From: an uncultured Alphaproteobacteria bacterium | GTDB lineage: Bacteria > Pseudomonadota > Alphaproteobacteria > HIMB59 > GCA-002718135 | Length of the DNA stretch: 46,611 nucleotides | Assembly: GCA_902635455.1 (NCBI GenBank) | Contig: CACPNW010000010.1 | Location: forward strand, 1-46,611 | Direction of reading: 5' to 3' | In this document: positions 1 through 46,611 of the stretch, in pieces | Layout: each line of letters opens with the position of its first letter | Position numbering within the stretch: position 1 is the first letter of the stretch | Notes under the pieces: model-generated | What the model saw: only the letters and a program-made list of their open reading frames with translations | Databases searched by the model: none | Told to the model about the DNA's origin: nothing | Position numbers and translations under genes: made by a program

Positions 1-592
1 TGGCATGACTTTTGCCCCTCGGTTCTCACCTAATGGTAAACAAATAGTAATGTCTTTTTCAGATCCAAATGTTGGAAATTCAGAAATTTATATTTTAGAT
101 TTAGAAACTAGAATATCAAAAAGAATTACGAACAACTCAGCTATAGATGTTTCAGCTAGTTTTTCCCCAGATGGAAAAATGATTGTATTTAATTCTGATA
201 GAAGTGGAAGAAGGCATTTATACGTCACTGATACTGAAGGTAAAAAAATCAAACGTATAAGCAGAGAATCAGGTAGTTATTATACTCCTGTTTGGTCTCC
301 TCGGGGTGATATGATTGCATTTACAAAGCAGGAAGGTGGCCAGTTTTATATCGGCGTTATGGAAAAAGATGGCTCAAATGAAAGAATGATAGCAAAATCT
401 TTTCATGTTGAGGGGCCTACTTGGTCTCCAAATGGAAGATATTTAATGTATTTTAAAGAAGAAAGAACCACTGAAGACGGAAGTGGGGGTGAATCAAGTT
501 TATTTTCCATAGACCTTACTGGCTATAATGAAAGAAAAATTATTACCCCATTGGGTGGCTCCGACCCAGCTTGGTCTCCATTAATGCACTAA
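1..592 (+). CDS. tolB: TolB, Tol-Pal periplasmic beta-propeller protein (3' part)
   Basis: The reading frame is open to the left edge, so the 5' end is missing; about 197 C-terminal residues remain. They hold repeated TolB propeller blades with the FSPDGK, VWSPRGD and TWSPNGR signatures and end in GGSDPAWSP, the usual TolB C-terminus. TolB is the periplasmic part of the Tol-Pal system, which links the outer membrane to the cell wall and helps constriction at division. In most Alphaproteobacteria pal lies directly downstream; here the next gene is an inositol-monophosphatase homologue, beginning right at the tolB stop. Pal must be encoded elsewhere if present; the OmpA-domain lipoprotein at 21.5 kb is one weak candidate. 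Confidence 0.93.
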
Positions 593-1381
593 ATACCATT
601 TTTCTTAGCTTTTTCGGTAATAAATATTTTTGAAAAAGCGGCAAGAAAAGCAGGTAAGGTTCTTATAAGAGATTTTGGTGAAATTGAAAATTTACAAATA
701 CATTCAAAAAGTCTTGGGGACTTTGTAACTAATGCTGATTTAAAAGTTGAGGAAATACTAATTGACACACTTAAATACTACTACCCATCTTCTAGTTTTA
801 TAACTGAAGAAAGTGGAAAAATTGAAGGCAATGAAGAAACTATAGTAATTGATCCTATTGATGGAACTACCAACTTTATTCATGGCATACCTCATGTTGC
901 AATTGTAATTGGAAAAATATCAGAAAAACAAATAACTGACGGAATTATTTATAATCCAATTTTAAATGATTTCTATTGGGCCTCTAAAGGAAGTGGTGCT
1001 TGGTGTAATAACAAAAGATTACGTGTGTCAAAAAGAGAGGAATTATCGAGTTCTGTTATTGGTACTGGTATCCCATTTGGAAATAGTATTAATGAAAATT
1101 CTCTTAAAGAAATAAAATCTATATCAAAAGCATCGGCTGGCATAAGAAGAATGGGTTCCGCTGCAATAGACTTAGCATATGTAGCTTCAGGAAAATTTGA
1201 TGGCTTTTGGGAAAAAGATATGGAAATATGGGATATTGGTGTAGGGGCACTCCTAGTCAACGAGGCTGGGGGCAAAGTCACAGAACCTAGTGGACAAAAA
1301 TGGAGTATTAATTCAAAAGATATACTAGCATCTAATGCTCTTATTCACCCAATCTTGGAAGAAAAACTTACTTTACTTTAG
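593..1381 (+). CDS. suhB: Inositol monophosphatase family protein (SuhB-like), apparent ATA start
   Basis: An Mg-dependent sugar/inositol phosphate phosphatase. Counted from codon 593 it is 262 residues, the usual family length. All metal-binding motifs are present: E72-E73 in TEESG, DPIDGTTNF at D87, and WDIGVG at D214. The frame is intact back to the tolB stop (590-592), but there is no ATG, GTG or TTG until GTG 1025, which lies after the DPIDGTT motif and would give a dead fragment. The N-terminal sequence (VINIFEKAARKAG) aligns by eye with alphaproteobacterial homologues, placing the start at ATA 593, or at ATA 620 or ATT 626. Translation by re-initiation after tolB, or a base error in an original ATG, are both possible. 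Function is firm; the start is not. Confidence 0.88.
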   Translation: MPFFLAFSVINIFEKAARKAGKVLIRDFGEIENLQIHSKSLGDFVTNADLKVEEILIDTLKYYYPSSSFITEESGKIEGNEETIVIDPIDGTTNFIHGIPHVAIVIGKISEKQITDGIIYNPILNDFYWASKGSGAWCNNKRLRVSKREELSSSVIGTGIPFGNSINENSLKEIKSISKASAGIRRMGSAAIDLAYVASGKFDGFWEKDMEIWDIGVGALLVNEAGGKVTEPSGQKWSINSKDILASNALIHPILEEKLTLL

Positions 1382-1407
1382 AATATTAACGCTTATAAGC
1401 CACAAAC

Positions 1408-1635
1408 ATGAAAAAAAATCTTCATCCTGATTACCATGAAATAGAAGTTGTAATGACTGATGGATCATCTTTCAAAACTAGATCTACCTGGGGAAAAGAG
1501 TCAGATAAATTAAAGCTTGAAATAGACCCTAAATCCCATCCAGCTTGGACTGGTGGTAAGGCAAATATCAATGACTCAGAAGGTCAAGTTGCAAGATTTG
1601 AAAAAAGATTTAAAGGAATAAAAATAGGAAAATAA
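1408..1635 (+). CDS. rpmE: 50S ribosomal protein L31
   Basis: A 75-residue protein beginning [19 protein letters not shown] and containing the conserved [11 protein letters not shown] segment of L31. It is a structural protein of the large ribosomal subunit, located in the 30S-50S bridge region. It has no cysteines, so it is the zinc-independent form common in Alphaproteobacteria. The gene follows the phosphatase by 26 bases on the same strand. Its TAA stop abuts the stop of the opposing DUF1192 gene with no base between them. Confidence 0.95.
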
Positions 1636-1818
1636 CTATTTAAAAAATTTCAAAGCATCATCTTTTAGTTTATTTTTTTTGACAATTTCTTTCCTGACTT
1701 TTACCATTTCGTTATCCAATTCAATAATGTATTTATCCAGATCTTCTATGCTAAAATCATCTAAATTAAGAGATTTGACAGTTTTACTTTTTTCATCAAT
1801 TTCTAAAAAATCGTTCAT
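1636..1818 (-). CDS. DUF1192 family small protein
   Basis: A roughly 60-residue protein whose core, LDDFSIEDLDKYIIELDNE followed by a short charged helix and a terminal ALKFFK, matches the DUF1192 pattern (L..LSVEEL...I..L..EI.R...) of small alphaproteobacterial proteins. The function of the family is not known to me; a short coiled coil is likely. I place the start at ATG 1816-1818; a TTG two codons upstream (1824) is the alternative. It lies between rpmE and trcR, back to back with trcR across a 78-base AT-only promoter region. Confidence 0.7.
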   Translation of the reverse strand: MNDFLEIDEKSKTVKSLNLDDFSIEDLDKYIIELDNEMVKVRKEIVKKNKLKDDALKFFK

Positions 1819-1896
1819 AAACAATATTTTTATATAAATTTATATTAATATATTTATAAGTATTTTTTTTTAATATAACAATAAAAAGGGAATAAA

Positions 1897-2466
1897 ATGA
1901 AATTACCATTAATGCCAAAAGGCACAGCTGTTTGGTTAGTTGAAAATACTTCTTTATCATTTACACAAATAGCAGAATTCTGTGGCCTGCACGAATTAGA
2001 AGTTCAAGGTATAGCCGATGGTGATGTTGCTGCGGGAATGCAAGGTTATGATCCAATTGATAATAGGCAACTAACTAAAGAAGAGATAATTAGATGTGAA
2101 AATGATTCATCAGCAAAATTGGAATTAATCAAATCAAAAATTATTGATTCCTTGCCCCCAAGAAAAAAAGATACAAAATATACACCGCTATCTTTGAGAC
2201 AAGAAAAACCTTATGCAATTTTATGGCTATTAAAAAGATATCCTACAGAATTAAGTGGCTCTCAAATAGCGAAGCTAACAGGATCAACAAAAAATACTGT
2301 CGAGGCAATTCGTAATGGCACTTATAGAGAAGCTGTATTGGAATCTAAAAGTCCTATGGATATTGGATTATGCTCTTATAAAGATTTAGAAAAAAGTTTG
2401 AATAGAGCAAAAAATAAAAGAGACAGAGAAGAAAAAGAAGCTAAAAAAAATATAGAAGCTTTATAA
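1897..2466 (+). CDS. trcR: TrcR / DUF1013 cell-cycle transcriptional regulator
   Basis: A 189-residue protein beginning MKLPLMPKGTAVWLVENT, with the segments FTQIAEFCGLHELEVQGIAD and LSGSQIAKLTGSTKNTVEAI, which look like two helix-turn-helix units. This architecture is characteristic of DUF1013, a family nearly confined to Alphaproteobacteria and described as the transcriptional regulator TrcR. The C-terminus is a lysine/glutamate-rich helix. A good ribosome-binding site (AAGGGA) lies about 6 bases before the ATG. It is monocistronic, with L33 convergent 7 bases downstream. It is one of the strongest taxonomic markers in the window. Confidence 0.9.
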   Translation: MKLPLMPKGTAVWLVENTSLSFTQIAEFCGLHELEVQGIADGDVAAGMQGYDPIDNRQLTKEEIIRCENDSSAKLELIKSKIIDSLPPRKKDTKYTPLSLRQEKPYAILWLLKRYPTELSGSQIAKLTGSTKNTVEAIRNGTYREAVLESKSPMDIGLCSYKDLEKSLNRAKNKRDREEKEAKKNIEAL

Positions 2467-2473
2467 ATAAGTT

Positions 2474-2668
2474 TTACTTACTATGTGGTGGCATTTTTTT
2501 TTCAACAAACCATACATGTTTTTTTAAAACTGGATCATACTTTTTCAAACGTAATTTTTCAGCAACCTTTAGTCCCTTTGTAGGTTTTCTTACAATGTAT
2601 TTAGTTCCTGTTTTTGGATTTTCTTCAGGTATTAATTGCTTAAGTGCATATGATGTTTTTTTTGCCAT
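2474..2668 (-). CDS. rpmG: 50S ribosomal protein L33
   Basis: A 64-residue basic protein beginning MAKKTSYALKQLIPEE and containing KLRLKKYDPVLKKHVWFVEK, the KYDP..RKHV.F.E signature of L33, a small protein of the large ribosomal subunit near the E site. It has no zinc-binding cysteines. The middle (TKYIVRKPTKGLKVAEKL) and the C-terminal MPPHSK tail are longer than in the usual 55-residue form. No clear ribosome-binding site precedes the ATG. Identity rests on the KYDP/KHV motif and size. Confidence 0.85.
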   Translation of the reverse strand: MAKKTSYALKQLIPEENPKTGTKYIVRKPTKGLKVAEKLRLKKYDPVLKKHVWFVEKKMPPHSK

Positions 2669-2708
2669 TTGGCGTCTATATATGAAAATCTATATTAATA
2701 AAGACTTT

Positions 2709-3644
2709 TTAATACAAATCATTTGAAGAGATTTTAATGTATGGATTATAGATTCCTTTTCTTTTTGAAAGATTTATTTGTTTATTTCTTTCAATTAAAC
2801 TTTTCTTCTTGTGTAAAGAAATTTTACCAAAACATTGTGGGCATGATATTCCTTTTACAAATTTTTCAGATTTCCTTTGCTCGAAATTAATTGGTTGCCT
2901 ACAAGCATGACATAATTCATAAGTGCCTTTTTCTAATCCATTTTTAAGAGAAACTCTATTATCAAAAACAAAACATTCCCCTTTCCATTTTGAAATTTTT
3001 TTAGGAATTTTTTCTAAATATTTTAAAATACCACCTTGTAACTGATTCACATCTTTGAAACCTTTTTTAATCATATATGAAGATGCTTTTTCACAACGTA
3101 TGCCACCAGTACAGAAAATAGCTATTTTTTTTTCTTTATAAATTTTAAGATTAGTATCAATATATTTTTTAAATTCAGTAAAATTTTTTGTTTTTGGATT
3201 TATTGCTTTTTCAAAAGAGCCCATAGAATATTCAAAATCATTTCTTACATCTACAACAATAGTTTTATTGTCATCTATCAGCATGTTCCATTCTTTTTCA
3301 TTTACATGTTTTGCTGTTATGTTTTCAGGATCTACACTTTTGGAACGAAATGTAACGATTTCTTTTTTCAATTTTATCTTAATACGATTAAAAGGCATAT
3401 ACTTATAAATAGAAAATTTTAATTCTAAATTATTAAATCCCTCAGAAACCATTAAACAAATTAGTTTTTTAATAGAATCTTCAAGACCCGCAAGTGTTCC
3501 ATTTATTCCCTCTTTAGCAATAATAGTGGTGCCTCTTATTTTATTAAATAAACAGAATTCCTTTAATCTTTTTTTGAGATCTTCTTGATAATCAATTTGT
3601 TTAAATTGATAAAAAGTAATAATAGTAAAATCTGAATTATTCAT
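2709..3644 (-). CDS. trhO: tRNA uridine 5-oxyacetic acid hydroxylase TrhO (rhodanese domain, YceA/UPF0176)
   Basis: A 311-residue protein with the TrhO layout: an N-terminal acylphosphatase-like domain (KEGINGTLAG near residue 50), then a rhodanese domain (VVDVRNDFEY) with its active loop CTGGIRCEKA at C178, and a C-terminal cysteine-rich tail (CHACRQP ... CPQCFGK) that probably binds zinc. The family performs O2-dependent hydroxylation of uridine-34 in tRNA, the first step toward cmo5U/mo5U wobble modification. It is transcribed away from the MTHFR-family gene; the two starts are 41 bases apart, and a TATAAT at 3659-3664 lies between them. Confidence 0.88.
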   Translation of the reverse strand: MNNSDFTIITFYQFKQIDYQEDLKKRLKEFCLFNKIRGTTIIAKEGINGTLAGLEDSIKKLICLMVSEGFNNLELKFSIYKYMPFNRIKIKLKKEIVTFRSKSVDPENITAKHVNEKEWNMLIDDNKTIVVDVRNDFEYSMGSFEKAINPKTKNFTEFKKYIDTNLKIYKEKKIAIFCTGGIRCEKASSYMIKKGFKDVNQLQGGILKYLEKIPKKISKWKGECFVFDNRVSLKNGLEKGTYELCHACRQPINFEQRKSEKFVKGISCPQCFGKISLHKKKSLIERNKQINLSKRKGIYNPYIKISSNDLY

Positions 3645-3685
3645 TTATTGGCATTCTATATAATAACTAAATAAAATTATCTATA

Positions 3686-4585
3686 ATGAGTGAAAAAAAT
3701 ATAAATTTAATTAGAAATTATTTAAATAATTTTAGTATTGAGACTACTCCTAATGTTTACAATAAATATAATGGATTTTCGGATTTACTTGATAAAAGTC
3801 ATTTAGTTTACATAACTTATTTGCCTGATGAAAATAGTCAAAATATAATAACCGTTGCTAAGAAATTAAAACTAGAGGGCTATGAAGTAGTTCCGCATTT
3901 GCCAGCCAGAACAATTAAAAATAATTCTGAATTAGAAAAATATATAGCAAACTTATCAGAAGTAAGTGGTTGCAATAAAATATTGATAATTGGTGGTGGA
4001 GGAAATCAAAAAGGTGATATTTCTAGCAGTATTGATGTTTTAAAAACAGATTTATTATCAAAATACAACTTTATAGAAGTTGGTGTAGCTGGTCATCCAG
4101 AAGGTAGTCCTGACATAAATGATGAAGAAATTGAAAAAGCAATTATAGAAAAAAATAAAATTGCTCTTAAAGTTGATTATAAGATGTATTTAGCTACTCA
4201 ATTTTTCTTTGAGGCAACTTCTTTAATTGAATGGGAAATCAATTTGAAAAATATTGGTAATAAACTAGATATACATGCTGGGATACCTGGCCCAGCCTCT
4301 CTTAAAACTTTAATATCTTACGCAAAATCTTGCGGGATAGGAAATTCTATAAGATTTTTATCTAAACAAGCTTTTAATATTACTAAACTTGCCTCTCCAA
4401 AAACGCCTGATAAATTAATTTATGATTTAGCTGAATACAAAATTAATAATAATGAAACTAATTTAAAAAAGTTACATTTTTATCCATTTGGAGGAATTAA
4501 AAAAACTACTGATTGGCTTAATAAATTAAAAAAATCCAATTTTCTCTATAATTTAAACAATGAATTTGAGATACTAGATGAATAA
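3686..4585 (+). CDS. Methylenetetrahydrofolate reductase family protein
   Basis: A 299-residue TIM-barrel protein resembling MetF/MTHFR: VVPHLPARTIKN (substrate loop), IGGGGNQKGD, VGVAGHPEGSPD and DYKMYLATQFFFEA (the QFFF strand) occur in the expected order, then a HAGIPGP segment. MTHFR interconverts 5,10-methylene- and 5-methyl-THF with FAD. Proteins of this type often accompany dimethylglycine/sarcosine oxidation genes in marine Alphaproteobacteria, and here it leads the fhs-sarcosine oxidase run. It may make methyl-THF for methionine synthesis from demethylation-derived carbon, or work in the oxidative direction; the sequence does not decide. It differs enough from classical MetF that I leave the symbol blank. 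Confidence 0.78.
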   Translation: MSEKNINLIRNYLNNFSIETTPNVYNKYNGFSDLLDKSHLVYITYLPDENSQNIITVAKKLKLEGYEVVPHLPARTIKNNSELEKYIANLSEVSGCNKILIIGGGGNQKGDISSSIDVLKTDLLSKYNFIEVGVAGHPEGSPDINDEEIEKAIIEKNKIALKVDYKMYLATQFFFEATSLIEWEINLKNIGNKLDIHAGIPGPASLKTLISYAKSCGIGNSIRFLSKQAFNITKLASPKTPDKLIYDLAEYKINNNETNLKKLHFYPFGGIKKTTDWLNKLKKSNFLYNLNNEFEILDE

Positions 4586-4681
4586 TAAGCAATTTTTAAT
4601 TTTTTTTATTTCTAATATTGAAATAACAATTTATAAAACTCAGGACTTCTAATATGAAAAGAAATTAATTTGAGATAGATA

Positions 4682-6343
4682 ATGTCAGACATTGAAATAG
4701 CACGAAAAGCTCAAAAGAAAAATATAATTGATATTGCAGCTAAATTAGATTTAAAAGAAAATGATTTACGACCTTATGGTCATCATATTGCAAAAATTGA
4801 TATGAGCACCATAAATAAACTTCCTGAAAAACAATCGAAACTTATTTTAGTTACAGCTATAAGCCCTACTCCTGCTGGTGAGGGCAAAACTACAACTTCA
4901 GTTGGTCTTCATGATGGACTTTGTAAAATTGGGAAAAAAAGCATTGTATGTCTAAGAGAACCAAGCCTGGGTCCGAGCTTTGGTATGAAAGGTGGAGCTG
5001 CTGGAGGTGGCTATGCTCAAGTAGTACCTATGGAACATATAAATTTGCATTTTACAGGTGATTTTCATGCAATAACATCTGCAAATAATCTCCTTGCATC
5101 ATTAATTGATAATCATATTTATTGGGGCAATAAGTTAGGAATTGACTCAAGAAGAGTTGTTTGGAAAAGATGCTTAGACCTTAATGATAGAGCATTAAGA
5201 GAAATAACTGCTAACTTAGGAGGAGTCTCAAATGGATATGCAAGAACAGATGGTTTCAATATTACAGTAGCCTCTGAAGTAATGGCAATTTTTTGCCTTG
5301 CTACTGATCTTAAAGATTTAGAAAGACGACTTGGAAATATAACAATTGCTTATACTAGAGACAAAAAACCAATTCTTGCTAAAGATTTAAAAGCAGAAGG
5401 ACCAATGACTGTTTTGTTAAAACAAGCTTTTTTGCCAAATTTAGTTCAAACACTTGAAAATAATCCAGCAATTATTCATGGTGGACCGTTTGCAAATATT
5501 GCCCATGGTTGTAATAGTGTAGTAGCAACTAAAACAAGTTTGAAAATTGCTGATTATGTTGTCACTGAAGCAGGTTTTGGTGCTGATCTTGGGGCCGAAA
5601 AATTTTTTAATATAAAATGTCGCAAATCAAATTTAAAACCAGATGGAGTTGTTCTTGTTGCAACAATAAGAGCTCTTAAAATGCATGGGGGTGTAGAAAA
5701 AAATAATTTAGGATCTGAGAATGTAGGTGCTGTAAGAAAAGGTTTTCCAAATCTAGCACGTCATGTAAAAAATATAAAAAAATTTGGATTACCGGTTATT
5801 GTTGCGATTAATCATTTTGATGCCGATACTGATAATGAGATTAAAGCACTTGATGAAGAGTGCAAAAAAATAAGTGTAGATGCTGTTTCTTGCAAGCATT
5901 GGTCTAAAGGAAGTGATGGTACTGTTGAACTAGCTCAAAAAGTAGTAGATTTAGTAAATGAAGAAAATACTTTTAATTTTTTATATGAAGAAAAAATATC
6001 CTTATTAGAAAAAATCAAGATTATTGCTAAAGAAATCTATTCAGCTGATGATGTGTTGGCTGATAAAAAAATCAGAGATCAATTAAAACAATTTGAAGAA
6101 AGTGGTTATGGAAACTTTCCAATATGTATTGCAAAAACACAATATAGTTTTTCTACAGATCCATCTTTAAAAGCTGCTCCTAGTGGACATAGTATTCCAA
6201 TAAGAGAAGTGAGGCTTTCTAGTGGTGCTGAATTTATTGTTGTAATTTGTGGAGAAATAATGACCATGCCAGGACTGCCAAGTGTACCTGCGGCAAATTC
6301 CATTCACTTAAATGATGATGGACAAATTGAAGGTCTTTTCTAA
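4682..6343 (+). CDS. fhs: Formate-tetrahydrofolate ligase
   Basis: A 553-residue cytoplasmic enzyme (family about 557). It shows the P-loop [14 protein letters not shown] near residues 62-75, the [18 protein letters not shown] segment, the [15 protein letters not shown] motif and the C-terminal [15 protein letters not shown]. It interconverts formate + THF + ATP and 10-formyl-THF + ADP. Placed before the sarcosine oxidase genes, it probably runs toward formate and ATP, drawing on methylene-THF made by demethylation. That needs FolD, which is not in this window. The 96-base gap before it holds no recognisable motif. The next gene begins 32 bases downstream. Confidence 0.97.
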
Positions 6344-6375
6344 AACTGCTATATAGTTATTTAAAGCAATAAATA

Positions 6376-7638
6376 ATGCATAAAAAACCAAAAAAATATT
6401 CAGTTTTTTCACTAATAAAAAATTCTTTAACATACCATGAAAATTGGCAACCAGCATGGAGATCGCCTGAACCTAAAAAAGAGTATGATGCTATTATAGT
6501 TGGTGGAGGAGGACATGGTTTAACAACAGCATATTATTTAGCTAAAAATCATGGAATCACAAATATAGCTATTATTGAAAAAGGATGGATTGGTGGAGGA
6601 AATACTGGAAGAAATACTACTATAATTAGGTCTAATTATCTATGGGATCAAAGTGCAGCATTATATGACCATGCTTTAAAACTTTGGGAAGGGATGTCTC
6701 AAGAGTTAAATTATAACGTGATGTTTTCTCAAAGAGGTGTAATGAATGTTGCTCACACTCTTCATGATGTAAGAGAATTAAAGCGTAGATGGCATGCTAA
6801 TCGCTTAAACAACATTGATTGTGAATGGCTTAATACTCATCAAGTCAAAAAATTTTGTCCAATCATTAACACTTCTCCAAATATAAGATATCCAGTTTTA
6901 GGTGCAACTCTTCAAAGAAGAGCGGGAACAGCTAGACATGATGCTGTTGCATGGGGCTATGCTAGAGGAGCAGATGCCATGGGGGTTGATATTATTCAAA
7001 ATTGTGAAGTAACAGATATAAAAATATCTAATGGTAATGTTACTGGCATTGAAACAACAAAGGGTTCTATAAATACAAAAAAATTAGGTATTGTAACTGC
7101 AGGTCATTCAAGCGTTATGGCAAAAATGGCAGGGATGAGATTGCCCTTAGAAAGCAGGCCTTTACAAGCACTAGTTTCAGAACCAGTTAAACCAATAATT
7201 GACACTGTTGTTATGTCAAATACAATACACGCTTATGTATCTCAATCTGATAAAGGTGAATTAGTTATCGGTGCAGGTACAGATGGATATACATCGTATA
7301 CACAAAGAGGTGGTTTCAATATAGTAGAAGATACAATAGCTGCAGTTGTTGAATTATTTCCACTTTTTTCAAGAATGAAAATGCTTAGACACTGGGGAGG
7401 TATTGTTGACATTTGCCCTGATGCAAGCCCAATAGTAAGTAAAACTCATATAAATGGATTATATTTTAATTGTGGTTGGGGCACTGGTGGCTTTAAGGCA
7501 ACACCAGGCTCAGGTTGGGTTTTTGCACATACAATTGCTAATGATGAGCCTCATATTATTAATGCACCTTTTACAATTAATCGATTTTCAAGTGGAGAGT
7601 TAGTTGATGAACATGGTGCCGCTGCAGTTGCTCACTAA
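6376..7638 (+). CDS. soxB: Sarcosine oxidase subunit beta
   Basis: A 420-residue FAD-dependent subunit. The dinucleotide motif [19 protein letters not shown] starts near residue 38. [18 protein letters not shown] carries H188, equivalent to the histidine that covalently holds FMN in heterotetrameric sarcosine oxidase. Near the C-terminus, [18 protein letters not shown] is the conserved flavin-contact loop. The beta subunit oxidises sarcosine to glycine and delivers the methyl group as 5,10-methylene-THF. It heads a tight B-D-A-G operon in the standard order (6 bases to delta). This soxB is unrelated to the sulfur-oxidation SoxB at 39 kb. Confidence 0.96.
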
Positions 7639-7643
7639 ATATT

Positions 7644-7997
7644 ATGTTTTTAATTAATTGCCCTTACTGTGGAGAAAGAGACCAAGCGGAATTTAGTTGT
7701 GGAGGAGAAGCTCATATAACACGTCCAAAAAATCCACCTGAACTTACTGATGACCAATGGGCAGATTATCTTTTTATGCGTAAAAATATAAAAGGAATTC
7801 AGTTTGAAAGATGGAATCATTCGAATGGATGTCGTAGATGGTTTAATGTTGTCAGAAACACATCAACTGATGAAATTATAAAAGTTTATAATATAGGAGA
7901 ATCTCCACCAAATATTAATGGAAATAATCCTTCCACACCTTCAGGGGAACCAATAATTGGATCAGGAAATATTTCAACTACTTTTGAAAAAAAATAA
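7644..7997 (+). CDS. soxD: Sarcosine oxidase subunit delta
   Basis: A 117-residue subunit with the zinc-binding start CPYCGERDQAEFSCGGEAH and the later HSNGCRRWFNVVRNT motif, both typical of SoxD of heterotetrameric sarcosine oxidase. It is a structural zinc subunit of the complex. The C-terminal third (GNNPSTPSGEPIIGSG) is low-complexity and probably flexible. It sits 6 bases after beta and 2 bases before alpha, so the three are probably co-translated. It is unrelated to the cytochrome SoxD of the sulfur locus. Confidence 0.95.
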   Translation: MFLINCPYCGERDQAEFSCGGEAHITRPKNPPELTDDQWADYLFMRKNIKGIQFERWNHSNGCRRWFNVVRNTSTDEIIKVYNIGESPPNINGNNPSTPSGEPIIGSGNISTTFEKK

Positions 7998-7999
7998 TC

Positions 8000-10960
8000 A
8001 TGACAAAAAAAATTTCATTTACTTTTGATGGAAAAAAATATTTCGGTAATGAAAATAATACTCTTGCAGAAGCTTTAATAGATAATGGTGTATTTTTAAT
8101 AGGTAGAAGTTTTAAATATCATCGACCAAGAGGCATAATAAGTGCCGGTAGCGAAGAGCCCAATGCAATTGTCCAATTAGAATCAGGAAATGTTACAGAA
8201 CCAAATGTGAGGGCTACTGAAGTTTTTCTTTATGAGGGCTTAAGCGCAAGATCACAGAATAATTGGCCTAGTGTAAACTTTGACCTTGGCTCAATAAATG
8301 ATTTGCTTTCACCTTTTTTTCCTGCTGGTTTTTATTATAAAACTTTTATGTGGCCTCCTAAATTTTGGGAAAAATACGAATATTTTATTAGAAGAGCTGC
8401 AGGATTAGGAAAATCTCCTAATGAAGATGATCCAGATAAGTATGAACATTTTCACTATCATTGTGACGTATTAGTTATTGGAAGCGGCATAAGCGGTTTA
8501 TATGCAGCAGAATTAGCAGCAAAAGCAAATTTGAAGGTTTTACTTGTAGAACAATATAACTCTCTTGGTGGTGAAATTAATAGCTATGCTTCCCAAAACC
8601 TTCAAAACAACAAATCGGGCAAAAAAGAAAATTATGAAACCAAACTATTTAATGAAATTAATTTAAAGTTAGAAAAGTTTGAAAATGTTAAAATCATTAA
8701 GCATACAAGTGTTTTTGCTTATATGCATAATAATTATTTGCTTGCATGTCAAAAAATTAATAGCAAAGATATTAGACAAATAATTTGGAAAATCAGAGCA
8801 CAAAAAGTAGTTCTCGCGACAGGTTCAATAGAAAGACCTTTAATTTTTCATAACAATGATAGACCCGGAATTATGCTAGCAAATAGTGCTAGAAAATATG
8901 CAAATCGTAATTTGAATTTAGGAAAAAATATAATTGTTTTTACAAATAATGACTATGCTTATCAAGCAGCTATTGATTTTAAACTTTTAAATACTGCCAC
9001 TAAAGTACTAGTTGTTGATATTCGAAATAGTTCAAAAGGAGACCTTGTAGAACAAGCAAGAGGTCTTGGAATTAATATTTTGTTTAATCATGTTATTAGC
9101 AACACCTCAGGAAGAAAAAAAATTAATTCAGTTTCTATTCACAAAATTAATGAGAATACAAATAGTATTATAGATAGATATGGAAAGGTTAGTTGTGATC
9201 TCTTATGTGTATCTGGAGGCTGGTCACCCACTGTTCACTTGTTCACACAATCAAGAGGTAAATTAATTTATAGAGAGTCTGATGCAACTTTTATACCTCA
9301 TAAATCATTTCAAAATGAGATTAGCATCGGAGCTTGTAATGGTACGTTTGAATTAGATAAAATCTTAGAAGAAACATACTTAAAGATGAGCAAATTATTA
9401 TCTAGCTTTAATAAAAAGATTCAAAAATCAGATTATAATAAAATTGAAAAAACTTTTTATGATAAAATGAAACATCTTTGGATAATACCCTCAAATATTA
9501 ATTTTAATAAAACTAAAATGTTTGTAGACTATCAGAATGATGTCACTGCAAAAGATATAAAATTAGCACTCAAAGAGGGATATAAATCGATAGAACATGT
9601 AAAGCGTTATACCACTACTGGTATGGCTACAGATCAGGGAAAAACTAGTAATATTAATGCTCTTGGTATAATTTCTGAATTATCAAAAATCCCAATTCAT
9701 GATTTGGGCACTACTACATTCAGATTACCTTATACTCCTGTTTCATTTGGTGCTTTAGCAGGTAGGCACGTCAAAGAATTTTTTGATGTCGAAAGAACAA
9801 CGCCAATGCATAATTGGCATTTGGATAATGGTGCTAAATTCGAAGATGTTGGTCAATGGAAAAGAGCTTGGTACTATCCTCAAAATGGTGAAAATATGTT
9901 TGAAGCTGTTAACAGAGAAGTTAAAGCAACTAGAGATGGCATTGGAATATTGGATGCTTCAACTTTAGGCAAAATTGATATTAAAGGCCAGGATGCTAAT
10001 GAATTTCTGAATAGAGTTTATACAAACTCATGGTCAAAACTTAAGATTGGTAAATGTCGTTATGGAATTATGCTTGGGGATGATGGTATGGTAATTGATG
10101 ATGGTGTAACAAGTAGACTTGCAGAAAATCATTATATAATGACTACTACTACTGGTAATGCAGCAAGTGTGATGAGTAAATTAGAAGATTGGCTTCAAAC
10201 AGAATGGCCAGAATTAAAGGTTTATTTAACTTCAGTTACTGAACAGTTTGGCACAATAAGTATCAATGGACCATTTGCAAAAAATCTTATGATAAAACTC
10301 TTTCCAAATGTTGATTTTTCAAACGAAAATTTTTCTCATATGAGTTTTAAAAACGCTGATATAGATAATGTTAAATGTAGAGTAATGCGTATTAGTTTTA
10401 CTGGTGAGATGTGTTATGAAATTAATGTACCTTCAAGTTATGCCAAATCTTTGTGGGAAAAATGTATTGAGCTTGGAAATGAGTATAATATCACACCATA
10501 TGGCACTGAAGCTATGCATGTGTTACGTGCTGAAAAAGGTTTCATAATAGTTGGTCAAGAAACTGATGGTTCTGTAACACCTATAGATTTAGATATGAGT
10601 TGGATTGTAAGCAAAAAAAAGTATGATTTTGTAGGTAAACGAGCTCTTTCTAGAAAGGATACTGCAAGAAATGATCGTAAACAACTTGTTGGGATTTTAA
10701 CTAAAGACCCAAATTATGTATTAGAAGAAGGTGCTCAACTAGTAAATAAAATTTCTAAACTTCCAATGGAAATGATTGGACATGTAACCTCAAGTTATTA
10801 TTCTCCTAATTTAGGCAGATCAATAGCTTTGGCTTTAGTCAAAGAAGGCTTAAAGAAAAAAGATCAAACAGTTTATGCGCCTATGCCTGACAAAACTATT
10901 GAGGTTAAAATCAGCAATCCAGTATTCATTGATCCTGAAAATGAAAGGGTTGAAGGATGA
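8000..10960 (+). CDS. soxA: Sarcosine oxidase subunit alpha
   Basis: A 986-residue subunit of usual length. Residues about 1-90 form the ferredoxin-like N-terminal fold (GRSFKYHRPRGIISAGSEEP). Residues about 150-470 are the NAD-binding Rossmann region (DVLVIGSGISGLYAAELAA, ATGSIERPLIF). Residues about 600-986 form a GcvT-type tetrahydrofolate-binding domain (TPVSFGALAGRH, then GILDASTLGKIDIKGQDA, ending in SNPVFIDPENERVEG). The GcvT part binds folate and receives the methylene group from the beta active site. The last four bases (ATGA) overlap the gamma start. No frameshift or missing block is visible. Confidence 0.96.
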   Translation: MTKKISFTFDGKKYFGNENNTLAEALIDNGVFLIGRSFKYHRPRGIISAGSEEPNAIVQLESGNVTEPNVRATEVFLYEGLSARSQNNWPSVNFDLGSINDLLSPFFPAGFYYKTFMWPPKFWEKYEYFIRRAAGLGKSPNEDDPDKYEHFHYHCDVLVIGSGISGLYAAELAAKANLKVLLVEQYNSLGGEINSYASQNLQNNKSGKKENYETKLFNEINLKLEKFENVKIIKHTSVFAYMHNNYLLACQKINSKDIRQIIWKIRAQKVVLATGSIERPLIFHNNDRPGIMLANSARKYANRNLNLGKNIIVFTNNDYAYQAAIDFKLLNTATKVLVVDIRNSSKGDLVEQARGLGINILFNHVISNTSGRKKINSVSIHKINENTNSIIDRYGKVSCDLLCVSGGWSPTVHLFTQSRGKLIYRESDATFIPHKSFQNEISIGACNGTFELDKILEETYLKMSKLLSSFNKKIQKSDYNKIEKTFYDKMKHLWIIPSNINFNKTKMFVDYQNDVTAKDIKLALKEGYKSIEHVKRYTTTGMATDQGKTSNINALGIISELSKIPIHDLGTTTFRLPYTPVSFGALAGRHVKEFFDVERTTPMHNWHLDNGAKFEDVGQWKRAWYYPQNGENMFEAVNREVKATRDGIGILDASTLGKIDIKGQDANEFLNRVYTNSWSKLKIGKCRYGIMLGDDGMVIDDGVTSRLAENHYIMTTTTGNAASVMSKLEDWLQTEWPELKVYLTSVTEQFGTISINGPFAKNLMIKLFPNVDFSNENFSHMSFKNADIDNVKCRVMRISFTGEMCYEINVPSSYAKSLWEKCIELGNEYNITPYGTEAMHVLRAEKGFIIVGQETDGSVTPIDLDMSWIVSKKKYDFVGKRALSRKDTARNDRKQLVGILTKDPNYVLEEGAQLVNKISKLPMEMIGHVTSSYYSPNLGRSIALALVKEGLKKKDQTVYAPMPDKTIEVKISNPVFIDPENERVEG

Positions 10961-11532
10961 TTTTAAATCGTGAAAATACAATAGATTCTCTAAAAAATAA
11001 TAGAATTGAAGAAAGAAATGGAATTAAATTTCAAGAATTTCCTTTTGTTAATAAAATTAATATTAGAATTGACCCTGAAGACAAAAATCAAATGTCAATT
11101 TGTGGCAAAATTCTTGATACAATATTACCCCTTATACCAAATACATATGTAGAAAATCATAGCGTAAAGATTGTGTGGTTGTCACCAAATGAGTGGCTAG
11201 TAATAAATGGTAATGATGATTTGTTTAATAAATTGCAAAATAAAATTGGTGACAATGATGCAAGTGTTACAGATGTAACTGAAAATAGAACAGTTATCCG
11301 CATTTCAGGAAAAAAAATATTTAAATTGTTATCAAAATTTTTAGTTTTAGATTTAGAAAAAAGTCTAAAAGATCAATCATCTAGCGCTCAAACTTTGTTT
11401 GTAAAAGTTCCAGTACTTTTATTAAAGATTAGTAATAATCAAACTCCAGAAATTGACATATTTGCTAATAGATCTCATGCTAATTTTATTTATAATTTGC
11501 TAAAAGATGGCTCAAAAAATCTTGATTTTTAA
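10957..11532 (+). CDS. soxG: Sarcosine oxidase subunit gamma
   Basis: A 191-residue subunit, a small GcvT-like fold. The recognisable block is VKIVWLSPNEWLVINGN, the WLGPDEWL signature of gamma subunits, followed by DASVTDVTENRTVIRISG and a C-terminal FANRSHANFIYNLL. It is divergent and lysine/asparagine rich, as expected in an AT-rich genome. Its ATG overlaps the alpha stop (ATGA), preceded by a purine-rich GAAAGG...GAAGG ribosome-binding region. It completes the B-D-A-G complex. The following nuclease gene starts inside its 3' end. Confidence 0.9.
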   Translation: MILNRENTIDSLKNNRIEERNGIKFQEFPFVNKINIRIDPEDKNQMSICGKILDTILPLIPNTYVENHSVKIVWLSPNEWLVINGNDDLFNKLQNKIGDNDASVTDVTENRTVIRISGKKIFKLLSKFLVLDLEKSLKDQSSSAQTLFVKVPVLLLKISNNQTPEIDIFANRSHANFIYNLLKDGSKNLDF

Positions 11533-11995
11533 AAATTTTTATTTTTTTATATTCTTTTTTATATTTACATATTCAGCTTATGGTGAAATAATATCAGGCA
11601 AGGCTAAAGTAATTGATGGAGATACTATAAGCATTAATAATAGTAAAATTCGTTTACACGGAATAGATGCACCCGAACTTGACCAGAAATGTCTTTATGA
11701 AAAAAAACAATGGAGCTGTGGTCAGGATTCTAAATATTTTTTAAAAAACTTAATATATAAAAATATTTTAAATTGTAAAACTAAGGGTAAAGATAAATAC
11801 AAAAGATATATTGCTGTATGTTATTTAGAAGATATTAATATCAATCAAGAATTAGTAAAATCTGGATGGGCGATAGCTTACAAATATTATTCAAAAGATT
11901 ATATAAAGGATGAAAAAATAGCAAAGGATAATAAGAATGGTATATGGCAAGGTGAGTTCATAGAACCTTACATTTATAGAAAAAACAACAAATAA
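11507..11995 (+). CDS. Secreted thermonuclease (SNase-like) family protein
   Basis: A 162-residue protein with an N-terminal hydrophobic segment (residues about 8-25, then AYG) fitting a signal peptide or anchor, followed by a staphylococcal-nuclease OB-fold: AKVIDGDTISIN and KIRLHGIDAPELDQKC carry the calcium-binding Asp and catalytic Arg/Glu context; GKDKYKRYIAVCYLE and ELVKSGWAIAYKYY are the later SNase motifs. It probably cleaves DNA or RNA outside the cytoplasm, perhaps for phosphate or nucleotide scavenging. Its start overlaps the sarcosine oxidase gamma gene by 26 bases in another frame, so it may be translated from the same message, although no metabolic link is evident. Confidence 0.88.
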   Translation: MAQKILIFKNFYFFIFFFIFTYSAYGEIISGKAKVIDGDTISINNSKIRLHGIDAPELDQKCLYEKKQWSCGQDSKYFLKNLIYKNILNCKTKGKDKYKRYIAVCYLEDININQELVKSGWAIAYKYYSKDYIKDEKIAKDNKNGIWQGEFIEPYIYRKNNK

Positions 11996-12646
11996 TTATT
12001 GATTATGGTGTGATACGTCTTTTAAATTTTTAATTTCTATTTTTTGAATTTCAATTATTGATTCTAACTTATCTATATCTTTTTTGAGATTTTTATTATC
12101 TTTTAATAATTTTTCATATTTATCGTTTAAATCTTTATTAGAACTAAAACTAACCTCATTTTTATTTTTTAATTCATCTATATTTTTACTTAACTTTCCT
12201 AATAAAATTTTTTGTTCTTTATTTTTTTTTGATAAATTTTTAATTTCTTCATTTAAGTCTCCTTCTGCTGAATTGTTTTTTAAAGAATTTTGAATATCAA
12301 TAGTTTTTTTATATTCTTCTTTAAGTTTAGAGTGTTCATTTTTCAGCTCTATATAATTATTTTTTATTTCAATAATTTCATTTTTTTGAACATTTAGCTG
12401 ATCATCTCTAAATTTAATTTTTTGATTTTTTTGGAAAACCTCCAAATTAAGATCATCAACTTGTGATGACAAACTAGAAATTTTTTCATTGGGATCAGGT
12501 AAAACACTGTCCTCTGGCTTTACATTATCACTTAATTCAAAATCTGGAATAATATAAAAAATAAAAAATATTATTACTAAAAATAAAAAAATAGTAATAA
12601 AATTTCTTTTTCTTTTCCTCGCTCTTGATCCAACAAACCCTACCAT
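11996..12646 (-). CDS. Membrane-anchored coiled-coil protein, function unknown
   Basis: A 216-residue protein I cannot assign. Residues 1-14 are basic (RARKRKR), residues about 15-32 are a single strongly hydrophobic membrane segment, and residues about 50-216 are a long charged coiled coil rich in Lys, Glu, Asn and Leu heptads. The basic start predicts the N-terminus inside and the coiled coil in the periplasm. It is last in the minus-strand run after the acyltransferase (46-base gap), and its stop abuts the nuclease stop on the other strand. A structural or envelope-organising role is possible; low complexity makes similarity to named coiled-coil families meaningless. Confidence 0.65.
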   Translation of the reverse strand: MVGFVGSRARKRKRNFITIFLFLVIIFFIFYIIPDFELSDNVKPEDSVLPDPNEKISSLSSQVDDLNLEVFQKNQKIKFRDDQLNVQKNEIIEIKNNYIELKNEHSKLKEEYKKTIDIQNSLKNNSAEGDLNEEIKNLSKKNKEQKILLGKLSKNIDELKNKNEVSFSSNKDLNDKYEKLLKDNKNLKKDIDKLESIIEIQKIEIKNLKDVSHHNQ

Positions 12647-12692
12647 TAAATACTATTAAACATTATTCTATAAAAAATAATATATATTTTAA

Positions 12693-13520
12693 TTAATTTA
12701 AATAATTAGGATCCATAGAATAAGTTTTTTCTCTCAAAAACTTAGTAATTTCAATTAAATCTCCTATTTCAGCAAGTTTTGAAAATGGAATTATTTCTCC
12801 TATGTGGATATTAATTGTGTCTCCAATTTTTCTTTTTAATTCATACATCATTAATGAATATCTAAAAGTCTGACCAATTTTATTAGCTATATGATAAAGT
12901 TGGCTGTTTTGGCCTTCGAAATACATTGGAAGAACAGGACTTTCAGTTTTTTTAACCAACCTAGATACAAATTGCTTCCACTCACCATCATCAGCCTTAG
13001 AATTTTTTAAATTTTCTTTTGTAGCAATTTGTCCAGAGGGGAAAATAACGATTACACCATCATTTTTAAGAAGTTCTTCAGCATCCTTTCTAGCTTTTAT
13101 ATTAGACAAAACAGCTTCTTTGTTTTGTGTAAAATCAATAGGAATAATTTTTTCTTTAACAGCTTCTGCTTGTCTTAAAACTTTATGAGTTATAATTTTA
13201 TAATCTTGCCTAACATTAGAAACCAAAGAACACATAGTCACTCCATCGGCTACACCAAAAGCATGATTAGCAACAACAATTAAACGCCCTTTGTATGGTA
13301 TAAGATTTTTAGAATGATGAATTGTATTAACCTTTAGTTGTAATTTGTTTACTGCATCATGCCAAAAATTTTCTGGAGGATTATTCTCACTCAAATATTG
13401 ATCATATAATTTTTTTAATTTCAACTTTCCTGTGCACAATTCAGCAATCTTGATAAAATTTTGACCAAATTTATTTACTTCAGAAGTTGCAAATGTAAAA
13501 GCAATATTATTTTTTTTCAT
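12693..13520 (-). CDS. PlsC-like phospholipid/glycerolipid acyltransferase
   Basis: A 275-residue protein with the acyltransferase signature NHAFGVADG (an N/HX4D-type motif), a second block IIPIDFTQNKEAV and VIVIFPSGQIATKE (the substrate-binding FPxG motif), then PVLPMYFEGQNS (PVxPVxxxGxN). This resembles the lysophospholipid or ornithine-lipid acyltransferase group often labelled 'hemolysin-like'. It would transfer an acyl chain to a lysolipid at the inner membrane. Its start is 3 bases after the ETF-QO stop, so it is part of the same transcript, although a functional link with electron transfer is not obvious. The lipid acceptor cannot be told from sequence. Confidence 0.8.
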   Translation of the reverse strand: MKKNNIAFTFATSEVNKFGQNFIKIAELCTGKLKLKKLYDQYLSENNPPENFWHDAVNKLQLKVNTIHHSKNLIPYKGRLIVVANHAFGVADGVTMCSLVSNVRQDYKIITHKVLRQAEAVKEKIIPIDFTQNKEAVLSNIKARKDAEELLKNDGVIVIFPSGQIATKENLKNSKADDGEWKQFVSRLVKKTESPVLPMYFEGQNSQLYHIANKIGQTFRYSLMMYELKRKIGDTINIHIGEIIPFSKLAEIGDLIEITKFLREKTYSMDPNYLN

Positions 13521-13523
13521 TAT

Positions 13524-15158
13524 TTACATACCTGAATAATTAGGTCCACCGCTACCTTCAGGGACTACCCAATTAATATTTTGTGAGGGTTCTTTAATAT
13601 CACATGTCTTGCAATGTATGCAATTTTGAGCATTGATTACAAATTTTGGATTCAAAGAATCTGATCTATCAATTTCATAGACTCCAGCAGGACAATATCT
13701 TTGAGCGGGTTCATCAAATTTGCTAAGTGTGTAATTTATTGGTAAATTCTTATCTTTTAATTGTAAATGAACAGGCTGATCATCCTCGTGGTTTGTTCCT
13801 GTTAAATAGACTGAGCTGGTTTTATCAAATGTTATTTTACTATCATACTTCGGATAATCTATTTTTTTCACTTTACTAATAGGCAGTAAAGTTTCATGAT
13901 CTGCATGCTTATGTTTTAAGGTAAATGGCATATTGCCTCTAAAAATAATCTGATCAATACCTGTAAATAATATGGCGGCTATTAAACCCCAATTAAAACT
14001 AGGTTTTACATTCCTAGCTTGATAAAGTTCTTTATAAAGCCAAGAATTTTTAAATTTAATTTCAAAATTAGATAGTGGCTTATTACTTTGAATATACTCA
14101 CAAATTGTTTCAGCTGCAATAATACCACTTTTCATAGCTGTGTGACTTCCTTTTATTTTTGGCATATTTAATGTACCTGCATCACAACCTATTATTAAAG
14201 CTCCTGGCATGTGCATAGTTGGTAAACTTTGCAAACCTCCTTCTATAAGAGCTCTCGCACCATAAGAAATTCTCTTTCCATTTTTAATATATTTAATAAT
14301 ACTTGGATGAGTTTTAAATCGCTGAAATTCATCGTAAGGTGATAGATAAGGATTTTTATAATCTAAGCCAACTACATAACCAATATAAATTTTATTATTT
14401 TCAGCATGATAACAAAAACTTCCACCATATGTACTATTATCTAAAGGCCATCCGGTTGTGTGCAATACCAGACCTTTATCATGTTGTGAATCTTCAACCT
14501 CCCAAACTTCTTTAAAACCAATTCCATATTGTTGTGGTGATTTATCTTTATTTAAAGAATATTTTTTAATTATTTCTTTTCCTAAATGACCTCTACAACC
14601 TTCAGCAAACACAGTAACCTTACCTAGAATGTTAATTCCTGGCTCAAAACTTTCTTTTTTGTTCCCTTCTTTATTAATACCCATATCACCAGTTTGGACA
14701 CCTATTACTTTATCATCTTTAGAAAATAATATTTTTGAAGCAGGAAATCCTGGAAAAATCTCAACACCTAGAGCTTCGGCTTGTTCAGCAAGCCATTTAC
14801 AAAGATTTCCCAAGCTAATAATATAATTATTATGATTTTGCTGTACAGCAGGAAGTAGCCAAGTAGGCCAACTAAAAGAATTGTTTTTAGATAAAAATAA
14901 AAACTTCTCTTTCTCTACTTTTGTTTTTACTGGCGCATTTTTATCTTTCCAATCAGGAATTAGTTCATTTAAAGCTCTTGTTTCAAAAACATTACCACTT
15001 AATATATGAGATCCTACTTCAGATCCTTTTTCTAAAACACATACGTTTATATTTGAATCAAGTTGTTTAATTTTTATCGCCGCTGATAATCCTGCAGGGC
15101 CAGCTCCAACAATAACTACATCATATTCCATTTCCTCACGATGCACTTCATTTGACAT
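13524..15158 (-). CDS. Electron transfer flavoprotein-ubiquinone oxidoreductase
   Basis: A 544-residue enzyme of full family length. The FAD motif VVIVGAGPAGLSAAIKI begins near residue 14; the middle contains the GCDAGTLNMPKIKGSH block typical of ETF-QO; the C-terminus has CPAGVYE and CIHCKTCDIKEP, the four-cysteine cluster holding the 4Fe-4S centre. It is a monotopic inner-membrane enzyme moving electrons from reduced ETF to ubiquinone. It lies 22 bases after etfA in one operon with dimethylglycine/sarcosine dehydrogenase, making the route methylamine to ETF to quinone explicit. The standard name is etfD/fixC-like; I leave the symbol blank. Confidence 0.96.
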   Translation of the reverse strand: MSNEVHREEMEYDVVIVGAGPAGLSAAIKIKQLDSNINVCVLEKGSEVGSHILSGNVFETRALNELIPDWKDKNAPVKTKVEKEKFLFLSKNNSFSWPTWLLPAVQQNHNNYIISLGNLCKWLAEQAEALGVEIFPGFPASKILFSKDDKVIGVQTGDMGINKEGNKKESFEPGINILGKVTVFAEGCRGHLGKEIIKKYSLNKDKSPQQYGIGFKEVWEVEDSQHDKGLVLHTTGWPLDNSTYGGSFCYHAENNKIYIGYVVGLDYKNPYLSPYDEFQRFKTHPSIIKYIKNGKRISYGARALIEGGLQSLPTMHMPGALIIGCDAGTLNMPKIKGSHTAMKSGIIAAETICEYIQSNKPLSNFEIKFKNSWLYKELYQARNVKPSFNWGLIAAILFTGIDQIIFRGNMPFTLKHKHADHETLLPISKVKKIDYPKYDSKITFDKTSSVYLTGTNHEDDQPVHLQLKDKNLPINYTLSKFDEPAQRYCPAGVYEIDRSDSLNPKFVINAQNCIHCKTCDIKEPSQNINWVVPEGSGGPNYSGM

Positions 15159-15180
15159 AATAGTATATTAATTAATTATA

Positions 15181-16134
15181 TTATTTTTGAATAGTATTTA
15201 ATTTATCAAGTTCTTTAGAAAATTCTGGTAAAGCTTCAAATAAATCAGCTTTTAAACCATAATCAGCCACATTAAATATAGGTGCCTCATCATCTTTGTT
15301 AATTGCCACTATTATTTTGCTTTCTTTCATACCAGCTAAATGCTGAATAGCTCCTGAAATACCTACAGCTATATATAAATCAGGAACAACCACTTTTCCT
15401 GTTTGACCTACTTGATAATCATTACTAACATATCCTGCATCAACAGCTGCTCTTGATGCTCCTACGGCTGCGTTTAATTTATCAGCAATTTCATTTAGCA
15501 ATTTAAAATTATCAGCACTTTGCAAACCTCTACCTCCAGATATAACTACTCTAGCAGTACCTAATTCAGGCCTATCTGAACTAGATTCTTCTCGACCTAT
15601 AAATTCTGGAGCTGTATTAATTTTTTCAGCTGTTATTTTTTCTACATTTCCTGAACCACCATCTTTTGCTGCAGGATCAAATGATGTTGGTCTAATTGTA
15701 ATTATTTTTATTTTATCTCGTGATTTGACTGTTGCAATTGCATTACCTGCATAAATAGGTCTAACAAAAGTTTCTTTATCTATAATTTTTATAACATCAC
15801 TAACTTGCGAAACATCTAATTTAACAGCGACTCTAGGAAAAATATTTTTACCAAAGGTCGATGCAGGTCCTAAAATATGTGAATAATTTTGGGAAAGCGA
15901 TGTTATTACTGGTTCATAAAGTTCAGCAATTGGATTTTCATATTCGGGCATATCTAGAAGAAGAGCCTTATTAACTTTATCAATATTTGAAATTTTATTA
16001 GCCAAATCATCACAATTAGAACCAATTACCAAAACATCAATGTTTGAATCAATCTGAGTAGCTGCAGATATAGAATTTAATGTTGAAGATTTAATTTCTT
16101 TATTGTTATGCTCAGCTAAAACTAAAATACTCAT
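15181..16134 (-). CDS. etfA: Electron transfer flavoprotein alpha subunit
   Basis: A 317-residue subunit. The C-terminal FAD domain is intact: [51 protein letters not shown] and [11 protein letters not shown] are the canonical EtfA motifs. With EtfB it forms the soluble FAD/AMP heterodimer that collects electrons from flavin dehydrogenases. The first four bases overlap the etfB stop (ATGA), showing translational coupling. In this operon the dehydrogenase is the dimethylglycine/sarcosine type, not an acyl-CoA dehydrogenase. Confidence 0.97.
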
Positions 16135-16880
16135 ATTACCTTTGCCTCATTTTTCAACTTATTAACTAATTCAGCTACATCTGAAACCATAACACCTTTT
16201 TGCCTAACAGGTGGCTCCTCAACTTTAATTTGTTCAATACGTGGTTCAATATCAATGTTTAAATCTCCTACTTCTATAATTTCAATTGGTTTTTTTTTAG
16301 CTTTCATAATATTTGGCAATGAGGCATACCTTGGTTCATTTAATCTTAAATCACATGAAGCAACAAAAGGTTTGCTAAGTTTAATTGTTTCTAAGCCTTC
16401 ATCTATCTCTCTTGTAACTATTGCTTCATTGTCTTTTAATTCAATTTTAGAAGCAAAGGTAGCTTGAGGCCAGTTTAAAATTGCTGATACCATTTGTGCA
16501 GTTTGATTAGAGTCGTCATCAATTGCTTGTTTGCCAAGTAGTATAATTTCAGGTTTTTCTTTTTCAGCAACTTTAGAAATAATTTTTGAAACAGCTAAAG
16601 GCTCGACTTCCTTATCAGTTTTAACTAATATTCCTTTATCTGCTCCCATAGCAAGGGCTGTTCTGATTGTTTCTTGAGATTTTTCATCTCCAATTGAAAT
16701 TATTATAACTTCATTTGCATTTCCCGCTTCTTTTATGCGAAGAGCTTCCTCTACAGCATTTTCATCAGGAGGATTCATTGACATTTTGACGTTTTCTTTT
16801 TCAACACCTGTGCCGTCAGCTTTAACCCTTACTTGAACATTGTAATCAATGACTCTTTTAACTGCTACTATTATTTTCAT
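16131..16880 (-). CDS. etfB: Electron transfer flavoprotein beta subunit
   Basis: A 249-residue subunit beginning [19 protein letters not shown], with the EtfB motifs [44 protein letters not shown] and [15 protein letters not shown]. It binds AMP and, in the known family, contacts the donor dehydrogenase through its recognition loop (the [11 protein letters not shown] region). Its start codon shares its first base with the stop of the upstream dehydrogenase (TAATG overlap), so the three genes are probably made in step. Confidence 0.97.
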
Positions 16881-19312
16881 TAAGCTCTTAATAATTTATT
16901 TTCTGGATCGTATGGACTTTCTTCTATTATTGTTGCATCATGCAACTTGCCCAGTATATCAATTTTTAATTTTTGTCCAACATTTGCTAACTCTGGCTTA
17001 ACCATTGCAAGAGCAAGTGATTTACCTATTCTGAATCCATAATCTCCACCAGTAGCTCTACCAACTACTTTATCATTTTCATAGATTGGATTATTTCCTA
17101 AAACATCAGCATCTGTGACATCATGTACTTCTAATGTAACTAATTTATTTGAAAAACCTTTCTCCCTCCATCTATTTAAAGCATCTAGTCCAATAAATTT
17201 TCCTTTATTTGGATGAATAAATCTGTCTAAACCACTTTCATAAGGTGAATATTCAATAGAAAGCTCAGTTCCAATTAATTTATATGATTTTTCAACCCTT
17301 AGACTGTTCATTGCTCTTATGCCATATGGCTTTAAGCCCAAATCTACACCTGCTTCCATTAATGTATCAAAAATATGGTTTTGGCATTCTATCGGATGAT
17401 GAAGCTCCCAACCCAATTCACCAACAAAATTTACTCTTAAAGCATCAACAGAGGCGTATCCTATATCGACTTTTTTTGAACTCAACCATTTGAAATTTTC
17501 ATTCGTAAAATCATCTTTAGAAACTTTACTCATTAAGTCCCTTGCTTTAGGTCCTGAAACGACAAGTACACCAATACTATTGGTTAAGTTTTCATACTGA
17601 ACAGATCCATCTGTAGGCATCCATTTATGAATCCAGTCGTGGTCTAATCTTTGAAAAGCACCTGCTGAAACCAAATAAAAACTTTCTTCTGTCTCTCGCA
17701 TAATTGTAAACTCTGAATGCACACCACCATTTTTATTAAGTGCATGACATAAATTAATTCTTCCTATTGATTTTGGTAATTTATTAGCAACTAAATTATC
17801 TAAAAAACTTTCTGCTTTTGGACCTTTAATTCTGCATTTTGCAAAGGCTGTCATGTCAAGGAGTCCAACATTCTCTTTAACGTTTTTACATTCCTTTTCT
17901 ATGGCTTTAAACCATTTTGATCTTCTAAAAGACCAATCATCTTTTTGCTCCATACCATCTGTTGCAAAAAAATTTGGTCTTTCCCATCCAAATTTTTGAC
18001 CAAATACGGCTCCTAAATTTTTCATTCTATCATAGCAAGGTGCTGTTCTTAAAGGTCTTGCTGCCTCCCTTTCTTCATCTGGAAAATGTATAGTAAAAAC
18101 ATTCCTATAAGCTTCCTCATTTTTTTCTATAAGATAGGATTTTGAGCAATACTCCCCATATCTTCTTGGTTCAACTCCAAGCATATCAATAGTTGGCTCC
18201 CCATCAATTATCCATTCTGCTAATTGCCAACCAGCACCTCCTGCAGCAGTTATTCCAAAACTATGTCCTTCATTAATCCAAAAATTTTTTTTACCCCATG
18301 CTGGACCAACAATTGGATTTCCATCTGGCGTATAACAAATTGCTCCATTGTAAACTTTTTTTACCCCTACTTCTCCAAAAGCTGGAACTCGATGAATAGC
18401 TCCTTCAATATGCGGTGTTAGTCTGTCTAGATCTTCTTGAAATAGTTCGTATTCAGAATTTTCTGATGGGCCATCAACATAACAACACGGGGCACCTTTT
18501 TCATAAGGGCCTAAGATTAAACCACCAGCTTCTTCCCTCATATACCATTGAGTATCACTATCTCTTAGAACACCCATTTCTGGCAATCCATCTTTTTTTC
18601 TTTTCACAATTTCTGGGTGTGGTTCAGTTACAATGTATTGATGTTCTACTGGTATTACAGGAATATCGAGTCCTGCCATTTTTCCTGTTTGTCTTGCAAA
18701 ATTCCCAGAACAACTAACAACATGTTCGCACTCAATATTTCCTTTATCTGTTTCTACAATCCAGCTAGTTGTTTTCTCTTTAATTCCAACAACTGTTGTG
18801 TTTCTGTATATTTCTGCTCCATTATTTCTTGCGCCTATAGCAAGTGCTTGCGTTAAATCAGCTGGTTGAATGTATCCATCTTCTGGATGTTGAATAGCTC
18901 CAATTAAACCTTCGGTATTGCAAAGAGGCCAAATTTCTTTTACTTCATCAGGTTTTAAAAAATTAACTTTTACTCCTATTGTTTTGGCAACTCCTGCATA
19001 TTGATAATATTCATCCATTCTTTCTTTAGTGGTTGCTAATCTTATATTCGATACAACACTAAAACCTACATTTTGTCCTGTCTCTTCTTCTAGAGTTTTA
19101 TAAAGATTAACCGCATATTTATGAAGTTGACCAACAGAATAACTCATATTAAACAAAGGCAATAAACCTGCTGCATGCCAAGTTGATCCTGAGGTTAACT
19201 CTTTTCTTTCAACTAATACTACATCATCCCAACCCTTTTTAGCTAAATGATATAAAGTGCTTACGCCAACGGCCCCGCCACCTATTACAACTACCTTAGT
19301 TTTACTTTTCAT
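16880..19312 (-). CDS. Dimethylglycine/sarcosine dehydrogenase (FAD-dependent, GcvT-fused)
   Basis: An 810-residue two-part enzyme. Residues about 1-420 form a DAO-type FAD domain: [20 protein letters not shown], then [12 protein letters not shown], where H46 matches the covalent flavin histidine of mitochondrial dimethylglycine and sarcosine dehydrogenases. Residues about 430-810 form a GcvT-like folate domain ([46 protein letters not shown]-type motif; [13 protein letters not shown] end). It would remove a methyl from dimethylglycine or sarcosine, pass electrons to ETF and methylene to THF. The adjoining etfBA and ETF-QO genes support that. As the window separately encodes sarcosine oxidase, dimethylglycine is the likelier substrate here; this is inference. 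Confidence 0.88.
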
Positions 19313-19368
19313 AATATTTTGATAAAATGCTGTACATCTCTAATCATATTAAATAGATTGGGTCAATC

Positions 19369-19989
19369 ATGCGCTATTCTATTATTAATTTTTCTGTGTT
19401 TATTTTTGCAACTTTTATTAATTTTAATGTTTTTGCAGATATGACTTTAAATGATTTATTTTTTGATAACTCAAAGCCTTTTCATTTGAAATTGCTAGAA
19501 GCAATTCCTGAAAAAGGCAAACTTCAAATAGGTCCTGATAATGCTGAAAACACAATTATCGAATTTATGGATTATTTTTGCGGATATTGCAAAAAAATAC
19601 ACCCAGAGTTATTAGAGTTAGCTGAAACAAGAAATGATACTAGGGTTATATTTATTCAACATCCTATATTAAGTGAGAGTTCAAATATTATTGCCCAAAT
19701 GGTTATTGCAGCCAATTTACAGAATAAAGGGATTGAATTTCACAATGAATTATTTTCAATTGAAGGGACAATAAATAGAGATAAGCTTGTAAATGCAATG
19801 AAGAAAGTTCAAATCGATGAAAATCAAATGTCTTTAGATATAGAGAATGGTGATGTAAAAAATATAGTTTTGTTGTCTACTTTTTTAGCTAATGGTGCTG
19901 GAGCCAGAGGTACTCCGACAATATTTGTAAATGAAGAATTTTTTGGGGGCTACATCTCACTTGAACAAATGAAAAGTTTATTAAAATAA
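19369..19989 (+). CDS. DsbA-family periplasmic thiol-disulfide protein
   Basis: A 206-residue protein with a signal peptide (hydrophobic residues about 5-22, ending NVFAD) and a thioredoxin/DsbA domain: FMDYFCGYCKKIHPELLE gives the CGYC active site, and GARGTPTIFVNEEFFGGY gives the cis-Pro loop and the last strand. A helical insertion lies between. It acts in the periplasm as oxidase, isomerase or reductase on disulfides; the family resembles the 'DsbA family/2-hydroxychromene-like' proteins common in Alphaproteobacteria. It stands alone, transcribed away from the dehydrogenase operon, and ends at a hairpin shared with the next gene. Confidence 0.87.
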   Translation: MRYSIINFSVFIFATFINFNVFADMTLNDLFFDNSKPFHLKLLEAIPEKGKLQIGPDNAENTIIEFMDYFCGYCKKIHPELLELAETRNDTRVIFIQHPILSESSNIIAQMVIAANLQNKGIEFHNELFSIEGTINRDKLVNAMKKVQIDENQMSLDIENGDVKNIVLLSTFLANGAGARGTPTIFVNEEFFGGYISLEQMKSLLK

Positions 19990-19990
19990 A

Positions 19991-20012
19991 AATGCCCCTA
20001 CAAAGGGGCATT
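19991..20012 (-). terminator. Hairpin terminator between dsbA-like and dmdA-like genes
   Basis: A perfect 9-base-pair stem (AATGCCCCT / AGGGGCATT) around a short loop. On the minus strand the stem is followed by TTTTATTTTAA, a good intrinsic terminator 12 bases past the methyltransferase stop. On the plus strand it is followed by a weaker ATTAATTAAA tract, so it may also serve the DsbA-like gene. Confidence 0.85.
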
Positions 20013-20024
20013 AATTAAAAAAAT

Positions 20025-21380
20025 CTAAGCTTTTGAAGCTTCTCTAGTATTTGGATTATAAGATTCAGTAAATGGAATTTCTACCACTTCTGCATCTACA
20101 GGCACGCCAGGACTATCTGAGTATTCATCAGGAAGATGAACTTTAAATTTTTGGCCTACATTTCCAATAGGAAAGCCATTCTTGCTTAAAGTTCCATCGA
20201 AAGGAACATATCCCATAGCAATATTACGTTGTTGCTCAGGATGATACCAAGGTGATGTAACATAACCACAAGGATCTCCACCTTCAGCTGGCGAAATCAA
20301 CCAAAAATCAGGGGCATATTCCTCAATAGGTTTTCCACCTAAAGTTAAGCCAACTAACTGAAGCTTATATGGTTTTTGTCCTGCGGATATTTCACTTTTC
20401 ATTTTTTCCAAAGCTTCTTTACCAACATAATCAGTTTTCTTATTCCATTCCCCTACTCCAGATAAAGATACCTGATATCCAAGATTACATTGGAAAGGAT
20501 TATGTTGATTATCCATATCTTGACCCCATGACAAAATACCAGCTTGAATACGTCTATGATGAGCAGGCGCGATAACCATTAAATTATGTTTTTTGCCTGC
20601 ATCTAAAACTGCATTCCACATATCATCAGCATGAAGTGTTGCATCGTACAAATAGATTTCAAAACCAGCTGCTCCAGAGAAACCAGTTTGAGATATTACA
20701 CATTTGTGACCTCCAACTTTTACTTCTGCAAGACCATAAAAAGGCATTTTATCAACATCAACTTGATCTCCTACCAGATCTTTCATTAATGCATGAGCTT
20801 TTGGTCCTTGTATTTGTACTGGACAAACATCAATTTCATCAATTTCAACATTAAATCTTTTGTCATGATTTACACCTTGAAGGTATAAACCTATATCTGA
20901 ATCTGAAAGAGAAAACCAAAATTCATCCTCTGCAACTCTTAAAAGAATTGGATCATTTAATACTCCACCCATACTATTACATAAAATAACGTATCTTGCT
21001 GCTCTAACAGATCCATCTGCTTTCATAGATGGTATCCTTGTTGCATCACGCGTTATTACATAGTCAGTGAATGCTTCTGCATCAGGACCTTTGACTTGAA
21101 TTTGTCTTTCAACAGCAACATTCCACATCGTAACGTGATTTTTTATTGCTTCGTATTCCACCATTGCACCACCATCTTCAGGCTTAACATAGCCTCTTGG
21201 ATGGTATACTCGATTGTAAACAGTTGCTCTCCAACAACCTGCTTTCATTGACAAATGCCAATATGGAGATTTTCTTACTCTAGTTGAAATTAACATTTGA
21301 ACTGGAGTAGGACCACTCTGTCTTAGGTTGTATGGAACCTTTCTATCAGACTGGTCAACAGATGTTACATGTTTGATCAT
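20025..21380 (-). CDS. DmdA-like GcvT-family tetrahydrofolate methyltransferase
   Basis: A 451-residue GcvT-fold protein: the folate domain runs from about residue 60 (TVYNRVYHPRGY, VERQIQVKGPDA) and the C-terminal barrel from about 330. The segments GGVLNDPILLRVAEDEFWF, SLSDSDIGLYLQG, TGFSGAAGFEIYLYD and GILSWGQDMDNQHNPFQCNL parallel, from memory, the DMSP demethylase DmdA more than the glycine-cleavage T protein: ND replaces the DD of GcvT. It is longer than DmdA (about 370) by an N-terminal extension and a C-terminal tail. A strong AAGGAG precedes the ATG. It may demethylate DMSP, a related sulfonium/ammonium compound, or an unknown methyl donor. It stands alone, ending in its own terminator, next to the dehydrogenase/ETF operon. 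Confidence 0.72.
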   Translation of the reverse strand: MIKHVTSVDQSDRKVPYNLRQSGPTPVQMLISTRVRKSPYWHLSMKAGCWRATVYNRVYHPRGYVKPEDGGAMVEYEAIKNHVTMWNVAVERQIQVKGPDAEAFTDYVITRDATRIPSMKADGSVRAARYVILCNSMGGVLNDPILLRVAEDEFWFSLSDSDIGLYLQGVNHDKRFNVEIDEIDVCPVQIQGPKAHALMKDLVGDQVDVDKMPFYGLAEVKVGGHKCVISQTGFSGAAGFEIYLYDATLHADDMWNAVLDAGKKHNLMVIAPAHHRRIQAGILSWGQDMDNQHNPFQCNLGYQVSLSGVGEWNKKTDYVGKEALEKMKSEISAGQKPYKLQLVGLTLGGKPIEEYAPDFWLISPAEGGDPCGYVTSPWYHPEQQRNIAMGYVPFDGTLSKNGFPIGNVGQKFKVHLPDEYSDSPGVPVDAEVVEIPFTESYNPNTREASKA

Positions 21381-21540
21381 GTTTTGCTCCTTAAAAAAAT
21401 ATATATCTGCCTGCGGTATCTAAACTTCTTTTTTAACGCAATAATAAAATTCAAAAAACAATAAAATTCTGGGGAGCTTGTTCCTAAAAAAACCTAATTT
21501 AGGCCTTAGTTTTGCCAACATAAATATTTATCAAAGTCCC

Positions 21541-22440
21541 ATGATAAGAAGATTTTTATTATTAATTAGCATTTTTATTGTAACTGCTTGTTCATCTAGT
21601 TATGAAAAGTTGGAAACTTTAGACTTTAAAACTTCAAATAATTTCTCAAAAAATCTAGTAAAATTTTATAAAGAAAAGGCTATATTTGAAGCAAAAGAAA
21701 TGCATGATTGGAACTCTGCTAAGTTATATTCTGAAAAAGCTTTAAAAGCTATTGAAGGAGAGGAAATTAAACCCCAAGAAATTGGTTATTGGAATATACC
21801 TAAAAAAAACGTTTCACAAATACAAAAAAGTTATAACAATTTAATGGAAATATATAATGAAGCAAAAATAATTGATCCATATAATCTAGCGAAGGCAATT
21901 AGCTCTTTAGATTGTTGGGCTGAACAACAAGAAGAGGATTGGCAAATTTGGGATATCAATAAATGTCGTGATGATTTTTTAAACTCAATGCATTTAATAT
22001 ATAAAAAAATAACTGATTCTAATAAAAATGAAAATAAAAAATCACAAAGCCAAAATAATATTAATTCTGAAAATGGAAGTGTTAGTGTAGTTACAAAAAA
22101 TGAAAATGAAAAAATTATGCATATTATTTATTTTGATTTTGATAAATCAAATTTGAGTGAAATAAGTAAAAACAAAATACAAATATTTTTAGATAAAGTT
22201 AGAGATAAAATTAAAAATTATATAATTGTAGGGCATACAGACACAAAAGGTACTAAGGAATATAATTTAAATTTATCACAAAAAAGAGCTCTAGCTATCA
22301 AAGATATTTTAATTGAGATGGGTATTAAAAAAGAAAACTTAAGAGTTTTAGGAAAAGGTGAGGAAATGCTTGCTGTTCCAACAAAAGATGAGGTCAAACA
22401 TCCCGCAAATAGAAGAGCAGAGATTACTGCATTAAATTAA
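21541..22440 (+). CDS. OmpA-domain lipoprotein
   Basis: A 299-residue lipoprotein. I choose ATG 21541 rather than TTG 21478 because MIRRFLLLISIFIVTACSSS is then a clean lipoprotein signal with the acylated cysteine at residue 17. The middle (about 30-190) is helical and charged, ending in an Asn/Lys/Ser-rich linker. Residues about 200-299 are an OmpA/MotB peptidoglycan-binding domain: IYFDFDKSNLSEIS, IVGHTDTKGTKEYNLNLSQK, RALAIKDIL and NRRAEI. It should anchor the outer membrane to the cell wall. The long N-terminal part makes it larger than Pal. It is followed 42 bases later by apaG. Confidence 0.88.
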   Translation: MIRRFLLLISIFIVTACSSSYEKLETLDFKTSNNFSKNLVKFYKEKAIFEAKEMHDWNSAKLYSEKALKAIEGEEIKPQEIGYWNIPKKNVSQIQKSYNNLMEIYNEAKIIDPYNLAKAISSLDCWAEQQEEDWQIWDINKCRDDFLNSMHLIYKKITDSNKNENKKSQSQNNINSENGSVSVVTKNENEKIMHIIYFDFDKSNLSEISKNKIQIFLDKVRDKIKNYIIVGHTDTKGTKEYNLNLSQKRALAIKDILIEMGIKKENLRVLGKGEEMLAVPTKDEVKHPANRRAEITALN

Positions 22441-22482
22441 CTTTAGTTTGTTTTTTTTTAGTATAATACCAAATTTATATTA

Positions 22483-22875
22483 ATGTATAAAAAAACTACA
22501 AAAAGAATAAATATAACAGTAAATCCATATTATTTGGAAGATCAGTCTGAACCAGAAGATCAACATTATGTTTGGGCATACCAGGTTACAATTGATAATC
22601 AAAGCAACGACAGGGTTAAATTAACAAATAGATATTGGAAAATAATTGACTCAAATGGGACTCAACAAGAAGTTAGAGGTGAGGGAGTTGTGGGTGAACA
22701 ACCTGTTCTTAATCCTGGTGAAAAATTTGAATACACAAGCGGTACCCCGCTATCAACTCCTTCTGGATTTATGGAAGGTCATTATGAAATGGAAAACAAA
22801 GACGGATTGAAATTTGAAGTATATATTCCTCAGTTTTCTCTTGATAGCCCCTTTACATCTAAAAAGCTAAACTAA
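22483..22875 (+). CDS. apaG: ApaG (Co2+/Mg2+ efflux-associated) protein
   Basis: A 130-residue single beta-sandwich domain protein with the ApaG signatures ITVNPYYLEDQSEPEDQHYV, WAYQVTIDNQS, RYWKIIDSNG and VRGEGVVGEQPVLNPGE, then FEYTSGTPLSTPSGFMEGHY. The family is found widely in Proteobacteria and has been linked to divalent-cation resistance, but its biochemical role is unclear. It is near the family length (about 125) and intact. It lies between the OmpA-like lipoprotein and trkH on the same strand. Confidence 0.95.
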   Translation: MYKKTTKRINITVNPYYLEDQSEPEDQHYVWAYQVTIDNQSNDRVKLTNRYWKIIDSNGTQQEVRGEGVVGEQPVLNPGEKFEYTSGTPLSTPSGFMEGHYEMENKDGLKFEVYIPQFSLDSPFTSKKLN

Positions 22876-22886
22876 AAATTTTAATA

Positions 22887-24335
22887 ATGAGAGATTATCG
22901 CTCAATATTCAATATAATTGGAATACTACTTTGTATTGAGGCTATAGCAATGTTAATTCCACTTTTTGTAGATTTAGTATATTTTAATGATGACTGGAAG
23001 CAGTTTTTTTACTCTAGCATAATAACCTTTTTTATAGGGTTAGTTTTGTTTTTTTCTTTTAAAACTGAAGAAGTAAAAATTGATGTAAGACAGGCATTTG
23101 TTTTAACAATTCTATCATGGTTTTTGATAGCAATATTTGGCTCAATACCTTTTATATATACTGATACTTCTTTAGGTTTCACTGATTCATTTTTCGAATC
23201 TGTTAGTGGCATAACAACTACTGGGGCAACAGTTATTGAAGATTTAGATTCTCTTCCTGAGGGAATAATTATTTGGAGGTCTCTATTACAATGGTTTGGT
23301 GGTATAGGAATAATTCTTCTTGCTTTAGCTATCTTACCAACATTACAAATAGGCGGAATGCAATTATTGCATATGGAACACGATGATCCTTATGAAAAAA
23401 CTTTACCTAAGTTAAACCAATTTATTCTAGAAATTTTTTTAATTTATATTTTATTGTCAATAATTTGTGCAATGCTTTACTATTTTGCAGGCATGTCTAG
23501 CTTTGACTCAATTGTGCATGCAATGACTACTATTTCAACAGGTGGTTTTTCAAGTCATAACTTATCATTTGCATATTTTAATTCTCAAAAAATTGAAATG
23601 ATAAGCGTAGCGTTTATGATAATTGGAAGTTTGCCTTTTGTTTTATATTTACAGTTTCTTCATGGCCAAAGATCGTCTTTATTTAAAGATGATCAAATCA
23701 AATTATTTTTAATAATACTAATACTTGTTATTATTTTTACTGCAATTTGGTTATCTAATTTTAAATCATTATCTGCTTATGAATCCATAAGACTAGCAAT
23801 ATTTAATGTGACTTCTATTCTAACTGGAACAGGATATAGTAATAATAATTTCTCAAATTGGGGAAGTTTTGGATCGGTAATTATGATTATAATTATGTTT
23901 ATAGGTGGTTGTGCTGGATCAACTACTGGTGGTATAAAAATTTTCCGCTTACAATTATTATTTAGGGGTGCAAAAGCTCAAATTAAAAAATTTACTCATC
24001 CACATGCAGTATTGTTAATGAGATTTAATGACAAAACAGTTACTGAAAATACTTACAATTCTATTATGGGTTTTTTTTACATGTATATTTTTATATTCTT
24101 AATTTCAGCAGTTTCCCTCAGTTTTTTAAATATAGACTTTATAACTGCATTTTCAGCTGCAGCATCAGCCATTTCAAATGTAGGTCCTGGAATAGGTCCT
24201 ATAATTGGTCCTGAAGGTAATTATTCAAATTTAAATTATATTGCAAAATGGATATTATCTATAACAATGCTAATTGGGAGATTAGAAATTTTTACAGTTC
24301 TTGTAATAATATCTTATACCTTTTGGAGAAAATAA
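22887..24335 (+). CDS. trkH: Potassium uptake protein TrkH
   Basis: A 482-residue inner-membrane protein with about ten to twelve hydrophobic segments and the four P-loop signatures of the Trk/Ktr family: SGITTTGATVIED, TTISTGGFSSHN, TSILTGTGYSNNN and SAISNVGPGIGP, each contributing the selectivity-filter glycine. LQWFGGIGIILLALAILP follows the first filter. It forms the K+ channel subunit of Trk, normally gated by the NAD-binding protein TrkA, which is not in this window. The start follows apaG by 11 bases. Its stop directly abuts the stop of the opposite lipoprotein gene. Confidence 0.94.
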   Translation: MRDYRSIFNIIGILLCIEAIAMLIPLFVDLVYFNDDWKQFFYSSIITFFIGLVLFFSFKTEEVKIDVRQAFVLTILSWFLIAIFGSIPFIYTDTSLGFTDSFFESVSGITTTGATVIEDLDSLPEGIIIWRSLLQWFGGIGIILLALAILPTLQIGGMQLLHMEHDDPYEKTLPKLNQFILEIFLIYILLSIICAMLYYFAGMSSFDSIVHAMTTISTGGFSSHNLSFAYFNSQKIEMISVAFMIIGSLPFVLYLQFLHGQRSSLFKDDQIKLFLIILILVIIFTAIWLSNFKSLSAYESIRLAIFNVTSILTGTGYSNNNFSNWGSFGSVIMIIIMFIGGCAGSTTGGIKIFRLQLLFRGAKAQIKKFTHPHAVLLMRFNDKTVTENTYNSIMGFFYMYIFIFLISAVSLSFLNIDFITAFSAAASAISNVGPGIGPIIGPEGNYSNLNYIAKWILSITMLIGRLEIFTVLVIISYTFWRK

Positions 24336-24899
24336 CTACATTACATAATCTTTCATATACTCTGTAATTAATTTTTCACTTTCTTTTGTTATATCTCTCA
24401 GAGATTCTAAAACTAAATCATCAATGATTCTTTCTTTTTCTGCTATTGAAATATACCTTCCAGAAGTTGTAGATCTAAAACTTTCAACTGAAGTATTAGC
24501 AATTAAATAATCAGTGTCATCATAAAGATTGTATTCAATCAAATAATAAATTTCATATTGATAAATATCTTTTTCCTCATATTTTTTGGCTTCTTTATCT
24601 TGAGCTTCAAATCTTTTTATTGAAGCATCAATTATGTTAATCTTCAAACTATTTTCTGAACCAATAATTTTAATATTTGAATTAATCCAATTATTTAACC
24701 TTGCTAAAGGAGGAAATTTAAGAGAGTGACCAATATAAGGATCTGAAAATATGGACTCATAAATTTGATTTATTTCCAAATTTTCTGCAACAATTGAAAT
24801 TTGGGGCAATTGAGAATTATCAAAAACTACAGGTTGAATTACCTCTACTGGTTTACATGAAAATATAAGCAAAATTATAACAATACTTAATTTTTTCAT
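24336..24899 (-). CDS. Predicted lipoprotein, function unknown
   Basis: A 187-residue protein. MKKLSIVIILLIFSC is a lipoprotein signal with the acylated cysteine at residue 15. The mature part (PQISIVAENLEINQIYES, DPYIGHSLKFPPLARLNNWI) resembles small alphaproteobacterial lipoproteins that follow arg genes, with a conserved 'P...L..W...R/N' type segment and a likely beta-rich fold; I recognise no enzyme motif. It overlaps the end of argF by four bases (ATGA), so it is translated with the arginine genes although it is an envelope protein. Confidence 0.68.
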   Translation of the reverse strand: MKKLSIVIILLIFSCKPVEVIQPVVFDNSQLPQISIVAENLEINQIYESIFSDPYIGHSLKFPPLARLNNWINSNIKIIGSENSLKINIIDASIKRFEAQDKEAKKYEEKDIYQYEIYYLIEYNLYDDTDYLIANTSVESFRSTTSGRYISIAEKERIIDDLVLESLRDITKESEKLITEYMKDYVM

Positions 24900-25798
24900 T
24901 TCTTATTATAAAATATAAAATTTAGAATAGCTTGTTGAACATACATTCTATTCTGTGCTTGTTCCCAAACTACTGATTTTGAACCATCAATAACTTCATC
25001 TGAAACTTCTTCACCTCGATGAGCAGGAAGACAATGCATAAATATAGCGCCTTTCTTTGCAAAACTCATAAGAGAGTTATCAATTGTATAATTCTTAAAA
25101 TTAGACTTCTTTTTAGCATTTTTTTCACCCATAGATAGCCAAACATCGGTCATAACACAATCACTTCCAGATACTCCCTCCTTTAAATCATTGGTAAATT
25201 TTAGATTTTTATTTTTAAAAATGCGAATTTCTGAATTGTTATATTGTAAAATTTTTTTTGGAATAATGGCTGTCAATTTAAAACAAAATATTTGTTGAGC
25301 CTCAATCAAAGATCTCAAAACATTATTATAATCTCCAATCCAACAAATTTTTTTATTTATTAAACTACCGAGTCTTTCTTTAATTGTAAATAAATCTGAA
25401 ATAATTTGACAAGGATGACTTTGATTAGATAAAGCATTAACAATTGGAATTATATTTAAATCAGATAAGTATTTAATTTTTTTATGGTTGTCATTTCGTA
25501 TAACAAGACAATCAATATACTGAGACAAAGTCATTAAAATGTCTTTATCACTTTCTCTCTTCCCAAAACCTATCGATTCAGGGTAAAGTTCTATTACATT
25601 GCCACCAAATTTTTGCACACCTATGTTAAAACTAACCCTAGTTCTAGTGGATTGTTTTTCAAACAAAAGGCCAATAGATTTATTTTGAAATAATTTTAAA
25701 TTTTTGCTAATATTTTTTTTAAAACTTTTGGCTTTTAAAATTATTGAATTTAATTCATTTTTTTTAAAATCCTTGATATCTACAAAATGTTTAATCAT
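24896..25798 (-). CDS. argF: Ornithine carbamoyltransferase
   Basis: A 300-residue cytoplasmic enzyme with the carbamoyl-phosphate site STRTRVSFNIG, the HPCQIISDLFTI motif, the ornithine/hinge block TDVWLSMGEKN, and HCLPAHRGEEVSDEVIDG with the catalytic HCLPAHRGEEV. It makes citrulline from ornithine and carbamoyl phosphate in arginine synthesis. Length matches the family (about 305). Its start overlaps the 3' end of argD by 8 bases; the two form an argDF unit. Confidence 0.96.
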   Translation of the reverse strand: MIKHFVDIKDFKKNELNSIILKAKSFKKNISKNLKLFQNKSIGLLFEKQSTRTRVSFNIGVQKFGGNVIELYPESIGFGKRESDKDILMTLSQYIDCLVIRNDNHKKIKYLSDLNIIPIVNALSNQSHPCQIISDLFTIKERLGSLINKKICWIGDYNNVLRSLIEAQQIFCFKLTAIIPKKILQYNNSEIRIFKNKNLKFTNDLKEGVSGSDCVMTDVWLSMGEKNAKKKSNFKNYTIDNSLMSFAKKGAIFMHCLPAHRGEEVSDEVIDGSKSVVWEQAQNRMYVQQAILNFIFYNKK

Positions 25799-26972
25799 TT
25801 AATTCATTTAAAGTTTTTTCAATTATAAATATAGCATTATCTATTTCTATTTTTGTTACAATTAGAGGTGGAGCTAATCTAATAATATTTTCAGATGCCG
25901 CAATTAATAACAATTTATTTTTAGAAATCGCTTGGATTACTTCAGTGTTTTTTCTTTTAGTTTTAATTCCAAGTAGAAATCCTGCTCCTCTAATCTCTAA
26001 AATTTCATCATATTTTTTTTCTAAGATTTTTAACTTTTTCCATAAATATCTTGCATTACTATCTACTTTTTTTAAAAAATCTTTTTTTAAAATTAATTCT
26101 AATACTTTCTTTCCTATGCATATTGCTAATGGATTCCCTCCATATGTAGAACCATGAGTGCCCTTTATCATTCCTATGGAAGCCTTTTTTGTTGCTAAAC
26201 AAGCCCCCATTGGAAATCCAGAACCAATACCTTTTGCAGTAGCTACTAAATCAGGCTTAATATTTGCCCACTCATGAGAAAATAATTTTCCAGAACGGCC
26301 AAAGCCGCATTGAATTTCATCTAAGAAAAGTAGGGCATCATTTTTTTTACAAATTAAGCTCAATTGTTGTAAAAATTTTAACTCAGCCGGTCTTATTCCT
26401 CCTTCACCTTGAATGGGCTCAATTAAAACCGCCGCTGTATTTTTGTTTATTGCTTTTTTTAATGCTTTAAAATCATTAAAAGGAACTTTTACAAAACCTG
26501 GAATCAAAGGACCAAAACCTTCAGAGTATTTTTTATTTTTTTGCGCAGAAAGAGCTGCGAAAGTCCTGCCATGGAAAGCGCCTTCAAAGGTTAGAATATT
26601 TTTTTTAGAATAATTTTTATGGTAGAAATGATAGCTCCTTATTACCTTGATTCCACATTCTATTGATTCAGCTCCAGAATTTGTAAAAAATATTTTTTCC
26701 GCAAAGCTATTTTTACAAATTAACTTAGCATACATTTCTTGTACTGGATTTAAATATAAGTTTGAAGTATGCCAAAGTCTTTTTGCTTGCGTCTGAAGAG
26801 TTTTAACTAATGTGGGATGACAATGTCCAAACGAATTCACTGCAATACCAGCTCCAAAATCTAAATACTTCGAATTTTTAGAAGTATACAAATAACACCC
26901 CTGTCCTCTTACAAACTCTAAGTTTCTTTTGCCATATGTTGGCATTAAATAACTTTTTTTATTTTTGCTCAT
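25791..26972 (-). CDS. argD: Acetylornithine aminotransferase
   Basis: A 393-residue PLP enzyme of aminotransferase class III. Visible motifs: YLDFGAGIAVNSFGHCHP near the N-terminus, FFTNSGAESIECGIKV, FEGAFHGRTFAALSAQ, IEPIQGEGG, LFLDEIQCGFGRSGKLF, and TAKGIGSGFPMGA with K247 as the PLP lysine. It converts N-acetylglutamate semialdehyde to N-acetylornithine (and may act on succinyldiaminopimelate). The order argD-argF is standard in Alphaproteobacteria. An ABC-2 permease gene lies 3 bases upstream on the same strand. Confidence 0.96.
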   Translation of the reverse strand: MSKNKKSYLMPTYGKRNLEFVRGQGCYLYTSKNSKYLDFGAGIAVNSFGHCHPTLVKTLQTQAKRLWHTSNLYLNPVQEMYAKLICKNSFAEKIFFTNSGAESIECGIKVIRSYHFYHKNYSKKNILTFEGAFHGRTFAALSAQKNKKYSEGFGPLIPGFVKVPFNDFKALKKAINKNTAAVLIEPIQGEGGIRPAELKFLQQLSLICKKNDALLFLDEIQCGFGRSGKLFSHEWANIKPDLVATAKGIGSGFPMGACLATKKASIGMIKGTHGSTYGGNPLAICIGKKVLELILKKDFLKKVDSNARYLWKKLKILEKKYDEILEIRGAGFLLGIKTKRKNTEVIQAISKNKLLLIAASENIIRLAPPLIVTKIEIDNAIFIIEKTLNELND

Positions 26973-26975
26973 AAA

Positions 26976-27746
26976 TTAAGACTTTAATTTGTATCCGGTT
27001 TTAAACATTAAATAACATAGCGAAATCAACAAAAAATTTAATAGCATCAATGAAATAGCTCCAATAATTAAAGAACTATCTGACTGACCTATAAAAGAAT
27101 ATCGAAATCCATCTATGTTATAAAAAAAAGGATTAAATTTTGCAATTGTTTGCCAAAATTCAGGTAAACGATTAATAGAATAAAAAGTACCAGAAAGAAA
27201 CGTTAAAGGCAAAACGATAAAATTTGTTATGCCTTGTTGCTGATCCCATTTATCAGCCCAAATACCAACCATAGTTCCAAGACATCCCATCATCAAACAG
27301 CCCATTGTAGAATAAAATATTAAAGTTATATAAGAGTAAACCTCTAATTTTACAAAAAACATAACGCCAATAGTAGTAACAATACCACATATGAAACCTC
27401 TTGCTATTGAGCCTCCTATGTATCCAAAAGTTAACTCAAGATTTCCGAGAGGGGCCATTAAAACGTCAATAATATTACCTTGAAATTTAGCCTGACCTAT
27501 ACTTGAAGCTGAATTTGCAAATGAATTTTGTAACATTGTCATCATAATTAGTCCAGGAGCTATGAATTCAGCTAATGTAACACCATGAATGGATGTAACT
27601 GACTTACCCAGAGCCAATGTAAATACCGCTAAAAACAATAATGAGCTTATTGCTGGGCCAATAACTGTCTGAATTCCAACCTTTATAAATCTGTGAACTT
27701 CTTTTTGTAAAAGTGTTAGAAAGGAAAGGAAATTATAATAGACCAT
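26976..27746 (-). CDS. ABC-2 type transporter permease
   Basis: A 256-residue inner-membrane protein with six hydrophobic segments, matching the ABC-2 exporter permease fold (FTLALGKSVTSIHGVTLAEF, GLIMMTMLQNSFANSASSI, PLTFLSGTFYSINRLPEFWQ near the conserved final helices). This resembles YadH-type permeases. The matching ATP-binding subunit is not adjacent on either side, so it must be encoded elsewhere if the transporter works. It abuts argD by 3 bases, probably only sharing transcription. Substrate unknown. Confidence 0.85.
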   Translation of the reverse strand: MVYYNFLSFLTLLQKEVHRFIKVGIQTVIGPAISSLLFLAVFTLALGKSVTSIHGVTLAEFIAPGLIMMTMLQNSFANSASSIGQAKFQGNIIDVLMAPLGNLELTFGYIGGSIARGFICGIVTTIGVMFFVKLEVYSYITLIFYSTMGCLMMGCLGTMVGIWADKWDQQQGITNFIVLPLTFLSGTFYSINRLPEFWQTIAKFNPFFYNIDGFRYSFIGQSDSSLIIGAISLMLLNFLLISLCYLMFKTGYKLKS

Positions 27747-27800
27747 ATTATCAGTTATCCTTTTAATATATTTTAATGATTTTAGAAAGATATAGAAATA

Positions 27801-28277
27801 ATGAAAAACATTAATTTATTGCAATACGCTGTTAAATATTTGAGCAAATATAATTCAAGTAAAAGAAATCTTAATAGAATTCTAAAATCTAAAATACAAA
27901 AATCTACAACAATTAAAAAAGAGAGATATGAGCTTTATAATGAGATAGACAATGTAATACATAAACTAGAAAAAAATAAGTTAATTGATGATCAAAAATT
28001 CACCCAAAGTAAAATTAATATGTTTTCTAAACAAGGTAAGTCTAAAATTTATATAAAAGATTATCTATGTAAGAAGGGAATTGAAAAAAATATTGTAGAG
28101 GAAGAATTAAAATTATTTGATGATCAAAATTCTAATTGGGAAAAAGAATCTGCATTAAACTATGCAATAAAGAAAAATTTGCTAAAAGATAATGAGAATA
28201 TAGAAAAAAAATTAGGGAAAATGGCTAGAGCAGGTTTTTCATATGAAATATGTAAAGAAATATTAAAAATAAGCTAA
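27801..28277 (+). CDS. recX: RecX-family regulatory protein
   Basis: A 158-residue helical protein with the three-repeat RecX layout: LLQYAVKYLSKYNSSKRNLN (AL.YLAR.E.S...L), LEKNKLIDDQKFTQSKIN (L...g.idD..fA..), and a third repeat KKLGKMARAGFSYEICKEIL (L.RrGFsyd.i..vl). RecX modulates RecA filaments. It is highly lysine/asparagine rich, so conservation is low, but the motifs appear in the expected order. recA is not nearby. Its stop overlaps that of the opposite AI-2E family gene (CTAA shared). Confidence 0.8.
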   Translation: MKNINLLQYAVKYLSKYNSSKRNLNRILKSKIQKSTTIKKERYELYNEIDNVIHKLEKNKLIDDQKFTQSKINMFSKQGKSKIYIKDYLCKKGIEKNIVEEELKLFDDQNSNWEKESALNYAIKKNLLKDNENIEKKLGKMARAGFSYEICKEILKIS

Positions 28278-29287
28278 CTTTGTTTTAAGTGAATTTTTCC
28301 TTCTAACAACCTAGCTATTTGTTTAGTACTTTCAAAACGCTCAAATGAGATTTTAATAATTGCTGTTATGGGAGCTGCTAATAACACACCAATAATTCCC
28401 CAAATCATTCCCCAAAAAATTAAAGACAAAATAATAGTAATAGGGTGCAACCCAAAAGCTTCACCAAATATTTTCGGCTCCAAAATATTTCCTATTAAAG
28501 TATGAACAACAGTGGGGAGTAAAATAATTAACATAACTTGAGACAATTCAGGAAACTGAAGAACTGCTATTGGAATTGGAAGTAATACAGCTATAACTGA
28601 GCCAATAACGGGAATAAAATTTAAAATAAATGTCAAAGTTCCAAAAATAAAAGCAAGCTCCATACCTAAAAACCAATAAATTAGCCCTGCTAAAATACCA
28701 GTAGCTGTTGAAGTTAAAAATTTTGTAAAAATATATTTTTTTACATGGCCAATAATATCATTCCATTGGGAAGAAGTTTCTTTGGATTTTTTTCCTAAAA
28801 GAAGGAATAAAGTCATAATTACTACTAAAAAAAATTTTGAAATAAAATTGGCGCTATTACTTAAAATTGTTGATGCCCAATCGAGTAATGGTAAATTTAT
28901 TAATGAATTTCTAATTGTGTCTCTATCTACATTTAGATCAAAATTTTGCAGTTTACTTATTATTATATCCAAAAGAATTAATACTTTTGCGTTATAATCA
29001 TCAGCTGATTCAAGAAAAGTTACTACTGAAGAAAATATAAACGGCACAATTATAATAAATAAAAAAACAATCAAACATAAGCTAACAAATACAGCTACTA
29101 TTCTATGAACATTTAAATACTGAGTTTGAAAGTCTATAATTGGATCAATTAGTATTCTAATTAAAAGAGCTAAAACAAATGGAACCATAATAGGTTGTGT
29201 AAAATTTAATATGAATGCAACTGCTATAACAGCTAATATAAATAACGATCCCGTAATGATTCTATTACTTTCAAGTGATTGGTTCAT
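28274..29287 (-). CDS. AI-2E family (PerM/TqsA-type) membrane transporter
   Basis: A 337-residue inner-membrane protein with about seven to eight hydrophobic segments. The region IFGTLTFILNFIPVIGSVIA, LPTVVHTLIGNILEPKIFGE and HPITIILSLIFWGMIWG is the well-conserved C-terminal core of AI-2E/PerM transporters. Family members export small molecules or ions; substrate specificity is not readable from sequence and AI-2 export should not be assumed. It directly follows the MscS-type gene with no gap, so the two probably share a transcript. Confidence 0.88.
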   Translation of the reverse strand: MNQSLESNRIITGSLFILAVIAVAFILNFTQPIMVPFVLALLIRILIDPIIDFQTQYLNVHRIVAVFVSLCLIVFLFIIIVPFIFSSVVTFLESADDYNAKVLILLDIIISKLQNFDLNVDRDTIRNSLINLPLLDWASTILSNSANFISKFFLVVIMTLFLLLGKKSKETSSQWNDIIGHVKKYIFTKFLTSTATGILAGLIYWFLGMELAFIFGTLTFILNFIPVIGSVIAVLLPIPIAVLQFPELSQVMLIILLPTVVHTLIGNILEPKIFGEAFGLHPITIILSLIFWGMIWGIIGVLLAAPITAIIKISFERFESTKQIARLLEGKIHLKQS

Positions 29288-30418
29288 TTATACTTTCTTT
29301 GGGTTAAAGATTTCTGGTTTTTCAAAAGGAAGTGATTCCACATAAAGCGATTGACTAGGGAACGCAAAACCTGATGAATTTTTTTCAACAATTTTGATAA
29401 TTTTAACAGCTAAGTCTTCTTTTATTTTTAAATACTCACCCCAATCATTTGTAACTGTAAAAGCTTGAACCAATATATCAATGGAACTGTCGGAAAAACT
29501 ATCAACCCTTACAAAAAAACTAGTATTTTCATTTTTTGCAAAATTATTATCATTTTCTATAATATTTGTGATATCATCTCGTATGTTTTTTAATTGATCA
29601 ACACTTGTTCTGTACTCTAAACCTATTAACCATCTAATTCTTCTATGGTGTCTTCTAGTATAATTCGTCACAGATTGTTCAGCAAATTTATAATTTGGTA
29701 CCATAACTGGTGTTGAATCAAAACGTCTAACTAAAGTCGACCGAAAGCCTATTTGTTCAACTACACCCTCTACCTCACCAGATACTAATATTACATCTCC
29801 AACTGTAAATCTGCCCTCCATTAAAATCATTATTCCACTTATTAAATTTTTAAATAAATCTTGTGCCCCTAAGGCAACTGCTACACCAAACAAGCCTAAA
29901 CCTGCAATCACTGGGCCTACTTTAATACCCCATAGTTCTAAAATAGCAACTACACCTAGAATAAAAATTATTATTTTTAATCCTCTTAAAGTCCAATCTA
30001 CAAGAGGCTTTGATATTTTGTTTTCAAATTTTTTTATAATAAAAGAAAAAGGTATAACAAGCTGGTGTAAAAGCCAAAAAACAAAAATAGTTACAAGAGT
30101 TCTGTTAATAAGATCAATTAAGGACTGAATATCTGAGGAAAAATTTATATAGGATGAAGCTATAAAAAAACCTAAAACAACTGGTAAGAATTTTAATGGC
30201 CCTTCTATAACCTCTATAACTGTATCATCTAAAGTACTTGAAGTTTTCAAAACTATTTTACTTAATCTTGCAATCAAAAAACGAGCAAAAAGCCTTCTTA
30301 GAACATAAAATACTAAAAAAATTAATAATCCAATAATTATTTCAGATGCATTAATACCAAATATACCCTGCTTCCAAACATCAGAAAAAAGTAAAATAAA
30401 ACTGTCAATAGCTTGCAT
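29288..30418 (-). CDS. MscS-family mechanosensitive ion channel
   Basis: A 376-residue protein: four hydrophobic segments up to about residue 185, the last one (VGPVIAGLGLFGVAVALGAQ, then DLFKNLISGIMILMEGRF) being the MscS pore-lining helix and the start of the beta domain. FTVGDVILVSGEVEGVVEQI and GFRSTLVRRFDSTPVMVPN are the beta-domain signature, and a C-terminal alpha/beta domain follows. It releases solutes upon hypo-osmotic shock, useful for an organism that handles betaine-type osmolytes. It is transcribed away from the glutathione peroxidase gene. Confidence 0.93.
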   Translation of the reverse strand: MQAIDSFILLFSDVWKQGIFGINASEIIIGLLIFLVFYVLRRLFARFLIARLSKIVLKTSSTLDDTVIEVIEGPLKFLPVVLGFFIASSYINFSSDIQSLIDLINRTLVTIFVFWLLHQLVIPFSFIIKKFENKISKPLVDWTLRGLKIIIFILGVVAILELWGIKVGPVIAGLGLFGVAVALGAQDLFKNLISGIMILMEGRFTVGDVILVSGEVEGVVEQIGFRSTLVRRFDSTPVMVPNYKFAEQSVTNYTRRHHRRIRWLIGLEYRTSVDQLKNIRDDITNIIENDNNFAKNENTSFFVRVDSFSDSSIDILVQAFTVTNDWGEYLKIKEDLAVKIIKIVEKNSSGFAFPSQSLYVESLPFEKPEIFNPKKV

Positions 30419-30454
30419 TTTGAATATAAATATTAAATTAGTAAATATATTATC

Positions 30455-30991
30455 ATGAAATTACTAAAATTTTTTTTATTTTTAACTTTTTTTTGGGTAA
30501 ATATGGGATCTAGCGCAAATATGAATGCATCAATTTTTGATTTTTCCTTTTTTGATATAGATGGCAAACTAGTAAAACTTGAAAATTTCAAAGGAAAACC
30601 GCTTTTAATAGTAAACACAGCCTCAAGGTGTGGTTTTACACCGCAATATAAAAACCTACAAAACTTGTTTATTAAATATAAAGAAACTGATCTTACGATA
30701 ATTGCAATTACAAGTAATTCTTTTAATCAAGAGTATAGCTCATCAGAAGAAATCAAAAAAATATGTTTAGTTAATTATGATATTGGGTTTATTACTTCAG
30801 CCCCAATAGACGTTAAAGGTGAAAATATTCACTCAATTTTTCATTGGATCAAGGAAGAATATAATCAAAGTCCAAAATGGAATTTTTATAAATATTTATT
30901 TGACAGAAATGGTAAACTTTTAAAAAGTTGGTCTTCAATAACAAAACCAGATAGTGTTAAAATACAAGAAAAAATTGACTCAATTATCTAG
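30455..30991 (+). CDS. Glutathione peroxidase family protein (cysteine form), exported
   Basis: A 178-residue thioredoxin-fold peroxidase. NTASRCGFTPQYKNLQNLF gives the active-site C59 (cysteine, not selenocysteine), and PKWNFYKYLFDRNG carries the conserved Trp-Asn. The N-terminus (MKLLKFFLFLTFFWVNMGSS) is a signal peptide, so it acts in the periplasm. It reduces peroxides, in bacteria usually with thioredoxin-like donors rather than glutathione. The usual resolving-cysteine position is uncertain; one further Cys follows in KKICLVNYD. It ends at a bidirectional hairpin terminator facing groEL. Confidence 0.92.
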   Translation: MKLLKFFLFLTFFWVNMGSSANMNASIFDFSFFDIDGKLVKLENFKGKPLLIVNTASRCGFTPQYKNLQNLFIKYKETDLTIIAITSNSFNQEYSSSEEIKKICLVNYDIGFITSAPIDVKGENIHSIFHWIKEEYNQSPKWNFYKYLFDRNGKLLKSWSSITKPDSVKIQEKIDSII

Positions 30992-30995
30992 AAAT

Positions 30996-31026
30996 AAAAA
31001 AAGCTGCTTATAAAAGCAGCTTTTTT
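30996..31026. terminator. Bidirectional terminator between gpx and groEL
   Basis: A strong hairpin, AAAAAAGCTGCTT / AAGCAGCTTTTTT with a TATA-rich loop. It is flanked by A-runs on one side and T-runs on the other, so it can terminate both the peroxidase gene (plus) and groEL (minus), 5 to 20 bases after their stops. Confidence 0.9.
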
Positions 31027-31045
31027 ATAAAATAATAAATTATAT

Positions 31046-32716
<1,671 letters not shown>

Positions 32717-32738
32717 TTATTCCCTTCTAAATATTATG

Positions 32739-33044
32739 TTATTTTTTCTTTTTCCCAGCAGTGAGAATTCCCATAATATCTGACTCTTTCATTATTAGGT
32801 ATTCTTCACTATTCATTTTAACTTCAGTCCCAGACCATTTACCAAAAAGAATTTTATCTCCCTTTTTTACGTCCAAAGGTACTAATTTACCTGTTTCATC
32901 TCTAGCTCCAGAACCCACTTCTAATACTTCACCTTCCATAGGTTTTTCCTGTGCAGTATCAGGAATAATTATTCCTCCCGCAGTTTTTTGATCAGATCCA
33001 ACTCTTCTTACGAGTACTCTGTCATGTAATGGTTTAAAGTTCAT
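32739..33044 (-). CDS. groES: Co-chaperonin GroES (10 kDa)
   Basis: A 101-residue co-chaperonin beginning [15 protein letters not shown], with the mobile loop [19 protein letters not shown] and the roof segment [31 protein letters not shown] follows. It caps the GroEL cavity. It is slightly longer than the usual 95-97 because of a C-terminal TAGKKKK. First gene of the operon, with CIRCE 43 bases upstream of its start. Confidence 0.98.
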
Positions 33045-33086
33045 ATGTTCCTCAAAATTAAGTTATTGAAAACTAATACTATTTTA

Positions 33087-33113
33087 TTAGCACTCCCTCT
33101 TATAGAGTGCTAG
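33087..33113 (-). promoter_or_regulatory. CIRCE operator (HrcA binding site) of groESL
   Basis: TTAGCACTC, nine bases, GAGTGCTAG: the CIRCE inverted repeat (TTAGCACTC-N9-GAGTGCTAA) with one mismatch in the last base. It lies 43 bases before the groES start and should bind HrcA repressor, released on heat shock. A CTTGAAA (33137-33143, minus strand) just upstream matches a sigma32-type -35 box, but no convincing -10 was found, so the promoter is uncertain. Confidence 0.93.
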
Positions 33114-33200
33114 TCATTTAATCATTAAAATTACTCTTTCAAGTGTTATATTGATTTTTATTTAATATTTTATAATTAACAACTTTTTAAAGGATAAAAA

Positions 33201-34241
33201 ATGGGCATTTTTGTTAACACTTTCTTAAAAACATTCGGAAATTTGCTAGCTTTAGGAGCTTTTTTAATAATTATAGCCCTTTTTATCAATTTTTTACAAA
33301 ATAATGATAATTTTAATGATTTTAAATTTATTGAAGGTAACAAAGAGTCAAATAACATAATTACAATTCTAGAAGTTAATGGCCCAATAGTTAATGACTC
33401 AATATTGCCTTCCAGTCTGTTTAACTTTGAAATAATTTCGCCTGATAAAATAAAAGATTATATCAAACAAATTAATGAATTAGAAACTAATGTTTTAATA
33501 GTATCAATAAACTCACCAGGTGGTACTGTTTCTGCTTCTCATGAAATTTATCAATTAATAAAAAAATTAAAAAGTGAAAGAAAATTAAAAATTTATTTTC
33601 ACACAACTGAGACTTTAGCTTCAGGTGCATATTGGTTTTCTTTAGCAGCAGACAAAATATTTGCTAATTATGGAGCATTGATAGGTAGTATAGGTGTCAA
33701 GGGGCCCGATTGGATTTATTTTGATAATCCAGTTTCTATGTCTACAGGAATACTTGGTAGTAGCATAGAAACAAAAAACGGTATTCAAATTTTTTCTAAT
33801 ACTGCAGGAAAATCAAAAGATATTCTTAATCCTTTTAGAAAACCTACAAATGATGAAAAAAATCAGCTTAAATTAACAATTGATCAAATCTATGAAGATT
33901 TTGTTGTTAGTGTATCTAAACAAAGAAAAATAGAAATAAATAAAATAAAAAATGATATTGGTGCATTTATCTACAACGCGAATGAAGCAAAAGAAAACTA
34001 TCTAATAGATGGAATTAACAATTTAGAAGATACTGTTTCTAAAATAGCAAAAGAAAATAAGTTTGATAATTATAAAATATATAAAAACTCAAAAGATAGA
34101 TCCTCTTTCTTTAATAGATATCTATTAAGTTTATTCAATAATTCAAATTTAAATCAAAATGTTCTTCACAAGAATAAAATTTGTAATAATTTCAAGAATA
34201 ATATTGTTTCAATAAGCCCAAATTTTTTATTTAGTTGCTAG
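33201..34241 (+). CDS. S49-family signal peptide peptidase (SppA-like)
   Basis: A 346-residue membrane-bound serine protease. One membrane segment near residues 15-33 (LALGAFLIIIALFINFL), then the ClpP-like core: VLIVSINSPGGTVSAS, TETLASGAYWFSLAADKI with the nucleophile S141, and GALIGSIGVKGP. The general-base lysine is probably in TAGKSKDILNPF (K204 or K206). It degrades cleaved signal peptides or other membrane peptides, on the periplasmic face. The C-terminal 60 residues are lysine/asparagine rich and unlike other members. It is divergent from groES and its stop abuts the GT61 gene's stop. Confidence 0.9.
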   Translation: MGIFVNTFLKTFGNLLALGAFLIIIALFINFLQNNDNFNDFKFIEGNKESNNIITILEVNGPIVNDSILPSSLFNFEIISPDKIKDYIKQINELETNVLIVSINSPGGTVSASHEIYQLIKKLKSERKLKIYFHTTETLASGAYWFSLAADKIFANYGALIGSIGVKGPDWIYFDNPVSMSTGILGSSIETKNGIQIFSNTAGKSKDILNPFRKPTNDEKNQLKLTIDQIYEDFVVSVSKQRKIEINKIKNDIGAFIYNANEAKENYLIDGINNLEDTVSKIAKENKFDNYKIYKNSKDRSSFFNRYLLSLFNNSNLNQNVLHKNKICNNFKNNIVSISPNFLFSC

Positions 34242-35270
34242 TTAAAAATTATTAAAATTGTTAATTCTAACTATAAGATCAGAATAATAAGAGCTTTCTT
34301 CTAAAACTTTTTTATTTATGTATTTTTTTGCTAAAACTGAATGTTTCTTTGTCTTAACTGTATCTGCATTAATAATTGAATGTTCCAAACCATTAATTTT
34401 TGATAATATTTGATACCTTTTACTAAGATTAAATTCATATTTTTCTTTAAATGCTGGGGCTATTTCGACTATTTTTGTTCCTGGTTTACAAAAAATAATA
34501 TTTGCCAAATTTGAACCAGTTGGAGAAATTACTACTTCTGCATTAGAAAAAAAGCTTATCTGCTCAATTATATTAAATGCATTAGGGTCAATAATTCTAT
34601 AGCCCTTGGATTTAAGAAGTTTAATTAAATCATCTTCATTAACTACATTTCTATAATCTGTATTTTGTCTTGAAATATAAATTTTTAATTTTTTTTGATT
34701 TTTTTCGCTAGTATTAACAAAATGATTTAAAATTTTATTAGAATTTTCTAGGCTTATAAATTGGGGTATTAGGCAGTCTTTAAAAAAATAAAAATCATCG
34801 TCTAAGTATACAAAACTTAATTTTTTATTTAAATTATTGCATATTTCTAAAATAAATTTTCTAAATTTATTTGATAAATTCCTATGAATACATAACCTAA
34901 TCTCATCTTGATTGTTAAAAAAAATTCTAGGTAAAAAATAAATTAAATTAGTGAAATAATTATCACCTGGACTTGAACCTAATATGAAACTATTTTTAAT
35001 AATTTTAAATTTTTCAATATTTTTTTTTAAATATTCAAAAAATTGTTCACTGTAGAAATGTTCAATTGGATTATCAGTTTGCCAACTAAATAATTCTTTA
35101 AAAGTTTCTAGTTTTTTGGAAATTGGAAAATAGTTAAATGAATCGCAGTAAAAATCATCTTTAAAGATTTTACATTCTATATTTAATTCATTTAGCTTTG
35201 CAGATAAAAAAGATTTGTTGAGACTTTCTTCTTTTAAAATATCATTTTTTTTTCTATCTACTATGCTCAT
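34242..35270 (-). CDS. GT61-family (DUF563) glycosyltransferase-like protein
   Basis: A 342-residue protein. The second half has the GT61 layout: KLKIYISRQNTDYRNVVNED, RIIDPNAFNIIEQISFFSNA and EVVISPTGSNLANIIFCKPG, where the ISxxGxxLxN segment and KPGTKIVEI are typical; earlier, ILGSSPGDNYFTNLIYFLPR is the substrate-domain motif. Such enzymes transfer sugars to surface polysaccharide. There is no signal peptide. It lies with the HEXXH protein between core genes and is among the most A/T-rich genes in the window, which suggests a less conserved, perhaps transferred, patch. No other polysaccharide genes are adjacent. Confidence 0.82.
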   Translation of the reverse strand: MSIVDRKKNDILKEESLNKSFLSAKLNELNIECKIFKDDFYCDSFNYFPISKKLETFKELFSWQTDNPIEHFYSEQFFEYLKKNIEKFKIIKNSFILGSSPGDNYFTNLIYFLPRIFFNNQDEIRLCIHRNLSNKFRKFILEICNNLNKKLSFVYLDDDFYFFKDCLIPQFISLENSNKILNHFVNTSEKNQKKLKIYISRQNTDYRNVVNEDDLIKLLKSKGYRIIDPNAFNIIEQISFFSNAEVVISPTGSNLANIIFCKPGTKIVEIAPAFKEKYEFNLSKRYQILSKINGLEHSIINADTVKTKKHSVLAKKYINKKVLEESSYYSDLIVRINNFNNF

Positions 35271-35351
35271 GTATATTTTTAATAAAGTACTTATATTGAA
35301 AAATGAAAAAAATCATTTGTAAAATTAACAAAAGTAAATCTAATATCTTTT

Positions 35352-36320
35352 TTAGAATATATTGATTAAATAATCACTTTTTGACAAATCTGAGCAATTT
35401 TTAATATTATGCCTAAAATAATCGTCATTGTTGAAATCTAGATATAATGAACCTGAAACTTTATTCATAATATCATCTTTATTGTCATTTACATGAAATG
35501 GATCTTTGGGATCTATATTTGTTCCACATTTTGGAGGAACTTTAAGTGTATGCATTATTTCATGGAGTATTGTTTGTTCACTTTCACCAAATAATTTTTT
35601 ATTTGATTTATTGATATTATCTTTAGTGCAACTTTTTATCTTTTTATCTTTTTCACTAGTATAGAAAATAGCAACTTTCCCATTATATCTAGATCTTCCA
35701 CAACTTTTATTAGTAATTGATCTTCTTTTTTCCCATCCTTCAAAGAAAATTATAAATTTTTTATTTTCAAAATTTATAAAAAGGTTTTGATTAGATAAAA
35801 TTATTTTTTCAATCTTTGAACTTGCATCTTTCTTGTTATTTTCTTTGGTATTAAACTTTGTAAACCATTCAATACTTTTATTTACACGCATAAAAGTAGT
35901 ATCAAGTAAATTATTATCTTTTTTATCAAAATTTATAATTTGGTTATTTGTTTTGTCCAAAAACCAATGATTAATAGATTTAATAGAGAAATGAATATCG
36001 TTATTAATATCAAATTTTCTATCTTTTACATTACATGGGAGAAGATATACGGAATGAATAGAAGATTTATTTGTAATATCATCACTATCAGCAAAAAGTC
36101 TATTCTCTATAATATCTTTTTTTAATTTAATTATTTTAACTTCTCCATCATCATCACAACTTTCATCCAAAACCTTTTCTTGATATGTTTCGGTTTTAAC
36201 ATCAAAATTATCAGGAAGAACATCCCATTTCCAATCTAAATAAAAAAATTGAAGATATAATACCAATAAGCTTATTGTTATAAAAAAAATTAAAACCGGG
36301 ATAATAAAATATCGATGCAA
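35352..36320 (-). CDS. Membrane-anchored putative zinc metalloprotease (HEXXH), unknown family
   Basis: A 322-residue protein. Residues about 5-26 are a hydrophobic signal or anchor, so the rest is periplasmic or outside. The key motif is HEIMHTLKVP (H253, E254, H257), followed by FHVNDNKDDIM and YLDFNNDDYFRH, a block seen in secreted bacterial zinc proteins whose pattern is HE..H.LG.....GHVSD..DLM...LD...DDYY. The third zinc ligand may be the later H or D of FHVND. Several cysteines (CDDD, CNVK, CGRS, CTKD, CGTN, CSDL) suggest disulfides. It starts at TTG (36318-36320); the next in-frame upstream codons hit a stop. Substrate unknown. Confidence 0.62.
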   Translation of the reverse strand: MHRYFIIPVLIFFITISLLVLYLQFFYLDWKWDVLPDNFDVKTETYQEKVLDESCDDDGEVKIIKLKKDIIENRLFADSDDITNKSSIHSVYLLPCNVKDRKFDINNDIHFSIKSINHWFLDKTNNQIINFDKKDNNLLDTTFMRVNKSIEWFTKFNTKENNKKDASSKIEKIILSNQNLFINFENKKFIIFFEGWEKRRSITNKSCGRSRYNGKVAIFYTSEKDKKIKSCTKDNINKSNKKLFGESEQTILHEIMHTLKVPPKCGTNIDPKDPFHVNDNKDDIMNKVSGSLYLDFNNDDYFRHNIKNCSDLSKSDYLINIF

Positions 36321-36324
36321 ATCA

Positions 36325-36364
36325 ATTTAACTTAACACATCATATTTTATATGTTAAATTAAAT
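36325..36364. promoter_or_regulatory. Imperfect 16-bp inverted repeat in a divergent promoter region
   Basis: ATTTAACTTAACACAT, eight bases, ATATGTTAAATTAAAT: 14 of 16 positions pair. It fills the space between the starts of the HEXXH gene (36320) and the flavodoxin-fold reductase (36379). It could be an operator for a dimeric regulator of either gene. It is AT-rich in an AT-rich genome, so chance is a real alternative. Confidence 0.35.
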
Positions 36365-36378
36365 CTTAAAAATATTAA

Positions 36379-36987
36379 ATGAAGAAAATTTGTATTATTT
36401 TCGGACATCACAATTCAAAAAGTTCTTTTAATGCTGCTATTAGAGATACATTTATAGATGAGGCTAAAAAGCATGGTCATCAAATAGATTTAATAAATTT
36501 ATTTGAAGAAAAAGAACAGCTACCTTTTTATAATTCTGACTTTAATCCACCTCCTAAAATAGTTTTGGATTATAGAAAACGGTTAGAAAATTCTGATATT
36601 ATGTTTTTAATAGGTGCATGCCACAATTTAAGACTTAATTCCATTTTAGAAAATTGGGTTGATTGGGTTCTACATCCTAAATGGTTCTTTACTTATAGAT
36701 CAATAATCCCTGAAAGTAAGTTTTTTAAAAATTATGGATTTCCTGTGCCTGGAGCAATGAAAGGTAAACTTGGAATAGTATCCATTACTTATGGCGGTCC
36801 TATGATCACTTATTTTAATTTTTCACTTTTTGATAATATTCCTTACAGAAGAATTAAGAAATCAGTTTTTCAATTAGGTGGATTAAAAACTAAATACATA
36901 AGGTTCTATTCTGTTTTACCTACAATGCAAAAAAAAGAGTTTGAACATCATATGAAAAAAGTTAAAAAATTAGCAAGAAGTATATAA
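36379..36987 (+). CDS. Flavodoxin-fold NAD(P)H oxidoreductase (quinone reductase-like)
   Basis: A 202-residue protein of the NAD(P)H dehydrogenase (quinone)/flavodoxin-like family. The FMN-binding start KKICIIFGHHNSKSSFNAAI, the middle IMFLIGACHNLRLNSILENW (W.lPailK.wiD-type position), and PGAMKGKLGIVSITYGGP match KefF/MdaB-like reductases. It would reduce quinones or other electrophiles with NAD(P)H in the cytoplasm. The sequence HPKWFFTYR replaces the usual ..G.af.y. segment. Stands alone; followed by the short tRNA-Arg-like repeat at 36991-37002. Confidence 0.82.
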   Translation: MKKICIIFGHHNSKSSFNAAIRDTFIDEAKKHGHQIDLINLFEEKEQLPFYNSDFNPPPKIVLDYRKRLENSDIMFLIGACHNLRLNSILENWVDWVLHPKWFFTYRSIIPESKFFKNYGFPVPGAMKGKLGIVSITYGGPMITYFNFSLFDNIPYRRIKKSVFQLGGLKTKYIRFYSVLPTMQKKEFEHHMKKVKKLARSI

Positions 36988-37014
36988 TCTTTGGCACGCC
37001 CGTAAAAAAAATTA

Positions 37015-37203
37015 TTAACCCAATTTTATTAAGTTTTCTTTATTCATTAAAATAGGCCTCCCATCATGAGCGGTATTCAAAGGGTAGTAACCATTTTCAT
37101 CTTTTGCGCATAGTGTTAGACCTTTTCTTTTATCTTTTCCTAAATTTACTTCCATTTCTACTATAACAAGTTTTATTTCTTCTAATTCCTTAAGTATTTT
37201 CAT
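37015..37203 (-). CDS. Small hypothetical protein (62 residues)
   Basis: A 62-residue protein I do not recognise. It begins MKILKELEEIKLVIVEMEV, has a basic middle (GKDKRKGLTLCAK) and ends NTAHDGRPILMNKENLIKLG; it looks like a small cytoplasmic alpha/beta protein with one cysteine. An excellent ribosome-binding site (AAGGAG, 6 bases before ATG) supports translation. It lies downstream of tRNA-Arg on the same strand, between the tRNA's terminator and a partial copy of the tRNA 3' end, so it could be a passenger of an old tRNA-targeted insertion. Confidence 0.55.
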   Translation of the reverse strand: MKILKELEEIKLVIVEMEVNLGKDKRKGLTLCAKDENGYYPLNTAHDGRPILMNKENLIKLG

Positions 37204-37254
37204 TTTTCTCCTTTTTAAAATATAAAAAAATTAACTACCAGTCTGAATCATTAG

Positions 37255-37276
37255 AAAAAAACACTCTTGCGTTTTT
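37255..37276 (-). terminator. Terminator downstream of tRNA-Arg
   Basis: On the minus strand: AAAAACGC, loop AAGA, GTGTTTTTTT, an 8-pair stem with one G-U ending in a T-run. It starts about a dozen bases after the encoded CCA of the tRNA and fits its intrinsic terminator. Confidence 0.65.
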
Positions 37277-37288
37277 TACTACTTTACT

Positions 37289-37365
37289 TGGCGCGCCCGA
37301 GAAGAGTCGAACTCCTAACCTCCAGATCCGTAGTCTGGCGCTCTATCCAATTGAGCTACGGGCGC
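37289..37365 (-). tRNA. tRNA-Arg (anticodon ACG)
   Basis: A complete 77-base cloverleaf on the minus strand: acceptor GCGCCCG/CGGGCGC, D-arm with AGCTC...GAGC, anticodon stem CCAGA/TCTGG around the loop CTACGGA (anticodon ACG, read as ICG, decoding CGU/CGC/CGA), T-arm with GTTCGACTC, discriminator G and encoded CCA. Confidence 0.97.
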
Positions 37366-37420
37366 TTCTTAATTTTTATTAAAAAATTATATTCTATTGT
37401 TAATAAGTAAATTTAACTCA

Positions 37421-37449
37421 TTGACAAATTAAATCTTAATTGTTTTAAA
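37421..37449 (+). promoter_or_regulatory. Possible sigma70 promoter for the cytochrome/FCSD genes
   Basis: A perfect TTGACA (37421-37426), a 17-base spacer, then TTTAAA (37444-37449), which is a weak -10. It lies 8 bases before the cytochrome ATG, so the message would be nearly leaderless. Supported only by the -35 match and spacing. Confidence 0.4.
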
Positions 37450-37457
37450 TCGTAAAT

Positions 37458-37802
37458 ATGAAAATATTATTATTTGTAATCTTTTTGCTAATATCTGTTT
37501 GCAAATTTGCATTTTCAGAGGAACAACAAATTTCAGATGAGCAAGAAATTATTGCAATGGGTGATATAGAATATGGAGAATATTTAGGTTCTGAATGTGC
37601 GGCATGTCATCATCAGTCAGGAGCAAGTGAAGGTATTCCTTCAATTCACGGTATGGATGCAGAAGTTTTCGTTACTTTAATGCTTGCGTACAGATCAAAA
37701 TTAATGGAAAATCCTGTTATGCAAATGATCGCTGGGAGACTTAATAATGAACAAATTGGCTCATTAGCCCTTTATTTTAGTAAATTAGAACCACCAAAAT
37801 GA
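37458..37802 (+). CDS. c-type cytochrome, flavocytochrome c sulfide dehydrogenase small subunit (FccA/SoxE-like)
   Basis: A 114-residue periplasmic cytochrome. MKILLFVIFLLISVCKFAFS is a signal peptide, and the haem site CAACH is at C47-C50-H51. The following GIPSIHGMDAEVF, MLAYRSKLMENPVMQMIAGRL (axial Met) and ALYFSKLEPPK match the monohaem subunit that pairs with FCSD flavoproteins. It accepts electrons from the flavoprotein encoded 69 bases downstream and passes them to the respiratory chain. Gene order (cytochrome then flavoprotein) is typical. Confidence 0.88.
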   Translation: MKILLFVIFLLISVCKFAFSEEQQISDEQEIIAMGDIEYGEYLGSECAACHHQSGASEGIPSIHGMDAEVFVTLMLAYRSKLMENPVMQMIAGRLNNEQIGSLALYFSKLEPPK

Positions 37803-37871
37803 TCATATTTCCATTTACTTAAGGTTAAAAGCTGATAACATCTCTGCAGTTAATTTATTGGGGAGAACAAA

Positions 37872-39140
37872 ATGTCAAAAATTTCAAGACGTCTTTTTAA
37901 TACAGGTCTTGCTGCTGCCTCAGTTGGAACACTTGCATTTCCATCTATTTCACTTGGTGCATTACCAAGAGTTGTAGTTATTGGAGGAGGAGCAGGTGGT
38001 GCAACCGCAGCAAGGTACATCGCTAAAGACTCTAATGGTGGAGTTCATGTTACACTAGTTGAGGCATCAAAACGATATTACACATGCTTTTTTTCTAATA
38101 TTTATTTAGGTGGATTTCGAAATTATGGTTCGATAGGGCATAATTACTACGGTCTAGCTGTAAACCAAGGTGTTAATGTTGTTCATGAGTGGGCTGTTTC
38201 AGTTGATCCAGCTGCTAGAATGGTGAAGTTAGGTTCTGGAAATACAATTCCATATGATAAACTTGTTGTTTCACCTGGAATTGATCTTAAATATGATTCT
38301 ATCAATGGATACTCTGCTGGAGTCCAAGATAAAATGCCTCACGCATGGAAGTCTGGTACGCAGGTACAGTTATTGAGAAATCAGGTTATGAATATGAAAC
38401 AAGGTGGAACTTTTGTAATGGTTCCTCCCCCTAATCCATATAGATGTCCTCCTGGACCATATGAAAGAGTGTCTATGATCGCTCATCAATTTAAACAATC
38501 TAATCCTACAGGAAAAATTGTTATTTTAGATCCTAAACCTAAATTTTCGAAACAAGGTTTGTTTGAGGCGGGATGGCAAAAACACTATCCAGGAATGATA
38601 GAGTGGATTAGTTCAGATACTCATGGTGGGCTTAAAAATATAAATGCTTCTACGATGGAGTTTGAAACAGATTTAGATACATTTAAAGCTGACGCTGCTT
38701 GTGTTGTCCCAGCTCAAAAAGCTGGAGCTATTGCAATGGCGGCGGGTGTTAACGATGGTGACTGGTGTCCTATTGTTCCTGCATCAATGCAGTCTAAAGC
38801 AGATGAAAATATTTATGTTTTAGGTGATGCATCTGTTGCCAAATCAATGCCTAAGTCTGGTTTTTCAGCCAACAGCCAAGCTAAAGTAGCAGCTAATCAT
38901 ATCAGAGGTGCTTTGACAGGAAGTAAAGTATTTGATGCTCGTTATTCAAATACTTGCTGGTCACTGATTGCACCTGATGATGATGTTAAAGTTGGTGCGA
39001 GTTATGTTGCTGGTGCAGAAGCTATTGATGTTGAAAGTAAATTTATTTCACAAGCTGATGACAGTAGTGAAACAAGAGCAGCTAACTATCAAGAATCTAT
39101 AGATTGGTATAATGGTATAACTGCTGATATGTTTTCATAA
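37872..39140 (+). CDS. fccB: Flavocytochrome c sulfide dehydrogenase flavoprotein (FccB/SoxF)
   Basis: A 422-residue periplasmic flavoprotein. The N-terminus SRRLFNTGLAAASVG is a Tat signal. [19 protein letters not shown] is the FAD motif. C72 in SKRYYTCFFSN fits the covalent FAD cysteine, and C192 (NPYRCPPGPYERV) and C362 (YSNTCWSLIAPDDD) fit the redox disulfide pair known from Allochromatium FCSD. It oxidises sulfide to sulfur/polysulfide. A strong GGGGAG ribosome-binding site precedes the ATG. It converges with soxB across a hairpin terminator. The symbol could equally be soxF. Confidence 0.93.
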   Translation: MSKISRRLFNTGLAAASVGTLAFPSISLGALPRVVVIGGGAGGATAARYIAKDSNGGVHVTLVEASKRYYTCFFSNIYLGGFRNYGSIGHNYYGLAVNQGVNVVHEWAVSVDPAARMVKLGSGNTIPYDKLVVSPGIDLKYDSINGYSAGVQDKMPHAWKSGTQVQLLRNQVMNMKQGGTFVMVPPPNPYRCPPGPYERVSMIAHQFKQSNPTGKIVILDPKPKFSKQGLFEAGWQKHYPGMIEWISSDTHGGLKNINASTMEFETDLDTFKADAACVVPAQKAGAIAMAAGVNDGDWCPIVPASMQSKADENIYVLGDASVAKSMPKSGFSANSQAKVAANHIRGALTGSKVFDARYSNTCWSLIAPDDDVKVGASYVAGAEAIDVESKFISQADDSSETRAANYQESIDWYNGITADMFS

Positions 39141-39166
39141 AAATTTTTAATTAATAGAAATAGATA

Positions 39167-39187
39167 AAGGCGGCTAATAGCCGCCTT
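39167..39187. terminator. Bidirectional terminator between fccB and soxB
   Basis: A GC-rich hairpin AAGGCGGCT / AGCCGCCTT with a two- to three-base loop, followed by TTTTTT on the plus strand and preceded by AAA-rich sequence. It ends both the flavoprotein gene and the sox operon. Confidence 0.92.
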
Positions 39188-39189
39188 TT

Positions 39190-40875
39190 TTAAATTCCCT
39201 TAATTTCTACTGGATTGTTATGTTTTGGTTTGATAATTTTTTCACCTGAAACATAATCTTCTAATAGTTTATAAATAGGAGGTCCTTCCACTTCAGGATT
39301 TATTGATCCCCAACCTCCTATAGTATATTTTTTTTGTGATTCAATTTTTTCACCAGTAGATAGTTTTAAATCACTTATCCTATTTCCCATTGTGTTTTTA
39401 GGCTGGCAAGTATATGTCATTCCTCCAACTCTAACCATATCACCACCTTGCTGGAAAAAAGGGTCAGGATTAAAAATATTATCACATACGTCTTCTAAAA
39501 GATTTTTTATAGTCTCACCATTCATTTCAGTTCTGTATACTTCTGGATAATTCATTGAAGTTTGCGAATAAATATCATCAATAGTTATTTTTTGCCCTGG
39601 CAATAAAGTTGTTCCCCATCTAAAACCAGGGCTTAATGAAATTTCTGTATCCCTTTCCTGAATAATTGCATCACAAATAACACTATCCCAAGGTCCACCA
39701 AAATTACCTCTTCTGTAAAGTAAAGTTTCAGCTTGACCAACTACACGATTACATTCTTCCTCATATGGTTCTCTAATTTTATCAATCAATCTAGTCATTT
39801 CTGGATCAGGTTGAATTATATCTGAAAAAATAGGTATTAAATTTGATGAGAAATCAACAACTTTGCCATTGTCAATTTTTAGGTCAATTCTGCCTAAATA
39901 TTTGCCATGAGATCCAGATGAAAGAAGCAAAGTATTTTTAATCTTTATTGCTCTTGGAATTGCATCATGAGTATGTCCAGTTAATATAACATCAACATTA
40001 TCTAGAATAGAAGCTAATTTCTGATCTACATCGAAACCATTATGAGATAATAAAACCACTACTTCAGCGCCATTCTTCTTTGCTTTATTTATATTTTTTT
40101 GAATGATTTCAGGTCTAATTCCAAAAGACCAACCATCAACCAAGTAACTTGGATTAGCAATAGGAGTATATGGGAAGTGTTGCCCAATAACTGCAACATT
40201 AACACCCCCTTTTTCAAAATATGAAGTGCTTTCAAAGACAGGTTCATCCCATTCTGTATCAAAAACATTTCCCCCCAGAAATGGAAAATTAATTTTATCG
40301 ATTAGTTCACTAAGTCGTTCTTGGCCAAGCGTAAACTCCCAATGCCCTACCATAGCATCTGGTTTTAAGAGGTTCATTGCTTCTAACATATCCTCCCCTT
40401 GAGTTTTGAGAGAAGTGAATGAACCTTGCCATGTGTCGCCACCATCTAATAAAAGTACTTTGTCCTCTCCTCTTTCTGCCCTGATTTTTTTAATCAAGCT
40501 GGCTGTTCTATCTAATCCTCCAAGCTTGCCGTACTCTCTAGCTAATGGAACGTAATCCAGCATAGTATGTGCGTAAGCAAGTGGCGTGTTGGGTTCAATG
40601 CCAAAATAATCTAAAAAAACTTTTCCAACAAGATGAGGGGGAATACCCTCGTATTTTCCAATTCCAAAATTTTCTGATGGCGGTCTAAAAAAAACAGGTT
40701 TAAGTTGACCATGTATATCAGTTATATGCAATAAAGTAATTTGACCTTTTGAGTCAAATTTTAAAAGATCATTTTCAGAAATTTCTTGTTTAGCAGCAAC
40801 GGCACTCCAACTTTTTCCACCAATCAACATTGCTGTAATTGTAGCTAATTGAAGAAATTCTCGCCTCGATTGCAT
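39190..40875 (-). CDS. soxB: Thiosulfohydrolase SoxB (sulfur oxidation)
   Basis: A 561-residue periplasmic enzyme. MQSRREFLQLATITAML is a Tat signal. Metallophosphatase motifs that bind the two Mn ions are present: TLLHITDIHGQL near residue 50, LLDGGDTWQGS, GHWEFTLGQE, VVLLSHNGFDVDQ and ILTGHTHDA. The C-terminal 5'-nucleotidase-like domain follows (PGFRWGTTLLPG, GGMTYTCQP). It hydrolyses sulfate from SoxY-bound cysteine S-thiosulfonate. Last gene of the operon, 29 bases after soxD. Family length (about 560) is normal. Confidence 0.96.
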   Translation of the reverse strand: MQSRREFLQLATITAMLIGGKSWSAVAAKQEISENDLLKFDSKGQITLLHITDIHGQLKPVFFRPPSENFGIGKYEGIPPHLVGKVFLDYFGIEPNTPLAYAHTMLDYVPLAREYGKLGGLDRTASLIKKIRAERGEDKVLLLDGGDTWQGSFTSLKTQGEDMLEAMNLLKPDAMVGHWEFTLGQERLSELIDKINFPFLGGNVFDTEWDEPVFESTSYFEKGGVNVAVIGQHFPYTPIANPSYLVDGWSFGIRPEIIQKNINKAKKNGAEVVVLLSHNGFDVDQKLASILDNVDVILTGHTHDAIPRAIKIKNTLLLSSGSHGKYLGRIDLKIDNGKVVDFSSNLIPIFSDIIQPDPEMTRLIDKIREPYEEECNRVVGQAETLLYRRGNFGGPWDSVICDAIIQERDTEISLSPGFRWGTTLLPGQKITIDDIYSQTSMNYPEVYRTEMNGETIKNLLEDVCDNIFNPDPFFQQGGDMVRVGGMTYTCQPKNTMGNRISDLKLSTGEKIESQKKYTIGGWGSINPEVEGPPIYKLLEDYVSGEKIIKPKHNNPVEIKGI

Positions 40876-40904
40876 TATGTTACCTAAATAATTGCCTTTA
40901 ATTA

Positions 40905-41543
40905 CTATTCGTCTTCTGGAGTTACATCAATATCTCTAGCTTTTCCAATAATTTTTGTAGATACTTGACAATCACTCATGCAAGGGTTTCCTTGTGTATT
41001 AATGATATCTGGTCTTGGATCAGGCAGTAAAAAACCATCTCTATTTGGCATCTCTATGTCACCAATATTTTTATCTGATAAAACAAAATCTTCTGCGATT
41101 ATGTCACCCATATATAAGAGATAGGCTACAATTCCATAAGTTTCATCATAGGATAGGGATTGCGCAGCACCATATGGCATTGCTCTGTAAATATAATCAT
41201 ACATTGTAGATGCATAGGGCCAGTAACTTGTAGTAGTTTTCTCTGGATCATGTGAAGCTAAACTGCCTTCACCTCCAACAAGTGGAGGCCACCTATCTGC
41301 CCCTTCACCAAAATCACCATGGCATGCTGCGCATTGTTCAGCGTATATTTCTTCTCCAAATAAAGCAGTCCCACTTCCAATTGGTGTATCCAATCCATCA
41401 GGTCTTACATCAATATCCCATCCTGCAACTTCTTCTTTTGAAGCAATCTGACCTAAATTGAATTTTCTATCACTAGCAATAGTTGTACTCGCTAAAAAGA
41501 TTATTAATGAAAAGCTTAGTATACATCTACCCAAGCCTGACAT
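40905..41543 (-). CDS. soxD: SoxD-like c-type cytochrome of sulfane dehydrogenase (monohaem)
   Basis: A 212-residue periplasmic cytochrome. I start at ATG 41543, with GGAAAGG ahead, rather than at TTG 41549. The signal peptide is at residues 1-24 and the single haem site CAACH at C71-H75. Then WPPLVGGEGSLASHDPEKT, AMPYGAAQSLSYDETYGIVA and NPCMSDCQ are SoxD signatures. It transfers electrons from the SoxC molybdenum centre. Paracoccus SoxD is about 380 residues with two haems; this one has only the first. It overlaps soxC by 17 bases, which supports a SoxCD complex. Confidence 0.88.
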   Translation of the reverse strand: MSGLGRCILSFSLIIFLASTTIASDRKFNLGQIASKEEVAGWDIDVRPDGLDTPIGSGTALFGEEIYAEQCAACHGDFGEGADRWPPLVGGEGSLASHDPEKTTTSYWPYASTMYDYIYRAMPYGAAQSLSYDETYGIVAYLLYMGDIIAEDFVLSDKNIGDIEMPNRDGFLLPDPRPDIINTQGNPCMSDCQVSTKIIGKARDIDVTPEDE

Positions 41544-42813
41544 TATCAACCTTTCCGTTTTTAGAAACTAGCCAAGTTGCTATTGAATTATTATGATAAA
41601 TTGAATTCACACCTCTGATTTTTTGAAGTTCACCAATAGTTGGTTGGACATAATTTGTCTCATCAATTGCTCTTGATTGTAACAATAATTCCTCACCGTT
41701 CCATTCAAATGGTAAAGTAAATCTAGTTAATGATTTACTTAAAACGGGTGAATGAAGTTGGGCAGTTTTCCAATTCTTGCCACCATCAATAGAAACATCT
41801 ACACGTTTAATTTTACCTCTACCTGACCAAGCAAGACCTCTTAATTGATGCACTCCTTTTGAAAGTATTGGTTTTTCAGGACTTGGAGAAGTTATGACTG
41901 ATTTAGCATCCATAACCCAGGTAAACATTCTAGCTTTTCCACTTGTTAACAAATCTGTATATTTAGAGGTTTCTTCTCTAGTCAAGTAAGGTTTGTCACC
42001 AAACTCTAGTCTTCTAATCCATTTGACCCACATATTACCTTCCCAACCAGGAACTACGAGGCGCGCTGGATAACCTTGTTCAGGTCTTAATGCTTCTCCA
42101 TTCATTGCCCATGCAATGATACAATCATCTAAAATTTTTTCTATGGGAATAGAGCGTGTCATTCCTGATGAATCACTTCCTTCAGCTAAAACCCACTTGG
42201 CTTTATCTTTTAACCCTGTCTCTAAAAGAAGATCTGATAATTTAACACCTGTGTATTGAACGTTATGAACCATTCCAAATGTGTATTGGCAGCCATTTAA
42301 TTGAGATCCTTTCCATTCCATCCCACCATTTGCAGCACACTCAAGAAAGTAAAATTTATTTGTTTGAGGAAAGCGTTTTAAGTCATCAAGAGTAAATATC
42401 ATTTCTCGATCTACCAAACCATTGATCATCAATCTAAAGTCTTGTGGATTAATAACTGCAACACCTCCATGATGTCTTTCAAAGCATAGACCATTAGGTG
42501 TTACAAATCCTTCAAGATCTTGTAATGGGGTAAAATTGACTGAAGATTCAGCACTTGCTGTAAGCCACTCAACATTTCTTCTAATGACATGTCCTTCAAA
42601 TTCCGAAGGCATACCGTAAGGATTTACATCAACTCCGTCACCAAGGTATTGTGTCCACTCCGGTAGGTTTGGTGGTAAGTTTTCAGAATTTGCTTCTTGT
42701 GATAAAAGGTTTTTTGGAGCCAATGAAATAGCTCCAATACTTGAGGCGCCAATTATTAACTTTCTTCGATTAAGTTTAAGGTTGGATACTTCATTTTTTT
42801 TATTTTTTTTCAC
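41527..42813 (-). CDS. soxC: Sulfane dehydrogenase SoxC (molybdopterin subunit)
   Basis: A 428-residue periplasmic enzyme of the sulfite oxidase family. The N-terminus has a Tat-like NRRKLIIGASSIGAISLAP. The Mo-pterin domain carries FYFLECAANGGMEW with the molybdenum ligand C159, and ARLVVPGWEGNMWVKWIRRL. The C-terminal dimerisation domain is Ig-like (ISVDGGKNWKTA-type block). SoxCD oxidises the sulfane sulfur on SoxYZ, releasing six electrons, so its presence predicts complete thiosulfate oxidation without sulfur globules. soxZ is 2 bases upstream. Confidence 0.95.
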   Translation of the reverse strand: MKKNKKNEVSNLKLNRRKLIIGASSIGAISLAPKNLLSQEANSENLPPNLPEWTQYLGDGVDVNPYGMPSEFEGHVIRRNVEWLTASAESSVNFTPLQDLEGFVTPNGLCFERHHGGVAVINPQDFRLMINGLVDREMIFTLDDLKRFPQTNKFYFLECAANGGMEWKGSQLNGCQYTFGMVHNVQYTGVKLSDLLLETGLKDKAKWVLAEGSDSSGMTRSIPIEKILDDCIIAWAMNGEALRPEQGYPARLVVPGWEGNMWVKWIRRLEFGDKPYLTREETSKYTDLLTSGKARMFTWVMDAKSVITSPSPEKPILSKGVHQLRGLAWSGRGKIKRVDVSIDGGKNWKTAQLHSPVLSKSLTRFTLPFEWNGEELLLQSRAIDETNYVQPTIGELQKIRGVNSIYHNNSIATWLVSKNGKVDNVRLG

Positions 42814-42815
42814 TA

Positions 42816-43142
42816 TTAAGAAACAACCATATTTTTTGAGATTGAATATATTTCCCCATTATCGTCTATCCATTCTAAATCAAATGTACCACTTTCTTTG
42901 GCTTTATATTGAAAACTAATATACGGGTTTGTTGATATAGACGGCTCAAGATTCATCTGAAAAATCTCTTTTCCATTAAATTTTGCACTAAAAGAATTAA
43001 TTATGTGTCTTGGTATTGTTTGACCATCAGCATCTTTCATTCTACCGCTATGCATAGGGTGTCTTATTAATGTTTTAATTTCAACAATCTCATCAATAGA
43101 TGCTTCCTTAGGTACTTTTACTCTTGGTTTAATTGAAGACAT
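42816..43142 (-). CDS. soxZ: Thiosulfate-carrier subunit SoxZ
   Basis: A 108-residue periplasmic protein without a signal peptide. It is an immunoglobulin-like fold with RVKVPKEASIDEIVEIKTLI, HPMHSGRMKDADGQTIPRHI and NSFSAKFNGKEIF, the conserved SoxZ core. In the known system it is exported as a complex with SoxY and helps orient the swinging arm. It lies 14 bases after soxY. Confidence 0.95.
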   Translation of the reverse strand: MSSIKPRVKVPKEASIDEIVEIKTLIRHPMHSGRMKDADGQTIPRHIINSFSAKFNGKEIFQMNLEPSISTNPYISFQYKAKESGTFDLEWIDDNGEIYSISKNMVVS

Positions 43143-43156
43143 AATTACTCCTTATA

Positions 43157-43621
43157 TTATCCACCACATCCGCCAATTGTGACTTTTACTTTTGCATTGG
43201 TCATGAGAAATTGACCATTATTATTTTCAGCCAATAAATAAACATTCTGTGTTTTTGATAATCGCATTTTAGTTGTTGCAGAACATGATCCCATGACTGG
43301 TGTGAAAGAGAATTTTGCAACATTTGGTGAAGGGTTTCCGTCTGCTAAAATATAAACAGTTTTAATATGATCTGACTCAGTCATAGGGCTGTCCATTTCA
43401 AAACTAACTTTTACCTGATTACCATTTTCGGCAATTTCTGGTAAGTCTAAATAAATATCACTTTCAATTGCCCCAATTCCCTCTGTAATTTCATTTATTC
43501 TGTTTAAAGCTTGGTTAGATTGAGCAAATGATATTGAAGGAAGAATTGCTGTCCCTGTAAAACCAGCAATAAGTTGCAATGCATTTCTTCTTGAAATTCT
43601 TCTTAACTTTTTTAACTTCAT
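43157..43621 (-). CDS. soxY: Sulfur carrier subunit SoxY
   Basis: A 154-residue periplasmic protein with a Tat signal (ISRRNALQLIAGFTGTAIL) and the C-terminal swinging arm ending VTIGGCGG, where C152 is the sulfur-carrying cysteine. The middle is the SoxY Ig fold (VKVSFEMDSPMTESDHIKTV, KFSFTPVMGSCSATTKMRLS). SoxYZ carries all sulfur intermediates between SoxXA, SoxB and SoxCD. SoxX and SoxA are not next to it. GAGG lies 7 bases before the ATG. Confidence 0.96.
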   Translation of the reverse strand: MKLKKLRRISRRNALQLIAGFTGTAILPSISFAQSNQALNRINEITEGIGAIESDIYLDLPEIAENGNQVKVSFEMDSPMTESDHIKTVYILADGNPSPNVAKFSFTPVMGSCSATTKMRLSKTQNVYLLAENNNGQFLMTNAKVKVTIGGCGG

Positions 43622-43700
43622 TGATATCCTCGTTGATTATAAAGAAAGTAAATATTTAATATATTATTTAATATTAAATTTATTGAAATCAATCAAATAC

Positions 43701-44063
43701 TTAATTACGATCAAGTATTTCATCTACTTGCCACCAAAACATCTCTGCATCTGAGTATCCTATAATTCGTCCAATTTCTTCTTTTTCCTTAAAAAAAACA
43801 AATGTTGGTGTAATTTTTGTTTCATAATTGTCTGAGTCATCACTTATTAAGTGCTCATCAAGCTCAATTCTTTCCAAAGGGAAACTTTTGGCAATATCAG
43901 TCTTAGGGTAAATTTCACCAATTTCTTTTTCCCAAATTTGACAGTAAACACAATAATCAGCAGTTATCATCAGAAGTTTATTATCAGCAAGAGATGATTT
44001 TGATGATAATAAAAAAATAACTATTAAGAGTAATTTAAAGTTGTACACCTTCTTAAACAGCAT
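43701..44063 (-). CDS. Periplasmic thioredoxin-like protein of the sox locus (SoxS/SoxW-like)
   Basis: A protein of about 120 residues. With ATG 44063 it begins MLFKKVYNFKLLLIVIFLLS, a signal peptide; ATG 44078 or TTG 44093 give 5 or 10 more residues. The thioredoxin domain has the active site CVYC in MITADYCVYCQIWEKEIG and the cis-Pro loop ITPTFVFFKEKEEIG. Sox-linked thioredoxins such as SoxS/SoxW keep the SoxY cysteine reduced. Its position 79 bases upstream of soxY on the same strand supports that role. Which of the two it is cannot be settled by eye. Confidence 0.82.
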   Translation of the reverse strand: MLFKKVYNFKLLLIVIFLLSSKSSLADNKLLMITADYCVYCQIWEKEIGEIYPKTDIAKSFPLERIELDEHLISDDSDNYETKITPTFVFFKEKEEIGRIIGYSDAEMFWWQVDEILDRN

Positions 44064-44139
44064 ATCTGATATTAACATATGGTTTAAATCCAAACAATAA
44101 AACGTTTAATAATATTTCTTTAATGATATTATTATAGTG

Positions 44140-44685
44140 ATGCGTTTTATCATTTTTATTTTGATTATTTTTTACATAAGTAAAGTTCATTCAAATGATG
44201 TTGGCACAGTTACTGGCTTCAAAATTCCTAGATTTGTAGTTTTAAAATCTGATGATGTAAATTTAAGAGTTGGTCCTAGTATTAATTATCCAATTTTAGT
44301 TAAATATGTGATTAAAAATTTACCAATTGAAATTATTGATGAACATGAATCTTGGAGACAAGTTAGGGATATTCAAAATAATATAGGATGGATTCATAAA
44401 AGCTTATTAAAAGGTGATAGATATGGAATAGTTAATTCTAATGAAAATAAAGCCCCAATATATAATTTTCCTAAAGGAGAATACATTGGATATATTGGAA
44501 ATAGAAATATCGTTAAAATTAAAACTTGTATTGAAAAATGGTGCTTTATTAATTTAGATGATAAAAAGGGCTGGATAAATAAAAATAACTTATGGGGGGT
44601 TTACATGCTTGAGATTTACAAAGTTAGATTTTATCAACCACTATTAAATTTTTATTGGAAATTAAGATTAAAATTTAATTATTAA
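44140..44685 (+). CDS. Secreted bacterial SH3-domain protein
   Basis: A protein of about 181 residues. MRFIIFILIIFYISKVHS is a signal peptide. DDVNLRVGPSINYPILVKYV is the SH3b start, ESWRQVRDIQNNIGWIHKSL and a second SH3-like half (GIVNSNENKAPIYNF ... CIEKWCFINLDDKKGWINKN) follow; this tandem layout is common in alphaproteobacterial SH3/DUF1058 proteins, presumably cell-wall binding. I start at ATG 44140; GTG 44137 immediately before is the alternative. It is divergent from the sox thioredoxin (about 46-76 bases). The C-terminus is a short hydrophobic/basic tail. Confidence 0.85.
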   Translation: MRFIIFILIIFYISKVHSNDVGTVTGFKIPRFVVLKSDDVNLRVGPSINYPILVKYVIKNLPIEIIDEHESWRQVRDIQNNIGWIHKSLLKGDRYGIVNSNENKAPIYNFPKGEYIGYIGNRNIVKIKTCIEKWCFINLDDKKGWINKNNLWGVYMLEIYKVRFYQPLLNFYWKLRLKFNY

Positions 44686-44705
44686 ATACAAATAAATCTT
44701 AAAAA

Positions 44706-44780
44706 TGGCTGGGGCGGCAGGATTCGAACCTGCGAATGCCGACTCCAAAAACCGGTGCCTTACCGCTTGGCGACGCCCCA
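44706..44780 (-). tRNA. tRNA-Gln (anticodon TTG)
   Basis: A 75-base cloverleaf on the minus strand: acceptor TGGGGCG/CGCCCCA, D-arm CGCCAAGCGGTAAGGC, anticodon stem CCGGT/GTCGG (with wobble pairs) around TTTTGGA giving TTG, T-arm GCAGG/CCTGC with GTTCGAATC, and encoded CCA. It closely follows E. coli tRNA-Gln(UUG). Confidence 0.97.
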
Positions 44781-44790
44781 AGGTTAGAAT

Positions 44791-44819
44791 CGTATAATCT
44801 TGAAGATCATTTTATTCAA
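44791..44819 (-). promoter_or_regulatory. Promoter of tRNA-Gln
   Basis: On the minus strand TTGAAT (44814-44819), 17 bases, TATACG (44791-44796), ending 11 bases before the tRNA 5' base. Hexamers, spacing and distance all fit a housekeeping sigma promoter. Confidence 0.6.
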
Positions 44820-44905
44820 TACTAATCTTTATAAATCCTTAAATTTTGCATTATTTAGAAAAATAAAAAATACCATTAATTAATATAATATGTTATGTGA
44901 ATATT

Positions 44906-45364
44906 ATGTTTGATAAAAAGAAAGATTCAGCTCCTGAAAATCTTGATGATTTAGGTGTTTTCAGACCTGCAAAAGGATCGGCTAAAGTTTTAATTGGTAA
45001 TGGTGTTAATTTTAAAGGGGAAATTACTAATGCTGATGAAGTACAAGTAGAAGGAAAAGCTGAAGTAACTTTAAATACTGATAATTTAGTAGTTGGCAGT
45101 CAGGGTGAGCTTAGAGGAAATATTGAATCTTGTAACGCTGATATATGGGGCAATGTTGATGGAGATATGAAAATCTCTGGAACACTAACAATACAAGAAC
45201 AAGGTGTTGTATCAGGGTCAATCGAATATCAAAGTTTACACATAAAACTTGGTGGAAAAATTACTGGTGAACTAAAAGTGTCAGAAAAAATTAAAAAAAT
45301 TTCTGATTCACCGAAAGCTTCATCTCCTTCACTTCAAGACTCGGTTAAAGATCAAAAAAATTAG
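44906..45364 (+). CDS. Bactofilin family protein
   Basis: A 152-residue protein with the bactofilin (DUF583) core: VLIGNGVNFKGEITNADEVQ, VEGKAEVTLNTDNLVVGSQG, ELRGNIESCNADIWGNVDGD and GVVSGSIEYQSLHIKLGG, forming a right-handed beta-helix of about residues 25-125, flanked by flexible charged ends. It polymerises into cytoskeletal filaments that may guide cell-wall enzymes or shape. ATG 44906 (MFDKKK) is preferred over GTG 44897. Convergent with ispE, six bases apart. Confidence 0.95.
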   Translation: MFDKKKDSAPENLDDLGVFRPAKGSAKVLIGNGVNFKGEITNADEVQVEGKAEVTLNTDNLVVGSQGELRGNIESCNADIWGNVDGDMKISGTLTIQEQGVVSGSIEYQSLHIKLGGKITGELKVSEKIKKISDSPKASSPSLQDSVKDQKN

Positions 45365-45370
45365 AATCAA

Positions 45371-46207
45371 TTAAACTAATTTATTTATATTATTTTCAGC
45401 CATAAATGACCACAAATAGGGAAATTTTGTTTTAAATTTTATTTGAGCATCTATTGCGTGTTGTTTTTTTTTGAAAGCAGCATAACAACAAGAACCACTC
45501 CCGGTTAAGCTATAAAAAACTAAATTATTCAAATTTTTTAAAAATTTAAAAATAGAAACAATATCTTTGTTTTGGGTTTTTGCAATTTCTTCAAAATCAT
45601 TACCTTTATCAAATTCATTTATTTCTTCGTTATCAAGTTCAATTTTGTAATTTAATTTATTTATATTGATTAAACTATACATTTTTTTTGTTTGAAGTTT
45701 TAATTTAGGCTTAACTAAGAGAAAGTAATATTTAGGGAAAGTTTTATTAGTAATTTTTTCCCCAACACCTCTAATTAAACAATCATTATCATTCAAAAAT
45801 AATGGGATATCAGAACCAAGAATTTTTGCATCTTCAAATTTATTTAATTTATACAAATTAATTTTATTTAAAATTCTAAATACAGCTGCAGCATTTGTTG
45901 ATGCAGATCCTAATCCAGAACCTGTTGGTATATTTTTTTTGATAGTAAAATTGTATTTTGGTTTTGAAATCTTAAATGTATTAAATAATTTGTTTATAAT
46001 ACAATCAGTATATTTATTATTTTTTGGAGCAAATTTTCCTATGTAATTAATATTAAAAAAAGAGCTTTTTTCTATAAAAATTTCATCCACTAAATTAATT
46101 AAAGTTATCCCACTTCTTATATTATGATAACTATCATTTCTTTTATTTAATATTTTCAAAAACAAATTTATCTTTGCTGGTGCTAATTCTGTAAAACTAT
46201 CTTTCAT
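45371..46207 (-). CDS. ispE: 4-diphosphocytidyl-2-C-methyl-D-erythritol kinase
   Basis: A 278-residue GHMP kinase. APAKINLFLKILNKRNDSYH carries the conserved Lys-Asn and R..GYH-type substrate motif; IPTGSGLGSASTNAAAVF is the ATP loop; ILGSDIPLFLNDNDCLIRGV and LTGSGSCCYAAF are the later GHMP motifs. It phosphorylates CDP-ME in the MEP isoprenoid route. In the ATP loop, GSGLGSASTNAA replaces the usual GAGLGGGSSDAA. It overlaps the upstream TPR gene by 11 bases, the common arrangement in Alphaproteobacteria. Confidence 0.94.
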   Translation of the reverse strand: MKDSFTELAPAKINLFLKILNKRNDSYHNIRSGITLINLVDEIFIEKSSFFNINYIGKFAPKNNKYTDCIINKLFNTFKISKPKYNFTIKKNIPTGSGLGSASTNAAAVFRILNKINLYKLNKFEDAKILGSDIPLFLNDNDCLIRGVGEKITNKTFPKYYFLLVKPKLKLQTKKMYSLININKLNYKIELDNEEINEFDKGNDFEEIAKTQNKDIVSIFKFLKNLNNLVFYSLTGSGSCCYAAFKKKQHAIDAQIKFKTKFPYLWSFMAENNINKLV

Positions 46208-46611
46208 AATAAGAATCTAATTTTTTTTCTAGGTTTTCTTTTATTTCATCTTCAGGCTTTGCTAAATCTTTTGCTTGTTTCCATAAAAAAACTGCTTCTC
46301 TTTTTCTATTTAGGGAAAAATATATATCCCCTAAATGATCTAGAGATATAGCTTCACCTGGGGCCATGACTATAACTTTTTCCATCAAATTCGCTGCTAG
46401 TTGTAAATTATTTTTTTTATAATGCGCCCACGCTAAACTATCTAATATATAATAACTATCAGGATTTGCTTTATAAGCCTTCTCCAACATCAAAAGGGCC
46501 CTATCAATATAAATATCTCTCTCTATCCACCCATAAGCTAAATAATTCAAAACATTAGGTGAATCATATTTTAATTCTAATGAGTATAATAAATCTTTTT
46601 CTGCCAACTGC
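46197..46611 (-). CDS. TPR-repeat protein (C-terminal part)
   Basis: The frame is open to the right edge, so the 5' end lies outside. About 137 residues remain, with three to four tetratricopeptide units (APEALNYLAYGWIE-like YDSPNVLNYLAYGWIERD; YILDSLAWAHYKKNNLQLAA; SLDHLGDIYFSLNRKREAV). In Alphaproteobacteria a large TPR lipoprotein gene commonly sits directly before ispE; that fits, and a protein-interaction role is likely. No more can be said from this fragment. Confidence 0.85.
   Translation of the reverse strand, partial: QLAEKDLLYSLELKYDSPNVLNYLAYGWIERDIYIDRALLMLEKAYKANPDSYYILDSLAWAHYKKNNLQLAANLMEKVIVMAPGEAISLDHLGDIYFSLNRKREAVFLWKQAKDLAKPEDEIKENLEKKLDSYYER

Follow-up and report, generated by a model that had tools for sequence, protein, structure and literature searches.

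A DmdA-branch methyltransferase as a candidate glycine betaine demethylase of marine bacteria and haloarchaea

Which methyl donor serves a protein that resembles the DMSP demethylase DmdA and is encoded beside genes for the oxidation of dimethylglycine? The question is raised by one open reading frame in the window, as the whole stretch of 46,611 nucleotides analysed here is called, on contig C10 of a host genome of 1.14 Mb that is 68% complete. From gene neighbourhoods and distribution, the favoured reading is that the product (hereafter, the target), a DmdA-branch methyltransferase dependent on folate, removes a methyl group from glycine betaine (GBT), a widespread osmolyte, and feeds MetF (probability roughly 0.6); more broadly, it very probably demethylates an ammonium compound of the glycine betaine kind. 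The gene and its features are as follows.

20025..21380, minus strand: GCV_T / DmdA-branch methyltransferase, 451 aa, proposed glycine betaine:tetrahydrofolate methyltransferase (open reading frame call, profiles, trees)
21387..21392, minus strand: ribosome-binding site AAGGAG, 6 bases 5' of the target ATG
19991..20012, minus strand: terminator-like stem-loop with T tail, 3' of the target on the same strand
21306..21380, minus strand: N-terminal extension, residues 1-25, with the conserved VDQSDRxVPxNLRQSG at residues 8-23 (pLDDT mostly <50)
20946..20957, minus strand: N-D-P-I, residues 142-145, D143 aligning with the second Asp of the GcvT DD (alignment)
20652..20681, minus strand: residues 234-243, with F234 at the DmdA DMSP-contact Trp position and E241 and Y243 at folate contacts (alignment)

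The frame is single, starts with ATG and is genuine, complete and conserved, and its 451 residues agree with the length first reported in the initial annotation. The ribosome-binding site and terminator proposed there are likewise present, the support for the hairpin being mainly positional (three terminator-like sites were observed against 1.2 in shuffles, and two of the three are the hairpin flanking the target). The size of the protein had been put down to longer termini. The tail does exceed that of DmdA by about 13 residues, but the N-terminal extension, given as about 40 residues, amounts to a net 23 or so (residue 30 or 32 aligns with DmdA residue 7 or 9), and internal insertions account for over half of the 82 additional residues. 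One such insertion of 7 residues (approximately 120-126) is missing in the 11 other orthologues aligned.

The target contains a GCV_T domain (Pfam, 127.2 bits against a cut-off of 25.6) and a marginal GCV_T_C match (25.8 against 25.9). The nearest NCBIfam model is DmdA (NF009133), for which it scores 229.7 bits against a cut-off of 410; two other proteins of the host genome pass the same cut-off with 524.7 and 517.6 bits. Scores for the NCBIfam GcvT models are 141.6 and 117.6 bits against cut-offs of 300 and 235.85, and the GcvT of the host genome itself (L065) passes TIGR00528 with 276.4 bits. LigM and DesA, suggested by length alone, were dropped on profile scores (47.5 of 580 and 43.1 of 800 bits), which lend no support to the methoxy donor that had been entertained. 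The TMAO demethylase profile gives 134.1 bits against a cut-off of 1100 and is covered at positions 404-722 of 763 only, its N-terminal domain being absent from the target. An AlphaFold2 model of the target (mean pLDDT 80, falling below 50 at residues 1-12 and 15-33) finds its best structural match in DmdA of P. ubique (PDB code: 3tfh; Z 42.5, 362 residues, rmsd 2.3), which is also the nearest solved structure by sequence. A GcvT structure is tied with it (Z 41.8), and LigM follows with a Z of about 25.

In a tree of 37 proteins, the 20 orthologues form their own clade (100/98) apart from the proteins over the DmdA cut-off, and this clade joins DmdA and DmdA-like proteins in a larger group (99/97) outside the GcvT, DMGDH and SoxA domains; long branches (GcvT, DMGDH domains, AMT rows) meet in this tree. 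A second tree, from which L064_AMT400 and L182_DMGDHdom were omitted and to which 11 haloarchaeal sequences were added, keeps the clade (100/97), again outside GcvT; LigM and DesA sequences were left out of both trees. The archaeal proteins are placed among the bacterial ones, next to L153 (91/95, branch not starred), which suggests, but does not prove, that the haloarchaeal copies were transferred from bacteria. The N-terminal motif VDQSDRx(V/L)PxNLRQ(S/T)G is common to bacterial and haloarchaeal members with small variations, and the most divergent member (L158) retains the second half of the N-terminal segment only. By profile and tree, the target is a member of a family distinct from both DmdA and GcvT, on the DmdA branch; assignment to GcvT was dropped on the same two grounds.

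The DmdA-like motifs that drew attention to the protein, NDP (residues 142-144), AEDEFWFSLSDSD and NPFQCNL, were all found. The folate Glu and Tyr of DmdA are present as E241 and Y243, the second Asp of the GcvT DD as D143, and D143, E241, Y243 and R277 are invariant in the alignment of all 20 orthologues. The initial annotation had made its proposal depend on placement outside GcvT and on retention of the folate-binding residues; the clade lies outside GcvT and the folate and catalytic positions are kept, so that a folate-dependent DmdA-branch demethylase with another methyl donor looks right.

One position of the substrate pocket differs. The key Trp for DMSP in DmdA is W171 in the numbering used in the available text of PMC7487153, and alignment places F234 of the target there. 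Phe occupies the position in all 11 haloarchaeal members and in 19 of the 20 bacterial ones, against W, W and Y in three DmdA proteins over the cut-off; since one of these three has Tyr, the Trp is not a strict feature of DmdA. Positions specific to the clade include W41, W50, Y59, H60, Q189, R276 and W360, some of which differ in haloarchaea; at R276 the three DmdA rows have E, E and D. The suggestion that the clade consists of DMSP demethylases, and with it the idea of a DmdA isozyme, was dropped in view of the score far below the DmdA cut-off, the separate clade, the Trp to Phe exchange and the two DmdA proteins encoded elsewhere in the genome.

The genes around the target fit an enzyme acting on methylated ammonium compounds, the option among those first listed that the evidence favours, and the context narrows the donor to glycine betaine as the likeliest. 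The following were identified in the window.

3686..4585, plus strand: divergent MetF-like protein, proposed 5-methyl-THF oxidation (Pfam MTHFR 34.0 bits, cut-off 24; NCBIfam 35.8 of 293.7)
4682..6343, plus strand: formate--tetrahydrofolate ligase (profile)
6376..7638, plus strand: FAD-dependent oxidoreductase (DAO), read as sarcosine oxidase beta (66% to the gene beside SoxA in L157)
8000..10960, plus strand: sarcosine oxidase alpha (SO_alpha_A3, GCV_T, GCV_T_C; Pfam)
10957..11532, plus strand: sarcosine oxidase gamma-like (67.3 bits, under the NCBIfam cut-off of 144)
13524..15158, minus strand: ORF reading as ETF:ubiquinone oxidoreductase (read from sequence)
15181..16134, minus strand: ORF reading as electron transfer flavoprotein alpha subunit (read from sequence)
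16131..16880, minus strand: ORF reading as electron transfer flavoprotein beta subunit (read from sequence)
16880..19312, minus strand: dimethylglycine dehydrogenase (DMGDH)-type flavoprotein, 810 aa, proposed next step (DAO, FAO_M, GCV_T, GCV_T_C; Pfam)
19369-19989, plus strand: thiol-disulfide-like gene between the target and the DMGDH-type gene (ORF)

The target is thus beside a DMGDH-type gene and ETF-like frames, as first described, with the plus-strand gene intervening. The sarcosine oxidase, fhs and metF-like genes lie at about 8-16 kb. Proximity to sarcosine oxidase genes alone is weak evidence, because one of the two DmdA genes of the host shows it too, lying <2 kb from a GCV_T-bearing frame of 989 aa that reads as sarcosine oxidase alpha.

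We infer the substrate, the directness of the transfer and the direction of the MetF step as follows. Glycine betaine would occupy the GcvT-fold pocket of the target, and N5 of tetrahydrofolate (THF) would take one methyl group in a direct, redox-neutral transfer, with dimethylglycine and 5-methyl-THF as the products. The MetF-like enzyme would then oxidise 5-methyl-THF to methylene-THF, DMGDH with ETF and sarcosine oxidase would put the second and third methyl groups on THF, formate-THF ligase and the C1 pathway would oxidise the THF-bound methyl groups, and glycine would be converted to serine and pyruvate. One protein, the target, would take the place of B12-dependent MtgBCD and of O2-dependent GbcAB. 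As methyl donors, quaternary ammonium compounds are inferior to sulfonium compounds; enzymes known to demethylate them use cobalamin or a zinc-bound thiolate, and attack of THF on a quaternary ammonium without cobalt or zinc is not known to have a precedent.

In SAR11, a MetF-like gene is found immediately upstream of the target in 44 of 45 Pelagibacteraceae loci. Of these 45 loci, 29 contain a DMGDH-type gene within 10 kb of the target, 28 OpuAC- and OpuAB-like transporter genes, 21 a BHMT-like gene and 35 a Rieske gene, as counted from similarity clusters of which single members were tested against families, several loci being cut by contig ends. A DMGDH-type gene lies within 10 kb in 34 of 35 loci of the window's own group. 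MetF-like genes also adjoin the target in the four loci of family f2 and in f17, f189 and f193. The partners match weakly: L111 of SAR11 (23.7 bits) and L055 of f2 (19.6 bits) miss the Pfam cut-off of 24, and all three MetF-like proteins tested (these two and that of the window) are far under the NCBIfam cut-offs.

Twelve proteobacterial families carry the target, and a DMGDH-type or sarcosine oxidase gene lies within 10 kb in eight of them. In f17, sox genes are followed, in divergent orientation, by target-metF-fhs-DMGDH; f189 has metF only, with neither a DMGDH-type nor a sarcosine oxidase gene within 10 kb; and none of the sought neighbours was found in f18, f30 and f121 in the 7-10 kb seen on each side. 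Family f193 (G405, G467 and G501), which is probably gammaproteobacterial and outside the class, was read at the loci of G405 and G501. In G501, the target lies together with metF, fhs (845.1 bits, cut-off 652), gbdR (500.8, cut-off 480), the gene for L-serine ammonia-lyase (681.9, cut-off 345) and a DMGDH-like gene, all three scores passing. The lyase, fhs and DMGDH-like genes recur in G405, there with an AraC-type regulator, and the metF frame of G405 matches over 45 residues only. According to the portion of PMC12093977 available, Pseudomonas GbdR activates gbcA, gbcB and dgcAB, its inducers being glycine betaine and dimethylglycine.

A second set of loci comes from plasmid records, among which 16 of haloarchaeal origin carry a homologue of the target with 50-57% identity. 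Eleven were examined (all but H7, H8, H10, H13 and H14), and an annotated methylenetetrahydrofolate reductase gene lies within 12 kb of the target in nine. The same 11 records contain FAD-dependent oxidoreductases of about 850 aa in eight, ilvA in seven and glyA in four; two records show none of the sought neighbours, and these two rank lowest in identity among the 16. Judged from its gene content, the plasmid of Haladaptatus looks like a full kit, with formate dehydrogenase, fhs, folP, target, glyA, metF, two DMGDH-type flavoproteins, ilvA and a BCCT transporter. Pfam recognises its MetF (48.8 bits, cut-off 24), and its two flavoproteins, the only ones tested, are of DMGDH type (DAO, FAO_M, GCV_T, GCV_T_C). 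BCCT transporters are found in three haloarchaeal clusters, and the alpha subunit of a ring-hydroxylating oxygenase is encoded in the H. marismortui cluster. In four haloarchaea, dimethylglycine oxidases have been described close to BCCT transporters, with no first-step enzyme named in the available text (Anderson 2011, PMC3102087). In the same portion of that paper, betaine gave no growth enhancement of H. walsbyi, one of the four, and no growth of H. utahensis.

In the window's own genome and 60 relatives, orthologues (E <1e-200) are present in 54 of 61, and the seven genomes that lack a match are 55-86% complete. Of 289 genomes sampled evenly across the class, 13, representing 10 families, have the target at E <= 1e-80, with 54-86% identity for the 12 besides its own; a sample of the phylum has it in six of 398, two of them already counted, adding f189 and f193. 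The best 80 of 595 confirmed places in a scan of contigs are all titled Alphaproteobacteria, Pelagibacteraceae, Pelagibacter or Pelagibacterales, which has little bearing on wider spread.

The class sample was also used to compare the target with FAO_M, taken as the marker of DMGDH-type proteins (101 of 289 genomes), and with MTTB (61 of 289), a family wider than MtgB that takes in enzymes for other methylamines and betaines. FAO_M is present in 13 of 13 genomes with the target and in 88 of 276 without it (Fisher p 7e-7). Among the 101 FAO_M carriers, MTTB occurs in 1 of 13 with the target versus 59 of 88 without it (p 6e-5), related genomes not being independent and the test having been devised after the gene context was known. 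With one target genome per family, the comparison becomes 1 of 10 versus the same uncollapsed 59 of 88 (p 7e-4), and with the small-genome marine families f1, f2 and f99 removed, 1 of 8 versus the same uncollapsed 59 of 88 (p 0.004). The exception, G306, has both genes, the MTTB match lying at a contig end, and f30 and f65 each contain one genome with the target and a different one with MTTB. Replacement of MtgBCD by the target would be expected to give near-exclusion of this kind.

Other candidates for the first step are present in many of the carriers. PF02574 proteins occur in 17 of 19 and in 4 of 4 target genomes, and Ring_hydroxyl_A in 14 of 19 and 2 of 4. The one BHMT-like protein tested scores 93.5 of 338 bits, and the one Rieske protein tested (L150) 124.8 of 670 bits for GbcA. 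G405, G467, G501 and G698 all have PF02574 proteins, one each in a MetH-sized frame, and none has MTTB; Ring_hydroxyl_A proteins are found in G405 and G698 and are absent from G467 and G501, which by that test have no GbcA. Bmt of Phaeobacter inhibens is taken here to be a member of PF02574. It demethylates betaine in vitro, as stated in the part of PMC12366255 available. Because this activity is known and PF02574 proteins occur in 17 of the 19 genomes, the target need not be the sole route.

Three other accounts of the target have to be weighed. The strongest, possible though improbable, is that it demethylates a different methylated ammonium compound, such as proline betaine or a betaine derived from carnitine or choline, DMGDH and sarcosine oxidase being nearby only through shared transporters and C1 enzymes. 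The context is indeed a better guide to the type of chemistry than to the precise substrate, and the transporter matches are loose: in L105, the ProX-like protein (39.4 of 215 bits) and the choline-type permease (271.4 of 363) are both under their cut-offs, and the plasmids carry BCCT transporters. The series of DMGDH-type protein, sarcosine oxidase, glyA and serine deaminase, together with GbdR, nevertheless fits glycine betaine, and so does the near-exclusion of MTTB in DMGDH carriers, though MTTB includes enzymes for other betaines.

It is unlikely that the target demethylates DMSP or methylmercaptopropionate (MMPA), with THF taking the S-methyl group and MetF oxidising it. DmdA, of the sister clade, is the closest characterised relative, and the available text of Sun 2011 put SAR11_1265, beside metF, near dmdA. 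At L134, moreover, a DmdA-like protein of 378 aa (380.2 of 410 bits) is encoded directly downstream of the target, and a 545-aa ORF in that stretch reads as a possible acyl-CoA ligase. This account has to contend with a host genome that already has two proteins over the DmdA cut-off, with Phe in place of Trp in 19 of 20 members (though one protein over the cut-off has Tyr), with the DMGDH, sox, metF, gbdR, serine-degrading or BCCT genes that most loci carry instead, and with a clade that extends to haloarchaea. An accessory role as a THF methylene-transfer or GcvT-like helper of DMGDH or sarcosine oxidase, making methylene-THF and not methyl-THF, accords with the GCV_T domain common to all three proteins and the retained GcvT Asp but is very improbable, as both partners (DMGDH, SoxA) have GCV_T domains of their own, the conserved partner is MetF-like, which is expected only if methyl-THF is made, and the motif is NDP as in DmdA, not DD.

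The proposed glycine betaine demethylase can be set against known systems. With DmdA it has in common the sister clade, the fold, NDP, the folate Glu and Tyr, the Asp and the proposed redox-neutral methyl transfer to THF; it differs in its score, in some 23 extra N-terminal residues with their own motif, in Phe for Trp, in R276 opposite E, E and D, and in the betaine-type context of most loci. It belongs to the same domain family and fold as GcvT and the GCV_T domains of DMGDH and sarcosine oxidase, but lacks DD, scores below the cut-offs and lies outside their branches. LigM and DesA are similar in length, in THF-linked demethylation and, for LigM, in fold, and are set apart by the profile scores. 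MtgBCD has the same proposed net reaction and a MetF paralogue beside one component, as described in the available portion of Mausz 2025 (PMC12478193), where MetF2 is suggested to oxidise 5-methyl-THF in R. pomeroyi; MtgBCD, however, comprises separate cobalamin-dependent proteins, whereas the target is one protein with GCV_T domains only, and the two are near-exclusive among DMGDH carriers as judged by MTTB. The same portion states that Pelagibacteraceae genomes encode no MtgC homologue and that the use of BHMT by SAR11 is not experimentally validated. No proposal of a DmdA-branch glycine betaine demethylase was found in the text available from the open-licence literature searched. The main text of the AEGEAN-169 paper (PMC10308909) does not contain betaine, sarcosine or dimethylglycine, and the Colwellia paper (PMC3691474), in the part available, describes gbcAB and not the target gene.

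SAR11_1265 of Ca. Pelagibacter ubique HTCC1062 is probably an orthologue of the target. In the accessible part of Sun 2011 (PMC3160333) it is a DmdA-related aminomethyltransferase beside metF whose substrate is not known and which may belong to the SAR11 Ia core; proximity to metF and closeness to DmdA are common to both proteins, but a DMSP-pathway role, acting on the second DMSP methyl group, was the guess made there. The excerpt of Smith 2016 (PMC5069961) prints sulfur-residue percentages of 2.1 and 4.4 for SAR11_1264 and SAR11_1265. Computed values for three SAR11 pairs are 2.1/4.4 (L105), 2.1/4.2 (L137) and 2.9/4.2 (L111), and the identity for L105 weakly supports the orthology. In stationary phase, by the same excerpt, the two mRNAs fall together (0.20/0.12 and 0.10/0.10) and the proteins rise 1.3-1.5 fold, a pattern that speaks neither for nor against GBT.

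The evidence leans slightly towards a broader statement, that a single DmdA-branch enzyme, needing neither cobalamin nor oxygen, methylates THF directly from a quaternary ammonium, and that SAR11, HIMB59/AEGEAN-169-like bacteria, other proteobacteria and haloarchaea use it in place of MtgBCD. Many small marine genomes cannot make vitamin B12. If the proposal is true, there would be a further way to open glycine betaine degradation that needs neither this vitamin nor oxygen; betaine use would be uncoupled from methionine supply, SAR11 would not be tied to BHMT, and the first methyl group could be oxidised for energy too. The target also offers a candidate first step for haloarchaea with dimethylglycine oxidases beside betaine transporters, and the reading would make SAR11_1265 directly testable.

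In a tree that included haloarchaeal proteins, the target orthologues of SAR11 loci L105, L111, L134 and L150 are grouped with those of the window's family in a single clade (100/100), which leaves out family f2 (L055), even though f2 belongs to the window's own order. This joining of SAR11 and the window's family to the exclusion of f2 hints at gene transfer. One of the SAR11 loci pairs the orthologue with a second gene.

L134:1663-6831, target orthologue followed by DmdA-like gene (Pelagibacteraceae MAG FRAM18_bin075)

The DmdA-like protein (378 aa) scores 380.2 bits, slightly below the curated NCBIfam DmdA cut-off of 410. The same 15.6 kb stretch also carries fhs, metF, DMGDH-type and sox-like genes, with fhs adjoined by a 545-aa ORF that appears acyl-CoA ligase-like.

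The target protein itself contains a short internal insertion.

window:20025-21380 (minus strand), target, seven-residue insertion at about residues 120-126

The insertion corresponds to 6-7 gap columns in the 11 other orthologues aligned. Matches of the close relatives L071-L073 to the target are equal in length, so these proteins probably share the seven extra residues.

Further genes lie at other loci.

L061:1268-7135, DmdA gene and 989-aa GCV_T-bearing ORF (own genome, contig C17)
L063:5415-7543, PF02574 and GCV_T gene pair (own genome, contig C7)
L185:3648-5854, PF02574 and GCV_T gene pair
L206:20028-21167, ring-hydroxylating oxygenase alpha subunit by annotation (H. marismortui pNG700)

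At L061 less than 2 kb separates one of the own-genome DmdA genes from the 989-aa ORF, a putative sarcosine oxidase alpha judged by its sequence. In L063 and L185, from two genomes of the window's genus, a homocysteine S-methyltransferase-like (PF02574) gene immediately precedes the GCV_T gene in identical arrangement, and the GCV_T protein (395-407 aa) falls below every curated NCBIfam cut-off. On pNG700 the oxygenase subunit is flanked by two flavoproteins; no such subunit is annotated at the corresponding place in Haloarcula hispanica.

The MetF-like partners diverge strongly from Pfam MTHFR (cut-off 24 bits).

window:3686-4585, 34.0 bits
L111:9253-9978 (SAR11), 23.7 bits
L055:8837-9715 (f2), 19.6 bits

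This divergence may be the sign of a subfamily specialised in methyl-THF oxidation.
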